Shown here one piece after another: positions 1 to 64,000 of a stretch of 64,000 nt of DNA. A program made the position numbers and the translations under genes. Under the pieces are notes generated by a model. The model was not told where the DNA came from and ran no database searches. It saw only the letters and a list, made by a program, of their open reading frames with translations. This DNA is from Glutamicibacter soli (GTDB taxonomy: Bacteria; Actinomycetota; Actinomycetes; Actinomycetales; Micrococcaceae): positions 62,001 to 126,000 of the forward strand of contig NZ_POAF01000004.1 in the NCBI RefSeq assembly GCF_003309065.1. The letters run 5' to 3'. Positions within the stretch are counted from its first letter, which is position 1; the number at the start of each line of letters is the position of its first letter.

Positions 1-1158
1 CCACACGTCAACGGGGTTACCAATTCGATCCTGCGGACCCTTGAGCATCTGGCTCTCAGGGGCCACGAAGCCGTCGTCATCGCCCCAGCAGGCTCGCTGG
101 CCAACGAGTTCAGTGGGAAGGCAGTTCCCAAGCGCTACCGAGGGTTCCGCGTCATCACCGTACCTTCGATACCGCTGCCGACGTATCCCGACGTACGGCT
201 GTCCACTGCCTCGTGGCATAGGCTGCGAAGGATCCTGCGCCGGGAGCAGGTGGAACTGGTTCATCTGGCCAGCCCGTTTCTCCTGGGCTGGAGTGCGCTG
301 CGTGCGGCCGGCGAGCTCGGATTGCCGACCGTTGCGATATACCAAACGGAAGTTCCCACCTATGCGGCGCGCTACAAGTTCCCCTGGCTGGCCGACAGGC
401 TCTGGGAGCATGTCAGGGCCGTCCATAGCGCTGCGGACCTGACGCTGGCCCCCAGCAGCTTTTCCATGGCCCAGCTGGATTCGCTCGGGATCCGCAACCT
501 GGAATTGTTCCGCAGGGGAGTCGATACCGCGCTGTTCTCGCCCGGCCGGAGGAACGAGGCCTTCCGCAAAACCGTTGCACCATCCGGAGAGCGCCTCATC
601 GGCTATGTTGGCCGCTTGTCGGCCGACAAGCAGGTCGAGGACCTTCGGGCACTCAGCGAGCTGCCTGGAGCGCGTCTGGTGGTCGTGGGTTCGGGCCCCC
701 AGTCGCTCGAGCTGCGGGCACTGATGCCTAAAGCCCATTTCACCGGGTTCTTGTCCGGCATCCAGCTGGCCGAAATCATGGCATCCCTTGACGTCTTCGT
801 GCACCCGGGGGAGTCGGAGACCTTCTGCCAGACCATCCAGGAAGCGATGGCCAGCCGCGTCCCGGTGGTTGCCGTGGGCAGGGGCGGCCCGCTGGATCTG
901 GTGGATTCTTCGCGAACGGGGTGGCTGTATGAGCCAGGACAACTCGACGAGCTCGCCTACCGCGTCAGCGACCTGGTCTTCGACGATGGCAAGCGCGAGG
1001 CGTTCGCCGCTGCCGCGCTGGGAAGCGTGCAGGGAAGGAGCTGGCAGAAGATCGGCGACGAGCTGCTCGAGCACTACAAATCGGTGCTCAGGCGCCAGGG
1101 CAGCGCAACGGGCCCGGCTCTGGTTGGGAGCCGGCGCTTGGACAAGGGCCGGGGTTAA
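1..1158 (+). CDS. GT4-family glycosyltransferase, 5' end outside the window
   Basis: The reading frame is open from the first base, so about 385 C-terminal residues are present and the start lies upstream. The first visible residues, PHVNGVTNSILRTLEHLALR, are the N-terminal substrate loop typical of GT4 alpha-mannosyltransferases of the PimB/MgtA type. The C-terminal half has the GT-B nucleotide-sugar site: GYVGRLSADKQVEDL, then GFLSGIQLAEIMASLDVFVHP, then the ESETFCQTIQEAMASRVPVV block carrying the EX7E-like acidic motif. It probably transfers mannose from GDP-mannose to a membrane lipid or polymer on the cytoplasmic side. The exact acceptor cannot be read from the sequence. A strong hairpin follows directly. 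Confidence 0.85.
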   Translation, partial: PHVNGVTNSILRTLEHLALRGHEAVVIAPAGSLANEFSGKAVPKRYRGFRVITVPSIPLPTYPDVRLSTASWHRLRRILRREQVELVHLASPFLLGWSALRAAGELGLPTVAIYQTEVPTYAARYKFPWLADRLWEHVRAVHSAADLTLAPSSFSMAQLDSLGIRNLELFRRGVDTALFSPGRRNEAFRKTVAPSGERLIGYVGRLSADKQVEDLRALSELPGARLVVVGSGPQSLELRALMPKAHFTGFLSGIQLAEIMASLDVFVHPGESETFCQTIQEAMASRVPVVAVGRGGPLDLVDSSRTGWLYEPGQLDELAYRVSDLVFDDGKREAFAAAALGSVQGRSWQKIGDELLEHYKSVLRRQGSATGPALVGSRRLDKGRG

Positions 1159-1163
1159 CGAAC

Positions 1164-1196
1164 AAACGACGGAAAGCTTTTGCTTTCCGTCGTTTT
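1164..1196. terminator. bidirectional intrinsic terminator
   Basis: A perfect 14-bp stem (1164-1177 with 1182-1195) has a TTTT loop, a T run on the right and an A run on the left. It ends the glycosyltransferase on the plus strand and tRNA-Ala on the minus strand. Confidence 0.85.
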
Positions 1197-1202
1197 CTGG
1201 TG

Positions 1203-1275
1203 TGGAGCCTAGGAGATTCGAACTCCTGACATCCTGCTTGCAAAGCAGGCGCTCTACCAACTGAGCTAAGGCCCC
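1203..1275 (-). tRNA. tRNA-Ala (anticodon TGC), copy 1
   Basis: Read on the minus strand, the 73 nt begin GGGGCCTTAGCTCAG and carry the anticodon loop CTTTGCAAG and the T-arm GTTCGAATC. The acceptor stem is GGGGCCT with AGGCTCC and discriminator A. No CCA is encoded. It is identical to the copy at 1355-1427. Confidence 0.97.
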
Positions 1276-1322
1276 CGATGGCCGGAATAAACTTACCGGC
1301 CGATCTGGGTTAAAGCAAAAAC

Positions 1323-1346
1323 GGAAAGCTTCCGCTTTCCATTTTT
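1323..1346. terminator. hairpin with T run between the tRNA-Ala copies
   Basis: GGAAAGC (1323-1329) pairs with GCTTTCC (1334-1340). A T tract follows on the plus side and the left side gives a T-rich run on the minus strand. It is likely the terminator of the second tRNA-Ala. The stem resembles the core of the hairpin at 1164-1196, consistent with tandem duplication of tRNA plus terminator. Confidence 0.6.
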
Positions 1347-1354
1347 CCTTTTTG

Positions 1355-1427
1355 TGGAGCCTAGGAGATTCGAACTCCTGACATCCTGCTTGCAAAGCAG
1401 GCGCTCTACCAACTGAGCTAAGGCCCC
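1355..1427 (-). tRNA. tRNA-Ala (anticodon TGC), copy 2
   Basis: This 73-nt tRNA is identical to the one at 1203-1275, with the same anticodon TGC and full cloverleaf. The start-to-start spacing is 152 bp, so it looks like a tandem duplication. Confidence 0.97.
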
Positions 1428-1434
1428 AAAAGCA

Positions 1435-1554
1435 TTAGGAAACTTTATCGGCTACCTGGTGCCAGGTATCCTTGGTTTCCGAAGAAGCCTTGACCTTCTT
1501 GATCAAAACTGCCGCTGCAGTTGCGATCGTTGCGAGAACCAGGAACTTTTTCAT
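1435..1554 (-). CDS. DLW-39 family small protein (39 aa)
   Basis: ATG at 1554 is preceded by AGAGGAAG on the minus strand, a good ribosome binding site. The product is exactly 39 residues, beginning MKKFLVLATIATAAAVLIKK and ending SETKDTWHQVADKVS. Actinobacteria carry a conserved 39-residue protein next to gyrA and tRNA-Ile/Ala, named DLW-39 for its length and a D-L-W motif; here the motif reads DTW. There is one hydrophobic segment at residues 4-18 followed by basic residues, so it is probably a small membrane-anchored protein with the C terminus in the cytoplasm. The function of the family is not known to me. The identification rests on length, location and end motif. Confidence 0.8.
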   Translation of the reverse strand: MKKFLVLATIATAAAVLIKKVKASSETKDTWHQVADKVS

Positions 1555-1585
1555 TACTTCCTCTTTCCCTCCAGCAAGGATTCGG

Positions 1586-1659
1586 TGGGCGTACCAAGAC
1601 TTGAACTTGGGACCTCTTCGTTATCAGCGAAGCGCTCTAACCGCCTGAGCTATACGCCC
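1586..1659 (-). tRNA. tRNA-Ile (anticodon GAT)
   Basis: The 74 nt on the minus strand begin GGGCGTATAGCTCAG and have anticodon loop GCTGATAAC and T-arm GTTCAAGTC. GGGCGTA pairs with TACGCCC, with discriminator A. It sits upstream of the small protein and tRNA-Ala genes in the common actinobacterial gyrA-tRNA arrangement. Confidence 0.96.
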
Positions 1660-1724
1660 TTGCTTTTGTTTTGTTCCCTTCGGAACGAAATAAAACTTTA
1701 CCGGGGTTTTTACGAAGATACAAA

Positions 1725-1768
1725 TCGAGCCCGGGTGTCATGCGTCACAGCATGAATCCCGGGCTCGA
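1725..1768 (-). terminator. terminator of the gyrB-gyrA-DUF3566 operon
   Basis: An 11-bp perfect stem, TCGAGCCCGGG (1725-1735) with CCCGGGCTCGA (1758-1768), has an inner CATGC/GCATG stem. A short T run follows on the minus strand. It lies 12 bp past the DUF3566 stop codon. Confidence 0.7.
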
Positions 1769-1779
1769 CTTGGGTGATT

Positions 1780-2372
1780 CTAGTCGTCTGTGAGGGTGAC
1801 TCCGGCGCCGCCAACCAGCGAGGAAGCGATGTTGTACAACACCGATCCCAGCATGGCGACCACCGAAATCACGACCACGTTGACCACGGCAAGAATGGTT
1901 GCATAGGACGCCACCTGGCCCAGGGACATCGAATCGCGCAGGTCGAAGCTGTCTTCAGCGCCAATGGCATCGCGCATCAGCTGGTTGAAGGCATCGAACG
2001 TTCCGCTCAGGTCCAGCACGGCCCAGATGCCCACCGCGGCGACCACGGTGATGACGCCGAAGGCCACCGAGAGCAGGAAGGCGATTTTCAGGACCGAGAA
2101 CGGTTCAACCTTGGAAACCAGTAGGCGGGCCTTGCGGACCTTCGCCTTCGGCGCAGGACGCACCAGGCGCTCCTGACTTCCAGCGGGACGCTGCTGGCCG
2201 GTTGGGCGTGGAGCGGATGGGCGGGGCGCTCCGGCCGGACGCTGCTGTCCGGCGGCCGGGCGCTGGCCCGGTGCTGGGCGGCTGCCGGCGGTCGCAGGTC
2301 GCTTTACCTGGGTAGGCCGCGGCGCTGCGCTCTTCGGGGCACTGCCGCTGGGGCGTGGCGTCGAGGGCGTGC

Positions 2373-2376
<4 letters not shown>
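1780..2376 (-). CDS. DUF3566 domain membrane protein
   Basis: The protein has 198 residues. Residues 1-75 are a low-complexity tail rich in Pro, Ala, Arg and Gln. Two hydrophobic segments follow, near residues 93-120 and 158-185, separated by an acidic-polar loop ([20 protein letters not shown]). This is the layout of DUF3566 proteins encoded immediately downstream of gyrA in actinobacteria. Its ATG overlaps the gyrA stop by 4 bp, so translation is probably coupled. The function is unknown. A membrane protein linked to cell envelope or division is the usual guess, and nothing in the sequence decides it. Confidence 0.85.
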
Positions 2377-4994
<2,618 letters not shown>

Positions 4995-5044
4995 TTTCTT
5001 CCCTTACACATCAAAAAAGTTCTACGGTCCGCGGGTGGTATCGC

Positions 5045-7108
5045 CTAGATATCCAGGAAGCGGACGTCCTTCGCGTTCTGCTGGATGAAGTTGCGGCGGG
5101 ACTCGACGTCCTCGCCCATCAACACGGAGAAAATCTCGTCCGCGGCGGCGGCGTCATCCATGGTGACCTGGCGCAGCGTGCGGCGGTCCGGGTCCATGGT
5201 GGTGTCCCACAGCTCGGAGTAGTCCATCTCGCCCAGGCCCTTGTAGCGCTGGATCCCGTTTTCCTTCGGCAGGCGCTTGTTGGCGGCGGCGCCGGCGACC
5301 AGGGCTGCGTCGCGTTCCTTGTCGGTGTACACGTAGTCGTGCGGGGCATTGGACCACTTGATGCGGTACAGCGGCGGGCTGGCCAGGAAGACGTAGCCCT
5401 GCTCGATTAGCGGGCGCATGAAGCGGAAGATCAGGGTCAGCAGCAGCGTGGTGATGTGCTGGCCGTCCACGTCCGCATCGGCCATCAGCACGATCTTGTG
5501 GTAGCGCAGCTTGGACATGTCGAATTCTTCGCCGATGCCGGTGCCGAAGGCGGTGATCATCGCCTGTACCTCGGCGTTGCCCAGCGCGCGGTCCAGGCGG
5601 GCGCGTTCAACGTTCAGGATCTTGCCGCGCAGCGGCAGGATCGCCTGGGTATGCGGGTTGCGTCCGCGCTTGGCCGAGCCGCCTGCGGAGTCGCCCTCCA
5701 CGATGAACACTTCGCACTCGATTGGGTTCTTCGAGGAGCAGTCCGAGAGCTTGCCGGGCATGCCGAAGGATTCCATGGGGGACTTGCGGCGCGCGTTGTC
5801 GCGGGCCTTGCGCGCGGCCATGCGGGCCTGGGACGCCAGCTGCGCCTTGCGGATGATGTCCTTGGCGATGTTCGGGTTGCGGCCGAACCAGTCGCCGAGC
5901 TCGTCGTTGACCACACCCTGCACGAAGCCGCGGGCCATCGAGTTGCCCAGCTTGGTTTTGGTCTGGCCTTCGAACTGCGGCTCGGAAAGCTTCACGGAGA
6001 GCACCGCGGTCAACCCTTCGCGCACGTCGTCGCCGGTGAGGTTGTCGTCCTTTTCGCGCAGGATCTTGTTCTCGCGCGCGTAGCGGTTGAGCAGGCTGGT
6101 TAGCGCGGCGCGGAAGCCCTCTTCGTGGGTTCCGCCCTCATGGGTGTTGATGGTGTTCGCGTAGGTGTGCACCGACTCCGCGTAGGCGGTGGTCCACTGC
6201 ATGGCGATTTCCAGGCTGATGCCGCGGGTGGTGTCCTCCGCTTCGAAGGCGATGACCTCGTCGTGGACCAGCTCGACTTTCTTGGCGGCGTTCAGGTGCT
6301 TGACGTAGTCCAGCAGGCCGTCCTTGTAGAGGTAGTCGACGCGGCGCGGCTTGACGACCTGGTTCTCGATCTCCTCTTCGACCTCGGCCTCTGGCTCGGC
6401 GACCTCCGGCACGCGCTCGTCGGTGAGGGTGATGCGCAGGCCCTTGTTCAGGAACGCCATCTGCTGGAAGCGGGCGCGCAGGGTCTCGAAGTCGAAGTCG
6501 ATGGTGTCGAAGATTTCCGGATCCGGATAGAACGTCTGGGTGGTGCCGGTCTGCTCGGTGGCCTCGCCCTGGGTCAGCGGAGTGGTGGTGTGCCCGCCGT
6601 TGGAGTAGCCGATGCGCCAGGCATGGCCCTGCCGGCGGACCACGGTGTCGACCTTGCGGGACAGCGCGTTGACCACGGAGATGCCCACGCCGTGCAGGCC
6701 GCCGGAAACCGCGTAGCCGCCGCCGCCGAACTTGCCGCCGGCGTGCAGGATGGTCATGACGACCTCGACGGTGGGCTTGCCCTCGGTGGGGTGGATGTCC
6801 ACGGGAATGCCGCGGCCGTTGTCTTCGCAGCGTACGCCGCCGTCGGCCTGCAGGGTGATGTTGATGGTGTCGCAGTAGCCGGCCAGCGCCTCATCGACGG
6901 AGTTGTCAACGACTTCATAAACCAGGTGGTGCAGGCCGCGGGGGCCGGTGGAACCGATGTACATGCCCGGGCGTTTGCGTACCGCTTCGAGTCCTTCGAG
7001 GACGGTAATATCCTGGGCGCCGTATGTGTGCTCGACTTTGGAAGTCATCGATTCAGCAGGTACTGGGATGTTGTCCGGTTCCTGCGGTGAAGCGTTTTCG
7101 GTAGACAC
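5045..7108 (-). CDS. gyrB: DNA gyrase subunit B
   Basis: The 687-residue ATPase subunit of gyrase begins at GTG 7108, 11 bp after an AGGAG on the minus strand. The GHKL ATP fold is visible in [27 protein letters not shown] and [15 protein letters not shown]. The TOPRIM domain has [15 protein letters not shown] and DADVDGQHI, and the C terminus carries QRYKGLGEM. An acidic insertion ([18 protein letters not shown], around residues 233-250) sits in the transducer domain, as in other actinobacterial GyrB. About 280 bp upstream without a gene must hold the promoter. Confidence 0.98.
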
Positions 7109-7392
7109 GGGTGCTACGAACTCCTCGAATTTGGCGCGCGACCACCATGCGCGGTCCGAGCCCGGACGCGTTCAGCGATCTTGGTCTGGAGCGACCTAGA
7201 CGCGGGTTAACCCACGGCACAGTCAATTCACTACCCCTAATTCTACCGCCTATAGCAAAATTATCGGGGATTCTGTGGCCTAAATCAGCCGCAGAAGGCA
7301 CAGAATCGACCATCTGAGCGAGTTTGAGTGATCATCTGAGGGGGGATCCAGCCGGGAGGTGCGTTAGACCGCCATATGCCATGCCAGCATTT

Positions 7393-7950
7393 CTAGCCGT
7401 AGGTGTCCCGGGGGCCGCGGCCGGCCACCGATCTCGAGCCGTGGCGCCACGTCGGGGCATTCGGACCGAGCACCCGGATCACTGTCACGATGCCGGGGCC
7501 GAGCTCGGCATCGAATTTCTTCAGCAGCTGGTGGCTCAGCAGCCTCAGCTGGGTCGCCCAGGACGTGGAATCGCAGCGCACCACGACCACGGTGTCCTCG
7601 AACGACTCGGGGCGGCAGTGCTTGGCGATGTTTTCGCCGACCAGCTCGTTCCAGCGGCCGAGCACCGATCCGACGGCCACCTGGGTGCTCCAGCCCCGGG
7701 ATTTGGACATCCTGGCCACCACTGCGCCGATGGACCTCGGGTCGCGGGGAGCGTCCTCGTCCGTGGTTTTCTTGGCGGACCCCAGCGTATTGCGGGAGAG
7801 CTGGCGTTTGCGCACCTTGGCCATGCGGGCCGCGTCCAGACGCGATTCGCCGCGCTCCTCGGCGAGCTTGCGCATTCGGTTGAGCAACGCCTTGGCGGCG
7901 TCGATTTCCGGATCCAGGCGATGCTCGTCGTCGAAGTTGTGGCTAGGCAT
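7393..7950 (-). CDS. DUF721/DciA family replication protein
   Basis: ATG at 7950 is chosen because AGG lies 7 bp upstream; a TTG at 7956 is possible. The product has 185 residues. The N-terminal half is charged and probably disordered. The C-terminal half holds the DUF721 core: RGWSTQVAVGSVLGRWNELV, then VVVVRCDSTSWATQLRLLS. DciA is the ancestral loader or stimulator of the replicative helicase DnaB and is commonly encoded between recF and gyrB in actinobacteria. The 5' end overlaps the recF stop codon by 8 bp, so it is translationally coupled to recF. Confidence 0.88.
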   Translation of the reverse strand: MPSHNFDDEHRLDPEIDAAKALLNRMRKLAEERGESRLDAARMAKVRKRQLSRNTLGSAKKTTDEDAPRDPRSIGAVVARMSKSRGWSTQVAVGSVLGRWNELVGENIAKHCRPESFEDTVVVVRCDSTSWATQLRLLSHQLLKKFDAELGPGIVTVIRVLGPNAPTWRHGSRSVAGRGPRDTYG

Positions 7951-9106
7951 CGACAACCTGCCCAGGGGAGACCTGGAAGAAATGCCCCTTCAAAGCCTCG
8001 GGAACGTCTTCCACCACGGCAGCTGTGACCAGCACCTGTTCGGCTCCGGCGACGATATGGGCCAAGCGGTTGCGGCGCGTTGCATCCAGCTCGGCGAACA
8101 CGTCGTCAAGGATCAGGATCGGCCCGGAGCCCGGACGGGGGTCGTCGTCGCCGAAGACCCGGTAGGCAGCTAGACGCAGCGACAACGCAAAGGACCAGGT
8201 TTCACCGTGCGAGGCGTACCCCTTGGCCGGCGCCGCGCCGAGGGTGAGGACCAGGTCGTCTCGGTGCGGTCCGAACAGGGAAATGCCGCGGTCCAGCTCG
8301 CGGGAGCGGTTCGCTTCGATCGCAGACAGCAGCAGATCCTGGATTTCCTCTTGGTCCAGGGATTCGAGGTCCCGGGCCGGCAGGCTGGCATCTTCCACTT
8401 CGCCTTCGAGCGACGAACGGTATACCGCGCTGGCTTCCTTCGCGCCGTCTGCAAGATCCGCATAGGCGGCCTGCATGTAGGGGCGCAACAGCGACAGGAC
8501 GTTCAGCCTTCCGCGGATCAGCCGCGCTCCGCAGGCTGCCAGTTGCAGATCCCACGCCTGCAGCGTATTTTCCTGCGAGGCAGTCAGCTTGGACTTGCCG
8601 CGGATCGACTTGAGCAGCGCGTTGCGCTGTTTCACGATGCGTTCGTAGTCGTTTTTGGTTCCGGCCTCGACCGGGCGCAGGGCCACCAGCAGTTCATCGA
8701 GGAAACGGCGGCGGTTCGATGGGTCGCCCTTGATCAACGCAAGATCTTCCGGTGCGAACAGCACCGTGCGAACCATGCCAAGGATTTCCCGGGCACGCAC
8801 CGGATTCGCCCGGTTGATGCGCGCGCGGTTGATCTTCCCGCTGGTGATCTCCACCTCGAGCTGCGTTTGCTGGTTTCCGCGATGCAACGTGCCTCGGATC
8901 AACGCGCGGTCGGCGCCGAAATTCAAGAGCGGAGCATCGTTGCTGACCCGATGGGAAGCAAGATTTGCCAGATAACCGATGGATTCGACGATGTTGGTCT
9001 TGCCCACGCCGTTCGGCCCCACCAGGACGTTGATTCCGGGAACAAGGTGCACGTCGGCTTGCGCATACGAGCGGAAGCTCGTGAGGGAAAGCTGCGAGAT
9101 ATACAC
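7943..9106 (-). CDS. recF: DNA replication and repair protein RecF
   Basis: RecF is an ABC-type ATPase that helps load RecA at single-strand gaps. It has Walker A VLVGPNGVGKTNIVESIG, the signature segment LFGPHRDDLVLTLG and Walker B/D-loop ILILDDVFAELDATR. I place the start at GTG 9106 (VYISQLSLTSFRSYAQ, 387 residues). Family members begin at this point, and AGGA lies 8 bp upstream. A longer frame opens at ATG 9151, but that codon lies inside a perfect palindrome and would add 15 atypical residues. Confidence 0.95.
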   Translation of the reverse strand: MYISQLSLTSFRSYAQADVHLVPGINVLVGPNGVGKTNIVESIGYLANLASHRVSNDAPLLNFGADRALIRGTLHRGNQQTQLEVEITSGKINRARINRANPVRAREILGMVRTVLFAPEDLALIKGDPSNRRRFLDELLVALRPVEAGTKNDYERIVKQRNALLKSIRGKSKLTASQENTLQAWDLQLAACGARLIRGRLNVLSLLRPYMQAAYADLADGAKEASAVYRSSLEGEVEDASLPARDLESLDQEEIQDLLLSAIEANRSRELDRGISLFGPHRDDLVLTLGAAPAKGYASHGETWSFALSLRLAAYRVFGDDDPRPGSGPILILDDVFAELDATRRNRLAHIVAGAEQVLVTAAVVEDVPEALKGHFFQVSPGQVVDA

Positions 9107-9127
9107 CGGAATCCTGACAGGAAGAAG

Positions 9128-9153
9128 CGGTGGGCGGCAGTTGCCGCCCACCG
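9128..9153. promoter_or_regulatory. perfect palindrome between dnaN and recF
   Basis: Two 12-bp arms, CGGTGGGCGGCA (9128-9139) and TGCCGCCCACCG (9142-9153), are separated by GT. There is no T run. In the mRNA it would form a hairpin about 20 nt before the recF start and could attenuate transcription or stabilise the dnaN message. Confidence 0.6.
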
Positions 9154-9161
9154 AGAATTTG

Positions 9162-10289
9162 CTAGTTGGAGTTCGGCAGTCGAACTGGCATGACCAGGTA
9201 GCGGTACTGGTCCTGATCCTCTTCGTCCAGCTTTTCCTGGCCTGTCAACATGGCCGGCTTGGGTGCGCTGGTGAAGGAGAAACGAACGAAATCAGTGTTG
9301 AAGGAGTTCAGGCCCTCGGAAAGGAAGGTCGGGTTGAACGCCACCACAATGTCTTCACCCCGCAGGGCGGCGACAATGGCTTCTTCCGCCTGTGCATCCT
9401 CTCCGGTGCCGGCGTCCAAGGTCAGCTGGCCGTCGGTGAATGCCATGCGTACCGGGGTATTGCGTTCGGCAACGACGGAGACACGGCGTACGGCCTCGAT
9501 CAATTCACTGGTTCGCACGGTGGCATAGATTGGGGTGTCGCTAGGGAACAGCGAACGGATCTTCGGGTATTCGCCGTTAATCAACAGCGACGTGGTGCGA
9601 CGGTTCGTGCTTTCAAAGCCGATCATTTCGCCATTCTGGCTGATGGCCAGCTTGAGCTCACCTGAGCTTGAGAGGGTCTTGGCAACCTCGCTGAGGGTTT
9701 TGGCCTTGATCAGGAACGAAGTCGAGATTTCCGACTGGTTTGGAGTCCAGTTCAGCTCGCGCATGGCCAGACGGTAGCGGTCGGTGGCTAGGAAGGTGAT
9801 GAGATCGTTTTCGATTTCAACCTTGATACCGGTCAGCACCGGGAGGGTGTCATCCTTCGATGCGGCCACGATGACCTGCGAAACGGCTTCGGCGAATGCC
9901 TGTCCGTCGATGGTGCCTGCGATTTCAGGCAAGGCCGGCAAGGTTGGGTATTCATCAACTGGCATGGTGGCCAGATGGAAGCGCGAACGGCCGCAGGTCA
10001 GGGAAATCTTCGAACCCTCGGTTTCAAGGGTGACCGTGGAATTCGGAAGTGAACGAGTGATCTCTGCCAGCAGCTTGCCGGAGACCAGGATAGATCCCTG
10101 CTCGGAGATGTCCGCTGGAATCTCGATGTGGGACGAAATTTCGTAATCGAATCCCTCAAGGCGAACGATGCCCTCGTGGGTAGTGATCAGAATGCCAGCC
10201 AATACAGGCGAAGGGGGCCGCTGCGCCAAGGACCGGGCGGTCCAAGATACGGCGTCTGCCAAAACATCCTTTTCAACGCTGAACTTCAC
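9162..10289 (-). CDS. dnaN: DNA polymerase III beta clamp
   Basis: The protein has 375 residues, the usual length. It is the ring-shaped sliding clamp that tethers DNA polymerase III. Typical segments are MKFSVEKDVLADAVSWTAR, GILITTHEGIVRLEGFDYE, DEYPTLPALP, LPVLTGIKVEIE, ATDRYRLAMRELNW and the C-terminal YRYLVMPVRL. The start is GTG with AAAGGCGG upstream. dnaN follows the dnaA-proximal origin flank and leads the recF-dciA-gyrB-gyrA gene series on the same strand. Confidence 0.98.
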   Translation of the reverse strand: MKFSVEKDVLADAVSWTARSLAQRPPSPVLAGILITTHEGIVRLEGFDYEISSHIEIPADISEQGSILVSGKLLAEITRSLPNSTVTLETEGSKISLTCGRSRFHLATMPVDEYPTLPALPEIAGTIDGQAFAEAVSQVIVAASKDDTLPVLTGIKVEIENDLITFLATDRYRLAMRELNWTPNQSEISTSFLIKAKTLSEVAKTLSSSGELKLAISQNGEMIGFESTNRRTTSLLINGEYPKIRSLFPSDTPIYATVRTSELIEAVRRVSVVAERNTPVRMAFTDGQLTLDAGTGEDAQAEEAIVAALRGEDIVVAFNPTFLSEGLNSFNTDFVRFSFTSAPKPAMLTGQEKLDEEDQDQYRYLVMPVRLPNSN

Positions 10290-10755
10290 GAAAAATCCGC
10301 CTTTCGAAACCCATAAGTCTTAAGTCAGGCCAAGAAGGTAGTTTCCCGCCAAGTTCTTAAGCATAGATCAGGTAGTTGCACGTTCTCTGCAAATAATTTT
10401 GCCACGTCCCTCCGACGCTGTCGCAGCGAAGGGGTCAAAGTGTGGAACAGCCAACAAAAATTTGGGTTCTGCACAGTTCCGAAGTCCTGGGCGGGGAGTG
10501 GACTCGTTATTTGGATGAATAGGTCTTAAAGGTAGAAGTGTTAATAACCCTTGTGGATACTGTGGATAACCGCCATAGCGTCAGATCTGGTGCAGATTGT
10601 GCATGTGAACAAGATGTGATTGAAGCTGACACTGAGTTCCATGCGCTTGTTGAAACTCAGTTCCATGATTTCTGTCGTCCACATGCGATGCCGTACTTAT
10701 GCGCAGATCGTCACCAGATCTTCCACAGATTTATCCACACCTGTGATTTCAGCTT
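10290..10755. other. oriC: origin flank 1: dnaA-dnaN intergenic region with DnaA boxes
   Basis: These 466 bp contain no gene. Perfect DnaA boxes (TTATCCACA) occur at 10731-10739 on the plus strand and 10561-10569 on the minus strand. A one-mismatch box lies directly beside the latter at 10552-10560. Several AT-rich stretches, such as around 10380-10400 and 10505-10550, could serve as unwinding elements. In actinobacteria oriC lies next to dnaA, usually between dnaA and dnaN. The dnaN promoter must lie here as well. Confidence 0.8.
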
Positions 10756-12243
10756 TTAATGCTCCCGCTGGCTCTGCTTAATACGGTTTGTCAATTCCGT
10801 CACCTGGTTGAAGATCGCGCGTCTCTCGGCCATCAATTCACGGATTTTGCGGTCAGCGTGGATCACGGTGGTGTGGTCGCGCCCGCCAAGTTCCGCACCG
10901 ATCTTCGGCAAGGACATCTCGGTCAGTTCACGCAGCAGGTACATGGCGATCTGCCGCGCGGTGACCAGCGTGCGGGTACGCGACTTGCTGTTCAGTTCTT
11001 CAATGCTCAGCCCGAAGTACTCAGCGGTCTGCTTGATGATGGTCGAGGGCGTAATTTCCTTCGCGCCGTCGTCGCTGATCAGATCCTTGAGCACGGTTTC
11101 CGCTAGGGCCAGGTCGACCGGCTGATTGTTCAGCGACGCGAAGGCGGTGACACGGATGAGGGCGCCTTCGAGCTCGCGGATATTGGTTGAGATGCGCGAA
11201 GCAATGTATTCCATGACATCGCTGGGCGCGGATAGATTCTCCGCATCGGCCTTCTTGCGCAGAATCGCAATACGGGTTTCCAACTCAGGCGGTTGGATAT
11301 CGGTCAGCAGGCCCCACTCGAAACGCGAACGCATGCGGTCTTCGAAGCCCTGAAGTTGCTTGGGCGGAAGGTCCGACGTGATCACAACCTGCTTGTTGTG
11401 GTTGTGCAGGGCGTTGAACGTATGGAAGAACTCTTCCTGGGTGGCGTCCTTGTTTGCCAAGAACTGGATATCGTCGATCAGCAGGATGTCGACGTTGCGG
11501 TAAGTCTGCTTGAAGCTGGCGCCTTCGTCATCGCGGATGGAGTTGATGAAGTCGTTGGTGAACTCCTCTGAATTCACGTAGCGCACACGAATGCCCTTGT
11601 AGAGGTGGCGAGCGTAATGCCCAATTGCATGCAGCAGGTGGGTTTTGCCCAGTCCGGAGTCGCCGTAGATGAACAAGGGGTTGTACGCCTTGGCCGGTGC
11701 CTCGGCTACTGCGACGGCGGCAGCATGGGCGAATCGGTTCGATGAGCCGATGACAAAAGTGTCGAAAATGTACTTCGGGTTCAGACGGCCGAATTCCTGC
11801 GAGTTCGATGGGGGAGTGGGCTGCGGTGCCGGCTGCGGGCGCGGACCTGGGGCTTCAGTCACCGCTGGTGGTGTTGCCGGAGCTGTTTGAATTTCGGGCT
11901 CTTCGGCTTCCAATTCATCGGACAACGACAGATCGACGCTGACGGCGCAGCGGATATCGTCCTGGAAGACTGCCCGCAGTGCATCATCCAGCGGCTCTCG
12001 GAGCTGGGTCTGCAGCATGTCTCGGGTCAAGTCGTTGGGCACAGCGACCAGCAGGGTGGTCCCGATCAATCCTTGAGGCTTGGCCAAGGAGACGAAGGCG
12101 CGGTGGCGGGCCTTGACTCGGTCGTCGTCCTCGATCTTCCGGATTACCTGGCGCCATGAGCTACCAATGCTATTGGTTTCGTCGCTGCTCACTAAGGGCG
12201 CCCCGCTTTCCGTCGAATTAATGCAATCTTGGTCACTTAACAC
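10756..12243 (-). CDS. dnaA: chromosomal replication initiator DnaA
   Basis: The protein has 495 residues. Domain I (about 1-100) is the DnaB/partner interaction domain. A Pro- and Glu-rich linker covers about 125-160. The AAA+ domain has Walker A GDSGLGKTHLLHAIG and Walker B VDILLIDDIQFLA. The C-terminal DNA-binding domain has SRTRTLVTARQIAMYLL and the box-recognition motif GGRDHTTVIHADRKI. The start is GTG at 12243 with only a weak ribosome binding site. One-mismatch DnaA boxes upstream suggest autoregulation. Confidence 0.98.
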   Translation of the reverse strand: MLSDQDCINSTESGAPLVSSDETNSIGSSWRQVIRKIEDDDRVKARHRAFVSLAKPQGLIGTTLLVAVPNDLTRDMLQTQLREPLDDALRAVFQDDIRCAVSVDLSLSDELEAEEPEIQTAPATPPAVTEAPGPRPQPAPQPTPPSNSQEFGRLNPKYIFDTFVIGSSNRFAHAAAVAVAEAPAKAYNPLFIYGDSGLGKTHLLHAIGHYARHLYKGIRVRYVNSEEFTNDFINSIRDDEGASFKQTYRNVDILLIDDIQFLANKDATQEEFFHTFNALHNHNKQVVITSDLPPKQLQGFEDRMRSRFEWGLLTDIQPPELETRIAILRKKADAENLSAPSDVMEYIASRISTNIRELEGALIRVTAFASLNNQPVDLALAETVLKDLISDDGAKEITPSTIIKQTAEYFGLSIEELNSKSRTRTLVTARQIAMYLLRELTEMSLPKIGAELGGRDHTTVIHADRKIRELMAERRAIFNQVTELTNRIKQSQREH

Positions 12244-12710
12244 CCCATGAATGGGTGTCTAAGGTGGTGCCGAATCGGCATCACCCCCCTTGATTCTATC
12301 CGTCATCCACATGGTTATGCACAGCTCGGTGGAAAAACTCGGAGTTTTGGTTGTGGAAATCTACTTTTCCCTTGAAATCAAGCGTTTTCAAGCACAGGAT
12401 GACGTGGAAGTACGCGTTTGGATGTGAACTTTCTTTCGTTGAGTCCACCAATAATCCACAAGTTTGGGGTAGATTATTCACAGGCACTGCCCTGTTAGAT
12501 CAAACGGGGAGCTACAGGTGCGCCAATTTGACCTGTCGCGCAGTTTTTTCTATTGTTATTTAGTCCTATGCGTGCGTTTTGCGACCTGCTCAGTTTTAGA
12601 AGAGCCCGCCGAACCTCGCGTTTTTCAAAAAATAAATGTGCGCCATCAAGTTGTTATCCAGCTAGCTAGCAACGGGTAGGGCGTATCACTAAACATCTTG
12701 GAGTATCACC
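12244..12710. other. oriC: origin flank 2: dnaA-rpmH intergenic region with DnaA-box-like sites
   Basis: These 467 bp have no gene. One-mismatch DnaA boxes lie at 12303-12311 (TCATCCACA), 12315-12323 (TTATGCACA), 12452-12460 (TAATCCACA) and 12474-12482 (TTATTCACA). AT-rich DNA at about 12540-12565 and 12620-12650 could be the unwinding element. The divergent dnaA and rpmH promoters must also lie here. Strand polarity of genes switches at this point, as expected at a replication origin. Confidence 0.7.
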
Positions 12711-12848
12711 GTGAGCAAGCGGACTTTTCAGCCAAACAACCGTCGTCGTGCCAAGAAGCACGGTTTCCGCCTTCGTATGCGTACCCGTGCGGGTCGTGCC
12801 ATCCTGTCGGCACGCCGCAGCAAGGGTCGCAGCGAGCTGTCCGCATAA
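12711..12848 (+). CDS. rpmH: 50S ribosomal protein L34
   Basis: The 45-residue protein begins [19 protein letters not shown] and continues with the diagnostic [18 protein letters not shown]. It is a basic component of the large ribosomal subunit. The start is GTG at 12711. It is the first gene of the rpmH-rnpA-yidD-yidC-jag-rsmG series that runs away from the origin on the plus strand. Confidence 0.98.
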
Positions 12849-12913
12849 ATTTGCGACACAGCTCTTGGCAGCGTAGTTTTCCTGGACTCGGCTAAGAGTC
12901 ACGAAGAAATCTC

Positions 12914-13264
12914 ATGTTGCCAAAGAATCAGCGACTGCGCCTAGCGCAGGACCTTACAGCCACTGTACGTTCCGGCGTCCGAAGCGGACGCCGGAACGTC
13001 GTGCTATATGCACGACCCCGGATTGATGAAGAATCGGGGGACAGGTTTGGATTCATTGTGTCCAAGGCTGTAGGTATTGCCGTTAAAAGGAACCTTGCCA
13101 AGCGGAGAATGCGCGAAATAGCCCATGAGCTTCGGCGTGCGGATGGAAATCTGGACATCGTCGTACGTGCGCTCCCTGGAGCTGCAGAAATCTCCTGGGA
13201 CGAACTCCATTCGCAGGTTTCCTCGGCATTTGCCTCGGCAGTTCGAAAGACCGAGGCACGCTGA
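12914..13264 (+). CDS. rnpA: ribonuclease P protein component
   Basis: The protein has 116 residues. It is the basic cofactor of RNase P, which cuts the 5' leader from pre-tRNAs. The family signature is [20 protein letters not shown] followed by RMREI, matching the conserved RNR motif region. It lies 65 bp after rpmH and its stop codon overlaps the yidD start by 1 bp (TGATG), implying translational coupling. Confidence 0.97.
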
Positions 13265-13641
13265 TGCGCAAAGATTCAGCACCCCGCACAGGAGTGTTGT
13301 GGTTCGTCATCGACATTCCACGCAATATCCTGATCGGCTTGCTCAAGATCTACCGAAAAATCATTTCGCCGTTGTACGGCGATGTGTGCAGATATTTCCC
13401 CAGCTGTTCTGCCTATGGGCTCGAAGCAGTCACCCAGCACGGCGTCGTTAAAGGTGTCGGGCTAACCGCATGGCGGATCCTCCGGTGCAATCCGTGGTCC
13501 CACGGAGGCGTCGACCACGTTCCTGAGGGACCGAGGATTTGGCCAGAAGGTAAACTGCCGAGGATCATAGTTTTGAATCATCCTGTGATTCCCGACGATG
13601 AAGACGCCGCGGATAGCGGCCGCAAGGAGCGCGACCTCTGA
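13264..13641 (+). CDS. yidD: membrane protein insertion efficiency factor YidD
   Basis: The 125-residue protein has the YidD core: [20 protein letters not shown], then [16 protein letters not shown] and [18 protein letters not shown]. These contain the conserved cysteines and the RCNPW motif. It is a peripheral inner-membrane protein that assists YidC. The C-terminal extension of about 35 residues ([18 protein letters not shown]) is longer and more acidic than in minimal YidD. It is coupled by 1-bp overlaps to rnpA and yidC. Confidence 0.95.
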
Positions 13642-14606
13642 TGAACAACTTCCTAGACACGATATTGACTCCGTTTACGTATGCGGTGTCTTGGGTTCTG
13701 TGGGCTTTCCACGAACTGTTCACGCTCATCGGCATGAATCCCGACTCGGGTGTCACCTGGACTCTGTCCATCATCTTCCTCGTGCTGCTGATCCGTACCC
13801 TGCTGATTCCGGTATTCGTCAAGCAGATCAAGTCGCAGCGCGCTATGCAGGCCCTGCAGCCGGATTTGAAGAAGCTGCAGGCAAAATACAAGGGCAAGAC
13901 CGACCAGATGTCGCGTCAGGCCATGGTGCAGGAGCAGCAGGCGCTGTTCAAGAAGCACAAGACCAACCCGCTGTCTTCCTGCCTCCCGCTACTGATCCAG
14001 ATGCCGTTCTTCTTCGCGCTGTTCCGCGTGCTGAACAACGCCTCCCATGCAAGCGAGTCCGGACAGTCCGTCGGCGCCCTGTCGGTTGAGAATATCCGCA
14101 GCTTCGACGCAGCAACCATCTTCGGCGCGCCACTGTCCGAGACGTTCTTGGGCACCTTCAACTCCGGCGACACCAACTGGGCCGTCGTTATCGTCGCCGT
14201 GATCATGATCCTTGCCATGATCGCTTCCCAGTTCTTCACCCAGCGCCAGCTGATGACCAAGAACATGAGCGCAGAAGCCCTGCAGGGCCCGTTCATGCAG
14301 CAGCAGAAGATGATGCTGTACATCCTGCCACTGGTCTTCGGCATCGGCGGCATCAACTTCCCAATCGGTGTGCTGATCTACTGGACCGCCACCAACCTGT
14401 GGACCCTCGGCCAGCAGTACTGGGTCATCCACAACAACCCGACTCCGGGTTCCGAGGCAGAGCGTGAGCTCAACGCCCGACGCGCCGCCAAGGGCCTGCC
14501 ACCAGTTGGCCAGAAGAAGAACGCAGAAGCTGAGCAGCCCGTCATCGAGCAGCCTAAGGGCCAGCGCGAGCAGCCGCAGCGTAAGAACCGCCGGAAGAAG
14601 AAATAG
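13641..14606 (+). CDS. yidC: membrane protein insertase YidC/Oxa1
   Basis: The protein has 321 residues, a Gram-positive-type YidC without the large proteobacterial periplasmic domain. Hydrophobic segments occur near residues 10-35, 37-60 (TWTLSIIFLVLLIRTLLIPV), 110-135 (CLPLLIQMPFFFALFRVL), 180-200 and 215-260. The cytoplasmic hairpin holds the conserved Arg of LLIRTLLIP and QALQPDLKKLQAKYKG. The C-terminal tail from about 285 is strongly basic and ends RKNRRKKK, suiting ribosome contact. Confidence 0.96.
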   Translation: MNNFLDTILTPFTYAVSWVLWAFHELFTLIGMNPDSGVTWTLSIIFLVLLIRTLLIPVFVKQIKSQRAMQALQPDLKKLQAKYKGKTDQMSRQAMVQEQQALFKKHKTNPLSSCLPLLIQMPFFFALFRVLNNASHASESGQSVGALSVENIRSFDAATIFGAPLSETFLGTFNSGDTNWAVVIVAVIMILAMIASQFFTQRQLMTKNMSAEALQGPFMQQQKMMLYILPLVFGIGGINFPIGVLIYWTATNLWTLGQQYWVIHNNPTPGSEAERELNARRAAKGLPPVGQKKNAEAEQPVIEQPKGQREQPQRKNRRKKK

Positions 14607-14608
14607 CC

Positions 14609-15136
14609 ATGACTGCAGCCGAAAACATTGAAGTGAACGATCTGGAAAACCAGGTCGATTCCGAACAGGAAGTTCTGGACGAGGGCGACGTCGCCGCCGA
14701 CTACCTTGAGGAGCTCCTGGATATCGCGGACCTCGATGGCGACATCGACATCGAAATCCGCGGTGGCCGCACGTACATCTCGATCGTGACTGAGGAAGAA
14801 GGCGCCGATCTGAGCAGCCTTGTCGGCAAGGATGGCGAAGTCCTGGACGCACTTCAGGAACTTACCCGCCTGGCTGTCCTAAACGCTACCGGAGAGCGTT
14901 CGCGGCTGGTTCTGGACATCGCCGGTTACCGTTCGGATCGAGCCGAGCAGTTGCATGCCATCGCCGACGAAGCGATTCACAAGGCCCGAGAGACCGGTGA
15001 GGACGTCCACCTGCAGCCGATGAGCGCCTATGAGCGCAAGCTGGTCCACGACGTCATTGCCGACGCTGGACTGCACTCCGAATCCGAGGGTGAGTCGGGC
15101 CGCCGGCACATCGTTGTGTCAATGCTGGACAACTAA
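14609..15136 (+). CDS. jag: Jag/KhpB-type KH-R3H RNA-binding protein
   Basis: The 175-residue protein has an acidic N terminus and then a Jag-type KH domain (VGKDGEVLDALQELTRLAVL, near residues 72-91). The R3H domain follows, with MSAYERKLVHDVIAD near residues 137-151. It starts 2 bp after yidC. The family (SpoIIIJ-associated Jag, KhpB) binds RNA and affects cell elongation and division in firmicutes. The role here is inferred from that. Confidence 0.93.
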   Translation: MTAAENIEVNDLENQVDSEQEVLDEGDVAADYLEELLDIADLDGDIDIEIRGGRTYISIVTEEEGADLSSLVGKDGEVLDALQELTRLAVLNATGERSRLVLDIAGYRSDRAEQLHAIADEAIHKARETGEDVHLQPMSAYERKLVHDVIADAGLHSESEGESGRRHIVVSMLDN

Positions 15137-15181
15137 TCCGCGCCGGCCGAAAGCGTACGTGAACAACCAAAGGACCATGCA

Positions 15182-15823
15182 ATGACTGAGGACCTCAGCC
15201 TCAACCCAGAAGAGACGCTCGCCGCCGAAAAGATCTTCGGGGACCGTCTTGATCTTGCCAAGCGCTATGTAGAGCATCTGGCTACCTCCGGCATCGAGCG
15301 CGGCCTGCTCGGCCCGCGTGAGGTGCCCCGCCTTTGGTCCCGTCACGTACTCAACTGCGCGGTCATCGAGTCGGTCATGGAGAAGGACGCCGAGGTAGCC
15401 GATGTGGGCTCCGGTGCCGGCCTGCCAGGGCTCTGCTTGGCCATCGCCCGCCCGGACCTGAACCTGACGCTGATCGAGCCCCTGGAGCGCCGCTGCATCT
15501 GGCTTTCCGAAGTCATCGATGACTTGGGCCTGACCAACGTCACCGTCATGCGTGGCCGCGCCGAGCAGATGGTAGACGTCGTCAATGCCCGGTACGTGAC
15601 CGCACGCGCTGTCTCGGCGCTGACTAATCTTGCCGGACTGACGATTCCATTGCTGCACGGTGAGGGCGAGCTCATCGCCATCAAGGGCCGCTCTGCCGCC
15701 GAGGAAATCGACAAGGCTTCGAAGGCCATCCGCAAGCTGGGCGGTAAGGAAACCGAAGTTATGGTGATCGGGGAAGGACTCCTCGCCGAACCTACTACGG
15801 TGGTTCGTATCAAGGTTGGCTAG
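15182..15823 (+). CDS. rsmG: 16S rRNA (guanine527-N7)-methyltransferase
   Basis: The 213-residue SAM-dependent methyltransferase modifies G527 of 16S rRNA. It has the family motifs RHVLNCAVIESVM, the SAM-binding VADVGSGAGLPGLCLAIARP, LIEPLERRCIWLSEV, and TARAVSALTNLAGL followed by IAIKGRSAAEEI. It is the last gene of the rpmH series, and the parA leader with a parS site follows. Confidence 0.97.
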   Translation: MTEDLSLNPEETLAAEKIFGDRLDLAKRYVEHLATSGIERGLLGPREVPRLWSRHVLNCAVIESVMEKDAEVADVGSGAGLPGLCLAIARPDLNLTLIEPLERRCIWLSEVIDDLGLTNVTVMRGRAEQMVDVVNARYVTARAVSALTNLAGLTIPLLHGEGELIAIKGRSAAEEIDKASKAIRKLGGKETEVMVIGEGLLAEPTTVVRIKVG

Positions 15824-15926
15824 TCCAACGAGTTAGGCTTGAAACAGCTCTAGGTGCGCCAGACGCGGTTATGTTGAAGGCATTCGACATAAAAAGCTGA
15901 TTGCAAACTTAAAGACTTGTTTTGAA

Positions 15927-15942
15927 TGTTTCACGTGAAACA
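15927..15942. other. parS: parS site 1
   Basis: Perfect 16-bp palindrome TGTTTCACGTGAAACA, the canonical ParB-binding centromere sequence, in the rsmG-parA intergenic region. Confidence 0.95.
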
Positions 15943-15998
15943 TTGTCGATGACAGTCAGAAAGTGCGACTGCATCATTCCATGAGGAGGAGTTTAACC

Positions 15999-16928
15999 TT
16001 GTCTAAGACCAAGGATTCGTCGAGCAGCGCTTTTGACTTCAACGACTCTTCCTCGCCGTTAGCTAGCCAGCTGGCGAGCGAACATCGTCGACGCGAAGCT
16101 TTGGAGGCCCGTAAGGTGCCCAAGCCTGACAAGACCCGATACTTCACTATCTCAAACCAAAAAGGTGGCGTAGGAAAGACAACTACGACCGTCAACTTGG
16201 CTGCTGCATTGGCCAAGGGAGGTTTGAATGTCCTGGTGATCGACATCGATCCGCAGGGCAACGCCTCGACCGCGCTGGGCATTGAGCACCACGCCGAGGT
16301 AGACAGCATCTACGACGTTCTGATTAACGACGTACCGCTGGCAGATGTGGTAGCTACTTGCCCTGATCTGCCTTCGCTTCAGGTTGCGCCCGCTACCATC
16401 CACCTGGCAGGCGCAGAAATCGAGCTCGTTTCCCTCGTAGCCCGCGAACAGCGTCTGCAACGCGCATTAGACGACTACGCGCGTACCCGACAGCGCTTGG
16501 GACAGCCGCGTCTGGACTACGTGTTCATCGACTGCCCGCCGAGCCTCGGACTGCTGACAGTCAATGCTTTCGTTGCAGCACGCGAGGTCCTGATCCCGAT
16601 CCAGTGCGAGTACTACGCCCTGGAAGGCCTGAGCCAGTTGCTGAAGAACATCGAGATGATTCAGAAACACCTGAACTCCCGACTGACAGTATCAACCATC
16701 TTGCTGACCATGTACGACGGACGAACCAACCTGGCCGCTCAAGTTGCTAACGAAGTTCGCGAGCATTTCCCCGAGCAGGTGCTCCAGGCCGTGATTCCTC
16801 GTTCAGTTCGAATTTCCGAGGCGCCAAGCTACCAGCAGACCGTGATCACATACGATCCGAACTCCACAGGAGCTCTTTCGTACTCGGAGGCAGCACAGGA
16901 AATAGCTGACCGTGGAGTCAAAGCCTAG
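15999..16928 (+). CDS. parA: chromosome partitioning ATPase ParA
   Basis: I place the start at TTG 15999, 8 bp after GGAGGA, giving 309 residues; an upstream in-frame GTG at 15963 lacks a ribosome binding site. A polar N-terminal tail of about 48 residues precedes the deviant Walker A SNQKGGVGKTTTTVNLAAAL. Then come DIDPQGNAST and Walker B VFIDCPPSLGLLTVNAF, and near the end EAPSYQQTVITYDP. It is a Walker-type ATPase that moves ParB-parS complexes of the origin region. It lies upstream of parB in the same orientation. Confidence 0.97.
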   Translation: MSKTKDSSSSAFDFNDSSSPLASQLASEHRRREALEARKVPKPDKTRYFTISNQKGGVGKTTTTVNLAAALAKGGLNVLVIDIDPQGNASTALGIEHHAEVDSIYDVLINDVPLADVVATCPDLPSLQVAPATIHLAGAEIELVSLVAREQRLQRALDDYARTRQRLGQPRLDYVFIDCPPSLGLLTVNAFVAAREVLIPIQCEYYALEGLSQLLKNIEMIQKHLNSRLTVSTILLTMYDGRTNLAAQVANEVREHFPEQVLQAVIPRSVRISEAPSYQQTVITYDPNSTGALSYSEAAQEIADRGVKA

Positions 16929-17115
16929 CTCGAAGCATTTCAGCAACGAAGAGAAGGAAAACTTCTTCTTTTGGTTGTTTAAGGCGGATTATTTGTACCA
17001 AATTCCGGAAGTGATGGAAACACCCGGATTACTAGTGCAACGCGTCCCAACTCCTATCGCAGGTAACAGTAGACTAGTCGTGGGCTGAGATTCTGGACGA
17101 AAGGGCGTGCATCAA

Positions 17116-18264
17116 ATGGCCGAGAAGAAACGTGGCTTGGGCAGGGGACTAGGTGCGCTGATTTCCAGCTCGCCAGCAGCGACGGCTCCAGAAGAAAAAA
17201 CGGATGTTTCACGTGAAACAACGTCGCCGGAAACGACCCCTCCGCCGTCTAAAGCCAAACCAGCTCGCCCCGTAGACATGTTCTTCGAACCGGGGAGAAA
17301 ATCCTCCTCTCCGGCGTCTACAAGCACTCCATCGCGTTCCGGCAAGAAGGCGCGAGCAACTATGCCGGGACTCACTTCCACGGTTGCGTCGACCAAGCCG
17401 AAGCCCGCGGAACCCATTGTCGAGGTTGAAACTGACGGGCTCGTCGATGTTCCTGGAGCACAGTTCGCCGAGCTTGACGTCAAGCTTATCCATCCGAACC
17501 GCAAGCAGCCGCGTACCAATTTCGACCAAGAACATATGGATGAGCTCATCCACTCGATCCGCGAAATCGGTCTCTTGCAACCTATCGTCGTGCGTCCGTC
17601 TCGTGAAAAGAACGACGCACCATATGAGCTGGTTATGGGTGAACGCCGTTGGCGGGCAACCCAGGAAGCAGGACTTTCGACAATTCCTGCGATCATTCGG
17701 GATACGCAAGATACGGATCTCCTGCGCGACGCACTTTTGGAGAACTTGCATCGTTCGCAACTCAACCCCTTGGAAGAAGCGGCTGCATACGCACAGCTAC
17801 TTGAAGAGTTCAATTGCACTCAAGAAGTGCTTTCGGATCGAATCGGGCGCTCTCGATCGCAGATTTCCAATACGATCCGCCTCATGAAGCTACCGGCACT
17901 GGTGCAGCGTCGTGTTGCCGCCGGTGTGCTTTCTGCAGGTCATGCCCGCGCTCTTCTTGGGCTTTCCAATAACGAGGCGATTGAGCAGCTCGCCCAGCGC
18001 ATTATTAACGAAGGCCTGTCTGTGCGCGCCACCGAAGAAGCAGTTGCCCTGAGCGATGACAAGCCAAAACCTAAGGGGCGGAAGGTACGCGAGGCGCAGC
18101 GGAATGAGAGGCTCGACTTTATCGCGACATCACTTGCAGACAGGCTCGATACAAACGTCAAGATCCAGCTGGGCAGTCGCAAAGGCAAGGTCAGTATCGA
18201 ATTCGCCTCTGTCGAAGATTTGAATCGAATCATGGAAGTTCTCGATCCGAATATGAAATCCTAA
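17116..18264 (+). CDS. parB: chromosome partitioning protein ParB
   Basis: The start at ATG 17116 (MAEKKRGLGRGLGALISSS) is preferred over GTG 17107 because GAAAGGG then stands 10 bp away. The protein has 382 residues. The N-terminal GLGRGLGAL is the ParA-interaction motif. A long Pro/Ser/Lys linker spans about 20-115. The CTPase/ParB core has ELVMGERRWRATQEAG, and the helix-turn-helix has SDRIGRSRSQISNTIRLMKL. The C-terminal dimerisation domain ends the protein. The linker codons contain a perfect parS site. Confidence 0.97.
   Translation: MAEKKRGLGRGLGALISSSPAATAPEEKTDVSRETTSPETTPPPSKAKPARPVDMFFEPGRKSSSPASTSTPSRSGKKARATMPGLTSTVASTKPKPAEPIVEVETDGLVDVPGAQFAELDVKLIHPNRKQPRTNFDQEHMDELIHSIREIGLLQPIVVRPSREKNDAPYELVMGERRWRATQEAGLSTIPAIIRDTQDTDLLRDALLENLHRSQLNPLEEAAAYAQLLEEFNCTQEVLSDRIGRSRSQISNTIRLMKLPALVQRRVAAGVLSAGHARALLGLSNNEAIEQLAQRIINEGLSVRATEEAVALSDDKPKPKGRKVREAQRNERLDFIATSLADRLDTNVKIQLGSRKGKVSIEFASVEDLNRIMEVLDPNMKS
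17205..17220. other. parS: parS site 2, inside the parB coding sequence
   Basis: Perfect TGTTTCACGTGAAACA. It encodes part of the linker of ParB (DVSRET). Confidence 0.95.
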
Positions 18265-18287
18265 TAGTCCCATCCCTTCAGGGTGCA

Positions 18288-18303
18288 TGTTTCACGTGAA
18301 ACA
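18288..18303. other. parS: parS site 3
   Basis: Perfect 16-bp parS, 24 bp after the parB stop codon. It is extended by flanking GGGTGCA/TGCACCC into a 30-bp palindrome that could also act as a terminator stem. Confidence 0.95.
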
Positions 18304-18341
18304 TGCACCCTGCTTGCCTTAACTGCGTTTCGCACGAGCCG

Positions 18342-18357
18342 TGTTTCACGTGAAACA
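18342..18357. other. parS: parS site 4
   Basis: Perfect 16-bp parS, 54 bp beyond site 3. Confidence 0.95.
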
Positions 18358-21300
18358 CCTCTCGACTTGTCGAAGGGACTGATTTGGGGAGACGAGACGA
18401 TGGACGATTGATTTGAAATTCCTGCTTCAACACCCGGATCGATAAGAAAATGCACTACAAAACCAGGACTCAAGAGGACGCATTGCCAAGGTATCTGGGA
18501 ACGCTTCCTTTGACCTTCGGAGCAGTGGACATGATGGACCGGAACCGACCCTGGTAGTTGCTACAGCGGACAATGCAATTGTCACACGCAAAACTCCGGA
18601 TACTGCGGTCACAACAATCCTATTGGCCAATAGACCGCTTGGGCAATAATGCTGATCCTGAAGCTGAGGTATCGGGCGCAGTCCGGGGCTACTTGTTTCC
18701 ATTGTTGATGGCTAGTGCGAACGTTATGTCATTACCCAGTTTGTTTCCGGAGACCAATCCGGCGAATCGGTCCGCACCCACGACTCGGATAGCTCGAAGA
18801 GCATGATCTTGCGAATGGTGTACTGCATTGGGGGATACCTGCGAACATGGCCACGAATAATTCTTAGATGCTGCCAAGGGCAAACAGCATCACCATAGAG
18901 TCGAACATGCTTCTCGTGCCGAGCCTGATTCACTGCACCTGTCCGAATCTGTCCTAACTATCGGAGCGGCGATGCGGGCACGTTCAGTGTCGATGGTGCA
19001 GGACTTTTTCCTTGGGGCGCTTAGTTGCATGGACTATGCTTGAGGCCTGCCATCCGGACCGAAACAGATGCTGTTCCTCGCACTGGATTTTCCGTCAAAC
19101 ATCAGTCCGCAGCGGGGGAATCGAAGAGCGCACTGTAGCTGGCAACAAAGTCTGTGGATCAACAACAGAGTCCTTGGATGAAGTCCCAACTGCCATTGGA
19201 GCGCCGGCCCGCATGAAAGATATTTAGCTCGGATCAGCCAAGGGAGAGTGGCTACGGTTGGCTCGTCGATTGACCAGAGCGATAAATCTGGGAATTACAG
19301 CGTCACTGGCAATGAATGTGGGTGCCCGGACCAATCTTTCACCTATGGCACCGTTGCCATGTAGTGAAGCTCGGATAAGTTGCTGCCAAGATCGTCCCTG
19401 CTGGCCGCTAGAACCGTACACAGCGCCTCTCAGGCCCGCTATATGGCTCTACCCCGCCCCTGAGGCGATCCATGGGCTCTCAGAGGCCTCCTGAGGCGCG
19501 CAGCATGGTGTCGCCGCCCTTATACGTCGCCGCCGGCGTTGTCGCTCAGCTGGAAGGCGCTAGGGGATCGTCTGATTCAATCAATTCTGGTTATCGCTGA
19601 CGCTGTTCCAATTCACCACTAAGATGGCGCAGAACTGACTACGGAGATTCTTGGGACCGTGCCGAATATTCGACTCTTCGAGAACCACCTGCCGGATGCC
19701 GCATTATACTCTTCCAGCGCCGCCATGCAAAAATTCCTCCCCGCCTTGCAACTGGATGTGTGGTGGAAGAAGCCGTTGCCAATGCCATAAAAGAACAAAG
19801 CGAAGCGAATACTCCAGCTTCAGGTCGAGGGGCTCCCGGGACGCCACATCGTGTCGGCTCGCGGTGTCCGGCAATAGTGCCGCCGAAGTCCTGAATGCGG
19901 CCAATGTTGCCTCAAGCGGCTGGGACGAGTGGAAGGAGCTGACAGGGAGAATGGTGTACCGACAGTTCTTATTCCTTGGCCGCAACGAGCACAAGAGCGT
20001 GTTTACGTAACTGGATTAGCGCACACTCCACAAAGAAGTCGGCCAGGTTGACGCCAACTTGGAAATCCTGCCCCCGAAGAAACGGGCAAAGTCGGGGCAC
20101 CCGGTGCGGCATTCCAGACGGGGCATCGAACTGGCGGGATGCGTTCTCGGTGCCGCCTGCCGGCGCGGTGACCTGGCAGGCGGCACTGAATTGGAATAGC
20201 GGTGGCTCCTAAACCTCCGATTATTCACCCTGCTTTGGGCTGCCCAGTTTCATGTTCAATTCGACGCAATCGGGCCACGGATGAAGATCAAATTGGCATC
20301 AACACAAGCAGAAATTCTAGCTGCACAACCACAACGGTCAATTTCTAGATGAGTAGAGTCTTCTGGATTCTTCCCGGAGGATAGGTCCCTACAGTGAACT
20401 ACGAAGCTAGCGTCGACGCAGTAGAGAGACTGGTCCTCTCGGCCATGAGTACGTCTCCAAAACTCTCCCCGGCTAGAGGCAACCTATTCGCTGGAAACGT
20501 TCGTCCTGGATGCAGAGAAGGTCAGCCTGATCGGGTATTGATGCAACTACGACACGGGTGAACACGATCTTCAAAGTGAATCACCTACAGCAGCATCTGC
20601 CGTACTTGGTGTGTACAACACCGTGCGTAGCGGCGTTGCTCCTACATATTGAAGGAAGTTCAGGAGGAATATACCGGCAGAAGGGGGAGTAGTCTGGCAC
20701 GATCACCTCGACGCATTCTGCACCTCATACAATTACCCGACGGGGTAATTGCAAGCGTCATCAAGCACCGCCAGCTGCTCAACGTATGCAATCTCTCGTC
20801 CGCGCCAGCGGGATCCTTTCCCACGCACGCTGGTAGTAGAGCCTGCGCCATGTTCAATTCCTGAGCAGCCAAGCGTTGCGGTGCACATCCGTAGAGACTG
20901 CTGAAGCAAAGGACCTCCAGAAGTTCATCTGTGTATTTTCGGGGTTGGATTCCTATCCGTGAACACCAAATAATCTGGTATTAACAGAACCAAGAGCTCT
21001 GATAGATTGCGATGTGTAATTCAAGGACGTCCTTTTGCTAATTTAATGCTTTTGGTCTATCAGGTGTGTTGCGATGCGCTGTATGTCGGATTTCCGCGTG
21101 CAACTTTGCCACTTCGCGAATCCGTCGATAGAGGATTACCTCTGCCCTGAAGATGGCGTTGATGCTTGCGATAGTGGCCCCGAAGAATGGAAATGATGTG
21201 CATCTTCCATTGAGCCGGAAGCATGAACGCATATTGGTTGCCACCCGATGAATGATGCCCCACCGAAGGAAATTGATTCTTCAGTTGCTGAAGGGAAACG

Positions 21301-22769
21301 ACGAGAATCCTGGAAATGAGATGGCCGATCTTCTTCGGGCTGTCATTCAACGTGTCCGCGAATGTCCAGGCATCTGGAGGTACGAACTCTACCAAGTTCT
21401 GGCCACGAAGTTTCCGACCGCATTCAGCCAACTGAATCGCGGGGGAAGAACTGGCGCCTTGGTTTAATCCTGCCTCTGAATCGGTCAGAGCGAGTTCTAC
21501 TATCGGCCACTCGAGGTTTGCTTTACGTACTGCTGCCCAACCTAAAACCAGAATGTGCAGTGCATGATTGCCGCTAAAGTGATTCCGGGTGGAGACCTAT
21601 CAATTGCCCGGATCGTCGAGCGGGCATCGCCTGCTGAATTCGCCCGACTCGATAATTATCGTGCCCATGCTTCTTCGAGGAAAAGGCCATGAAGACTGCA
21701 ACGTGGTGCCGATCGCATTGCTTGTACGGGTTCGTTCTTGAGTTTGGCAGTTTCTAATACGAAAGTGATGCCACCGAATCTTGATGTTGGGTCGGGGAAC
21801 GACTTTAGATATGAGCTTCGGTGGCCAGGCGGGTGCTGATTTGAGATGGACTATGAACAGAAGGAACGAAGCCAGAACGGTCTAGATCGGATCTACTTGC
21901 CATGCATATTTGAACCCCAACGTATCCCGTTCGTGCTCAATAGTTTTGCCCTCAATGTTCCTTGTCGCACGCACAGGCTCGTGAAGAGCGATCTGCGACG
22001 CCTGAGTGCTTCAGCAGCTGTTCCACTGGCAATGGAGTCTGAAATGCCGGCAGAAAGGCACACAGGCAAGCTGAGGAAGCTGCTGCGGAAGTCGACCTAC
22101 GTGGAGCTCTCCGTTGTTATTCCTGCGGGTAATTTCCGGATTCCATTCGATTCGGCATCATTTTTTGGTTCGGTCAAAGATAGGGGAATTCTGCTTCAAG
22201 GAGTAGACGGTACCTATGGTCCATGCGGCTGGCTTCGGCTGTGTACGGTAGGTCAAGTCCGTGGGACGAATGCTTCCACACTGAACGGTCTTGCTCACCG
22301 GAGGTCATAAGATTGGATCTTTCCGAGCGGCCACCAATGACTGTAAGCTGGTTGCCCTCTGCTATGCAAGGGATCTGCAAGCCACCATGCGGCTGGCTCC
22401 GCGACGTCTTCGCAGCTGCGGTGGTATTGGCGACTGCACCCGACGGCAACGCGTGAGGAGGGACCCAGCAGCTTGCCGGCGGCTGCGTAGCCTTCAGGGG
22501 CCGATGGACTGCCCCTGAAACGATGTCTTTGAATGTCGGTAGCGGGACGGAGTTGGGGCTCGTGATTTTGCCTGCGCAGTACGTGAAGCTTGTGGGACGT
22601 CCCCGGCGCGGTTTGCACATGCAGTCCGTCTCGACACCCTTCTTTAAGGGATCGGGGGAGCGATTGACCTTCGCCGGGCCACTCCTAATCCCCGTGGCAT
22701 TCACTCGCGCTGCTCGGCACTGGCCACTGTTCCGAACGCAGGCTCTCTGTCGTTGTTGGGAGCAGAGCA

Positions 22770-22785
22770 TGTTTCACGTGAAACA
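22770..22785. other. parS: parS site 5
   Basis: Perfect TGTTTCACGTGAAACA, first of a second cluster 4.4 kb beyond site 4. Confidence 0.95.
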
Positions 22786-22824
22786 ACGCGGCGAAGTGCC
22801 AGTGCAGGCTAGCCCTCGGCGCGA

Positions 22825-22840
22825 AGTTTCACGTGGAACA
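22825..22840. other. degenerate parS site
   Basis: AGTTTCACGTGGAACA differs from parS at positions 1 and 12. The central CACGTG is intact. Confidence 0.6.
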
Positions 22841-22875
22841 TCACCAGTGCTGTAGCACCGGTCTGTTTCGACTCA

Positions 22876-22891
22876 TGTTTCACGTGAAACA
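22876..22891. other. parS: parS site 6
   Basis: Perfect 16-bp parS. Confidence 0.95.
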
Positions 22892-22955
22892 GATCCACGG
22901 AAGCAGCTTCGTCGAGTGTAGGCCTCATGCACCAATAGGGTATCGTGCGCGATCA

Positions 22956-22971
22956 TGTTTCACGTGAAACA
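22956..22971. other. parS: parS site 7
   Basis: Perfect 16-bp parS, 80 bp from site 6. Confidence 0.95.
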
Positions 22972-24492
22972 GTACATGGGGAATGGCCTGTCGGTGGGAA
23001 CGAAAAGGGGTCCGGTCAACACGCACAGATGCATTCGACCCGCTCCTGCGAACACTTGAAATATGTGAATGATGCGAAGTGCGAGCGTCAATCAGGGGAG
23101 TGGGCAGTATCCGAAGAAACGCGTATCTGCAGCCCAGTCTACGAGTCGCAGAACGCAGGACAACCTTGAACTACCTCCTGGCGGCGTAAAGCCACACGCC
23201 TGGGCTGCAGAGAGGAATGGGTGGTATTCGCGAGCATGAATGCCATGCCAATGGCTAGAAACGCCTTTCAGCAGTGAGCCGTGAATTAGTACAGCGAACG
23301 AATCCACCTACTCCAACTGCACCACTGTCGCTGCGAGTATGCCAGCGTGCTGAAGAGGAACTCAACGACGATTTCGATATTTCGCAGTGACGACTATGTT
23401 CGAGCAGCAGGTAGGAACTTGCGTCCGGTTGAATAGATTGATTGATGAAAGGTGCCGGCAAGGTGGCTATGCGGGTGCCGTTGAGCCTGGAATTGCAACG
23501 GTGTTGGCGACAGGTGCCGGAACCCCCATGGGGCGCTGGCCAGGGATGCAAGTGCGTTCGCGTTTATTGAGGAGAACAGCGAAGGACTAGCAAGTTTTCA
23601 CTTCGGGGCGACCGTGAACTCTTGGGCGGCAATTGTCTTTACCAAAAATGCTGTGTGCTGATGAAGCCTGCATTCTGCACGCGTCGCCGGGCCAGAACAA
23701 ATCTTTGCCACCGCTCGACGGGCGCATCGGGCAATCTTCGGTCCGACGAGCTGCGGGGTGCCAAGTATGTGAACTCGGCGTTGAGTCATCAGGTACCGAC
23801 GCAATTACGCTGAGGATTCCAGGCTTGGGCGCGCCATGAATGACTAAGCTTCGGTAGCGCATGCTCAAAGTTAACAAGTTCCGGGTCCAGAACGATTTCG
23901 TCTTGCCGCCTGAAGAGTTCCCGCTTTCTTTCAATTGTGTTCCAGCGATATGGGGTGGTGCAGGTTGGCTGTCGAGGCCGGCGCAACGGCTTAGTGTGGT
24001 TGGATGAAGTCGTTAGCTGGTTTACGGGCCGGACTTGGAGCCTCGGATCATTGCCGCCGGGAATGGCGGCAGGAAGGCATTGATACGGATCGTTCACGTC
24101 GCTGGACGGGGCATCGTCTCAACGTGATGGGAATTGATAGCTCGCGGCCTCCAGTAGTATCCGATCCAGCGCAATCGGCATCCTGCCGGTTCGCGACCAG
24201 AACATTGCGATTCTCGTGGATTCGGTTACCTGAGTATCGCAGCCGACGACCAGAACGTCCTGCGCAACTGGCGGATGAAGTTCTGGCCGCCTTTGGTGAA
24301 AGCCTGCCCCAACCGCTTACGGTTATGAACAGTTGGCAGGACACCAACGCGAGCTCCACGAACATTTTGGTGTCGCTGAATCAAAAACAATCGCATGAAT
24401 ATGTTTATCTGGAATGATGCGCAGAACGCGTCCAGGATCGAACACCATGCCGACTCTAACAAGAGGTAGGGGCAGTTGCGAACCCTTTGAAC

Positions 24493-24531
24493 AAAAAAGT
24501 GGTGCGGCGGGAACAAATCCCGCCGCACCAC
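24493..24531 (-). terminator. terminator of trxB-trxA
   Basis: A perfect 14-bp stem, GTGGTGCGGCGGGA (24499-24512) with TCCCGCCGCACCAC (24518-24531), is followed on the minus strand by TTTTTT (24493-24498). It lies 19 bp past the trxA stop. Confidence 0.92.
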
Positions 24532-24550
24532 TCAAGATGCCGAGTACTGG

Positions 24551-24874
24551 CTACAGGTAGGCTGCAAATTCCTTCTCGATGACAGCCTTAGGCTTGGCAC
24601 CCAAGGAGGACGCTACGTGCTCGCCGTTCTGGAACACGAACATGGCCGGAATGGAGGTAATCCCGTACTTGGCGGAAAGTGCCTGGTTCTCGTCGATGTT
24701 CAGCTTAACGACGGTGACCTTTTCAGCGTGCTCTTCAGCGATCTGGTCCAGGATCGGGCCGAGCTGGCGGCATGGACCGCACCATTCTGCCCAGAAGTCC
24801 ACGATGACCGGCTTGTCGGATTCCAGAACCTCTGCCTGGAACGTTGCTTCGGTAACTGCTTTAGCGTTGCTCAT
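24551..24874 (-). CDS. trxA: thioredoxin
   Basis: The 107-residue cytoplasmic disulfide reductase has active site WAEWCGPCRQL and the cis-proline motif TSIPAMFVFQNGE, in a complete thioredoxin fold. The start ATG 24874 is chosen because AAAGGGG lies 9 bp upstream; a TTG at 24883 would overlap that site. It lies 24 bp downstream of trxB, which encodes its reductase, so the two form an operon. Confidence 0.97.
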   Translation of the reverse strand: MSNAKAVTEATFQAEVLESDKPVIVDFWAEWCGPCRQLGPILDQIAEEHAEKVTVVKLNIDENQALSAKYGITSIPAMFVFQNGEHVASSLGAKPKAVIEKEFAAYL

Positions 24875-24898
24875 GAGATGCAACCCCTTTCTGAGGAA

Positions 24899-25867
24899 TT
24901 AGTTTGCGGCTTCTGCCGGGGTCTTGACGTTGGCCAGGAAGTGCTCGACATCCTGCGCTGCTGCGCAGCCGGAGCCGGCAGCAGTGATGGCCTGACGGTA
25001 GGTGGAGTCGATGACGTCGCCTGCGGCGAACACGCCTGGCAGCGAAGTCTTGGAGCTGCGTCCGTCGACGGCGATGGTGCCCTCTGCAGTTAGCTCAAGC
25101 TGGTTCTTGACCAGATCCACGCGGGGGTCGTTACCGATGGCTACGAAGACGCCGGTGACGTCCAAGGTGGACTCTTCTCCGGTGTTACGGTTCTTGACAA
25201 CCAGCCCGTTGACCTTGTCCTCGCCGTTGATGCCGACAACCTCAGAGTCCCAGACGAACTCGATCTTCTCGTGCGCCAGGGCACGGTCAGCCATGATCTT
25301 GGAAGCGCGCAGTTCGCTGCGGCGGTGCACGACGATGACCTTGGAAGCGAACTTGGTCAGGAACAGCGCCTCTTCCATGGCTGAGTCGCCACCGCCGATC
25401 ACGGCGATGGTCTGTTCGCGGAAGAAGAAGCCATCGCAGGTAGCGCACCAGGAAACGCCGTGTCCGGACAGGCGCTTCTCGTCCGCCAGTCCCAGCTCGC
25501 GGTAAGCGGATCCGGTGGAAACGATGATGGCACGGGCACGGTACACAGTGCCGTCGGCCAGCGAGAGGGTCTTGATCTCGCCCTCGAGATTCATCTCGGT
25601 CACATCGTCGAAGAGGATCTCGGCGCCGAAGCGCTCAGCCTGCTGCTGCATGTTGTCCATCAGGTCCGGGCCCATGATGCCCTGCGGGAAGCCCGGGAAG
25701 TTCTCCACGTCCGTGGTGTTCATCAGCTCGCCACCGGCGGTTACGGAACCTGCAATCACCAGGGGATTCAGGTTTGCTCGCGCGGTGTAGATCGCAGCGG
25801 TGTAACCGGCAGGGCCGGAACCCACGATGATTACGTCGCGGATTTCATCGTTCTGTACTGAAGTCAC
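24899..25867 (-). CDS. trxB: thioredoxin reductase
   Basis: The 322-residue low-molecular-weight NADPH-thioredoxin reductase has FAD motif [18 protein letters not shown], redox centre CATC in [16 protein letters not shown] motif [16 protein letters not shown] and the second FAD motif [20 protein letters not shown]. It transfers electrons from NADPH to TrxA, encoded directly downstream. Confidence 0.97.
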
Positions 25868-25892
25868 GGGGGTAGAACCCTTTCATTCTTAT

Positions 25893-25942
25893 AATGCGAG
25901 GTGGATAGCGAGGGCTTACCTCACTATCCACCTCAACGCATT
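25893..25942 (-). terminator. hairpin between the pseudokinase-like gene and trxB
   Basis: GAGGTGGATAG (25898-25908) pairs with CTATCCACCTC (25924-25934), extended by AATGCG/CGCATT with a small bulge. No clear T run follows on the minus strand, so it could be a weak terminator or an RNA processing hairpin. Confidence 0.5.
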
Positions 25943-25967
25943 GCTTTGGTAAAAAATTCCGCGCGTG

Positions 25968-27632
25968 TTACTTGGCGGAGAACTCGCCGATCTGCAGGCC
26001 GTACGGACGATCAGGATTGGCTCCCGAGGCCCGCCGAGGCAGATCGGTGACATTCAGGAAGATGTACTGGCCTTCCATGAAGTCCTTGTCCCCATCCTTG
26101 ACCGGTACCGTGACCGACGGCCCGGAGAAGGAACCCTTGGCCACGGACGTGGCGCTGCCCAGATCATCCGAGCTGCCCACGAGAATTTCGTAGGCGCCAC
26201 CGGTGGCGTTCAGGCCGTCCAGCGAGATCTCGGAAACAGCCGACTTCTCTTCAAGTTCGAGGATGAAAACCATGTTCGAGGCGAATCCGCCGAAGTTTCC
26301 TGTGGTGTACGAGAAGGACTTGTAGCTGCTCGAGGCGTTGCCGTCAGTCATCTTCGACAAGGTATCGTCGGTTGCCGAGTTCAATTCCTGGTTGCCCGGA
26401 ACCAGTCGTGAGACGTCGGCGATGGCCGGTGCCGGCAGCGATGGAGCCTCGGATTCCTCAGGGGTCTTGGACTCACCCGGGGTGGTTGGAGCTTCGCTGG
26501 TGGTCGTGGCGCCGTTGTTTTCGGCCACGTTGTCCTTGTCGCCACCCAGGAAGTTGAAGGCGAAGACCACACCGATGACCAGGACGATCACCAGTACGGC
26601 GCCGACCAGCAGGCGGGTGCCGCGTGAGGTGCTCTCCTCGTCGTCCACCTGCTCGACGTCCTGATTCTGCACCGGGGCGTTCTTGGCCGCTGCCGGGAAG
26701 GTTGAGGCCTTGGATGCAGCAGCACCGGCTGCGACGCCGGCAGCCGCCGCTGCGGCCTTCTTCTTGGCGTCGTTCGAGGCGGCGGCAGGCTTGGGCTGCT
26801 GGGCCTTAGGCTGCTGCTTCTGCTGCTGGGGCCTGGATTCTTCAGGTTTGGTCTTGGAAGCCTGGCCCTTGGACTGTGCCGCGGCGGCCAAGGCAGCTGT
26901 CGCGGTGACGTTGGGCTCGTCCTTGTCATCCAGCCGGGTCACCTTCGGCTTGGAAGCCCCGGGCTGCGCCGGAGCCATCGGAGTGGCGGCAGTCGGAGGC
27001 ACCTGGGCGTTGGGAGCGGTCTGGTCGTCGGCTTCTGCCGGCGCCTCAGCCTGCTGGTAGTCGTCCTGCTGGTAGTCCGAGTCGTCGTAGACGTCCTCGG
27101 CAGGCTGCTGGTTCTTCTTGCCGAAGCGGTTCTTGAAACCGGCGAAACCGTTGGACAGCGCGGTGCCGACCTTGCCCTGCTGCTCGGGAGCGTCCTCGTA
27201 GCGCAGGTTCTCGTAGTACTCGGCGTCGTCTTCGTAAGTCTGGGGGACGGATTGGCGTGATTCGCCGAAGATCTCGGTACCCAAGGTGTCGGTGAAGAAC
27301 GGTTCCACGTACGGGGCGTCGTCCGTTTCCAGCACCAGGTCCAGCATGTCCGAGGAGCGGGCCACGTTGGCGACCAGATAGGTCTGATTCGAATCGGTGA
27401 TGCCCAAATCCAGGACCTGGACGTTGGCCGTACGTTCGCCCATGGCGATTTCACGGGCGCTGGTGGCCAGCTGGGAGGAATTGTGAACCGATGCCACCAT
27501 GATGCTCACCGCGCGGTTGAGCACCTGATCGATGCCGCTCAGGACCAGATCGCCTTCTGCGGACGACAAGACGGTCTCGGTGACCTGGTAACGGCCGCTG
27601 AGAACGGAGCCGACATCGATTGGCTGCGACAC
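25968..27632 (-). CDS. pseudokinase-like membrane protein with C-terminal discoidin-type domain
   Basis: I place the start at GTG 27632, six bases after GGAG; ATG 27638 and TTG 27644 are alternatives. The product is about 554 residues. Residues 1-100 (VLSGRYQVTETVLSSAEGDL, then AREIAMG) recall the N-lobe of a Ser/Thr kinase but the catalytic lobe is absent. A long acidic, Gln/Pro/Ala-rich stretch follows to about 325. A single membrane span (LLVGAVLVIVLVIGVVFAFN) lies near residue 345, then an extracellular C-terminal domain of about 160 residues. In mycobacteria MviN carries a fused pseudokinase and a discoidin-like extracellular domain that bind FhaA to control lipid II flipping. This separate protein just downstream of murJ fits the same role, by inference. 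Confidence 0.7.
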   Translation of the reverse strand: MSQPIDVGSVLSGRYQVTETVLSSAEGDLVLSGIDQVLNRAVSIMVASVHNSSQLATSAREIAMGERTANVQVLDLGITDSNQTYLVANVARSSDMLDLVLETDDAPYVEPFFTDTLGTEIFGESRQSVPQTYEDDAEYYENLRYEDAPEQQGKVGTALSNGFAGFKNRFGKKNQQPAEDVYDDSDYQQDDYQQAEAPAEADDQTAPNAQVPPTAATPMAPAQPGASKPKVTRLDDKDEPNVTATAALAAAAQSKGQASKTKPEESRPQQQKQQPKAQQPKPAAASNDAKKKAAAAAAGVAAGAAASKASTFPAAAKNAPVQNQDVEQVDDEESTSRGTRLLVGAVLVIVLVIGVVFAFNFLGGDKDNVAENNGATTTSEAPTTPGESKTPEESEAPSLPAPAIADVSRLVPGNQELNSATDDTLSKMTDGNASSSYKSFSYTTGNFGGFASNMVFILELEEKSAVSEISLDGLNATGGAYEILVGSSDDLGSATSVAKGSFSGPSVTVPVKDGDKDFMEGQYIFLNVTDLPRRASGANPDRPYGLQIGEFSAK

Positions 27633-27761
27633 GTGCATCTCCAAGGGGTTGGTTTGCGGTTCGATGGCAGTGAGGCACCGCCATCTGCCATGTTACCTGC
27701 CGAGGTCCGTGGATTGGTGCCTATTCGGGCAGAATCACCGTGGTTCTTCGCGGTGTCTGCG

Positions 27762-29519
27762 CTACCGCTTGAGTCCCGGGATTCGGCGCAGCAGGGGGCC
27801 CAGGAACCCGTCCAGTTCAGGAACCTTGGTCTTGTAGAGCAAACCGATGAAGACCACGGCCATGACGCCGCCCACGACGACCACCGTGATGATGGCGGTG
27901 ATCAGCGAGTCGTAGGCGAATCCGAAGTTGAAACCGCCCATGAGCCACAGCACCAGACAGCCCACCAGGGCTGAAACGGTGGCCATCCAGCCGATGCGCA
28001 CGTAGGTGTCGATGACCCCGGTGATGCCGTAGTCGCCGTACCGGCATTTGACCAGGTAGTGCGTGCCGATCGCGCCGAGCACGTTGGTCAGGCCGTAGAT
28101 GAACGCGATGGCGGAGGCGATGTGCAGCGGGTCGACCACGGCGGCCGCGGTGAACGCGAGCACCAGGCCCAGGGCGGCGGTGGCCGTCTGGATCAGCATC
28201 GGGGTGCGGGTGTCCTCGTCGGCGAAGAACACGCGCAGCATGAAGAACTGCAGGGACTTGAACGGCAGGCCCAGCGCGGTCAGCACCAGCAGCTGGCCCA
28301 GCGCACCGGCGGCCTGCGCGGCGTACTCGGAGTTGCCGGCGAACAGGCGTCCCAGCGGGCCGGCGAGCACGATGAAGACCAGCGTGCAGAAGACGATGGG
28401 AATCGCGGTCGAACGCATGCCCTGGCTGAGCAGGCCGCCGACGTCCTTGCGGCGGTTCTCATGGAAGGCGCGGGTGAAGTCATTGAACAGCACGGTGGCG
28501 ACGGTCAGCGCGAACAGCGAGTGCGGCAGCACGGTGATCAGCTGCGAGGTGTTCAGCGCGTACTCGCCGGCCACGGAGGCAGCCTGTTCGGGAGGCAGCT
28601 CGGTACGCGCCGCGGTCGCGGCGGAGACGATCTTTGAGTACAGCAGCGAGGAGACGTTGCCGATGACCATGGCGGCCAAGGTCCAGATGGCCAGCTTGCC
28701 CACGTGTCGCAGTCCCATGCCGCGCCAAGAGAAATCGAGCTTGAGCTTCAGCCCGGTCTTCTTCAGGGGCCACAGCAGCACAACCGACTGCATCACGATG
28801 CCCAACGTCGCTCCGCCGGCCAGCCAGATGGTTTTGCCGGTGGTCCAGGTATCCATCGGGTCGCCGGAGGAGTAGGCACCGAAGGTGATGATGAATGCGC
28901 CGATGACCAGCAGCTGGATGATGTTGTTGACCGCAGGGGCCCACATGAACGCCGCGAACCTGCCGTGGGCGTTGAGCACCTGACCGAGCACCGCGTACAG
29001 GCCGTAGAAGAAGACCTGCGGCAGCGACCAGTAGGCGAAGGCCGTGCCCAGCACGATCATCGGCTCGGTCCAGTTGTGGGTCAATGCCACGATCAGGGGC
29101 CTGGCGCACAGCGTGAGGATCACGGCCATCGCGCCCATGACAACCATCGTGAGGGTGATGAGCTTGGAGGTGTAGGCGGCGCCCCGGTCCGCGGCCTTGG
29201 AGGCCTTGATCAGCTGTGGGATCAGCACCACGTTGAAGATGCCGCCGGCCAGCAGCATGAAGATGATCGTCGGGATGACGTTCGCCTTCTCGAAGATGTC
29301 CGCCACCGAGGTCACCGAGCCAATGGCCATGGCCAGCAGCGCCGTGCGCACGAAGCCCAGGATTCGGGACACCAGGGTGCCCGAGGCCATCAGGGCATAG
29401 ACCTTCGACCTGGAACCGCCGGAGGCGGCCGGGGTCTTGGCTGCCGGTTCGGGAACCATTTCCAAAGCTCCGGTTACCGGGTGGTCGGAGCCCTGAAAGG
29501 AATTAGGAACCTGAGACAT
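27762..29519 (-). CDS. murJ: lipid II flippase MurJ (MviN)
   Basis: The 585-residue polytopic membrane protein of the MVF family flips lipid II across the membrane for peptidoglycan synthesis. Family segments include GTLVSRILGFVRTALLAMAI, FEKANVIPTIIFMLLAGGIF and the later PIVFCTLVFIVLAGPLGRLF, with about 14 hydrophobic helices. A polar N-terminal tail of about 38 residues precedes the first helix. The start overlaps the end of the Nudix gene by 17 bp. The regulatory pseudokinase domain found fused in mycobacterial MviN is encoded separately 117 bp downstream. Confidence 0.93.
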   Translation of the reverse strand: MSQVPNSFQGSDHPVTGALEMVPEPAAKTPAASGGSRSKVYALMASGTLVSRILGFVRTALLAMAIGSVTSVADIFEKANVIPTIIFMLLAGGIFNVVLIPQLIKASKAADRGAAYTSKLITLTMVVMGAMAVILTLCARPLIVALTHNWTEPMIVLGTAFAYWSLPQVFFYGLYAVLGQVLNAHGRFAAFMWAPAVNNIIQLLVIGAFIITFGAYSSGDPMDTWTTGKTIWLAGGATLGIVMQSVVLLWPLKKTGLKLKLDFSWRGMGLRHVGKLAIWTLAAMVIGNVSSLLYSKIVSAATAARTELPPEQAASVAGEYALNTSQLITVLPHSLFALTVATVLFNDFTRAFHENRRKDVGGLLSQGMRSTAIPIVFCTLVFIVLAGPLGRLFAGNSEYAAQAAGALGQLLVLTALGLPFKSLQFFMLRVFFADEDTRTPMLIQTATAALGLVLAFTAAAVVDPLHIASAIAFIYGLTNVLGAIGTHYLVKCRYGDYGITGVIDTYVRIGWMATVSALVGCLVLWLMGGFNFGFAYDSLITAIITVVVVGGVMAVVFIGLLYKTKVPELDGFLGPLLRRIPGLKR

Positions 29520-30042
29520 ACTTCGTTAGAACCTCGCGTGCCAGTTCTGCAATCCGGCGCTCATTGGGGAAGGACAGGCGTTTGCCCAGGGCATCGAGCG
29601 GCACCCAGGCAACATCCACGGCTTCGTGATCGGGATCGTTCTCGATGGTCAGATGCCCGCCGGTGGCTTCCAGTAGGAAATGGTGCACGGTCTTGTGCAC
29701 CCGATAATTCGTCACGGTGAACCAGTAGTCAACCGAACCTAGGGGTGCGAGGATCTGCCCGGCGATGCCGGTTTCCTCCTCGATTTCGCGGATGGCCGCT
29801 TCCTCGTTGGTTTCTTCGCCTTCCGGGTGGCCCTTGGGCAGGCACCATTCAAGGCGTCCGCCACGGTTGTAGCGCGCGATGATCGCCACCGGAAAATCCG
29901 GTTTCTCGAAGTCGATGACGATGCCTCCGGAGGAGACTTCCTCGACGGTTGGCAGACTCGTGTGACCGCCAGTTGCCTGCGCGCGGGCCATTGACGCAGT
30001 CAACGGCGTGCGCTTTGGGGCAGACGGGATCGGTCGGTTCAT
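29503..30042 (-). CDS. Nudix hydrolase
   Basis: The 179-residue protein has the Nudix box in full: GHPEGEETNEEAAIREIEEE followed by TGI, matching GX5EX7REUXEEXGU. An N-terminal extension of about 35 residues precedes it. The family hydrolyses nucleoside diphosphate derivatives; the segment EWCLPKGHPE is seen in Ap4A- or ADP-ribose-type enzymes. Gene order Nudix-murJ is common in actinobacteria, next to the divergent CCA-adding enzyme. The substrate cannot be told from sequence. Confidence 0.88.
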   Translation of the reverse strand: MNRPIPSAPKRTPLTASMARAQATGGHTSLPTVEEVSSGGIVIDFEKPDFPVAIIARYNRGGRLEWCLPKGHPEGEETNEEAAIREIEEETGIAGQILAPLGSVDYWFTVTNYRVHKTVHHFLLEATGGHLTIENDPDHEAVDVAWVPLDALGKRLSFPNERRIAELAREVLTKYVSGS

Positions 30043-30166
30043 GAATCCACTCTATCTAGAAAGTGCCCTCCTTCGCCTTATCGACGTGGGCAAGTAAGTG
30101 ATCTCGCTGGCAATGTCACTGATTTTTGAAGCAAACTCGCGGGATTTCTGGCACGCTTAAGGAACT

Positions 30167-31615
30167 ATGCATGCACTCCCCACTCATGACGCGCTGCGTC
30201 AAATCCTGCCTTCGGTCATTTTTGAGCTCGCCGACCGATTCGTCCGGGCAGGTCATGAGCTATCCCTGGTGGGCGGTCCGGTCCGCGACCTGTACCTTGG
30301 CAGGGTTTCGCCCGATCTCGACTTCACCACCAGCGCACGGCCCGAGGAAACCTTGAAGATTGTTTCCGGCTGGGCGGACAATACCTGGGATGTGGGTCGG
30401 GAGTTCGGCACCATCGCCTTCAAGAAGGGCGAGCACACCCTTGAGGTCACGACCTACCGAGCTGATGCCTATGACAAGGATTCCCGCAAGCCGGTGGTGG
30501 CCTTTGGCGACAACCTGCATGATGACCTTTTCCGCCGCGACTTCACCATGAATGCCATGGCGCTGCGCCTGCCGGAGCTGGAGCTGGTTGACCCATTTGA
30601 CGGCGTCTCGTCGCTGACCGACCAGCAGATCCGCACTCCCGGTTCGCCGGACATCTCCTTCTCTGACGATCCGCTGCGCATGATGCGCGCGGCACGTTTC
30701 GCCTCGCAGCTGAAGATCGAAGTGAGCTCGGAAGTACGTCAGGCCATGAGCGAAATGACCGATCGCATCGAGATCATCTCCGCCGAGCGCGTGCGCGATG
30801 AGCTGGTCAAGCTGATCAACGGAGCGGATCCCCGCGCGGGCATCGATCTGCTGGTGGATACCGGCCTTGCCGATCGTGTTCTGCCCGAGGTCTCTGCCCT
30901 GCGTCTGGAAATCGACGAACACCACCGCCACAAGGATGTGTACCAGCATTCGCTGACGGTGCTCGAGCAGGCCGTGGAACTTGAAACGGATGCGGAAGGC
31001 GCTGTGCCCGGTCCGGACTTCATTCTGCGCTTCGCCGCGCTCATGCACGACGTGGGAAAGCCGGCGACCCGGAAGTTCGAGCCTAGCGGCGCAGTATCTT
31101 TCCGCCATCACGACATGGTTGGCTCCAAGCTGGTCAAGGCGCGCATGCGCGCCCTGCGTTTCGACAAGGACACCACCAAGGCGGTGGCTCGCCTGGTCGA
31201 GCTGCACATGCGATTCTACGGCTACGGAGACGCCGGATGGACCGACTCGGCGGTGCGCCGCTACGTGACGGATGCCGGCAGTCTGCTGGAGCGGCTACAC
31301 CGGCTGACCCGCTCGGACGTCACGACGCGCAACCGGAGGAAGGCAGAACGGCTCGCCTTCGCCTACGACGACCTCGAGGCGCGTATCGCTGCCATTGCCG
31401 AGCAGGAAGAGCTTGATTCGATCCGCCCGGACTTGGGCGGCGAGCAGATCATGGCTATCCTCGGAATTCGCCCGGGCCCGGTAGTAGGCCGAGCCTACAA
31501 GTTCATGCTGAACCTGCGTCTTGACGAAGGCGTGCTGGGTGAGGAAATCGCCAGCGAGCGACTGCGCCAATGGTGGGCGCAGCAGCCGGAGTCCCAACCG
31601 AGCGTTACTGAATAG
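30167..31615 (+). CDS. cca: CCA-adding tRNA nucleotidyltransferase
   Basis: The 482-residue class II nucleotidyltransferase adds CCA to tRNA 3' ends. None of the tRNAs seen in this window encodes CCA. The catalytic head has LVGGPVRDLYLGRVSPDLDF, then RRDFTMNAMALRLP, and the template motif RMMRAARFASQL. An HD domain follows (FILRFAALMHDVGKPATRKF, near residues 285-304), typical of actinobacterial Cca. It is divergent from the Nudix gene. A clear terminator follows. Confidence 0.95.
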   Translation: MHALPTHDALRQILPSVIFELADRFVRAGHELSLVGGPVRDLYLGRVSPDLDFTTSARPEETLKIVSGWADNTWDVGREFGTIAFKKGEHTLEVTTYRADAYDKDSRKPVVAFGDNLHDDLFRRDFTMNAMALRLPELELVDPFDGVSSLTDQQIRTPGSPDISFSDDPLRMMRAARFASQLKIEVSSEVRQAMSEMTDRIEIISAERVRDELVKLINGADPRAGIDLLVDTGLADRVLPEVSALRLEIDEHHRHKDVYQHSLTVLEQAVELETDAEGAVPGPDFILRFAALMHDVGKPATRKFEPSGAVSFRHHDMVGSKLVKARMRALRFDKDTTKAVARLVELHMRFYGYGDAGWTDSAVRRYVTDAGSLLERLHRLTRSDVTTRNRRKAERLAFAYDDLEARIAAIAEQEELDSIRPDLGGEQIMAILGIRPGPVVGRAYKFMLNLRLDEGVLGEEIASERLRQWWAQQPESQPSVTE

Positions 31616-31636
31616 TAGCGTCTGACTAGTTTGATA

Positions 31637-31675
31637 ACGGAGAGCCTGATTCCCTGCGGGAAATCAGGCTCTCCG
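31637..31675 (+). terminator. terminator after cca
   Basis: An 18-bp stem, ACGGAGAGCCTGATTCCC with GGGAAATCAGGCTCTCCGT (one bulge), closes a TGC loop. The T run is weak (TGTTC). Confidence 0.75.
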
Positions 31676-31857
31676 TGTTCCCAGCTGAAATTTGCTTAAA
31701 TAAAATATTGAAATAGCTGGCGTAGGTGCATTTGCCCATGTATGCTGAATACTGTGATTGGGAAGTCTCAATGAGAATTCCGAATCGAAAAGTTATCCAA
31801 ATACAGTCTCGCGTTGAACGCGATTGACTCAGAGCAGATTTCAGGAGGTGGGACACG

Positions 31858-31971
31858 ATGAATATGAATCAGACCTTTATGACCGATCGCCCGGTGCGAT
31901 CCGGCAATGGCATTTCTGCGCCCAATGGCCATCGCTTCGTCTCCCCAACCTCCGGAACAGCGGATTCCTAA
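31858..31971 (+). CDS. unknown 37-aa protein
   Basis: An excellent ribosome binding site (AGGAGG) lies 8-9 bp before ATG 31858. The 37 residues begin MNMNQTFMTDRPVRSGNGIS and end PTSGTADS. There is no signal peptide or hydrophobic segment. An intrinsic terminator follows 22 bp after the stop. I do not recognise the product. The combination of strong ribosome binding site and dedicated terminator supports a real small gene or a leader peptide for the downstream pair. Confidence 0.5.
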   Translation: MNMNQTFMTDRPVRSGNGISAPNGHRFVSPTSGTADS

Positions 31972-31993
31972 AATCATCTAGGCATCACGACAT

Positions 31994-32044
31994 AGTTCCT
32001 GAGGTTGAAAGTCAGTAATCGACTCGCACCTTAGGAACTTTTTT
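31994..32044 (+). terminator. intrinsic terminator or attenuator between small genes
   Basis: AGTTCCTGAGGT (31994-32005) pairs with ACCTTAGGAACT (32028-32039), twelve pairs with one wobble, followed by six T. The next small gene begins at ATG 32046, directly after the T run, so this may be an attenuator rather than a simple end. Confidence 0.75.
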
Positions 32045-32045
32045 C

Positions 32046-32204
32046 ATGTCTGCTCCACTTTTCGCCACGGCAGCCCAACGCGCAGTTCGGACCTCGGAAC
32101 TAATCTTCGCTGGACCGGAAAGCCTGAAGGCTCGTGCAATCTCTACAACCCGTCAAGATCTTCCTTCACCTCTGACCATGCGCGAAAGGAGGGAAAGCAA
32201 ATGA
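32046..32204 (+). CDS. unknown 52-aa protein
   Basis: The frame MSAPLFATAAQRAVRTSELI... to ...TMRERRESK starts immediately after the terminator T run and has no obvious ribosome binding site. Its stop overlaps the next start in ATGA (32201-32204), which suggests translational coupling. It is basic and without membrane segments. I do not recognise it, and it could be leaderless or non-coding. Confidence 0.35.
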   Translation: MSAPLFATAAQRAVRTSELIFAGPESLKARAISTTRQDLPSPLTMRERRESK

Positions 32205-32323
32205 CAAGACGCCAGGACAAGCGAAAGAACAAATACCTTGATAGCGCCGAATTCAGCCGTAACATGCGCCAGCGTGAGTTGAAGAACCACGTGCCGCCAG
32301 AAATGTACTTCCGCATTCGATAA
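32201..32323 (+). CDS. unknown basic 40-aa protein
   Basis: ATG 32201 is preceded by AAAGGAGGG with spacing of about 7, a strong site. The 40 residues are highly charged, beginning MTRRQDKRKNKYLDSAEFSR and ending HVPPEMYFRIR, which suggests nucleic-acid or ribosome contact. A 9-bp perfect hairpin follows 3 bp after the stop. No family is recognised. Confidence 0.5.
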   Translation: MTRRQDKRKNKYLDSAEFSRNMRQRELKNHVPPEMYFRIR

Positions 32324-32326
32324 GTA

Positions 32327-32351
32327 CTGATAACGCCATTACCGTTATCAG
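32327..32351. other. perfect hairpin after the 40-aa gene
   Basis: CTGATAACG (32327-32335) pairs with CGTTATCAG (32343-32351) around a 7-nt loop. No T run follows, so it could be an operator or an mRNA 3' hairpin. A further GC hairpin (GCCCGCCGGC/GCCGGCGGGC, near 32402-32428) may be the actual terminator. Confidence 0.5.
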
Positions 32352-32517
32352 CACCATCGAACCAAGGAGTACGTTATGAACTCGCCGATCAATTCTCAGA
32401 GGCCCGCCGGCCTGCAAGCCGGCGGGCTTCCCGCATTAATGGATAGATGCGGATGGCCGTCGGAATCGGAACGAACAAGGCCCCATCTCGGATTTGAATC
32501 AAATACTGCGGCAACAA

Positions 32518-32560
32518 CAACAGCCGGTGCTGAAATCAAGGATTTCAGCACCGGCTGTTG
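32518..32560 (-). terminator. terminator of inositol-phosphate synthase
   Basis: A perfect 20-bp stem (32518-32537 with 32541-32560) has an AAG loop, and TTGTTGTTG follows on the minus strand. It begins 12 bp after the stop codon. Confidence 0.85.
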
Positions 32561-32572
32561 AATTGGCGAAGC

Positions 32573-33658
32573 TTAGCGCTCGACGTCTCCGCGGATGAAG
32601 GCTTCGACCTTCTGGCGGGCGCTCTCGTCGTCGTACTGCTCTGGTGGCGACTTCATGAAGTAGCTGGATGCCGACAGGATCGGTCCGCCGATACCGCGGT
32701 CCAGCGCGATCTTGGCGGCGCGCACGGCGTCGATGATGACACCAGCGGAGTTCGGGGAATCCCAGACCTCCAGCTTGTATTCGAGATTGACCGGGGCATC
32801 GCCGAAGTTGCGGCCCTCGAGGCGCACGAATGCCCACTTGCGGTCGTCAAGCCAAGCAACATAGTCCGACGGGCCGATGTGCACGTCGTCCTCGCCCAGT
32901 TCGGCCGAGGTGTTGGAGGTGACGGCCTGGGTCTTGGAGATCTTCTTGGATTCCAGGCGATCGCGCTCGAGCATGTTCTTGAAGTCCATGTTGCCGCCGA
33001 CGTTGAGCTGGTAGGTGCGGTCGAGCACCACGCCGCGGTCTTCGAACAGCTTGGCCATCACACGGTGCGTGATGGTGGCGCCGATCTGGGACTTGATGTC
33101 GTCGCCCACGATCGGAACGCCTGCATCAGTGAACTTCTGGGCCCACTCCGGGGTACCTGCGATGAACACCGGCAGGGCGTTGACGAAGGCAACGCCAGCG
33201 TCAATGGCGCACTGTGCGTAGAACTTCGCGGCCTGCTCGGATCCAACCGGCAGGTAGCAGACCAGTACGTCGACCTTGTCGTCCTTCAGGGTCTGGACAA
33301 CATCGACCGGCTCGGATGCCGATTCTTCGATGGTCTGGCGGTAGTACTTGCCCAGGCCGTCCAGGGTGTGGCCGCGCTTGACGGTCACGCCAGTGGTGGG
33401 GACATCGGCAATCTTGATGGTGTTGTTCTCGCTGGCGAGAATTGCCTCGGACAGATCGAGGCCGACCTTCTTGGCGTCGACATCAAAGGCGCTGACGAAT
33501 TGCACGTCGCCGACGTGGTATTGGCCGAACTGCACATGCATCAAACCGGGAACGGTGGAATCTGCATCGGCATTCCGGTAGTACTCGACACCTTGGATGA
33601 GTGAAGTGGCGCAGTTACCTACGCCAACGATGGCAACGCGAATCGGGTTCGCCGACAC
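32573..33658 (-). CDS. ino1: myo-inositol-1-phosphate synthase
   Basis: The 361-residue NAD-dependent enzyme converts glucose-6-phosphate to inositol-1-phosphate, the entry to mycothiol and phosphatidylinositol in actinobacteria. The N-terminal Rossmann motif is [20 protein letters not shown]. The catalytic region has [20 protein letters not shown], then [13 protein letters not shown] and [16 protein letters not shown]. The C terminus has [20 protein letters not shown]. It stands alone with its own terminator. About 295 bp upstream without a gene contain an inverted TGACAGT/ACTGTCA pair (about 33898 and 33930) that may be a control site. Confidence 0.95.
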
Positions 33659-33953
33659 ATGAACTCCTTATTGAAATGTATAAACCTCCGGGCAACTGGG
33701 CGCGCAGAAGACGCGGCACAGAGATATGCCCCTACTGATCTTAAGTCCTCAGGACCCGGAAACATTCCCGGAATTGCCGGTAAATGCAGTAGTTGGCGCT
33801 CGAATGTCCGAATACGGGCGTGATTCGAGCAATGCAATGATTGCCCATGACGTTAAATAACTGGCATTTTGTACAGGTGTGTAAGGCTGTTAACTGATGA
33901 CAGTGACCATTTTGTTAGCGATAAATAACTGTCAGTATCAAAACGAATTTTGC

Positions 33954-35192
33954 TCATGACGAAGATTTGAGGTCTTGCCGGCCATCGTTGTTCAGGAATC
34001 TTCTAATTTTCTGCAGTATGCGCACTACGGGCGTGGGAAGCGCTGTGCGCAGCCGCTGACGCATCGGCTGGTTCCTGACCAACGCAAGAATTTCAGCGTC
34101 GGTCACCAGCCGGCCTTGACGGGCCTGATAAGCCAAGATCGACATCGACTCGTGAACACTGCCGTCCATCCGGTGGAAATAATTCTCCCTTAACCAGGCC
34201 TTGGCGGGAACCGGGAAATTGAGAGCTTCGAGCTCATCCATGGTGCCGAGAATGTTCGATCCGCGGAAAACCTCATTGATCATCTGTTCGTTCACACCGA
34301 AATCCGAAAGGATCATTGTTGGCAGTCCTCGATCCAATGACTCGAGCGCGGCAGTCGACGATACTGTCACTAGCGCGCTGCCGGGCGTCAGCGCGTTGGA
34401 CATTGTGCCGGTTTCGAATCTCAGGTGGGAATGAGGCCCCAGCCTGCCGGCGGCCTGAAGCTCGTCGCAGAGCTGATCATAGGGGAATGCTTCAAGATGC
34501 GTCTGCGGTTCTCCTGCACGGGCCCGCAACTTGACGACCACTTCGAGACCTGGGTTCAGCCGTGCGGCCCGCTCGAGGGCCAGCAGGATTTTTTCGCGAT
34601 CTTCTCGGGTGTAGGGAACTTTTGCCTGCGGAGCGAAAACGACCCTCCGGATCTCGCCATGGGTCACCGGCGGGAACCCGGCCGAATACAGGAATGGCAG
34701 CTTGCTGACCATGATGGTCGGATGGTGACCCGGCTGTTCCTCCGTCATGAACGAGAAATCCCGGGCCTCGGCGTGCGAATGGCAGATGAACGCATCCCCG
34801 GCGCGGCGGTAGTTCCATCCCTTCGCAGTAGCCGGGTAGGCGACACCGGGGAGCGCGGAGACCAAGGCGGTACGGCGCGCCTGCGCCGGCTCCGAGCGCA
34901 GGATCCGCGAATAGGCTTCGGCGACCACCGGCCCGGTGGCCGCGGCGAACACGATGTCCTCGGGGATCGAATCCGCATTCAGCTGATGCAGCGTCATGAA
35001 TTGCAGGTCTCGCTGGTCCAAGCTAGTTCCGGCGAACGCCGCGGCAATCTGTTCCTCGGTAGGCATCACCGGTGTGCGAACCAGGGCAACCCGACGGTCC
35101 CACGCAGGGCCGAGCCGGTCCAGGAAGGTCACTGCCAGCTTCAGGTAGGAATCAGAATCGGCGATGGCGAGAATGGATGGATTCACGAACAT
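33954..35192 (-). CDS. putative glycosyltransferase (DUF6716-like)
   Basis: The 412-residue protein is the last gene of the nonulosonic acid operon and starts 1 bp after the preceding stop codon. It has alternating alpha/beta segments with GT-B features: ALVSALPGVAYPATAKGWNY, then ICHSHAEARDF, then VVFAPQAKVPYTREDREKIL, LEVVVKLRARAGEPQTH and the late LVTVSSTAALESLDRGLPTM, which resembles the nucleotide-site Ser-Thr loop of sialyl- and polysialyltransferases. From memory it resembles a family named DUF6716 in Micrococcaceae; I could not check this. It probably transfers a sugar during assembly of the same glycan. Confidence 0.6.
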   Translation of the reverse strand: MFVNPSILAIADSDSYLKLAVTFLDRLGPAWDRRVALVRTPVMPTEEQIAAAFAGTSLDQRDLQFMTLHQLNADSIPEDIVFAAATGPVVAEAYSRILRSEPAQARRTALVSALPGVAYPATAKGWNYRRAGDAFICHSHAEARDFSFMTEEQPGHHPTIMVSKLPFLYSAGFPPVTHGEIRRVVFAPQAKVPYTREDREKILLALERAARLNPGLEVVVKLRARAGEPQTHLEAFPYDQLCDELQAAGRLGPHSHLRFETGTMSNALTPGSALVTVSSTAALESLDRGLPTMILSDFGVNEQMINEVFRGSNILGTMDELEALNFPVPAKAWLRENYFHRMDGSVHESMSILAYQARQGRLVTDAEILALVRNQPMRQRLRTALPTPVVRILQKIRRFLNNDGRQDLKSSS

Positions 35193-35193
35193 T

Positions 35194-36249
35194 TCAAACC
35201 TTCAGAGAGCTGGAAAGGTGTTCGCGCAGCGGCACCGGGGTTGACTCAGTCCACCATGATTCCGGGACTGCTTGGGGATAGAGCTGCCGCGCGTCATTGC
35301 CCAGCAGCAGGCGCAGGGACGGGATGACTGTCGAAGGCAGTGCGCGGATTTCCTGGCCGGGACGCAGCACACGCAACCGCATCTCGATCGGAACCGTGTG
35401 CTGCTTGGGCACAACGTTTCTGATCTGGCTGATCTTCTCCAGGAATTCTGCGGTTTCGCGGCGGTGCGGAAAATACGCGACCGGACCGTCTGCGGCGATG
35501 GACTTGATCCATTGGAGATAGGGCTCCTCATGGATCAGGCCGTCGGCCGCCATGGCGGAGCCTATCAGCAGCGTCGGCTCGGTGAAGCGTTCGGCCACCG
35601 GCTGGGTCGAAAGCCATTCGAACTTATGCTGCGCAAATTTGATGCCCAGCTCGGCCATGCGGCGCTGGGTGTCGGGGGAGACCAGCAGCGCGGAGACGAT
35701 CAGCAACCGGCCCTCGCGGGCCAGCTGGCGCAGCCGGTGCCACATGGCCAGGCCCATGGCGGTGCGCGCGGCGGAATTCCTGGCACGAGCGCGGACCAGT
35801 GGGGCCGGTTCCTCGGCCACCAGCTGGTTGATCAATGCCAACGTGGCCAGGCCGTCGTCGATGATGACAACTTCCTTGGCTTTCACCCCGGCCAGCAGCG
35901 CGCGCTGGACCTTGCCCGAGTAGGCGTCCCCGGCGACGAAACGGTCGGTGGAGGACTTCGGCGCCGGCGGCTTCCGCGCAGCCTGCACGAATTCCACACC
36001 GGCCGGCGCCTGGGCCAACAGGGCCTGAGTCGTGGCTTCCAACGGCATACCCTGCCGCGGCACGATGCGCACCTCATGGCCCAGCAGGCCGGCCGCGTGG
36101 GTCTCCACCGCGGAGAGCAGCTGCAGCGGGGACTCCACCCAAACCGAGGCCGCGCCGAAGCGCGGGCGCGGCACCTCGGAAGTGTCGTGGCGGGACAGAT
36201 TAATGGACATGGAACGGGAGAATCCTTCGCTGCGGACGGCGACGGTCAT
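35194..36249 (-). CDS. sialyltransferase-like glycosyltransferase (GT52-type motifs)
   Basis: The protein has 351 residues. VWVESPLQLLSAVETHAAGL near residue 36 resembles the N terminus of GT52 sialyltransferases. VVIIDDGLATL near residue 127 fits the bacterial sialyltransferase D/E-D/E-G motif, and VAYFPHRRETAEFL near residue 253 fits the HP motif that binds CMP. These motifs are shared by GT38, GT52 and GT80. With neuA and neuB in the same operon, it likely uses a CMP-activated nonulosonic acid. ATG at 36249 overlaps the upstream stop by 4 bp. Confidence 0.7.
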   Translation of the reverse strand: MTVAVRSEGFSRSMSINLSRHDTSEVPRPRFGAASVWVESPLQLLSAVETHAAGLLGHEVRIVPRQGMPLEATTQALLAQAPAGVEFVQAARKPPAPKSSTDRFVAGDAYSGKVQRALLAGVKAKEVVIIDDGLATLALINQLVAEEPAPLVRARARNSAARTAMGLAMWHRLRQLAREGRLLIVSALLVSPDTQRRMAELGIKFAQHKFEWLSTQPVAERFTEPTLLIGSAMAADGLIHEEPYLQWIKSIAADGPVAYFPHRRETAEFLEKISQIRNVVPKQHTVPIEMRLRVLRPGQEIRALPSTVIPSLRLLLGNDARQLYPQAVPESWWTESTPVPLREHLSSSLKV

Positions 36250-37598
36250 TGGGCCAGGCGGCTCAGCGACTTGGACAAGGAATCCAGCCCCTTGGAGCCG
36301 CGGCGCAGCACGTGGCGCGAGGCCCCGCGGACCTTCGAGGGCAGGCTACGGCGGGCCGGCAGATGGGCCCAGAGCGGCGGGAGCCCCAGCTTGGTGATCC
36401 GGCGGCGCTTGAAATGCGCCGAGAACTCGGCATAGTGCTCTTCCAGGAAGGCCGACGCTTGATCACGCAGGTGCGGGACCCGGGCCGACTGCATGCAGAA
36501 GGAAACCGCGGCCAGCAACCTCGAGAGCATGTCCTGCCCGGCCAAGTCCCCGCTGTCCCGGGGGACCGGCAGGTCTTGGACGAACAAGGCATGGATGATC
36601 GACAGCGGGATCCGGTTCGAGTTCTCGTACGGCGCCAGCGCCTGCAACATCATGCCGGTGCCCACGGCGCGCACCTCGGTATCCAGGATGTAGCGGGCGG
36701 TGGCCAGGCCCGTGGAGAAGCAGGAGACCACCAGCTGCGGCCGGGCCAGCGCGATCACGGTTTCGGCCAGGTGGTCGGTGCGCAGCAGCCGGAATTCAAG
36801 CCCCAGGTCCGCGGCGGCCTGGGCCAGCCGGACGGCGGCAGTGGGGCTGGCCGAGGGGTGGGCCTTGAACAGCACGGTGTCCAGCCCCGCGGCGCCGACC
36901 TCGCGCAGCATCTGCAGGTGCAGCTCGAATTCCTCCTCGGAATCCAGCAGCCCCAGCGAGCCGAGGTACTGCCCGAGCACCAGCGCCGCGCCCTGCGGCA
37001 GCTCGAGTCTTGCCTGCGCGGCCAGCTGCTCGAACACGACGGCCAGCGCGGAGGCCGGCAGCACCTCGCGCAGCGGGTTAAGCTCGGCCAGCAGCGCCGG
37101 CTCGAGCCCCGGCACCAGGTCCACGTGCAGGGTGCGGGTGATGCGCTGGCGCAGCGGCATGGCCAGGCGGTTGCGGGTGGGCCCGTAGGACATCAGCCCG
37201 TCCGAGTGCACCCAGATTTCCGCGTCGAAGAAGATCCTGGCCAGCGCCTGCGACGGGTTGACCTGGATGGATTCCAGCACCAGCAGCAACGGCTCGTCGT
37301 CCAGGTCCCAGGCGTCGCGCAGCAGCCGCTCGAAGACCATCAGCTCGTCCTCGCGCGGGTTGAACTGCGCGGGGCGGCGCGGGGCCATCAGCTGCGCGTA
37401 GTCGACCACGCGGTCGAAGCGCGCGGCGAGCTGCTCGAAGCCGGGGGAGTCCTGCAAGGGTGTGGTCAGCTCCGGCACCTGGGAGCCGTTGGCCAGCACC
37501 AGGATGCGCTCGTCAGCGGCCGGGAGCAGGCCTGCATCGGCCATGGCGGCCAGGGAAGCGAGCTGGAAATAGCTGCTGGCCTCGACTAATGCGATCAC
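36246..37598 (-). CDS. polysialyltransferase-like glycosyltransferase (GT38-type motifs)
   Basis: The 450-residue protein has WVHSDGLMSYGPTRNRL near residue 129 (D/E-D/E-G-type motif), TVLFKAHPSASPTAAVRLAQ near residue 242 (HP motif), and VVSCFSTGLATARYILD near residue 288 (Ser-Thr motif). This order is that of bacterial alpha-2,8-polysialyltransferases. A basic C-terminal tail (KRRRITKLGL, then RRSLPSKVRGASRHVLRRGS) would suit membrane association. It overlaps both neighbours by 4 bp. It likely polymerises or adds the CMP-activated sugar. The linkage cannot be read from sequence. Confidence 0.72.
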   Translation of the reverse strand: MIALVEASSYFQLASLAAMADAGLLPAADERILVLANGSQVPELTTPLQDSPGFEQLAARFDRVVDYAQLMAPRRPAQFNPREDELMVFERLLRDAWDLDDEPLLLVLESIQVNPSQALARIFFDAEIWVHSDGLMSYGPTRNRLAMPLRQRITRTLHVDLVPGLEPALLAELNPLREVLPASALAVVFEQLAAQARLELPQGAALVLGQYLGSLGLLDSEEEFELHLQMLREVGAAGLDTVLFKAHPSASPTAAVRLAQAAADLGLEFRLLRTDHLAETVIALARPQLVVSCFSTGLATARYILDTEVRAVGTGMMLQALAPYENSNRIPLSIIHALFVQDLPVPRDSGDLAGQDMLSRLLAAVSFCMQSARVPHLRDQASAFLEEHYAEFSAHFKRRRITKLGLPPLWAHLPARRSLPSKVRGASRHVLRRGSKGLDSLSKSLSRLAQ

Positions 37599-38593
37599 TT
37601 GGCGGCTCCGATCGTTCCGGGCTGCAGGAAGGAGAGGATATGGCGGCGGCGGGCCACATCCATCTCGAGCGCTACCTGCAGGGCGGACTGCGGGTCGATC
37701 GAGGTGAAGACCTGGCGCAGCTGCTGCTTCATGGCCAGCCGCACGGCCGGCGGGTAGTGCTTGGCGCGCTTCTCGTGGTGGCAGACGATCGCGAAGAACT
37801 GGCGCAGCGCCTTGGGCAGATGGCGCTCGGCGTCCGGGTGGCTGCGCACGGCGGCCAGAATCCGCTCGTAGGCGGGGATGAACCCGAGCTGGCGTTCGTC
37901 GAATACCTGGGTCAGCGAGCCGGGCAGCCCGCGGCGGTAGAACACGCTAGGGGAGGAGACCACTGCATAGCGTGTGGTGCCCAGGTGCGCCTTCCACAGC
38001 CACAGCCGGTCCTCGGCGCTGCTCAGGTCCGCGTCGAAGTAGAACAGGCCGCGCTGGCGCATCAGCTCGGTGCGGTACATGCCCGCCCAGACGAACGCGT
38101 AGTCGACCATGGAGGGCGAATCGATCGGCTCGATGTCGTCCGCCGGATTCAGCGGCATGCCGCGCAACGCCTGCGGGGCGCGGTGGATGACCCGGTTGGT
38201 GCCGGTGACGCGCACGTGGTCGCTGCGCACGAAGTCCACGTGCAGCCCGGTCAGCGCGTCGGCCAGCACGGCCAGGTGCTCGGGGCTGTACCAGTCGTCG
38301 GGATCCAGGAAGGTGAAATACTCGCCGGTCGCCAGCTGCAGCCCGGCGTTGCGGGCCGCGGAAACCCCTGCATTCTGCGACAGCCGGACCAGCCGCAATC
38401 TGGGCAGCGAGTTGTTGAAGCTTTCCACCAGCGCGGCGGTTGCATCGGTGGAGGCATCGTCCACCACCAGCACCTCGAGGTCCCAGCGGCCCAGCTTCTG
38501 CCGGGCCAGCGAGGCCAGCGCATCGCAGATGTACGCCTCCTGGTTGTAGGCCGGGATGACCACGGAGATGCGGCCGGGGGTCAAGCTCGTCAT
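37595..38593 (-). CDS. GT2-family glycosyltransferase
   Basis: The 332-residue GT-A transferase has VVIPAYNQEAYICDALASL, the nucleotide-binding VLVVDDASTDATAALV, SAARNAGLQLATGEYFTFLD and the metal-binding DPDDWYSPEHL. The C-terminal half is helical with FYRRGLPGSLTQVFDERQ. It may add a linking or backbone sugar. It lies between neuB and the polysialyltransferase-like gene, with a GC hairpin 50-80 bp upstream. Confidence 0.9.
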   Translation of the reverse strand: MTSLTPGRISVVIPAYNQEAYICDALASLARQKLGRWDLEVLVVDDASTDATAALVESFNNSLPRLRLVRLSQNAGVSAARNAGLQLATGEYFTFLDPDDWYSPEHLAVLADALTGLHVDFVRSDHVRVTGTNRVIHRAPQALRGMPLNPADDIEPIDSPSMVDYAFVWAGMYRTELMRQRGLFYFDADLSSAEDRLWLWKAHLGTTRYAVVSSPSVFYRRGLPGSLTQVFDERQLGFIPAYERILAAVRSHPDAERHLPKALRQFFAIVCHHEKRAKHYPPAVRLAMKQQLRQVFTSIDPQSALQVALEMDVARRRHILSFLQPGTIGAAK

Positions 38594-38644
38594 TGCTGCT
38601 CGGCTTCCTTGTGTTCGGTGCTGGTGGAGGTGGATAACACCTAA

Positions 38645-38671
38645 GCGGCCGGACCGGGATGGTCCGGCCGC
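38645..38671. terminator. GC hairpin between neuB and the GT2 gene
   Basis: A perfect 11-bp stem, GCGGCCGGACC (38645-38655) with GGTCCGGCCGC (38661-38671), has no good T run on the minus strand. It could reduce transcription of the transferase genes relative to neuA-neuB or act as a processing site. Confidence 0.45.
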
Positions 38672-38695
38672 CGGGGACTGCGGTGCGGGAACTGC

Positions 38696-39589
38696 CTAGC
38701 CGTCCACGCGGCGCAGGCGGGACAGCGGGGCCAGCTCGCCCGGGAAGACCTTCTTCACGCCGTCGCCCATGGCTTCTTCCAGGATGCGGATGTCGCGGAT
38801 CAGCGAGGCGAAGCCCTTCGGCTCGAGGCTGGAGGCCTGGTCCGAGCCCCACATGGTGCGGTCAAGGGTGATGTGGCGTTCCACGGTCACCGCGCCCAGG
38901 GCGACGGCTGCCAGCGAGATCTGCAGGCCGCGCTCGTGGCCCGAATAGCCCACCGGCACCTGGTAGCGGTCGCGCAGGGTCTCGATCATGCGCAGGTTGG
39001 CCTCTTCCGGAGGCAGCGGGTAGGTGCTGGTGGCGTGCATCAGCACCAGGTTGCTGGTGCCCAGGGTCTCCACCGCCTTGTCGATCTGCTCGATGGTGGA
39101 CATGCCGGTGGACAGGATGATCGGCTTGCCGGTTTCGCGCAGGGCGGTGAGCAGCTCGATATCGGTGACCGAGGCGGAGGCGACCTTGTGGGTCACCGCG
39201 CCCTGCTCCTCCATGAATTCGACGGACGGGACGTCCCATGGGGAGGCGAAGGCGTGCAGGCCCTTGGACGCGGCGTAGGAGATCAGCTCCTTGTACTGCG
39301 CGGCGTCGAACTCCACGCGGTAGCGGTAGTCCAGGTAGGTCATCTCGCCCCACGGGGTGGAGCGGATCTTGTCGCGCATGTCCAGCGGGGTGGAGATCTC
39401 CGGGGTGCGCTTCTGGAACTTCACCGCGTTGGCGCCGGCCTCGGCGGAGATGTCGATCAGCTGCTTGGCGATCTCCAAGTCGCCGTTGTGGTTGATGCCG
39501 ATCTCGCCGATCACGTAGACCTGCTGTCCTGCGCCGAGCAGGTTCTCGCCGATGGCTACCGGCTTGATGTCAGTGGTAATCGAGGTCAT
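38696..39589 (-). CDS. neuB: nonulosonic acid synthase (NeuB family, no SAF domain)
   Basis: The enzyme condenses phosphoenolpyruvate with a hexose or its 6-phosphate to give a nine-carbon keto acid. It has the NeuB TIM-barrel signatures VIGEIGINHNGDLEIAKQLI, GANAVKFQKRTPE, FASPWDVPSVEFME, KPIILSTGMSTIEQID, VLMHATSTYPLP, VPVGYSGHERGLQISLAAVA and VERHITLDRTMWGSDQASSL. At 297 residues it stops where typical NeuB proteins (about 340-350) continue into the antifreeze-like SAF domain, so that domain is missing. Which sugar it makes is unknown; see the Kdn argument in the findings. Confidence 0.9.
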   Translation of the reverse strand: MTSITTDIKPVAIGENLLGAGQQVYVIGEIGINHNGDLEIAKQLIDISAEAGANAVKFQKRTPEISTPLDMRDKIRSTPWGEMTYLDYRYRVEFDAAQYKELISYAASKGLHAFASPWDVPSVEFMEEQGAVTHKVASASVTDIELLTALRETGKPIILSTGMSTIEQIDKAVETLGTSNLVLMHATSTYPLPPEEANLRMIETLRDRYQVPVGYSGHERGLQISLAAVALGAVTVERHITLDRTMWGSDQASSLEPKGFASLIRDIRILEEAMGDGVKKVFPGELAPLSRLRRVDG

Positions 39590-39600
39590 GGTACTGCCTT

Positions 39601-40815
39601 TCAGTGGGTGAAATGTGTAAATTCTTGGGTTGCCGCACCGGTTTCGGCGCGGGCTGCGAGCACCAGCTCGGCCAGTTCCCGCACCGCTCCGTGCCCGCCG
39701 TTGCGGGCCAGGGTCAGCCGGGCTGCCTGGGCCACCTGCGGCTGGGCGTCTGCCACGGCCACCGGCCAGCCGACCAGGGACATGGCGCCCAGGTCGTTCA
39801 CGTCGTTGCCGACGTAGGCCACGCGGGCCGGGTTGATGGATTCGTCGGCCAGCCAGCGGGCCAGGTATTCGGCCTTGTTATCGATGCCGTGCGCCACCTC
39901 GACCTTCAGCTTGGCGGCGCGGGCCGCGACCACGGGGTTCGCTTCCTTGGACAGGATCAGGAACTTCACCCCGGCGGCGCGCAGCCGGGCGACGCCCATG
40001 CCGTCCGAGCGGGATACCCGCACGGCTTCGGTGCCGAACTGGTCGACGTAGGCGGTGTCTTCGGTGTGCACCCCGTCGAAATCGGTGACCACCGCGTCCA
40101 CCAGCACCGGGTCAAGATGCTGCTCCTCCTGCAGGGAGGCCAGCAGCAGGTCCGCTTCGGTGTCGATGTCGATCCCGTGCTCGGCAGGGACTTGATGCAC
40201 CGCTACACGTCCGAAGAAGCGGTGGTTCGCGGCCAGGAAGCCTTTCGAGTCCATGGCGTAGAACGCGCCGGTTTCGCGGAAGCGCGGTTCGCGGTCCTGC
40301 CGGCGGGGCCTGACGGACATGTCGTGGCCTACCGCTTGGGCGAGCCCAGCGGCATCCAGCGACCAGTGGAAGCCGTGGTCGGCGACGGCGGCGAAGCTGA
40401 CGTCCAGTTCGCCGCGCAGCACCCGGTTGACCGCCGCGTCCAGATCCGTCGGATCGATGAACGGGCTGGTGCATTGGATGAAGACGGTGGCCTGCGGCAG
40501 GTCCGGTTCGCGTTCAAGCACGTGGACCAGGACCGATTCGCTGGTGGCGGTGTCGCCGGCGATTTCTGCCGGGCGGTCCACCACGCGGGCCCCGTAGGCC
40601 AAGGCTTCGGCCTTGATCCCGGGATGGTCGGTGCTCACCACAACATCGCTGACTGAGGCTGCGGCCTGGGCGGATTCGATGGCGCGTCCCAGCAGGGACT
40701 TGCCGTGGATCCGGCGGAGGTTCTTAAGCTCGATGCCCTTGGATCCTCCCCGTGCGGGGATGATGGCCAGGACCTGCGGCTGATTGGTGTTGCTCACGAA
40801 TTCGACGTTAAACAC
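39601..40815 (-). CDS. neuA: CMP-nonulosonate cytidylyltransferase fused to a KdsC-type HAD phosphatase
   Basis: The 404-residue protein is a two-domain fusion. Residues about 14-230 are a CMP-sialate synthetase: LAIIPARGGSKGIELKNLRR, VVVSTDHPGIKAEAL, then TVFIQCTSPFIDPTDLDAAV and ETGAFYAMDSKGF. Residues about 240-390 are a HAD domain: VDAVVTDFDGVHTED, ILSKEANPVVAARAAKL, VAYVGNDVNDLGAM. The phosphatase would remove the 9-phosphate of a nonulosonate before activation with CTP. It is the first gene of a six-gene operon. The start is GTG 40815 or GTG 40797, both with poor ribosome binding sites. A CACCCGGGTG palindrome lies just upstream (about 40824-40836). Confidence 0.9.
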   Translation of the reverse strand: MFNVEFVSNTNQPQVLAIIPARGGSKGIELKNLRRIHGKSLLGRAIESAQAAASVSDVVVSTDHPGIKAEALAYGARVVDRPAEIAGDTATSESVLVHVLEREPDLPQATVFIQCTSPFIDPTDLDAAVNRVLRGELDVSFAAVADHGFHWSLDAAGLAQAVGHDMSVRPRRQDREPRFRETGAFYAMDSKGFLAANHRFFGRVAVHQVPAEHGIDIDTEADLLLASLQEEQHLDPVLVDAVVTDFDGVHTEDTAYVDQFGTEAVRVSRSDGMGVARLRAAGVKFLILSKEANPVVAARAAKLKVEVAHGIDNKAEYLARWLADESINPARVAYVGNDVNDLGAMSLVGWPVAVADAQPQVAQAARLTLARNGGHGAVRELAELVLAARAETGAATQEFTHFTH

Positions 40816-41083
40816 CCGAGTTAACCACCCGGGTGCGCTGAGGTAAACGCAGGGTGAAGTGCGGGTTTAATTACCTGTTGGTTCGCTGGAGGCCTTGCCG
40901 TCCCCTCTTCGGTGCCATGTCTCCGGACCTTCCGGGGGCCTGGCCGCACCGGGGAATCCGTCGGGGTATTTCGCGGCCCCGCATCGGCGCGTGGACCGCG
41001 GCGCCCGTAATTTTGTGAACCCAAGTGATGAAACATGAGCTGGCGGCGCCGTTCAAATAGGCCCAGCTACTAGGCTGGAGGGT

Positions 41084-42598
41084 ATGCGCGAGTCTAAGCA
41101 GCCACAGTCCACCCGGGGCCCGTTGCGGATCACCGTGCCCTCGAGGGCCGACGGGTTTCTGCGCCAGTTCACCGCCGTGATCGGCGGGCCGCTGGGCAGG
41201 CACAGCGACCCCGGACGGGTGAACCCCGGATTCTTCACGGTGGAACGCGTGCTGATCCTGATGACCATCGCGGCATCGCTGCTGATGCTGCTGGCCAAGA
41301 ACCCCTGCCGCGTCAACGGCTGGGGCGGCAGCAATCCCTATCTCTACGCCTGCTACAGCGACTGGGTGCCGCTGTTCGGGGCCCGCGGCTTCGCTGAGAA
41401 CCCGTGGGTGCCGTTCTCGGCGCAAGCGCAGTTCGAGTATCCGGTGCTGATGAGCGCGGTCGCCTCCGTGGTGGCCTGGCTGGTTCCCGAGGGGGCCGCC
41501 AACCGCTCGCTGATCTACTTCGACATGAACCTGGTCCTCGTGGCGATCCTGTGGATCGTCACCGTTGTCTGCACCCTGCGCATGGGAGGGCGCCGCCCGT
41601 GGGACGCCGCCATGGTGGCCATCGCCCCGGGCATCATCCTGGCCGGGAGCATCAACTGGGACATGTGGGCAGTGGCCCTGCTGGCCCTGGGCATGCTCAG
41701 CTTCGCGCGCAGGCACACGGTGCTGGCGGGCATCCTCATCGGCCTTGGCGCCGCCATGAAGATCTACCCGTTCTTCGTGCTCGGCGCGGTGCTGGTGATC
41801 GCGGTGCGCACCGGAAAACTCAAACCCTTCTGGGTCACGGCCGGCACCGCGACGCTGACTTGGGCCCTGGTCAACCTGCCCTATGCGCTGGCCTACCCGG
41901 ACTCGTTCAAGCACTTCTTCGCCTTCTCCTCCGAACGCGGCGCCGGCTTCTCCAGCTTCTGGCACGTCTGGAACCTGCTGGCCGGCAAGTCCGAGGTGCT
42001 CGAGCCTGTCAACGCCGAGCAGATGTCCTTCTGGGGGCTGGCCATCTTCTTCCTGTGCTGCGCGGGCATCGCGGTGCTCGGCCTGCTTGCCAAGCGCACC
42101 CCGCGGCTGGGCTCGCTGGCATTTTTGATCGTGGCCTCCTTCGTCATGGTCAACAAGGTGTATTCGCCGCAGTTCGTCGTCTGGCTGATCCCGCTGTTCG
42201 CCCTGGCCCTGCCGCGCTGGCGTGAATTCGCGATCTGGATGCTGGTGGAAGTCGCCCACTTCTACGGGCTCTGGTTCTACCTGGACTCGCTGGACGCCGA
42301 CGACATCCACAAGGTGTTCCCGGAAAACGGCTACATCTTCCTGGTCCTCGCCCACATGCTGATGCTGGCGTACCTGATGTACCTGGTGGCGCGTTCGGTG
42401 CTCGATCCGCGCCGCGATCCCATCCGCGCAGTGGGACAGGACGACCCGCTGGCCGGCCCGTTCGCCGGCATGCCCGACGCCTTCACCCTGCGCGGCTCGA
42501 GGGCCTGCGGGGCCCGGAACCCGCAGAAAGAAAAGGAACCAGTGGAATCCACAGGCCATCCCGAACCCGCATCGACCACCACGGGACCCACCGCATGA
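41084..42598 (+). CDS. GT87-type membrane mannosyltransferase
   Basis: The 504-residue polytopic protein has about 10-12 hydrophobic helices. A conserved first loop holds NPCRVNGWGGSNPYLYACYS and the acidic residues expected of a polyprenol-dependent GT-C enzyme. GILIGLGAAMKIYPFFVLGA and VMVNKVYSPQFVVWLIPLF are typical of GT87 (former DUF2029) mannosyltransferases of actinobacteria, which use polyprenyl-phosphomannose outside the membrane. The tail is polar and disordered. In related genomes this gene precedes rpsF-ssb-rpsR-rplI; here the next genes are different. Confidence 0.8.
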   Translation: MRESKQPQSTRGPLRITVPSRADGFLRQFTAVIGGPLGRHSDPGRVNPGFFTVERVLILMTIAASLLMLLAKNPCRVNGWGGSNPYLYACYSDWVPLFGARGFAENPWVPFSAQAQFEYPVLMSAVASVVAWLVPEGAANRSLIYFDMNLVLVAILWIVTVVCTLRMGGRRPWDAAMVAIAPGIILAGSINWDMWAVALLALGMLSFARRHTVLAGILIGLGAAMKIYPFFVLGAVLVIAVRTGKLKPFWVTAGTATLTWALVNLPYALAYPDSFKHFFAFSSERGAGFSSFWHVWNLLAGKSEVLEPVNAEQMSFWGLAIFFLCCAGIAVLGLLAKRTPRLGSLAFLIVASFVMVNKVYSPQFVVWLIPLFALALPRWREFAIWMLVEVAHFYGLWFYLDSLDADDIHKVFPENGYIFLVLAHMLMLAYLMYLVARSVLDPRRDPIRAVGQDDPLAGPFAGMPDAFTLRGSRACGARNPQKEKEPVESTGHPEPASTTTGPTA

Positions 42599-44022
42599 GC
42601 GCCGTAGCGGTCATCGGCTCCGGCCCGAACGGGCTGGCCGCCGCCGCGGTCGCCGCCCGTGCCGGGCTGGACGTCACCGTGTACGAGGCCAACGACACCC
42701 TGGGCGGGGCGGCACGCACCCAGCCGCTGGGCGGGTCGGCGGCCCGCTTCGATTTGGGCAGCGCGGTGCATCCCATGGCCCTGCAGTCCCCGGCGATGCG
42801 CGAGCTGGGGGTGCTGGACGCGGTGGACTTCATCATCCCGGAGCTGTCCTTCGCCCATGTGCTCGACGACCGCACCGCCTACGCCTGGCGGGACCTCGAG
42901 CGCACCGCGCAGGATCTGGGCGCCGGCGGGGCGCTGTACTCCCGGCTACTGTCTCCGCTGGTGCAGCGGATGGACGAGCTGGGCGACACCCTGCTCAACC
43001 CGCTGCTGAAGGTCCCCTCGCACCCGGTGACGCTGGCCGCCTTCGGCGCCAGCACCCTGGGCGGCATGGGGCTGAAGGACCTGTTCTCCTCGAAGCACGA
43101 ACGGGCCGCGGCGCTGTACGCCGGTTGTTCCGCCCACGTGGCCGGGGGATCGCGCGGCCCGGCCAACGCGGGTGCGGGATTGTTCCTTGCGGCGGCGGCC
43201 CATGCCAAGGGCTGGCCCATTCCGCGCGGCGGATCCCAGGCGATTTCCGATGCGCTCGCCGAACAGGTCAAGGCCCGCGGTGGGCGCCTGCGCACCGGCC
43301 AGCGGGTCACCAGCCTCGGCCAGCTGCCCGAAGACATCGTCCTGTTCGACACGTCCGCGGAGATGGCCGGGCAGATCGCCGGAAACCGGCTGCCGTCCAA
43401 GCTGTCCAAGGCGCTGGCGGCCACACGTCGGTCTCCGGGCAGCTGCCTGGTCCATTACGTGCTCTCGGAGCCGGTGCCCTGGAAAGACCCGGTGCTGGCG
43501 CAGGCCGGGACCGTACACCTGGGCGGGACAGCCGCGCAGGTGGGCCGCGCGGAGCGCGAAGCCAAGCACCGCGCGCCGGGCAAGCCGTTCATGATCGTTT
43601 CCCAGCCTTCGGTCTTCGACGGCTCGCGCGCGCCGCACGGCCGGCAGGTTCTCTGGGCCTACTGCCATGTGCCGCTGGGCTCCCCTGCGGACATGAGCGG
43701 ACAGATCCGCTCGATGATCGAGGCCGCCGCCCCGGGATTCAGCGAGCTGATCATCGAATCCCATGTAGTCACCGCGCAGGGGCTGGAAGCGCAGAACGCC
43801 GCGCTGGTGGGCGGCGATCTGTCCGGCGGCACCATGGACCTGTTGGGCAGCATCCGACGTCCGGTGATTTCAACCGATCCCTGGTACCTGGGCAGCAAGG
43901 GGCTGTACCTGGTCTCCTCGGCAGTCCCGCCCGGACCATCGGTCCACGGCATGGGAGGGTTCCTCGGCGCCAAGTCGATGCTGAAACGAGAATTCGGCAT
44001 CACCTGGGAGGATTCCATGTAA
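42595..44022 (+). CDS. FAD-dependent oxidoreductase, phytoene desaturase/PYROXD2-like
   Basis: The 475-residue protein starts with a strong dinucleotide motif, VAVIGSGPNGLAAAAVAARA, followed by GLDVTVYEANDTLGGAARTQ. This is the layout of amine oxidase/phytoene desaturase-type flavoproteins. LDRAT-like DLERTAQDLGAGG and the C-terminal LVSSAVPPGPSVHGMGGFLG complete the FAD fold. It overlaps the GT87 gene by 4 bp (ATGA). The substrate is unknown; carotenoid desaturation is not supported by neighbours. Confidence 0.8.
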   Translation: MSAVAVIGSGPNGLAAAAVAARAGLDVTVYEANDTLGGAARTQPLGGSAARFDLGSAVHPMALQSPAMRELGVLDAVDFIIPELSFAHVLDDRTAYAWRDLERTAQDLGAGGALYSRLLSPLVQRMDELGDTLLNPLLKVPSHPVTLAAFGASTLGGMGLKDLFSSKHERAAALYAGCSAHVAGGSRGPANAGAGLFLAAAAHAKGWPIPRGGSQAISDALAEQVKARGGRLRTGQRVTSLGQLPEDIVLFDTSAEMAGQIAGNRLPSKLSKALAATRRSPGSCLVHYVLSEPVPWKDPVLAQAGTVHLGGTAAQVGRAEREAKHRAPGKPFMIVSQPSVFDGSRAPHGRQVLWAYCHVPLGSPADMSGQIRSMIEAAAPGFSELIIESHVVTAQGLEAQNAALVGGDLSGGTMDLLGSIRRPVISTDPWYLGSKGLYLVSSAVPPGPSVHGMGGFLGAKSMLKREFGITWEDSM

Positions 44023-44310
44023 GAGACGGTGCCAACAGGAAACAGCTGGTTCTGAAGGCTTTCGATTGGGCCTTGCATCCCACCGATAAGTATGACGAAG
44101 CCCTGCAGCATGGACGTGACTAGGGGCTTACGCAAACAACCTGACAATCTCGGGAGGGCAGGCGCGTGACCTTCTCGTGTAAACGGTTCCCGGCAAACCC
44201 TGCTTGACGCTGTCTGTGCCTGCTTCATTGCCTGATGACGTGCCTGGCGTGGTTGATCACGCTGGCGTTAATACTTACTGCGGATGTTTCACTCCTATTG
44301 GCGCGATCTC

Positions 44311-44664
44311 TTAGCTGAGCATGTTCACGGTGAAGAAACTCGTGCCAGCGGCGATCAGAAATAATGCTGGAATCCCGAGCCACCTGGGCAACATCACGGC
44401 TCCGCGAACACGTTCGCTAGAACTCGAATCGGAGCTTGAACGAGACTGTCCGAGAATGCTCAAAGTGAGCAATAACGCCGCGCCTGCAACCATGCAGATG
44501 ATCCCATATGAAACATTCGATGACATGGGTTTAAAGGCTCTTAAAAGTTCAGCGTGGTGCAGGATGTTCAGCACGGCCGTAGCCCCGCCGTATACAACAA
44601 TATCTGTGAGACTTGAAGTGGCTGGTCTGGGACTAGCTGGCAGGATAGGAACCAGCCGCCCCAC
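44311..44664 (-). CDS. small membrane protein of unknown function, perhaps 5'-truncated by IS110
   Basis: The frame gives up to 117 residues with three hydrophobic segments (DIVVYGGATAVLNIL, YGIICMVAGAALLLTLSIL and LGIPALFLIAAGTSFFTVNM) split by a Ser-rich loop. The only upstream start is GTG 44664 without a ribosome binding site, and that point lies close to the presumed IS110 left end. A 5' truncation is therefore likely. It points the same way as the small genes at 47363-47830 and may be a further part of that disrupted operon. Confidence 0.4.
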   Translation of the reverse strand: MGRLVPILPASPRPATSSLTDIVVYGGATAVLNILHHAELLRAFKPMSSNVSYGIICMVAGAALLLTLSILGQSRSSSDSSSSERVRGAVMLPRWLGIPALFLIAAGTSFFTVNMLS

Positions 44665-44734
44665 CCTGGATGTGACTCAAACAATATCTGACCTGTCACA
44701 GTGTCATGCTTCGGACTTGTCCATCTAACTGGGG

Positions 44735-44875
44735 TGGGTCGGCCGGGACCAATCCGGCCCATCACGGTAGCTTCATCAGAAGAATGTCCACCCCCAACTA
44801 GAGGGTGTGACCCATCACAGTACTGTTCCGTAGTGACCCTTACCCGGACTGGTGCCGGCCGTTCACGGCCGACCG
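44735..44875 (+). ncRNA. candidate IS110 bridge RNA region
   Basis: The non-coding stretch before the transposase has three hairpins: GGCCGG/CCGGCC (44741-44759), CACCC/GGGTG (44789-44807) and CGGCCG/CGGCCG (44856-44871). IS110 elements are known to transcribe a structured bridge RNA from this position that pairs with target and donor DNA. The RNA limits are my estimate. Confidence 0.45.
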
Positions 44876-44900
44876 AGAAAATCCAGGAAAGGAAACTACG

Positions 44901-45989
44901 GTGACCGCACAACCTATCGTCGCGCATTGCCACCCATTTGTCGTGGGTGTCGACACTCACGCACGCAATCATGTCTACGCCATCATCGATTCCAGCAACG
45001 GCGCCCTGCTCGATACCCAGTCGTTCCCAGTCAGCAGCACCGGCATCAACCGGGCCGTCAACTGGGTCGCACGACGCACCCAAGGCGCAGCAGATACCCT
45101 CTGGGTCATTGAAGGAGCTGCCACGTACGGAGCGATCCTTGCCGGCACCGTTGCCGCCCACGGATTCCCCGTCACCGAGGCACCACGCATGAGCAAGAAG
45201 CAGAACCGCGGCGTAGGAAAAACCGATGCCTTGGACGCCCAGCGACTGGCCAGGGCCTCTCTCCCGCTGCCGGTAGACAAGTTGCGCCATCCGCGGCTGC
45301 ATGAAGGAATTCGGCAAAGTCTGCGCATCCTCGTCACGGCACGCAGCTCGATGGCGAAAGACCGCACCAGATCGGTCAACGCATTGAACGCTTTGGTGCG
45401 CTGCAACGGCCTGGGGATCGACGCCCGCAAGAAGCTGACCGGTAGCCAAATCACCGAGGTCAGCCGGTGGCGGGAACGGGAAGAAGAACTGTCGCTGAGG
45501 ATTGCACGCGCCGAAGCGGTGCGACTGGCCAAGCATATTCTGGACTTGGAACAGCAGCTGAAGGCCAATGAGCAGCAGTTGGATGAACTGGTTAGGGTCA
45601 GCGAAGCGGCGCCGTTGTTGGGTGAGATCGGCTTCAAGGCAATCACGGCAGCGAAGTGTTTCGTCGCGTGGTCCCATGAAGGGCGAGTGCGTGATGAGGC
45701 GGCGTTTGCCTGCTTGGCTGGGGTGAATCCGATTCCTGCGTCATCGGGGAACACGACCCGGCACCGGCTTAATCGAGGCGGTGATCGGTCATTGAATTCT
45801 GCCCTGCATATGGCTGCGATCACGCGCATGACCTATGACGAGGAGACGCGAATTTACGTTGAGAAGCGCCGGACTGAAGGCAAGAGCAATCGGGAGATCC
45901 GCAGATGCATCAAGCGTTATCTAGCCCGTCGAATTTTCAAGATCTTCAGTATTTCAGCACAGATCGATGAGGTTCCGGTTGCGGCTTGA
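44901..45989 (+). CDS. IS110-family transposase (bridge-RNA-guided recombinase)
   Basis: The 362-residue protein appears intact. The RuvC-like DEDD domain has VGVDTHARNHVYAI, WVIEGAATYGAIL and GVGKTDALDAQRLA. A helical coiled segment lies near residues 185-235. The C-terminal Transposase_20 domain has FACLAGVNPIPASSG followed by RLNRGGDRSLNSALHMAAI, with the catalytic serine in PIPASSG. It ends 36 bp past the stop codon of the convergent ISL3 gene. Confidence 0.93.
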   Translation: MTAQPIVAHCHPFVVGVDTHARNHVYAIIDSSNGALLDTQSFPVSSTGINRAVNWVARRTQGAADTLWVIEGAATYGAILAGTVAAHGFPVTEAPRMSKKQNRGVGKTDALDAQRLARASLPLPVDKLRHPRLHEGIRQSLRILVTARSSMAKDRTRSVNALNALVRCNGLGIDARKKLTGSQITEVSRWREREEELSLRIARAEAVRLAKHILDLEQQLKANEQQLDELVRVSEAAPLLGEIGFKAITAAKCFVAWSHEGRVRDEAAFACLAGVNPIPASSGNTTRHRLNRGGDRSLNSALHMAAITRMTYDEETRIYVEKRRTEGKSNREIRRCIKRYLARRIFKIFSISAQIDEVPVAA

Positions 45990-47253
45990 CAGACATAGAA
46001 GAGTCCGACGCCGATAATGACCATGATTCCGGTAGCCTCGACCGATCCGTTTCAGGTTCTTCGCCGTCAGATTCGCCGCCTCACTCCGCGCGTTCGTCAG
46101 CCTCGTTCGGATGAAGACCAGCAGCTGGCTGCGCCAGGCCGTGAGCGTGCGGAACAGCGACTTCGCCTCAACCATTTTCGTTGCTCTCACGGATTTCTCC
46201 AGCACCGCCCACCTCGACTGGAACTCATGGATATCCCTGGTCTTCAACAGCTGCCGCACGTGCTCCTTGATCCCGTAGATCACCCCCAGTTCGGGATCTG
46301 ATTCGAGGATCAGCTTCAGGCGTTCAACCTGCGTGATCGACAGGTTCTCCAGATTACAGGTCAATAATTTCCGGTACTTGTAGGCCGGATCCGCCGCTCT
46401 TCCTCGGCGTTCATGCACCTCGTGGGAACGGCGCCGGCGTACCTGGGTGATCATCAAATTCGCGCGGGCAATCACATGGAAATGGTCCACGCTGATCTTC
46501 GCCTTGGGCAGGGTTTCCCGCACCGCTTTGCGGAACTCTGAAGACATATCAATGGCCACGAACTGGACCCTTTGACGCCAGTACCGCGGCCGGGACTTCA
46601 ACCATTTGCGCACCGTCGCACCACGGCGCCCGTCGACGATATCCAGGATCTTGCCGGTATCCAGGTCGGTGAACACGATGGACCACGGCTCGATCCGCAC
46701 GACTTTCCCGTTCCGGCCGCGGGCGTAGCGGACCTTGCGGAACCTGTGCTCGTCGATGCCCAGGCGCCGGACGAACATCCGGTCCACGTCCCCGACCAAC
46801 TCCCCGACAGCGTTCAGTCGGGCCATCACCGCAGGCCAGGACACCCCGTGCGCCGCGGCGACCCGGGAAACGGCGCGCAGCTCGCAGCTCGCAGCTCATC
46901 TCGTCCACCAGGCGCTGGGAAAGCCTGGTGGTGATCCTGGCCCGGAAGGGAATCTGCGCGGTGGTTTGCACGAACGAGCGGCGTTCGCAGGCAGGTTCCT
47001 GGCAGGCCATGCGGCGCTTGCGCACCCAGATCTGCAGGCCGTCACCGCCGGCGAGAAGGTCCTTGACCCGGTGCACCGGTCTGGCCTGGATCCTGGTGGT
47101 CAGCACCCCGCAGGAGGGGCAGGCTGCTTCGGTGGCGACCGGTTCGATGAGGACCTGCCGTCCGGCAGGTTCGTGGGTGGCGGTGATGACGTGGTAGTCG
47201 GTGAGGTTCAGCAGAATCGACGCAGCGTCGATTTGCCCGGTATCCTTGAACAC
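45954..47253 (-). pseudogene. ISL3-family transposase, frameshifted
   Basis: GTG 47253 opens MFKDTGQIDAASILLNLTDY, with zinc-finger cysteines (CPSCGVLTTR and CQEPACERRS) and RLSQRLVDEMSCELRA. The frame then shifts. The rest (WPAVMARLNAVGELVGDVDR, RRLGIDEHRFRKVRYARGRN, AIDMSSEFRKAVRETLPKA, DHFHVIARANLMITQVRRRR) continues in the other frame with DDE residues intact. The shift coincides with a third copy of the heptamer GAGCTGC at 46877-46897; removing one copy restores one frame. The last residues appear to be read from IS110 sequence, so the natural C terminus is lost too. Confidence 0.9.
46877..46897 (-). repeat. three tandem copies of a heptamer that cause the ISL3 frameshift
   Basis: On the minus strand GAGCTGC occurs three times in a row. 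With two copies the reading is DEMSCELRAV..., continuous with the downstream frame. Confidence 0.88.
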
Positions 47254-47362
47254 GGCTCGTAGTTCCTTGCAGATGAATTTGTTTTAGTCGACATCCATCT
47301 TCGCAGAGGACTGCGAGCCTTACTTATTTTGGGGTCACCACGCTAAAAATCGAAAAGCCGGT

Positions 47363-47590
47363 TTAAACCGCTTTCACAAAAGATGTTTTCCTATTTCTCG
47401 CCTTTTGGTCGGGGGAAGAAGACAGGTGGGCTGCGTAAACAAAAAATAGCCCAAAGGCCAAAACCGTGAGCATCCCGATTACTTGGCAAGTTAACGTGGC
47501 CGGAACTCCTAGAACAAGCCAAGGAATAAAGGTAGAGAGGGAATCGAGCGTTAGCCCCGCAACGGTGCATTTTCCGTAAGGCTTCTTCAT
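47363..47590 (-). CDS. 75-aa membrane protein, possible immunity protein
   Basis: ATG 47590 follows AGGAGGCGGC, a strong ribosome binding site. The 75 residues begin MKKPYGKCTVAGLTLDSLST and contain two hydrophobic stretches (FIPWLVLGVPATLTCQVIG and MLTVLAFGLFFVYAAH). A basic C-terminal tail follows. It lies 12 bp downstream of a truncated hydrophobic peptide gene in the same direction, an arrangement seen for bacteriocin and immunity pairs. The function is inferred from layout only. Confidence 0.55.
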   Translation of the reverse strand: MKKPYGKCTVAGLTLDSLSTFIPWLVLGVPATLTCQVIGMLTVLAFGLFFVYAAHLSSSPDQKARNRKTSFVKAV

Positions 47591-47602
47591 GCCGCCTCCT
47601 AA

Positions 47603-47830
47603 TTAGCAGATCTTGCTATCGATATAAGCTCCTAGAGCTGAGAACGATGCAACTACTGCTGCCAGACCTCCAAGCTGAGCGCCACTTAGTGTAATGCCTG
47701 CGATAACAACACTTCCGCCACCAGTTGCAACTGTCGCCGCAGCCAACGCAGTAGCACCGATGCCGAAGAGAACTGCTGCTAGAGAAGTCGCACACCAAGT
47801 AGCAGCGGGTGAGCTGTCATGATCTTGTGA
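47603..47830 (-). pseudogene. 5'-truncated hydrophobic peptide, bacteriocin-like
   Basis: A frame without ATG, ending TAA at 47603-47605, encodes about 65 residues rich in Ala, Gly and Val: SSPAATWCATSLAAVLFGIG, then ATALAAATVATGGGSVVIAG, then ITLSGAQLGGLAAVVASFSA, ending LGAYIDSKIC. Upstream the frame runs into the IS3/IS630 element at about 47830, so the start and any leader are missing. Composition and the two cysteines (WC near the start of the visible part, C-terminal Cys) recall class II bacteriocin precursors. No family match is claimed. Confidence 0.45.
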
Positions 47831-47857
47831 GACACGCGTTCGCAGGAGAATGAATGC

Positions 47858-48040
47858 ATGTCCAAACGTCAGAAATTCACCCCGGAGTTCCGTGCCGAAG
47901 CGGTCGAACTGGTGATCTCATCCCAGAAAAGCCTGATCGAGGTCGCAGCATCGCTGGGCATCAACGAAGGAACCCTGGGTAACTGGGTCCGCGCCTACCG
48001 CGCCGAGCATCCCGACGCGAAAACCGAGCAACGCGGACCG
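47858..48040 (+). pseudogene. IS3-family OrfA fragment (N terminus only)
   Basis: MSKRQKFTPEFRAEAVELVI, then SQKSLIEVAASLGINEGTLG and NWVRAYRAEHPDAKTEQRGP, is the HTH of an IS3 OrfA. Past about codon 58 the IS3 pattern (a leucine-zipper segment ending in KKAAAFFAK-like residues) is absent, and the frame runs on as a shadow of the IS630 gene. Confidence 0.8.
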
Positions 48041-48045
48041 GTGGA

Positions 48046-49080
48046 ATGGGCTCCAGCGCGTCACTGGCCCTGCGCACCCGCACCGTCCTGCTGGCCGCCG
48101 ACGGGGTGCCGAATATCCGCATCGTTGAATCCACCGGCTTCTCGGAACCGACGGTGCGCCGTTGGCGCACCCGTTACGAAGAATCCGGCATTCAAGGCCT
48201 GGGCGACGCACCCCGCCCAGGCAAGCCGCGGAAGATCGACGATTTGGCCATCCTCGCCGACACCCTGGCCAACGACGGGGTTCCCCCGGCCGAACTGGGG
48301 ATCTCCCACTGGTCAGCCAGGATCATGGCCGAACGCCATCAGGTCTCCTTCTCCTCGGTAGCCCGGATCTGGCGGCGCTGGAAAATCCAGCCGCACCGGA
48401 TTGAAACCTTCAAGTTCTCCACCGACCCGCAACTGGAAGCCAAGCTGCGCGACGTGGTCGGCCTCTACCTGTCCCCACCGGAGAACGCGGTGGTGGTGAG
48501 CATTGATGAGAAGACTCAGATCCAGGCGATGTCGCGCACGCAGCCGGTGCAGCCGTTGGCCCCGGAGCATCCGTTGCAGCAGACCCATGATTACCGGCGC
48601 AACGGCACCACCACGCTGTTTGCCGCGTTGGATGTCCTCACCGGGAAGTTGAGCGCGAGCAAGTTCTACCAGAAGCACACGAATGCCCAGTTCGTGGACT
48701 TCTTGCAGCAGGTCGCCGACGCGAACCTGGAGATCGAATTGCACGTGATCTGCGATAACTACCCCACGCACAAGCACCAGAACGTGAAGGACTGGCTGGC
48801 AGCGAACCCTCGGGTGATATTGCATTTCACTCCGACCAGTTGCTCCTGGCTGAACATGGTGGAGATCTTCTTCGGGATCATCACTCGCCAGTGCTTGAAG
48901 CGGTCAAACTTCGCGTCGATTCCCGAGTTGGAGGCCGCGGTGCACCGGTATATCGAACGGTATAACGAGGACGCGAAGCCGTTTGCCTGGACGAAGACCG
49001 CGGATCACCTCTTGGGCAAGATGATTCGCAAGGCCAAGGCTAACGTGTTGGAGCTGTATGAAACCCAACCAAATAATTAA
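48046..49080 (+). CDS. IS630-family transposase, N-terminal residues missing or replaced
   Basis: The frame gives 344 residues from ATG 48046, which has no ribosome binding site. It has the IS630 HTH (SLALRTRTVLLAADGVPNIR, then STGFSEPTVRRWRTRYEESG) and the DDE domain VVVSIDEKTQIQAMSRTQP, ELHVICDNYPTHKHQNVK and HFTPTSCSWLNMVEIFFGII, with D, D and E present. The usual 10-20 residues before the HTH are missing; that place is occupied by the IS3 OrfA segment, one base out of frame. A programmed -1 shift near GCGAAAACC (48017-48025) could fuse the two, but I regard a chimera as likelier. Confidence 0.85.
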   Translation: MGSSASLALRTRTVLLAADGVPNIRIVESTGFSEPTVRRWRTRYEESGIQGLGDAPRPGKPRKIDDLAILADTLANDGVPPAELGISHWSARIMAERHQVSFSSVARIWRRWKIQPHRIETFKFSTDPQLEAKLRDVVGLYLSPPENAVVVSIDEKTQIQAMSRTQPVQPLAPEHPLQQTHDYRRNGTTTLFAALDVLTGKLSASKFYQKHTNAQFVDFLQQVADANLEIELHVICDNYPTHKHQNVKDWLAANPRVILHFTPTSCSWLNMVEIFFGIITRQCLKRSNFASIPELEAAVHRYIERYNEDAKPFAWTKTADHLLGKMIRKAKANVLELYETQPNN

Positions 49081-49104
49081 CACGGAACACTAGCCCAAAA
49101 TCTT

Positions 49105-49263
49105 CTATACCTGCTTAGCGTTTCTCAGCAGATCCTCACGGTTCTTCACCCGGTACGAATCACCGGACAAGGACAACACTTCTGCATGATGAACCAAACG
49201 ATCAATCATCGCTGAGGCGACAACATCATCGCCAAAGACCTCGCCCCACCGGCCAAAGGGATC
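49105..49263 (-). pseudogene. IS21 IstB C-terminal fragment
   Basis: On the minus strand the frame DPFGRWGEVFGDDVVASAMI, then DRLVHHAEVLSLSGDSYRVK, ending LLRNAKQV, is the C-terminal end of an IstB-type ATPase. Nothing of the ATP-binding part is left. It is a relic of another insertion element at the island border. Confidence 0.82.
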
Positions 49264-49284
49264 TTCTGCACGGGAGTAAACTTT

Positions 49285-50061
49285 CTACATCACCGCGTGC
49301 GCTCCGCCGTCTACGACCAGGTGGGATCCAGTGACCCATTTGGCTTCATCTGAGGCGAAATAAAGTCCGGCGTACGCAACTGCCAGTGGATCGCCCGGCT
49401 TGCCGGAGATCGTGCGTTCAACGATCGGCGCTACCGGTGCTCTATCGCCCAGCTCGGCATACATGGCCAGGATCGGTGGGGTGGCCATGACGCCGGGGCT
49501 GACGCAATTGACTCGAACGCCCACCGCGATACCCTCCGCGGCTAGCTGCTTGGTCACCGCAATGACTGCACCCTTAGCAGCGGCGTGAGCCGCCTGCGGC
49601 AAGACACGCGCGCCTTGGACTCCAGCCACCGAACCGATATTCACAATTGCGCCACCGGATTTGGCCAAATGCGGCCACGCGCTCTGGCAGGCATGCCAGA
49701 CCAGATCCAGCTCGTTCTGGATGGTTAAGCGGTAATCCTCGCTGCTCATCTGGGCGAAGGGCGCAAATTTAGGCATGCTCGCATTGTTGTAGAGCACATC
49801 AACCTTGCCGAAGCGTTCGACGGCGTCGTTGATCCAGGCATCGATTGCCTCGCGCTGGCCCAGATCCACCGGAGCACTGGAATCGATAGAGCCACCTTCG
49901 GCTTCGATGAGACGAACGGTTTCCGCCGCGCTTTCCTCGTTGAGATCACAACCGACCACTGTGGCGCCTTCGCGGGCAAAAAGTCTTGCGGTTTCCCGGC
50001 CCATGCCACCGCCTATACCTGTAAGCAGGACAATTTTTCCAGCTAGACGACCATCGGTCAT
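49285..50061 (-). CDS. SDR-family oxidoreductase with altered catalytic tyrosine
   Basis: The 258-residue short-chain dehydrogenase has cofactor motif LLTGIGGGMGRETARLFARE with GCDLN following strand 2 (acidic residue, so NAD is likely), the NNAS motif, VNIGSVAGVQGARVLPQAA, and VSPGVMATPP and GSHLVVDGG at the C terminus. The catalytic YxxxK reads HAAAK: lysine kept, tyrosine replaced by histidine. It is divergent from the VAO-type gene and would be expected to oxidise the alcohol or aldehyde formed there. The His for Tyr change makes catalysis uncertain. Confidence 0.88.
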   Translation of the reverse strand: MTDGRLAGKIVLLTGIGGGMGRETARLFAREGATVVGCDLNEESAAETVRLIEAEGGSIDSSAPVDLGQREAIDAWINDAVERFGKVDVLYNNASMPKFAPFAQMSSEDYRLTIQNELDLVWHACQSAWPHLAKSGGAIVNIGSVAGVQGARVLPQAAHAAAKGAVIAVTKQLAAEGIAVGVRVNCVSPGVMATPPILAMYAELGDRAPVAPIVERTISGKPGDPLAVAYAGLYFASDEAKWVTGSHLVVDGGAHAVM

Positions 50062-50143
50062 GATGATTTCTCCATTTACTTAGATGCCTGTAGTTGACCT
50101 TATGCAATCACCTTCTTATTGCCGGTGGAACCCGCAAGGCACC

Positions 50144-50187
50144 GATGGTGCAGTGCGTGCACACTTCTGTGCACGCACTGCACCATC
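50144..50187. promoter_or_regulatory. perfect 20-bp inverted repeat upstream of the VAO-type gene
   Basis: The arms 50144-50163 (GATGGTGCAGTGCGTGCACA) and 50168-50187 are exact reverse complements around CTTC. There is no T run. It lies in the divergent SDR/VAO intergenic region, 93 bp before the VAO-type start. An operator or a leader hairpin are both possible. Confidence 0.75.
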
Positions 50188-50279
50188 AAGTGAGAGCTGC
50201 CCCACACGGGGACAGGTTGGCGCACCATGGAACTCACGCAGTAGCTTCACCTTCAGCGCTATTTAGGAGACTTGAAACG

Positions 50280-51893
50280 ATGAGCAATACCTCTGAGACC
50301 ACTACCCGTCCGCTTCCTCCGGGCGTCACCGAAGCCGACCTGGACAATGCCCTGGCAGCTTTCGCTGCGGCGATCGGCGAGGAAAAGGTTGCCACCGACG
50401 CGCAGTTCCTCGAGGACTTCCAAGATCCGTTCCAGGTTCCAGGCACCGCCACCAACGTCCCCTCTGCAGTGGTCAGTCCGATGAGCACTGAGGACGTGCA
50501 GGCGATCGTGAAGATTGCCAACCAATACAAGATCCCGCTGTGGCCCATCAGCCGCGGCAAGAACAACGGCTACGGCGGTGCAGCCCCGCAGGTGCGCGGC
50601 ACCGTGATGATGTCTTTCCGGAATATGAATCGTGTACTCGAGATCAATGAAGAGCTCGGCTATGCGATCGTGGAGCCCGGCGTGAGCTGGTACGACCTGC
50701 ACGACGCCATCGAGGCAGGCGGGCACAACTTGGTGGCCTCCATCGTAGACATCGGATGGGGAGGCGTCGTCTCTAACACACTCGAGCACGGGCTGACCTA
50801 CATGCCGTACTCGATCGACCAGGCCTCGCACTGCGGCTTCGAAGTGGTGCTGCCCAACGGAGATTTGATGCGCACCGGCTCAGGTGCCATGGACAACAAC
50901 CCGACCTGGCCGCTGTACAAGCGCGGTCTGGGTCCGACCTCCACCGAGATGTTCATGCAGTCCAACTACGGCATCGTCACCAAGATGGGCTACTGGCTCA
51001 TGCCCAAGCCTGAGACGTACATGCCGCTGTGGCTGCGCGTCTGGGATGAGGACCAGATGCCCGCGGTGGTCGATGCGCTGCGCGAGCTCATGCTCGACGG
51101 CACCATCGACATGCGTCCGCAGCTGTCCAACACGCTGTGCATGGCCTCGATGCTCACCACCCGCGCCGAGTGGTACACCGGCGAGGGGCCGATGCCGGAA
51201 GAAGTCATCGACAAGATCGCCAAGGAGATGGGACTCGGGCGCTGGATGATGCGCTTTGCGCTCTACGGTGACGAGGCCGTAGTCGACCACAACTTCGCGA
51301 AGCTCGAGGCGCGTTTCCTGCAGATCCCGAGCGTTGACCTGGTAGGCCAAAAACACGGGAAGGAAGCCTGGGAGACGTTGCCCAACCCGCACGAACGGGT
51401 GCAGATCGGGGTGCCGAGCCAGGACCTGTACAAGATGGCCGGCTGGTCCGGCGGCGAAGAGGGCGGCCACGTCGACTTCTCGCCGGTCATCCCGCTCACC
51501 GGCAAGAATGCGATTGCCGCGCAGAAGATGATGCGGGAAATGTGCGCCGAGGCGGGCCTCGATTTCCTCGGCGGCATGCTCCCCATCAACGCCCGGTCGA
51601 CCACGTTCATCAACGTGATCGCCTTCGACACGAAAAATCCTGAACAGGTCGCAAACGCGTATGCCCTGGCCAAGCGGATGGTTGCCGAAGCCGGCAAGCG
51701 CGGTTACGGCGAGTACCGGGCACACCTGTCCTTCATGGATCTGGCGGCAGACCAGTTCGGGTTCAACGACCACGCGCTGCGCCGCTTCAACGAGCAGATC
51801 AAGGACACGCTTGACCCGAATGGGATCATCGCGCCAGGCAAATCCGGAATCTGGGGCACTCGCCTGCGCGAGGCCGGATTCCCGCAGGCCTAA
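50280..51893 (+). CDS. vanillyl-alcohol oxidase / eugenol oxidase / 4-cresol dehydrogenase family flavoprotein
   Basis: The start ATG 50280 is chosen because AGGAG lies 10 bp before it; 537 residues. It has the PCMH FAD fold: PSAVVSPMSTEDVQAIVKIA, SRGKNNGYGGAAPQVRG, ILEINEELGYAIVEPGVSWYD-like glycine loop, VDIGWGGVVSNTLEHGLTY, FMQSNYGIVTKMGYWL, and the C-terminal DTLDPNGIIAPGKSGIW. These match from memory bacterial eugenol oxidase and the flavoprotein subunit of 4-cresol dehydrogenase. It oxidises 4-alkylphenols or 4-hydroxybenzyl alcohols at the benzylic carbon. I could not assign the FAD-linking residue with certainty. Confidence 0.9.
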   Translation: MSNTSETTTRPLPPGVTEADLDNALAAFAAAIGEEKVATDAQFLEDFQDPFQVPGTATNVPSAVVSPMSTEDVQAIVKIANQYKIPLWPISRGKNNGYGGAAPQVRGTVMMSFRNMNRVLEINEELGYAIVEPGVSWYDLHDAIEAGGHNLVASIVDIGWGGVVSNTLEHGLTYMPYSIDQASHCGFEVVLPNGDLMRTGSGAMDNNPTWPLYKRGLGPTSTEMFMQSNYGIVTKMGYWLMPKPETYMPLWLRVWDEDQMPAVVDALRELMLDGTIDMRPQLSNTLCMASMLTTRAEWYTGEGPMPEEVIDKIAKEMGLGRWMMRFALYGDEAVVDHNFAKLEARFLQIPSVDLVGQKHGKEAWETLPNPHERVQIGVPSQDLYKMAGWSGGEEGGHVDFSPVIPLTGKNAIAAQKMMREMCAEAGLDFLGGMLPINARSTTFINVIAFDTKNPEQVANAYALAKRMVAEAGKRGYGEYRAHLSFMDLAADQFGFNDHALRRFNEQIKDTLDPNGIIAPGKSGIWGTRLREAGFPQA

Positions 51894-51912
51894 GCGAACT
51901 AGGGGCGCTGGC

Positions 51913-51931
51913 CCCTGCCTTGACGGCAGGG
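51913..51931 (+). terminator. short hairpin after the VAO-type gene
   Basis: CCCTGCC (51913-51919) pairs with GGCAGGG (51925-51931) around TTGAC, without a T run. Confidence 0.35.
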
Positions 51932-52016
51932 ACCAACCCGTTGACATTTTGTCATCAGCAACGACTTTTGGGCAGCAACGATGCTGTCCACGGACTTGAA
52001 ATAGTAGGAGCAATAC

Positions 52017-53324
52017 GTGGCAAAATCTGAAAGCCCGGCGCCGGAAAGCCAAAACGACGTGGGACCTATTCATACCGATGTCAAAAGCGCACGGCGGCGA
52101 GCATTTCTGGGCGCAAATGCTGGACATGCAATCGAGTTCTATGATTACGGTGTCTATGGATTTCTGGCTGCCTACATGGCGGCAAACTTCTTCCCCAGCA
52201 CTGATCCGGTAGCTGGACTTCTGGCATCCTTTGCCGTTTTTGCCCTCAGTTTCTTTATCCGTCCGCTTGGTGGGCTGGTTTTTGGTCCAATGGCCGACAA
52301 AGTTGGGCGCAAGAAAACCCTTCTGACGGTGCTGCTGATGATGTCAGGATCTACGCTTCTGATCGGACTGCTTCCTACTTATCACCAGGTTGGAGTGCTC
52401 GCCCCAATTCTGCTGGTTCTGGCACGGCTGATCCAAGGCCTTTCGGCCGGTGGCGAAGTAGGTACAGCCACCGCGTTCGTAGTCGAATACTCGGGACCAA
52501 AACGCCGTGGCTATTCGGTGAGCTGGTTGATGCTGACCGCGGTACTTGGTTTCCTAGTCGGGTCGGCTACTTCGAACGGACTTGCAAATGTTCTTGGTGA
52601 CGAATCCATGTCGCAGTGGGGTTGGCGTATCCCGTTCCTCTTGGCTGGGCCCTTAGGCGCTATCGCGATCTATATTCGGCTCAAGCTCGAGGATAGCCCG
52701 GTATTTCGGGCTTTGGAATCCTCTGGTGACATCGAAGAGAGCCCGATTCGGGCGGCGTCGAGAATGCCCCGGGTACTCATGCTGACGTTTGCTTCCATCG
52801 TGATGCATGCGTCGATTTTTTACCTGGTATCAAGCTACCTGGGCGTACATTTGCGTACTGTCATGAAGTTTGATTCCGGCATGGTGCTCTGGGTATCGGT
52901 GGGCTCCTTGTTCTATGCCGCACTGCTGATGCCTATTTTTGGTCACCTGTCAGATCGTGTTGATCGTCGTAATCTTCTCCTTGCGGCGTCGATCGCTGGC
53001 TGCATCACCATGCCCGCATTCTTTTTGCTGTCACCGGGCGCATCCAACCCTGTATTTTTCTTGTATCTCTGGGCTGTTGTCACGAATTTCGGCCTCGTGC
53101 GTGCATTGGTCGGGCGCGGCCTTAGCTACAGCCTGCTGATGTCACGTCCCAACCATACCCCGGTGTCCAGCGAGGGGCTGGGCCTGGTGACGCGCCACCT
53201 AAATCCGCGCAGCGGAGTGACCTCGGTGGTTGCCGTCTGGCCAACAGGATTTACACCCAGCGCTCGCGTCCCAGCCGCCATCGATTATGCCATCGAAGCG
53301 TTGGAGGTAAGCGAACCAAGCTGA
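52017..53324 (+). CDS. MHS-family permease, C terminus replaced by a LysR fragment
   Basis: GTG 52017 follows AGGAG; 435 residues. The N-terminal 358 residues are a metabolite:H+ symporter of the major facilitator superfamily: AIEFYDYGVYGFLAAYMAAN, FFIRPLGGLVFGPMADKVGR, then RLIQGLSAGGEVGTA and WGWRIPFLLAGPLGA. From residue 359 (LVRALVGRGLSYSLLMSRPN onward) the protein is nearly identical to the last 77 residues of the LysR protein at 55838-56752. The last transmembrane helices of the permease are therefore missing, and it is probably inactive or altered. It likely imported the substrate of this island. Confidence 0.9.
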   Translation: MAKSESPAPESQNDVGPIHTDVKSARRRAFLGANAGHAIEFYDYGVYGFLAAYMAANFFPSTDPVAGLLASFAVFALSFFIRPLGGLVFGPMADKVGRKKTLLTVLLMMSGSTLLIGLLPTYHQVGVLAPILLVLARLIQGLSAGGEVGTATAFVVEYSGPKRRGYSVSWLMLTAVLGFLVGSATSNGLANVLGDESMSQWGWRIPFLLAGPLGAIAIYIRLKLEDSPVFRALESSGDIEESPIRAASRMPRVLMLTFASIVMHASIFYLVSSYLGVHLRTVMKFDSGMVLWVSVGSLFYAALLMPIFGHLSDRVDRRNLLLAASIAGCITMPAFFLLSPGASNPVFFLYLWAVVTNFGLVRALVGRGLSYSLLMSRPNHTPVSSEGLGLVTRHLNPRSGVTSVVAVWPTGFTPSARVPAAIDYAIEALEVSEPS

Positions 53325-53446
53325 ATGTCCCCGTTCAACTCAAAGACAAATTTTCCTCAAAGCGCGCTGAGTCCAGGGCCCACTCATTGCTTTAATGTGT
53401 GACCCGAATTACAATCGAAACGATACGAATCGAACTTTTGGGGAAA
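53093..53446 (+). repeat. inverted duplication, copy A
   Basis: About 354 bp, nearly identical to the reverse complement of 55720-56069. It covers the end of the LysR coding sequence plus the region upstream of the AraC gene. A few base differences and small indels separate the copies. Confidence 0.93.
53415..53433. promoter_or_regulatory. putative operator upstream of the metallo-hydrolase gene
   Basis: TCGAAACGATACGAATCGA, a near palindrome; exact reverse complement of the site before the AraC gene. It shares the core CGTATCGT with sites at 60559 and 63871. Confidence 0.55.
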
Positions 53447-53488
53447 CACTTCGTTAGCTGCAACGTTCGTTACTACTAAGGAACAAAT

Positions 53489-54679
53489 ATGTGTGTTGAT
53501 ATACCGAATGAAATTCGTGCAGGCATTGGCCGACGTAGTCTCATGGCCGGGCTCGGCCTAGGCGCCGCAGGACTTGCACTCACTGCTTGCACCCCAAGTG
53601 AGACAAAAAAGGCGCAAGCCGGAGAGCAACGGCAGTTTGCCCCGGTGCCGAGCGTCGGCGCGAGAACTCGACTCGTCCTACTTGGTACGGCAGGCGGACC
53701 TACCCAGTTCCCGGGTAGCGAACATGCAGGCATAGCGTCCGCGTTGGCAGTTGGCGATCGCTACTACCTTATCGATACGGGACATGGAGTACTTTCGCAG
53801 TTGCACAAGGCAAATCTAGGCCCAGAGCATGCCTCGGCCCAAGACGGACCGCTTGACGTGTTGGGAGGTATATTCCTGACGCATCTGCACTCGGACCACG
53901 TGGTGGATTTGAACAATATCCTGGTCAATGGAATATACAACGGTTTGCAGAGCGTGGAAAAAATCCCTGTTTGGGGCCCCGGCAATCGCAACGCGCTGCC
54001 ACCGTTGTTCGGCAAGGGGCCTGCACCTTCGCCAATCAGTCCGGCCAACCCAACGCCGGGTACCAAGGAAATGACCGAACTGATGGTGCAGTTATTTGCC
54101 ACGGATTTGAATGACAGAATCTTTGACAACAGAAAACCTTCACCCGCTCAATTATGGGAGGGCATGGATGTTCCCGTTCCAGAAAAGTACCTAGCCAACC
54201 CCAATGGTGCCCCGGCTCCAAGCATGGAACCGTTCACGTTTTTCGAGGATGACCGGGTCAAAGTCTCCGCCATACTTGTGAATCATGCCCCGGTGTTCCC
54301 GGCATTGGCCTACCGCTTTGACACGGACGACGGATCCGTAGTGTTTTCCGGGGATACTGCCAGATGCTCGAATCTCATCCGGCTGGCCCAAGGCGCCGAC
54401 GTGCTGGTGCATGAGGTGATCGATGAGGATTGGGTGGCCCAATTGTTCCCGGAACCACGTGATGAAGCAAGCGAGGGTTTGTATCAGCACCTACTGCAGG
54501 CACACACTCTGAAGACCGAGGTCGGACCTATTGCCGCCGAAGCGGGTGTGGGCACTCTTGTGCTCTCGCACCTCGTCCCTGTGGTGCAACCCGAATCCGT
54601 GTGGGCAGCCTGCGCCAAGGGATTTGACGGTCAGCTGGTTGTTGGCCGCGATTTAGATGTCATTGACGTTGGAAAGTAG
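53489..54679 (+). CDS. exported MBL-fold metallo-hydrolase
   Basis: The protein has 396 residues. A twin-arginine signal (GRRSLMAGLGLGAAGLALTA) ends in a lipobox-like LTAC, so it is probably a Tat-exported lipoprotein. The MBL fold has RLVLLGTAGG, the metal motif FLTHLHSDHV, then a second His in ILVNHAPVFPALAYRF, VVFSGDT and LVLSHLVPV. It resembles arylsulfatase/ribonuclease Z-type hydrolases. The substrate is unknown; conversion of an ester or conjugate before uptake would suit the island. Its upstream region is the duplicated copy of the AraC upstream region. Confidence 0.85.
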   Translation: MCVDIPNEIRAGIGRRSLMAGLGLGAAGLALTACTPSETKKAQAGEQRQFAPVPSVGARTRLVLLGTAGGPTQFPGSEHAGIASALAVGDRYYLIDTGHGVLSQLHKANLGPEHASAQDGPLDVLGGIFLTHLHSDHVVDLNNILVNGIYNGLQSVEKIPVWGPGNRNALPPLFGKGPAPSPISPANPTPGTKEMTELMVQLFATDLNDRIFDNRKPSPAQLWEGMDVPVPEKYLANPNGAPAPSMEPFTFFEDDRVKVSAILVNHAPVFPALAYRFDTDDGSVVFSGDTARCSNLIRLAQGADVLVHEVIDEDWVAQLFPEPRDEASEGLYQHLLQAHTLKTEVGPIAAEAGVGTLVLSHLVPVVQPESVWAACAKGFDGQLVVGRDLDVIDVGK

Positions 54680-54732
54680 CGCAGACAGTACTCGCCAATG
54701 CCTCCGGGCTAGGTGACTGAGAAGGTTTCACG

Positions 54733-55677
54733 CTAAGCAGCTAGCCGGGCATCCCGCGGTGAGTAACCATATACTTCGCGGAACGCCCGGCTGAAGCTTG
54801 CCGGGTGCAGATATCCCCATTTGGCCGCAATCGAGGCAACGGAACTTTCCGGGAAACGTCGTAGTTCCCCGGCGGCGCCTTCCAGACGGCGTTCGCGAAT
54901 CCATGCCGAGACGCCTAGCCCGGTTTGCGCGAAGAGCTTGTGCACGTAGCGGGTCGAAACGTAGTGGGCCTGTGCGATCAGTTCGGGCCCGAGCTGCGGA
55001 TCGTGGAGTTGGTCCAGCGCGAAGCGTTGCATCTGCGCCAAGAGAGTCTGCGGCCGGGTGGCTAATGCCGAAGGTTTTTCTCGTTCGAACATGCTGGACA
55101 GCATGGGCAGTAGCATTTGTGCGGCGCTTGGTCCGTCCCGTTCATCCAAGTTGCCGCCGAGCGCGGTGCGTGCCAGGTTCGCCAAGAACGGTGCCGTCAA
55201 GGTAGTGAGGCCACCTCTACTGCCGCCGCCAACCCGAATGGCGGTCTGGCCGACGATGGTTTCAGCCCGAGTCCCAATGAACCACTTGGGAACGCTGAAT
55301 ACAAGCACCTCGAAGCCCCCGCGGCTTTCAAAGATTGAGGGAGTTGAGGTGTCTTGGCAGGCTAAGTCGCCGGGTCGCAGCAGGCATTGGCGCTCATCTT
55401 GCCCTATGAGAATCTCGCCCTTAGTGAGCAAATAGAGCAAGATGCTTTCCGGGTCGGCTGCAGCGATCATCTGCTGGGTGCGTGCCACTCGGTGTGCGAG
55501 TCCTTGGATGGACTGCACTGCCACCGAGCCAAGCTGGCCGCTGGCCAAGCGTGCTTCGAAAGACGGGGACACAAATTCCTCGACGCGCATGGGGAAGAAG
55601 CGTTCGGCAATCCCTGCGGACCAGTAATCCCGGCGCTCGGCGGCGGGCACCGAACGGGTGTCGAGTACGGCGGTCAT
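54733..55677 (-). CDS. AraC-family transcriptional regulator
   Basis: The start ATG 55677 (MTAVLDTRSVPAAERRDYWS) is chosen since the frame upstream is non-typical; 314 residues. The N-terminal half is an AraC_binding_2-like sensor domain (WSAGIAERFFPMRVEEF, then LLYLLTKGEILIGQDER). The C-terminal 100 residues hold the two helix-turn-helix motifs: LGPELIAQAHYVSTRYVHKL and SSVASIAAKWGYLHPASFSR, followed by FREVYGYSPRDARL. It likely activates part of the island on binding the substrate. It is convergent with the metallo-hydrolase gene. Confidence 0.9.
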   Translation of the reverse strand: MTAVLDTRSVPAAERRDYWSAGIAERFFPMRVEEFVSPSFEARLASGQLGSVAVQSIQGLAHRVARTQQMIAAADPESILLYLLTKGEILIGQDERQCLLRPGDLACQDTSTPSIFESRGGFEVLVFSVPKWFIGTRAETIVGQTAIRVGGGSRGGLTTLTAPFLANLARTALGGNLDERDGPSAAQMLLPMLSSMFEREKPSALATRPQTLLAQMQRFALDQLHDPQLGPELIAQAHYVSTRYVHKLFAQTGLGVSAWIRERRLEGAAGELRRFPESSVASIAAKWGYLHPASFSRAFREVYGYSPRDARLAA

Positions 55678-55719
55678 CGTTGCGCCCCGAAGGAAAAAAT
55701 GAGCATGGTTGCCATGACC

Positions 55720-56069
55720 TTTCCCCAAAAGTTCGATTCGTATCGTTTCGATTGTAATTTGGGTCACAAGATAAAGCAATGGGCCCTGGACTCAGCGCGC
55801 TTAGAGGAAAATTTGTCTTTGAGTTGAACGGGGATAGTCAGCTTGGTTCGCTGGCCTCCAACGCCTCGATGGCATAATCGATGATGGCTCGGGCGCGGGC
55901 GCTGGGTGCAAATCCTGTCGGCCAGACGGCAACCACCGAGGTCACTCCGCCGCGCGGATTTAGGTGGCGCGTCACCAGGCCCAGCCCCTCGCTGGACACC
56001 GGGATCTGGTTGGGACGTGACATCAGCAGGCTGTAGCCAAGGCCGCGCCCGACCAATGCACGCACGAGG
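55720..56069 (-). repeat. inverted duplication, copy B
   Basis: About 350 bp, reverse complement of 53093-53446. It holds the natural 3' end of the LysR gene and the intergenic region before the AraC gene, so this copy is probably the source. Confidence 0.93.
55733..55751. promoter_or_regulatory. putative operator upstream of the AraC gene
   Basis: TCGATTCGTATCGTTTCGA, within copy B of the duplication; core CGTATCGT. Confidence 0.55.
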
Positions 56070-56752
56070 TCGATCTGCGGAACGATGGCGCCGAATATCG
56101 GGGTCAGCTCGCGCTGGGAGAACATCAATTGCGTGTAATCAGAGCTTGGGGCGGTATCGAGCATGATCAACGGCTTTTCTGCCAAATCGGCCAGATCGAT
56201 AGACTGCGCACTAGCCAGTGGATCGGACTGCGCAAGCACCGCCATCACTTCAGTTTCTTAAACAACACTGCGCTGCAAAGTTGCCGGCAACCCGATATCG
56301 TAAACGACCGCAACATCGAGCGAACCGTCCGCCAAGGCGGGCAGAAGGTCGGAGTGGTCTCCTACGGTGATGCGGATTTCCACTTCAGGGTGCAGTCTTG
56401 CAATCCCTTCCAGTACCGCTGGCAGGACGTTGCTGGCTAATCCCGTATAACAGACCAGTGAGACCGGGCCGCGCAATTCACCGCTGACTTCGGAGAGCTC
56501 TCCAGCCAAGGAATCAGTGGCACGCAAAATTTCGCTGGCCCGCGAGGCGAAATGCGTTCCGGCAGGGGTGAGGTACATGCCGCGCGCCTTGCGCCGCACG
56601 CAAAGCTGCTCACCTACGGCCGTTTCCAGTTCGGTGATCGCGTGAGACAGCGCAGAATCTGACATGTGCAGGGACTGCGCAGCGGAGCTCAAAGTCTGGT
56701 GCTTAGGCAGCTGGGCAAATAATTCCAATTGGCGCAGGGTGAATTTAGCCAA
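55838..56752 (-). pseudogene. LysR-family regulator interrupted by an in-frame TAA
   Basis: One frame of 305 codons from ATG 56752 has a single TAA at 56258-56260 (codon 165). The N-terminal HTH is complete: FTLRQLELFAQLPKHQTLSS, then AAQSLHMSDSALSHAITELE. Substrate-domain segments lie on both sides (GPVSLVCYTGLASNVLPAVL before; SIDLADLAEKPLIMLDTAP and LVRALVGRGLGYSLLMSRPN after). No shift is needed, so one substitution explains it. A peptide of 164 residues would still carry the DNA-binding domain. It is divergent from the P450 gene, which it presumably regulated. Confidence 0.88.
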
Positions 56753-56866
56753 CGGCTATTTCCTAACTAATCGAAGAAGTATCGCTAATATTCGCAGTTT
56801 ACTGTTGGTTAGTCCGATGTGACACTTAGTGAAACAACGAACCCAGGCCCAAGCTAGGAGCCAACC

Positions 56867-58153
56867 ATGAGCGCGAACACAGCCCGTTGCCCAATGGGAC
56901 ATGGAACTACCGAACTGCCCGAACAAGCCGAGAGTCGCCCGACGCATGTAGGCGGCGTACAACATTCTGGAGCAAAAGAGGTTCCGGTAGTCAATTGGCT
57001 TCAACCGGCGCAGCTGCTCGCAGATCCGTATGGGAGTTATGCCCGGCTGCGCACCGAAGCCCCGGTCGCCTGGGTTCCGATGCTCAACAAATTCCTCGTC
57101 ACCAGTTATGCCGGATGCCATGAAATTGAGCAGGATCAGAGCATCTTCAACGCTAATGTCTCCGGATCAACCATGAATCGTGCCATCGGAGCGCACCCGA
57201 TGCTGCGCAAAGATGATCCGGAACACGCCACTGATCGACTTGCGGTCAATCCGGTACTGCGACCGAAGAACATCAAGGAAGCCTGGGCAGAGGTGTTTGC
57301 CCGCAATGCTGATATCTACCTCGATGAGTTGGAGGACGTTGGTCCGGATAACGCCGATCTTAACCGCGACTATGCAGCCCCGTTGGCCGCCAAAAACCTC
57401 GGAGATTTGGTGGGTTTGAAGGACGTCGATGTTCAAACGGTACGCACCTGGTCGCACGACTTTATTGCCGGGATAGGAAATGTCTTAGATGACCCGGAGA
57501 TCTGGAGGCGTTGCGAGGCATCCACGGAGCAAGCCGACGCGCTGATCAACGAACTCATTCCGCACTATCAACTGCACCCCAATGCTTCCATGCTTTCGGC
57601 CTGGGCCAACAGTGGTTTACCCGATGCAAATATCGCGGCCAACGTGAAGCTAAGTATTTCCGGAGGCATGAATGAACCGCAACATATGGTCACCAATATC
57701 GTGTGGGCACTGAGCAATCATCCCGACCAACGAGAGCAAGTCCTGGCTGATCCTACGGGGTGGACCGCGGTCTTTGATGAGGCGGTGCGATGGCTCTCTC
57801 CTATCGGCATGTACCCACGAGAAACCACCGTGGACACGGTGTTGGAAGGGGTTAGGATTCCGGCCGGCTCGGGTATCGCAGTGGTGGTTGCCGCGGCCAA
57901 TCATGACCCTGCCCAGTTCGGGGAAAACGCGGAGGACTTTGATATCAGCCGGCCTAAAAAATCACACCTCGCCTTTGGTGCCGGAGTGCACCTGTGCGCG
58001 GGGCATTGGGCGGCGAAGAGTGCCATCGGCCAAATCGCCGTGCCGAAAGCCTATGAACGATTCCCCGGGCTGCGCATTGAAGAATCTCGCCCCGGGCAAT
58101 GGGCAGGTTGGGTCTTCCGTGGGTTGACCAGCCTACCGGTCACCTGGAACTGA
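56867..58153 (+). CDS. cytochrome P450, GcoA/CYP255-like
   Basis: The 428-residue protein starts at ATG 56867 after TAGGAG. The heme loop is HLAFGAGVHLCAGHWAAK with the axial Cys. The K-helix ExxR is in FDEAVRWLSPIGMYPRETTV. The I-helix reads SISGGMNEPQHMVTNIVWAL, with Glu-Pro in place of the usual Ala-Gly-x-x-Thr. This and the final GWVFRGLTSLPVTWN resemble, from memory, the guaiacol/alkylguaiacol O-demethylases GcoA and AgcA. It likely demethylates or hydroxylates an aromatic. It heads an operon with ferredoxin and reductase. Confidence 0.9.
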   Translation: MSANTARCPMGHGTTELPEQAESRPTHVGGVQHSGAKEVPVVNWLQPAQLLADPYGSYARLRTEAPVAWVPMLNKFLVTSYAGCHEIEQDQSIFNANVSGSTMNRAIGAHPMLRKDDPEHATDRLAVNPVLRPKNIKEAWAEVFARNADIYLDELEDVGPDNADLNRDYAAPLAAKNLGDLVGLKDVDVQTVRTWSHDFIAGIGNVLDDPEIWRRCEASTEQADALINELIPHYQLHPNASMLSAWANSGLPDANIAANVKLSISGGMNEPQHMVTNIVWALSNHPDQREQVLADPTGWTAVFDEAVRWLSPIGMYPRETTVDTVLEGVRIPAGSGIAVVVAAANHDPAQFGENAEDFDISRPKKSHLAFGAGVHLCAGHWAAKSAIGQIAVPKAYERFPGLRIEESRPGQWAGWVFRGLTSLPVTWN

Positions 58154-58182
58154 GCAACCAAGAAACTTTTACAGGAGCAAAC

Positions 58183-58506
58183 ATGCCTAGCATTACCTTT
58201 ACCCAGCCAGACGGAACCGCGCAACGACTCGAAGTTGAGCAGGGAACCACCTTGATGCGCGCTGCGGTGAGCAATGGAATTGACGGAATCGTGGGGGAAT
58301 GCGGCGGACAGGCGATGTGCGCAACCTGCCACGTGTACATCCGTCCGGAATATGCGGACGCGCTTCCCGAACTCGGAGCAGACGAGGACGAAATGCTTGA
58401 CTGCACTGCGGCAGAACGCACCGAACGTTCACGGTTGGGCTGCCAGATCAGCACCGGGGCATCGCTGCCCGAAATTATTGTTGATATTCCCGCGGGCCAG
58501 GTGTAG
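58183..58506 (+). CDS. [2Fe-2S] ferredoxin, putidaredoxin type
   Basis: The 107-residue protein starts at ATG 58183 with CAGGAG upstream. The cluster ligands are ECGGQAMCATCHVYI and the distal LGCQIS, giving the C-x5-C-x2-C...C pattern of adrenodoxin/putidaredoxin. An acidic patch (ELGADEDEMLD) would contact the P450 and reductase. It lies 29 bp after the P450 gene and 2 bp before its reductase, so the three form a class I P450 system. Confidence 0.95.
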   Translation: MPSITFTQPDGTAQRLEVEQGTTLMRAAVSNGIDGIVGECGGQAMCATCHVYIRPEYADALPELGADEDEMLDCTAAERTERSRLGCQISTGASLPEIIVDIPAGQV

Positions 58507-58508
58507 TC

Positions 58509-59744
58509 ATGAGCGTAGTAATCATAGGCGGCGGTCAAAGCGCGCTGCAGGTTGCAGATTCGCTGCGCGGCAACGGATATACCGAGCAGATCACAATTGT
58601 TGCCGATGAGGCCGGGCTTCCATACCAGCGGCCACCGTTGTCCAAGGACTTCCTCTCTCCGCAAGGCACACCCAAGCCATTGCCGCTGCGTGGTGAAAAT
58701 TTCTTTTCGCAGAAGAGCATCAAACTGCTCGACGGCGTTAGCGCCACCGACATCGACCGTCCGAACCGCCAGGTGGCACTGTCCAACGGAAACTCCCTGG
58801 GGTATACGCATTTGGTACTCGCTACCGGTGCGCGTAACAGGCTCATTGAATGTCCGGGTTCGAAGCTCGATGGCGTGCATTCGCTGCGCACGTTGGACGA
58901 TGTGCAGGATCTGCACGCTGCGTTGCCCGCGGCCAAAAATGTGGTGGTCGTTGGGGCGGGATTTATCGGGCTCGAATTTGCTGCGGCCGCCAGAGCCCAC
59001 GACTGCCATGTGACTGTGCTGGAATTCGCCGCACGCCCAATGGCCCGTGCGCTCAGTGAGCCGATGAGCCAGTGGTTCGCGCAAGCTCACCGGGACCTTG
59101 GTGTCGAGTTGCGGCTGAACGAGGGAATCGAAAGATTCGAAGCGGCGGGCGGGGGAGAAGTAATGGCTGCGGTCTCGAGCACCGGGCAGCGATACCCGGC
59201 GGATCTGGTGTTAGTGGGCGTTGGAGTTTTGCCCAACGTAGCTCTGGCTGAAAATGCCGGGTTGGAGACCTCGAACGGAATTGTGGTGGATCAGTGCCTG
59301 CGCACCTCGGATCCCAGCATCTTTGCCTTAGGCGACTGCGCCAATTTCCCTAATGTGCATTCGCCGGGCCGAACACGGCTTGAATCGGTGCAAAATGCTA
59401 CGGACCAAGCTAGGCATTTAGCCGGCAGTATTCTCGGCGACGAGAGCCCTTATGCGGATCTCCCATGGTTCTGGTCCACCCAAGGACCTTACCGCTTGCA
59501 AATAGCTGGCCTCAGCCAAGCTGGTGACGATACCCTGGTGCTCGGCGATCCCCGGACCGCGAAATTTTCGGTGCTGTGTTTCCGAGGTGAGGCCTTGGCG
59601 GCGGTCGAATCGGTCAACTTGCCGGCAGATCATCTGGCAGCCCGGAAGCTGATCGGAGCAGGAACCCGCATTACCCGTGCCGAGGCCGAAGAAGCAGGAT
59701 TCGCGCTGAAAAATCGGGCGCGAGTTATTGCAGGAGCCGTCTGA
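58509..59744 (+). CDS. FAD-dependent ferredoxin reductase
   Basis: The 411-residue NADH-ferredoxin reductase is of the putidaredoxin-reductase type. FAD motif VVIIGGGQSALQVADSLRG, PYQRPPLSKDFLSP, NAD motif VVVVGAGFIGLEFAAAARAH and the second FAD motif SIFALGDCANF are present. A C-terminal reductase domain (FWSTQGPYRLQIAGL) follows. It passes electrons from NAD(P)H to the ferredoxin just upstream. Confidence 0.95.
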   Translation: MSVVIIGGGQSALQVADSLRGNGYTEQITIVADEAGLPYQRPPLSKDFLSPQGTPKPLPLRGENFFSQKSIKLLDGVSATDIDRPNRQVALSNGNSLGYTHLVLATGARNRLIECPGSKLDGVHSLRTLDDVQDLHAALPAAKNVVVVGAGFIGLEFAAAARAHDCHVTVLEFAARPMARALSEPMSQWFAQAHRDLGVELRLNEGIERFEAAGGGEVMAAVSSTGQRYPADLVLVGVGVLPNVALAENAGLETSNGIVVDQCLRTSDPSIFALGDCANFPNVHSPGRTRLESVQNATDQARHLAGSILGDESPYADLPWFWSTQGPYRLQIAGLSQAGDDTLVLGDPRTAKFSVLCFRGEALAAVESVNLPADHLAARKLIGAGTRITRAEAEEAGFALKNRARVIAGAV

Positions 59745-59830
59745 TTGGATTATCGCTGATGTTTGGTTTGGGTTCTTCCTTGTGGAAGCCGACGGAAGCG
59801 CAAAATCTTGGAAGCGCCAGAGTGATTGTG

Positions 59831-59850
59831 TACGTTTCGTATTGAATGCG
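59831..59850. promoter_or_regulatory. putative operator before the TetR gene
   Basis: TACGTTTCGTATTGAATGCG, a looser match to the shared core (TTCGTAT). It lies 21 bp before the TetR start and would suit autoregulation. Confidence 0.45.
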
Positions 59851-59870
59851 AAAACGCGTATGGTTGTGCC

Positions 59871-60452
59871 ATGGCAATTAGAAGTGAAGGTAGTCGTCGA
59901 GCGATTCTCGAAGCAACCATGAAGTTGCTCGACAATTCAGGGTCCGCCGGTGTTTCCGTTCAGAAACTATCAATCGAGCGTATCGCCCGCGAGGCCGGAG
60001 TCAGCAAAACCACCATTTACCGTTGGTGGCCTAGCAAGGTTGCGGTGGTCATTGATACGTTCTTGGATAATCACGTAGCTCGCACTCCGGTTCGTGAAGA
60101 TATCCCGGCTATCGATGCTCTGCGCGAGCACCTCAAATCCCTGACGGAGGTCTATGCCGGCGGCGAGGGCCGCCTGGTGGCCCAGCTTGTCGGTGAGTGC
60201 CAGCAGGATCACGCGGCACTGACTGAGTTCAAGGATCGTTTCTGGAATCCGCGAGCGGCAGCGGTAAGTGCGCTCATTGAACGTGTTATGGACGAAGGTG
60301 CGATGCGCTCGGACCTTGATCCGATGATGGTGACCGAGATGCTTTATGCTCCAGTGTATTTCCGACTGCTTGTTGAGTCTGGACCTCTGGACGCGGCCGC
60401 GGTTAACGAGATTTTGGAAACCGCCCTGGAGGGTCTCGCGGTGAGAAAATAA
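59871..60452 (+). CDS. TetR/AcrR-family repressor
   Basis: The start ATG 59871 (MAIRSEGSRRAILEATMKLL) gives 193 residues; a GTG at 59826 would cover the putative operator. The N-terminal HTH is SIERIAREAGVSKTTIYRWW, followed by PSKVAVVIDTFLDNH. The ligand domain (residues 60-193) contains ALREHLKSLTEVYAGGEGRL and LVAQLVGECQQDHAALTEFK. It lies between the reductase and thiolase genes with its own terminator, so it is the likely controller of the flanking operons. Confidence 0.92.
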   Translation: MAIRSEGSRRAILEATMKLLDNSGSAGVSVQKLSIERIAREAGVSKTTIYRWWPSKVAVVIDTFLDNHVARTPVREDIPAIDALREHLKSLTEVYAGGEGRLVAQLVGECQQDHAALTEFKDRFWNPRAAAVSALIERVMDEGAMRSDLDPMMVTEMLYAPVYFRLLVESGPLDAAAVNEILETALEGLAVRK

Positions 60453-60460
60453 GACTCAAG

Positions 60461-60510
60461 AAATCCCTGCACCTTCACGAGCTCTGCTCGTGAAGGTGCA
60501 GGGATTTCTT
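60461..60510 (+). terminator. terminator after the TetR gene
   Basis: A 22-bp perfect stem (60461-60482 with 60486-60507) is followed by TTCTT. It is very strong and likely bidirectional. Confidence 0.88.
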
Positions 60511-60558
60511 CATGAGAAAAGAAGTTCACATTAGCCATAATCGATCATTGTGCTTGTA

Positions 60559-60578
60559 GGATACGATACGGTTCGTAT
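60559..60578. promoter_or_regulatory. putative operator before the thiolase operon
   Basis: GATACGATACGGTTCGTATA; in reverse it reads CCGTATCGTATC, sharing CGTATCGTATC with the site at 63871-63894. It is followed by an AT-rich stretch and lies 140 bp before the thiolase start. Confidence 0.55.
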
Positions 60579-60717
60579 ATATTTATTTCAGAGCGCATTG
60601 ATGGAACTTTTTCTACTCTATGGCGCAGGCCAGAGCTATTTTCATGCCAATCAAAACATTTCACGCGGTCTGCGGAGCTGAACCAGGCATGCTGCCGCCA
60701 TGAAAGGAATCGTCAAC

Positions 60718-61938
60718 GTGAGTACAGCCATTGCAGCGAATGATGCGGTGATAGTCGCCTATAGCAGGACGCCTATCGGTCGTGCACGCAAGGGTTCCCT
60801 TGCGGGGGAACGCCCGGAAGATCTTGGGTTAGCCGCAGTGCGCGGTGCTATGGCCAAGCTCCCGCAGCTTCAGGGCGAGCATATCGCCGACTCCTACTTC
60901 GGCTGCGCCATGCCGCAGGGCGCGCAAGGGGACAATGTGGGCCGCCGAATTATGGTGCTCGCCGGACTGGACAATGTACCCGCGGCGACGGTGAATCGAT
61001 TTTGCGCATCCTCGTTGCAAGCTACCGCTATGGCAGCCCAAGCGATCCGTGCAGGAGATGGAGAGGTGTTCGTGGTCGGAGGCGTTGAGTCAACGAGCAG
61101 CACCCCACCGATCACCGACTCTCCATACCCCGGGTTCGCGCAATCCGCCCACCGTGCTGACGAGCTCTTTGAATCCGGTGCGCAGTGGAGCGACCCGCGA
61201 ACCGCAGGCCAACTGCCTGATATTTACATCTCCATGGGCAAGACCGCAGAATTTGTTGCCCGGAAAACAGGTACGACAAGAGCGGACCAAGATCAATGGG
61301 CGCTGACCTCTCAACTACGCGCTTCCCAAGCAGTTAAGGACGGGTACTTCGCACGGGAAATCACGCCGTTCACCACCGATGCCGGCATGCTGGTGAAAGA
61401 TGATGACGGGCCGCGGCCCAGCACCAGCTTGGAAACGCTATCCGGACTAAAACCGGTATTCCATGAATCCGGCACAGTGACCGCCGGCAATGCAAGCCCG
61501 TTGAACGACGGAGCCTCCGCGTTAGTCGTGATGAGCGCACAACGCGCGGATGAACTGGGATTGACTCCGCTGGCACGTATTCTGGGCAGCGCAGCCAGCG
61601 GACTGTCCCCTGAAATTATGGGTCTAGGACCTGTGGAGTCGTCCCGGCGCCTGCTGCAGCGACTGGGCTTGGGAATCAATGACATTGACATTGTGGAACT
61701 CAATGAAGCATTCGCCGCACAGGTAGTTCCTACGGTGCGGGAATTGGGTGCCGACCCGGAGAAGGTCAACCCCTTTGGCGGTGCCATTGCTCTGGGTCAC
61801 CCATTTGGTGCCACAGGTACCAGGCTTGTGGGCACTCTGGTTAATGGATTGCAAGCCAAGGATGGAGCTCTCGGTTTGGCGACGCTTTGCGTGGGTGGCG
61901 GCCAGGGGATGGCGATGGTTGTGGAGCGTTTATCATGA
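60718..61938 (+). CDS. acetyl-CoA C-acyltransferase (thiolase)
   Basis: GTG 60718 is chosen because AAAGGA stands 9 bp before it; ATG 60700 lacks a site. The 406-residue enzyme has the acyl-accepting Cys in TVNRFCASSLQATAMAAQAI, TAGNASPLNDGASALVVMS, ELNEAFAAQVVPTV, catalytic His in GGAIALGHPFGATGTRLVG and the second Cys in LCVGGGQGMAMV. It degrades 3-ketoacyl-CoA to acetyl-CoA. It overlaps the thioesterase gene by 4 bp. With the VAO-type oxidase it could shorten an aromatic side chain after CoA activation, although no CoA ligase is in the window. Confidence 0.93.
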   Translation: MSTAIAANDAVIVAYSRTPIGRARKGSLAGERPEDLGLAAVRGAMAKLPQLQGEHIADSYFGCAMPQGAQGDNVGRRIMVLAGLDNVPAATVNRFCASSLQATAMAAQAIRAGDGEVFVVGGVESTSSTPPITDSPYPGFAQSAHRADELFESGAQWSDPRTAGQLPDIYISMGKTAEFVARKTGTTRADQDQWALTSQLRASQAVKDGYFAREITPFTTDAGMLVKDDDGPRPSTSLETLSGLKPVFHESGTVTAGNASPLNDGASALVVMSAQRADELGLTPLARILGSAASGLSPEIMGLGPVESSRRLLQRLGLGINDIDIVELNEAFAAQVVPTVRELGADPEKVNPFGGAIALGHPFGATGTRLVGTLVNGLQAKDGALGLATLCVGGGQGMAMVVERLS

Positions 61939-62360
61939 GTCAACAAGCCCAGATTGCCGAACCGGCACACTCGATGCTTGCCGCAGACAAGAGTCTGGAA
62001 CGGCTGGGGATCCGCGTGTTGAGCGCCAGCGAAGGGCGCGCCACCGCGGTGTTGCAGGTGGAAGCCGATATGGCCAACGGACACGGCATTGCCCACGGTG
62101 GCTACGTTTTTGCCGTGGCGGATACCGCATTTGCCATGGCTGCGAACACCTTCGGCGCGGGCATTGCCACGGCCGAGGCCGATATCTCTTATCTCAGCCC
62201 GGCCCATATTGGCGAAGAGCTGGTGGCGCAGGCCGAAGTGAGTTTCCATGAAGGGCGGCGAATGATTGTCGACGTCCTGGTGCGTGCCGGAAAGCGAACC
62301 GTGGCGGTTTATCGGGGCAGTGGACGAGCATTGCGCACGGGGACCGAACCGACCATGTAA
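61935..62360 (+). CDS. PaaI-type hotdog thioesterase
   Basis: ATG 61935 overlaps the thiolase stop (ATGA). The 141-residue hotdog-fold protein has MANGHGIAHGGYVFAVADTA, with the HGG and catalytic Asp (ADTAFAMAAN) of PaaI enzymes, and DISYLSPAHIGEELVAQAEV. The family hydrolyses hydroxyphenylacetyl- and related aryl-CoA esters, freeing CoA from dead-end intermediates. This supports an aromatic-CoA route. Confidence 0.92.
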   Translation: MSQQAQIAEPAHSMLAADKSLERLGIRVLSASEGRATAVLQVEADMANGHGIAHGGYVFAVADTAFAMAANTFGAGIATAEADISYLSPAHIGEELVAQAEVSFHEGRRMIVDVLVRAGKRTVAVYRGSGRALRTGTEPTM

Positions 62361-62371
62361 TGTCCAACGAC

Positions 62372-62411
62372 AAGGCACCCGAGGAATGCTCAATCTCCTC
62401 GGGTGCCTTTT
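62372..62411 (+). terminator. terminator of the thiolase-thioesterase operon
   Basis: AAGGCACCCGAGGA (62372-62385) pairs with TCCTCGGGTGCCTT (62396-62409), followed by TT. Confidence 0.88.
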
Positions 62412-62438
62412 GTACTTCAATGACCAGAAGCACATAGC

Positions 62439-62479
62439 AAAACTGCGCCCGAGTTCCGTCTGGAATCCGGATGCAGTTT
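62439..62479 (-). terminator. terminator of the old-yellow-enzyme gene
   Basis: On the minus strand AAACTGC pairs with GCAGTTT, with an inner imperfect stem (CCGGATTCC with GGAACTCGG) and a TTTT end. It begins about 10 bp past the stop codon. Confidence 0.65.
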
Positions 62480-62488
62480 CCTAGTGGA

Positions 62489-63817
62489 CTACTTCTTGGC
62501 GTCCTTGGCCATCTTGGCGTTGGCCAGCTTGTCGGCAAGGCCCATCAGCGACGGCGACCCTGCTGCGGCAATGACAAAGGCATCTACCGGACGCTTCAGT
62601 TTGGTAGCCAAGGATTCTTCGGCACCGGCCAGTGCCGCTTCACGACCCATGGCAGGGTTCAGGTGGCAACGAACCGGGACGTTGAGAATCAATCGACGCA
62701 AGCATGAATTGTCATGGTCGCACCAGTTGATCTTTTCCTGTTGGCCTTGGAGTACCTTATTGGGGAATTCGGGGTCGGCCAGCAGCTGGCGGGCGAGCAT
62801 AATTCCGTCGGCATAGCCGTCCTCGATTGCTTGCGCAGCCTGCTGCGGTTCGTAGGTGTTGCTGAGCAAGAGCGGAACATTCGGCAAATACTTGCGGAAG
62901 ATCTGCGGCTCGCTGTGCGCCAGCATCTGTCCGGAAGAGGACGGGAGATTGTCGTCCATCGACTCGTAATTCGCATCGGTCAGCGCGATGTACCCGACAC
63001 CTTCCTTGACGACATAGGTCATGACCTCGGCAAAACCTTCCGGACCCTGCCCATCGGGCAGATGGTCGTTCACGCTCATGCGTACGCCCACCGGGTAGTC
63101 GGGGCCGACTTCGGCACGTATCGCTCTAATGGTGTCCGCTAGGAAGCGGGCGCGGTTCTCCGCGCTGCCACCGTACTCATCGCTGCGCCAGTTGGTGCGG
63201 GGGGAGAAAAAGGATGAGTAGAGGTAGCGCATATGGGCACCGATCTCGATCCCGTCGAACCCCGCTGCCTTGGCGCGAAGTACCGCGGCGACGGTCTCGT
63301 TCTGGACCTCGAGCAGCTCTTCCCTGGTGATTTCTTCAGGAGTTGGGTTGGTCCGTCCGCCGGGGATATACATTCCATGGGGCAAGCGCGGTGCCGCCAT
63401 GCGCACCGGCTTCGGGCTGGCGGCGCGGGTGGTGCGTCCCTCTCCCGGTACTCCCATGGCGCCGAAGGCCGGAAAGATCTGCGCGAAGAGAGGAACGCCG
63501 TACGCGTGGACCGCGTCTACCATCTTCTTGAGTCCTGGAATGAACCGGTCATTATCAAAACGCATGAGTGGCTGGAAGGGTGCCTCCGCATATCCGCTTT
63601 CGGTGGCCACGGTGCCGCCAACGATCAGCAGACCCGCGCCGCCCTTGGCGCGGGTGGTGAGGAAAGCGATGGTCTGTTCGCTGGGACTTCCGTCCTTGGT
63701 TGGCTGCAGCACTGCCATCGGGCTGAGCACAAAGCGGTTCTTGATCGTCAGCCCGTCGATTTTCCAGGAGCTGGAAAGAACCTTGGAGGCGGACACGGTG
63801 CTGGTCTCGGTAGACAT
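62489..63817 (-). CDS. old-yellow-enzyme/2,4-dienoyl-CoA reductase-type flavoprotein
   Basis: The 442-residue protein has an FMN-binding TIM barrel: LTIKNRFVLSPMAVLQPTKD, AGLLIVGGTVATESGYAE, AGFDGIEIGAHMRYLYSSFF, NRARFLADTIRAIRAEVG and GYADGIMLARQLLADPEFPN. The segment normally binding [4Fe-4S] reads NWCDHDNSCLRRLILNVPVR then C, with three cysteines where four are usual. The FAD/NAD domain of full-length dienoyl-CoA reductases is absent; about 50 residues follow. It may reduce a C=C bond of an enone or enoyl intermediate. A shared operator lies 54 bp upstream. Confidence 0.87.
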   Translation of the reverse strand: MSTETSTVSASKVLSSSWKIDGLTIKNRFVLSPMAVLQPTKDGSPSEQTIAFLTTRAKGGAGLLIVGGTVATESGYAEAPFQPLMRFDNDRFIPGLKKMVDAVHAYGVPLFAQIFPAFGAMGVPGEGRTTRAASPKPVRMAAPRLPHGMYIPGGRTNPTPEEITREELLEVQNETVAAVLRAKAAGFDGIEIGAHMRYLYSSFFSPRTNWRSDEYGGSAENRARFLADTIRAIRAEVGPDYPVGVRMSVNDHLPDGQGPEGFAEVMTYVVKEGVGYIALTDANYESMDDNLPSSSGQMLAHSEPQIFRKYLPNVPLLLSNTYEPQQAAQAIEDGYADGIMLARQLLADPEFPNKVLQGQQEKINWCDHDNSCLRRLILNVPVRCHLNPAMGREAALAGAEESLATKLKRPVDAFVIAAAGSPSLMGLADKLANAKMAKDAKK

Positions 63818-63870
63818 TTTTCTCCTTGAAAGGACTGCAAACGTTCGGAAAGCTCATCAGTAATTGAATT

Positions 63871-63894
63871 CGACTCGTTTCGTATCGTATCGCG
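63871..63894. promoter_or_regulatory. putative operator before the old-yellow-enzyme gene
   Basis: CGACTCGTTTCGTATCGTAT followed by CGCG. It contains the core CGTATCGTATC and is the best match to the site at 60559-60578. Confidence 0.55.
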
Positions 63895-64000
63895 TTTGTG
63901 ACCTGGCGCATATCATTTTCGAGAATTTTTCAGACTATGACCTGCTGAAGACTTCCGCTCAGCTGGCGGAAAATGGGCCAACGAATCGCCGACTTGGGGT

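What the first reader, a model, noticed from the sequence alone, without database searches (positions are those of the whole stretch)
33954..40815. Compact six-gene operon for a nonulosonic-acid glycan, possibly Kdn-based, in a Micrococcaceae-type genome
Seen: neuA-HAD fusion, neuB, GT2, two genes with D/E-D/E-G and HP sialyltransferase-type motifs and a third putative transferase, with 1-bp gaps or 4-bp overlaps among the transferases. No UDP-GlcNAc 2-epimerase, acetyltransferase or aminotransferase gene is present. Known: HAD phosphatases act on the 9-phosphate form of Kdn or Neu5Ac, and some actinobacteria have Kdn-containing wall polymers (teichulosonic acids). Inference: the operon makes a poly-Kdn or similar wall glycan from a common hexose phosphate, with no dedicated export ABC transporter in view. 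Two different sialyltransferase-like enzymes side by side may mean a primer and a polymerase.
Basis: partly seen in the sequence, partly recalled or inferred. Interest (0 to 1): 0.75.

Follow-up and report, generated by a model that had tools for sequence, protein, structure and literature searches.

The report
Probable Kdn-type cell-wall polymer operon
A Glutamicibacter genome carries a six-gene operon that probably builds a phosphate-free cell-wall polymer from a sialic-acid-like sugar, perhaps when phosphate is short, and one of its enzymes is related to NeuE, a protein of the E. coli K1 capsule whose exact role is disputed.

Summary
The gene row is real: six co-directional genes at 33954-40815 (-): neuA-HAD, SAF-less neuB, GT2, X1 (PF07388, NeuS/polysialyltransferase family), X2 (no family), X3 (PF20471/DUF6716). 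Nearest named genomes are Glutamicibacter. The same six genes in the same order occur in 17 of 17 other sampled genomes of the genus and 13 of 13 chosen loci from seven further genera. All six also cluster in 10 of 18 loci elsewhere in the phylum, all from large genomes that I take for Streptomyces, fitting the published PhoP-controlled teichulosonic-acid (Gal-Kdn) cluster SCO4873-4882. Most likely this is a member of that known kind, fed by mannose-6-phosphate. Two additions: (1) a PHO-box-like repeat lies 44-50 bp before the start in 18 of 18 Glutamicibacter operons, and the same pattern precedes pstS-, phoU- and pit-like genes, so phosphate-starvation induction is predicted. (2) X3 is a homologue of E. 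coli K1 NeuE; NeuE-family genes lie beside neuB in six genomes with no NeuS-family gene, which argues against NeuE being only a NeuS helper. The reverse, NeuS-family without NeuE-family, occurs too (G406). No chemistry was measured; structure models were poor and no fold search ran.

The parts
39601..40815 (-). neuA-HAD: CMP-nonulosonate synthetase domain fused to a HAD phosphatase domain resembling KdsC/Kdn-9-phosphatase; conserved start probably GTG at 40797
38696..39589 (-). neuB: nonulosonate synthase of 297 aa without a SAF domain hit
   Evidence: E. coli K1 NeuB has a SAF hit
37595..38593 (-). GT2 glycosyltransferase; adding a neutral sugar of the repeat is inference
36246..37598 (-). 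X1: NeuS/polysialyltransferase-family (PF07388) protein with S-D-G, K-x-H-P and F-S-T motifs
35194..36249 (-). X2: third putative transferase with D-D-G, H-R-R and P-S-T motifs, no database family
33954..35192 (-). X3: DUF6716 (PF20471), homologue of E. coli K1 NeuE
40842..40858 (-). PHO-box-like 11-bp direct repeat TTCACC-N4-GTTTACC, 44 bp before the conserved start codon

Best explanation
The operon makes CMP-Kdn (or a close nonulosonate) from a hexose-6-phosphate and builds it into a phosphate-free, teichulosonic-acid-type cell-wall polymer that partly replaces phosphate-rich wall polymers when phosphate is limiting. Proposed steps: NeuB condenses mannose-6-phosphate with PEP to Kdn-9-phosphate; the HAD domain removes the phosphate; the NeuA domain makes CMP-Kdn; X3, the NeuE homologue, places the first Kdn on a lipid-linked acceptor; X1, of the NeuS family, extends; GT2 and X2 add the other sugar of the repeat or a branch; an unlinked exporter and an LCP ligase finish the job. 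Shown by computation: gene identities, conserved order, co-occurrence, NeuE homology, the PHO-box-like element. Inferred: substrate, order of transfer, wall location, phosphate control, export and ligation.
For: All six genes cluster in 10 of 18 loci (9 genomes of one unnamed large-genome family) fetched from DUF6716-bearing genomes of the phylum. S. coelicolor SCO4873-4882 is described as a teichulosonic/teichuronic acid cluster with neuAB under PhoP (passages; GT2 at SCO4878), its polymer as phosphate-free Gal and Kdn (passages). Same order in 17 of 17 congeners and 13 of 13 loci of seven other genera. In 295 family genomes: DUF6716 56, PF07388 58, X2 58, NeuB 125; PF07388 in 56 of the 56, X2 in 55, NeuB in 55, all four in 54. 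PHO-box-like repeat: 3 exact sites in the 3.84-Mb genome, 17 sites with up to one mismatch against 3 for the reversed pattern; five other sites precede PhoU, PBP_like_2 (PstS-like), PHO4, HAD and acyltransferase genes; present in 18 of 18 operons of the genus, 13 exact and 5 with one mismatch. PF02350: 0 in the own genome. No strong NanE in 26 of 56 DUF6716 genomes. X3-NeuE: PF20471 scores NeuE 56.6 bits, cut-off 27; profile comparison E 1e-10, probability 97%.
Against: No sugar analysis of this organism was found. The own genome and 28 others of the 56 have a strong NanE match, so ManNAc-6-phosphate is not excluded there; PF02350 was tested in the own genome only. In neuA-HAD the best NCBIfam model is PseF and NeuB also matches PseI, all below cut-off. 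No clear PHO box between GT2 and X3 in the ten Streptomyces-like loci; in 14 loci of other genera it is good (0-2 mismatches) in 4; 11 of the 17 genome sites were not resolved; the pattern was chosen after seeing this promoter. In two of the ten six-gene loci (L034, L043) only the NeuA part of neuA-HAD matched. X1 against UTI89 NeuS directly is weak (E 0.0099, probability 4%); the link runs through the Pfam model. SCO genes were mapped by order and annotation, not by sequence; one table lists sialic acid synthase at SCO4880 where my order puts neuB at 4881.
Confidence: 0.75

Rival explanations
1. The operon makes a Neu5Ac polymer: NeuB uses ManNAc-6-phosphate from the NanK/NanE steps of the sialic acid scavenging locus.
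For: A locus with DHDPS-family lyase, ROK kinase, NanE and sialidase genes exists in the genome; NeuB scores best against the NeuB_NnaB model, below its cut-off (251.5 of 399.65 bits); 29 of 56 DUF6716 genomes have a strong NanE match.
Against: 26 of 56 DUF6716 genomes have no strong NanE match, 7 of 18 in the genus, one of these on a single contig (G506); no PF02350 in the own genome; no SAF hit in NeuB; the co-clustering gene set is linked to Kdn in print.
Confidence: 0.12
2. The sugar is another nonulosonate such as pseudaminic or legionaminic acid.
For: PseF is the best NCBIfam match of the NeuA part (113.9 bits, cut-off 205.7) and PseI matches NeuB (209.8, cut-off 340.25).
Against: Both below cut-off; no aminotransferase or acetyltransferase gene in the operon; the fused HAD domain points to a 9-phosphate route. 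Genome-wide searches for such genes were not made.
Confidence: 0.05
3. The product is a lipid-anchored capsule-like polymer, as in E. coli K1, rather than a peptidoglycan-linked wall polymer.
For: NeuS-family polymerases build on lipid-linked acceptors in E. coli K1 (passages).
Against: No exporter in the operon; of six ABC-2 permeases in the genome I looked at two: one is DrrB-like (below cut-off), the other looks like an efflux pair by eye. Actinobacterial Kdn polymers in the papers seen are wall polymers.
Confidence: 0.15
4. X3 (NeuE family) is a non-catalytic scaffold of the polymerase, as proposed for E. coli NeuE.
For: In E. coli K1 overproduced NeuS suppresses the need for NeuE (passages). 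One genome, G406, has neuA, neuB, GT2 and X1 together and no DUF6716 or X2 anywhere, so a NeuS-family enzyme can do without NeuE.
Against: Six genomes have DUF6716 beside neuB and no PF07388 at all; X3 matches KpsS, a Kdo-linker enzyme, locally (E 1.4e-5 over 53 columns).
Confidence: 0.3

Closest known systems
Streptomyces coelicolor SCO4873-4882 teichulosonic-acid cluster
   Same: neuAB and a GT2 in a phosphate-controlled cluster (passages); Streptomyces-like loci hold the same six genes
   Different: There two divergent blocks, with an acyltransferase and methyltransferases nearby in one locus (L040); here one compact operon of six genes; promoter element not clearly shared
E. coli K1 neuDBACES capsule region 2
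   Same: NeuB, NeuA, a PF07388 polymerase (NeuS) and a PF20471 protein (NeuE)
   Different: K1 has NeuC, NeuD and kps genes, a SAF-bearing NeuB and a NeuA fused to a GDSL domain; here NeuA is fused to a HAD phosphatase, there is no NeuC, and GT2 and X2 are added
Bacteroides thetaiotaomicron Kdn pathway
   Same: 9-phosphate route from mannose-6-phosphate with a HAD phosphatase (passages); the Kdn-9-phosphatase model hits the HAD domain
   Different: That hit is below its cut-off (89.9 of 180 bits); the phosphatase is fused to NeuA here

Membership tests
Teichulosonic-acid (Kdn) wall polymer clusters of actinobacteria | gene set neuA, neuB, GT2, PF07388, X2, PF20471 together, as in Streptomyces-like loci | tested here: met
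   identity of those loci with SCO4873-4882 is inferred
Teichulosonic-acid (Kdn) wall polymer clusters of actinobacteria | phosphate-responsive (PhoP) control | tested here: inconclusive
   PHO-box-like repeat in 18 of 18 of the genus and before pst/phoU/pit-like genes; no expression data; not clear in Streptomyces-like loci
Teichulosonic-acid (Kdn) wall polymer clusters of actinobacteria | Kdn in the cell wall | not testable with these tools
   needs wall chemistry
Kdn-9-phosphate route | no need for a ManNAc-forming epimerase | tested here: inconclusive
   PF02350 0 in own genome; no strong NanE in 26 of 56 DUF6716 genomes but present in the own genome
NeuE family (PF20471) | over the curated cut-off of the family that also holds E. 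coli K1 NeuE | tested here: met
   X3 392.6 bits, NeuE 56.6 bits, cut-off 27; hhalign 1e-10
Bacterial polysialyltransferases (PF07388/GT38), X1 | PF07388 over cut-off | tested here: met
   89.6 bits, cut-off 23.3
Bacterial polysialyltransferases (PF07388/GT38), X1 | D/E-D/E-G and HP motifs | tested here: inconclusive
   HP present; S-D-G instead of D/E-D/E-G in the window protein
GT52/GT80 sialyltransferases, X2 | sequence or fold match | tested here: inconclusive
   no Pfam family; 1 of 24 members touches GT52 at E 0.19; hhalign to X1 E 0.0012, probability 19%; model mean pLDDT 65.2; fold search never ran

The most novel reading that the evidence does not exclude
The NeuE family is a CMP-nonulosonate transferase that primes sialic-type polymers across bacteria: the same kind of primer starts the E. 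coli K1 capsule and the phosphate-starvation wall polymer of actinobacteria, with NeuS-type polymerases added or lost around it. If so, the disputed role of NeuE can be solved in harmless soil actinobacteria.
Probability: 0.4. Interest if true: 0.75.

Novelty: new member of a known kind. Interest (0 to 1): 0.6.

Why it matters
It gives the teichulosonic-acid pathway a compact one-operon form kept across a genus, predicts when it is switched on, and proposes roles for its transferases. It also ties NeuE, on which the papers seen disagree (priming, stabilising, export), to homologues that stand beside neuB in genomes without any NeuS-family gene, which makes that open question testable in harmless bacteria.

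Tried and rejected
Led nowhere: PDB sequence searches with X1 and X3 alone and with profiles of X3, X2, X1, no credible hit; Pfam on 24 X2 proteins. A strict Streptomyces PHO-box consensus gave nothing in the window promoter; the looser pattern was read off the upstream stretch shared by four species, so it was chosen after seeing the promoter; the tests less bound to that choice are its place before pst/phoU/pit-like genes and the reversed-pattern control. AlphaFold of X3 (4 rows, mean pLDDT 51.7, pTM 0.37) and X2 (65.2, 0.53): alternating strands and helices in outline, too poor to name a fold. Considered and rejected: chance ORFs; recent transfer into this strain alone (NeuB of the operons of eight genera forms one clade, 31 rows, support 87/88).

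Literature: DUF6716, 0 papers. NeuE with Streptomyces, Arthrobacter or actinobacteria: 12,343 papers hold two of four terms, 40 listed; the four listed that hold the word NeuE are unrelated by title, so a link in print is not excluded. Kdn with Arthrobacter, cell wall, nonulosonic: 30 papers, 20 listed, none on Glutamicibacter by title. Glutamicibacter wall polymers: 448 papers, 20 listed, the word Glutamicibacter in none of the 20. Papers of which I saw passages only: PMC13011467, PMC8003754, PMC11481543, PMC13274773 (reference list only), PMC7831098, PMC6113628, PMC9000132, PMC6200933, PMC2408645, PMC5517516, PMC5654933, PMC2267785, PMC7866108, PMC8269224, PMC4415409. Ostash 2014, Shashkov 2012, Andreishcheva and Vann 2006: seen only as cited there.

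Full report
What is there. Six genes on the - strand between 40815 and 33954 form a tight row: a CMP-nonulosonate synthetase domain fused to a HAD phosphatase domain, a 297-residue NeuB, a GT2 glycosyltransferase, and three proteins called X1, X2 and X3 here. Pfam puts X1 in the bacterial polysialyltransferase family PF07388 (3.6e-25), X3 in PF20471/DUF6716 (1.8e-117), X2 nowhere. NeuB has no SAF hit; the E. coli K1 NeuB has one. Nearest named loci are Glutamicibacter protophormiae, uratoxydans and creatinolyticus, 87, 75 and 60% identical for X3.

It is kept. The six genes stand in the same order and direction in all 17 other sampled genomes of the genus and in all 13 loci that I chose from seven other genera; two of the 13 (L104, L105) have a second X1 copy in the row. 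A fourteenth locus, L114 of genome G406, was fetched because that genome has PF07388 and no DUF6716; it has neuA, neuB, GT2 and X1 but no X2 or X3. Of 295 family genomes, 56 have DUF6716 over its cut-off, 58 PF07388, 58 X2, 125 a NeuB. PF07388 is in 56 of the 56, X2 in 55 (not G481), NeuB in 55 (not G545), all four in 54; PF07388 without DUF6716 occurs in G406 and in the incomplete draft G623. The stop counted inside X2 is, for the window, its own natural stop at the edge of the match. NeuBs of the family's operons form one clade (31 rows, support 87/88), apart from the Streptomyces-like and f4 clades.

Link to a known system. In 396 genomes across the phylum DUF6716 is over cut-off in 17, the own one included. 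From the other 16 I fetched 18 loci: 10 loci (9 genomes, all of family f5) hold all six genes, though in L034 and L043 only the NeuA part of neuA-HAD matched; NeuB and X3 are together in 17; L039, a second copy in its genome, has X3 alone. These loci were picked by X3, so its constancy among them is by construction. Their layout, X1-GT2 divergent from X3-neuA-neuB-X2, fits the S. coelicolor cluster SCO4873-4882, described as teichulosonic or teichuronic acid genes (neuAB) under PhoP (passages of PMC13011467; PMC2267785; PMC8269224). Its polymer is described as phosphate-free Gal and Kdn (PMC11481543; PMC7831098). I did not have the S. coelicolor sequence; the gene-by-gene match is by order and annotation, and one table puts sialic acid synthase at SCO4880 where my order gives 4881.

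A phosphate switch. Upstream of neuA four Glutamicibacter promoters share TTCACC-N4-GTTTACC. S. coelicolor PHO boxes are 11-nt direct repeats with core GTTCACC (passages of PMC4415409). TTCACC-N4-GTTYACC occurs exactly 3 times in the 3.84-Mb genome, once at 40842-40858; with up to one mismatch 17 times, against 3 for the pattern read backwards. Besides the operon, an exact site lies before a PhoU gene and another before a HAD hydrolase; one-mismatch sites lie before a PBP_like_2 (PstS-like) gene, a PHO4-family transporter and an acyltransferase. The other 11 sites were not resolved. In the genus the box is in 18 of 18 operons (13 exact, 5 with one mismatch), 44-50 bp from the aligned start. 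In 14 loci of other genera it has 0-2 mismatches in 4 and is unclear in 10. In the ten Streptomyces-like loci no clear box was found between GT2 and X3. So phosphate control is a well-supported sequence prediction in Glutamicibacter, and only there.

Substrate. The own genome has no UDP-GlcNAc 2-epimerase family member. It has a NanE, inside a locus with a DHDPS-family lyase, a ROK kinase and a sialidase, which suggests scavenging. Of the 56 DUF6716 genomes, counted by hand, 29 have a NanE match below 1e-30 (two of them, G614 and G648, over only part of the model), one (G521) has it in pieces, and 26 have none: 10 no match at all and 16 only weak ones (9e-8 to 9e-4), a few of which touch the Pfam cut-off and which I judge to be other barrel proteins. 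Seven of the 26 are in the genus. So ManNAc-6-phosphate from NanE is not a general need, which favours mannose-6-phosphate and Kdn, the route shown for B. thetaiotaomicron and P. parvum (passages of PMC6200933). Against this, the best NCBIfam models of the NeuA part and of NeuB are PseF and NeuB_NnaB, both below cut-off. That the SAF domain normally helps bind ManNAc is recalled, from no call.

X3 is a NeuE homologue. The control showed DUF6716 in the held E. coli genome. In E. coli UTI89 the annotated DUF6716 protein lies between neuC and the polysialyltransferase, the place of neuE in neuDBACES (PMC5654933). It matches PF20471 at 56.6 bits, cut-off 27, and the X3 profile at E 1e-10, probability 97%, over 248 columns. 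The papers differ on NeuE: an accessory protein not obligatory for synthesis (PMC2408645), a putative priming sialyltransferase (PMC5517516), role undetermined (PMC5654933). I then searched seven whole genomes for the NeuS family: six whose DUF6716-neuB locus seemed to lack X1, and G257, which has X1. The six have no PF07388 anywhere; G257 has one. In five of the six a full neuA-HAD match lies in the locus; in G316 only its HAD part matched. So the NeuE family is not, in general, only a NeuS stabiliser. The reverse case, G406, shows that a NeuS-family gene can also stand without the NeuE family. X3 also aligns locally with KpsS (E 1.4e-5, 53 columns), which makes the Kdo linker with KpsC (PMC5517516 passage). 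It does not align with X1 or X2.

X1 and X2. X1 carries S-D-G, K-x-H-P and F-S-T; in the M. haemolytica enzyme the second acidic residue and the histidine of these motifs act in catalysis (passages of PMC5517516). A direct comparison of the X1 profile with UTI89 NeuS is weak (E 0.0099, probability 4%). X2 has D-D-G, H-R-R and an S invariant over 24 sequences, a weak match to X1 (E 0.0012, probability 19%) and none to NeuS (0.52). That X2 is a sialyltransferase relative is plausible and unproven.

What could not be done. Structure models were poor and the fold search machine was busy each time. No exporter could be assigned: of six ABC-2 permeases I looked at two; one is DrrB-like, below cut-off, the other looks like efflux by eye. 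LCP ligases were not searched.

Verdict. A new member of a known kind: a one-operon form of what is probably the Kdn wall-polymer pathway, with a predicted phosphate switch.

Noticed in passing
L081:6692-12390 (own genome contig C20, about 337-343 kb): Likely sialic acid scavenging locus: DHDPS-family lyase, ROK kinase, NanE and a 955-aa sialidase-like protein, after ABC transporter genes, on the same contig as the operon.
   Followed up: partly
L100 and many hits (e.g. genera g239, g242, g243, g250): Other genomes of the family carry a different NeuB in open frames of about 750-1000 residues, possibly a fusion.
   Followed up: no
L032, L045: Two loci carry two DUF6716 (NeuE-family) genes; possibly a second transferase role.
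   Followed up: no
L104, L105: Two loci of genus g246 have a second, diverged X1 copy in the operon (27-30% to window X1).
   Followed up: no
L115 and L127: PHO-box-like repeats also stand before a HAD hydrolase and an acyltransferase-3 gene of the own genome: candidates for further Pho-regulon members.
   Followed up: partly
window 44901-45989: IS110-family transposase gene on the + strand near the operon.
   Followed up: no
window 29503-33658: The operon sits beside housekeeping genes (inositol-1-phosphate synthase family, CCA-adding enzyme, NUDIX), with the same neighbours in three named Glutamicibacter loci.
   Followed up: partly
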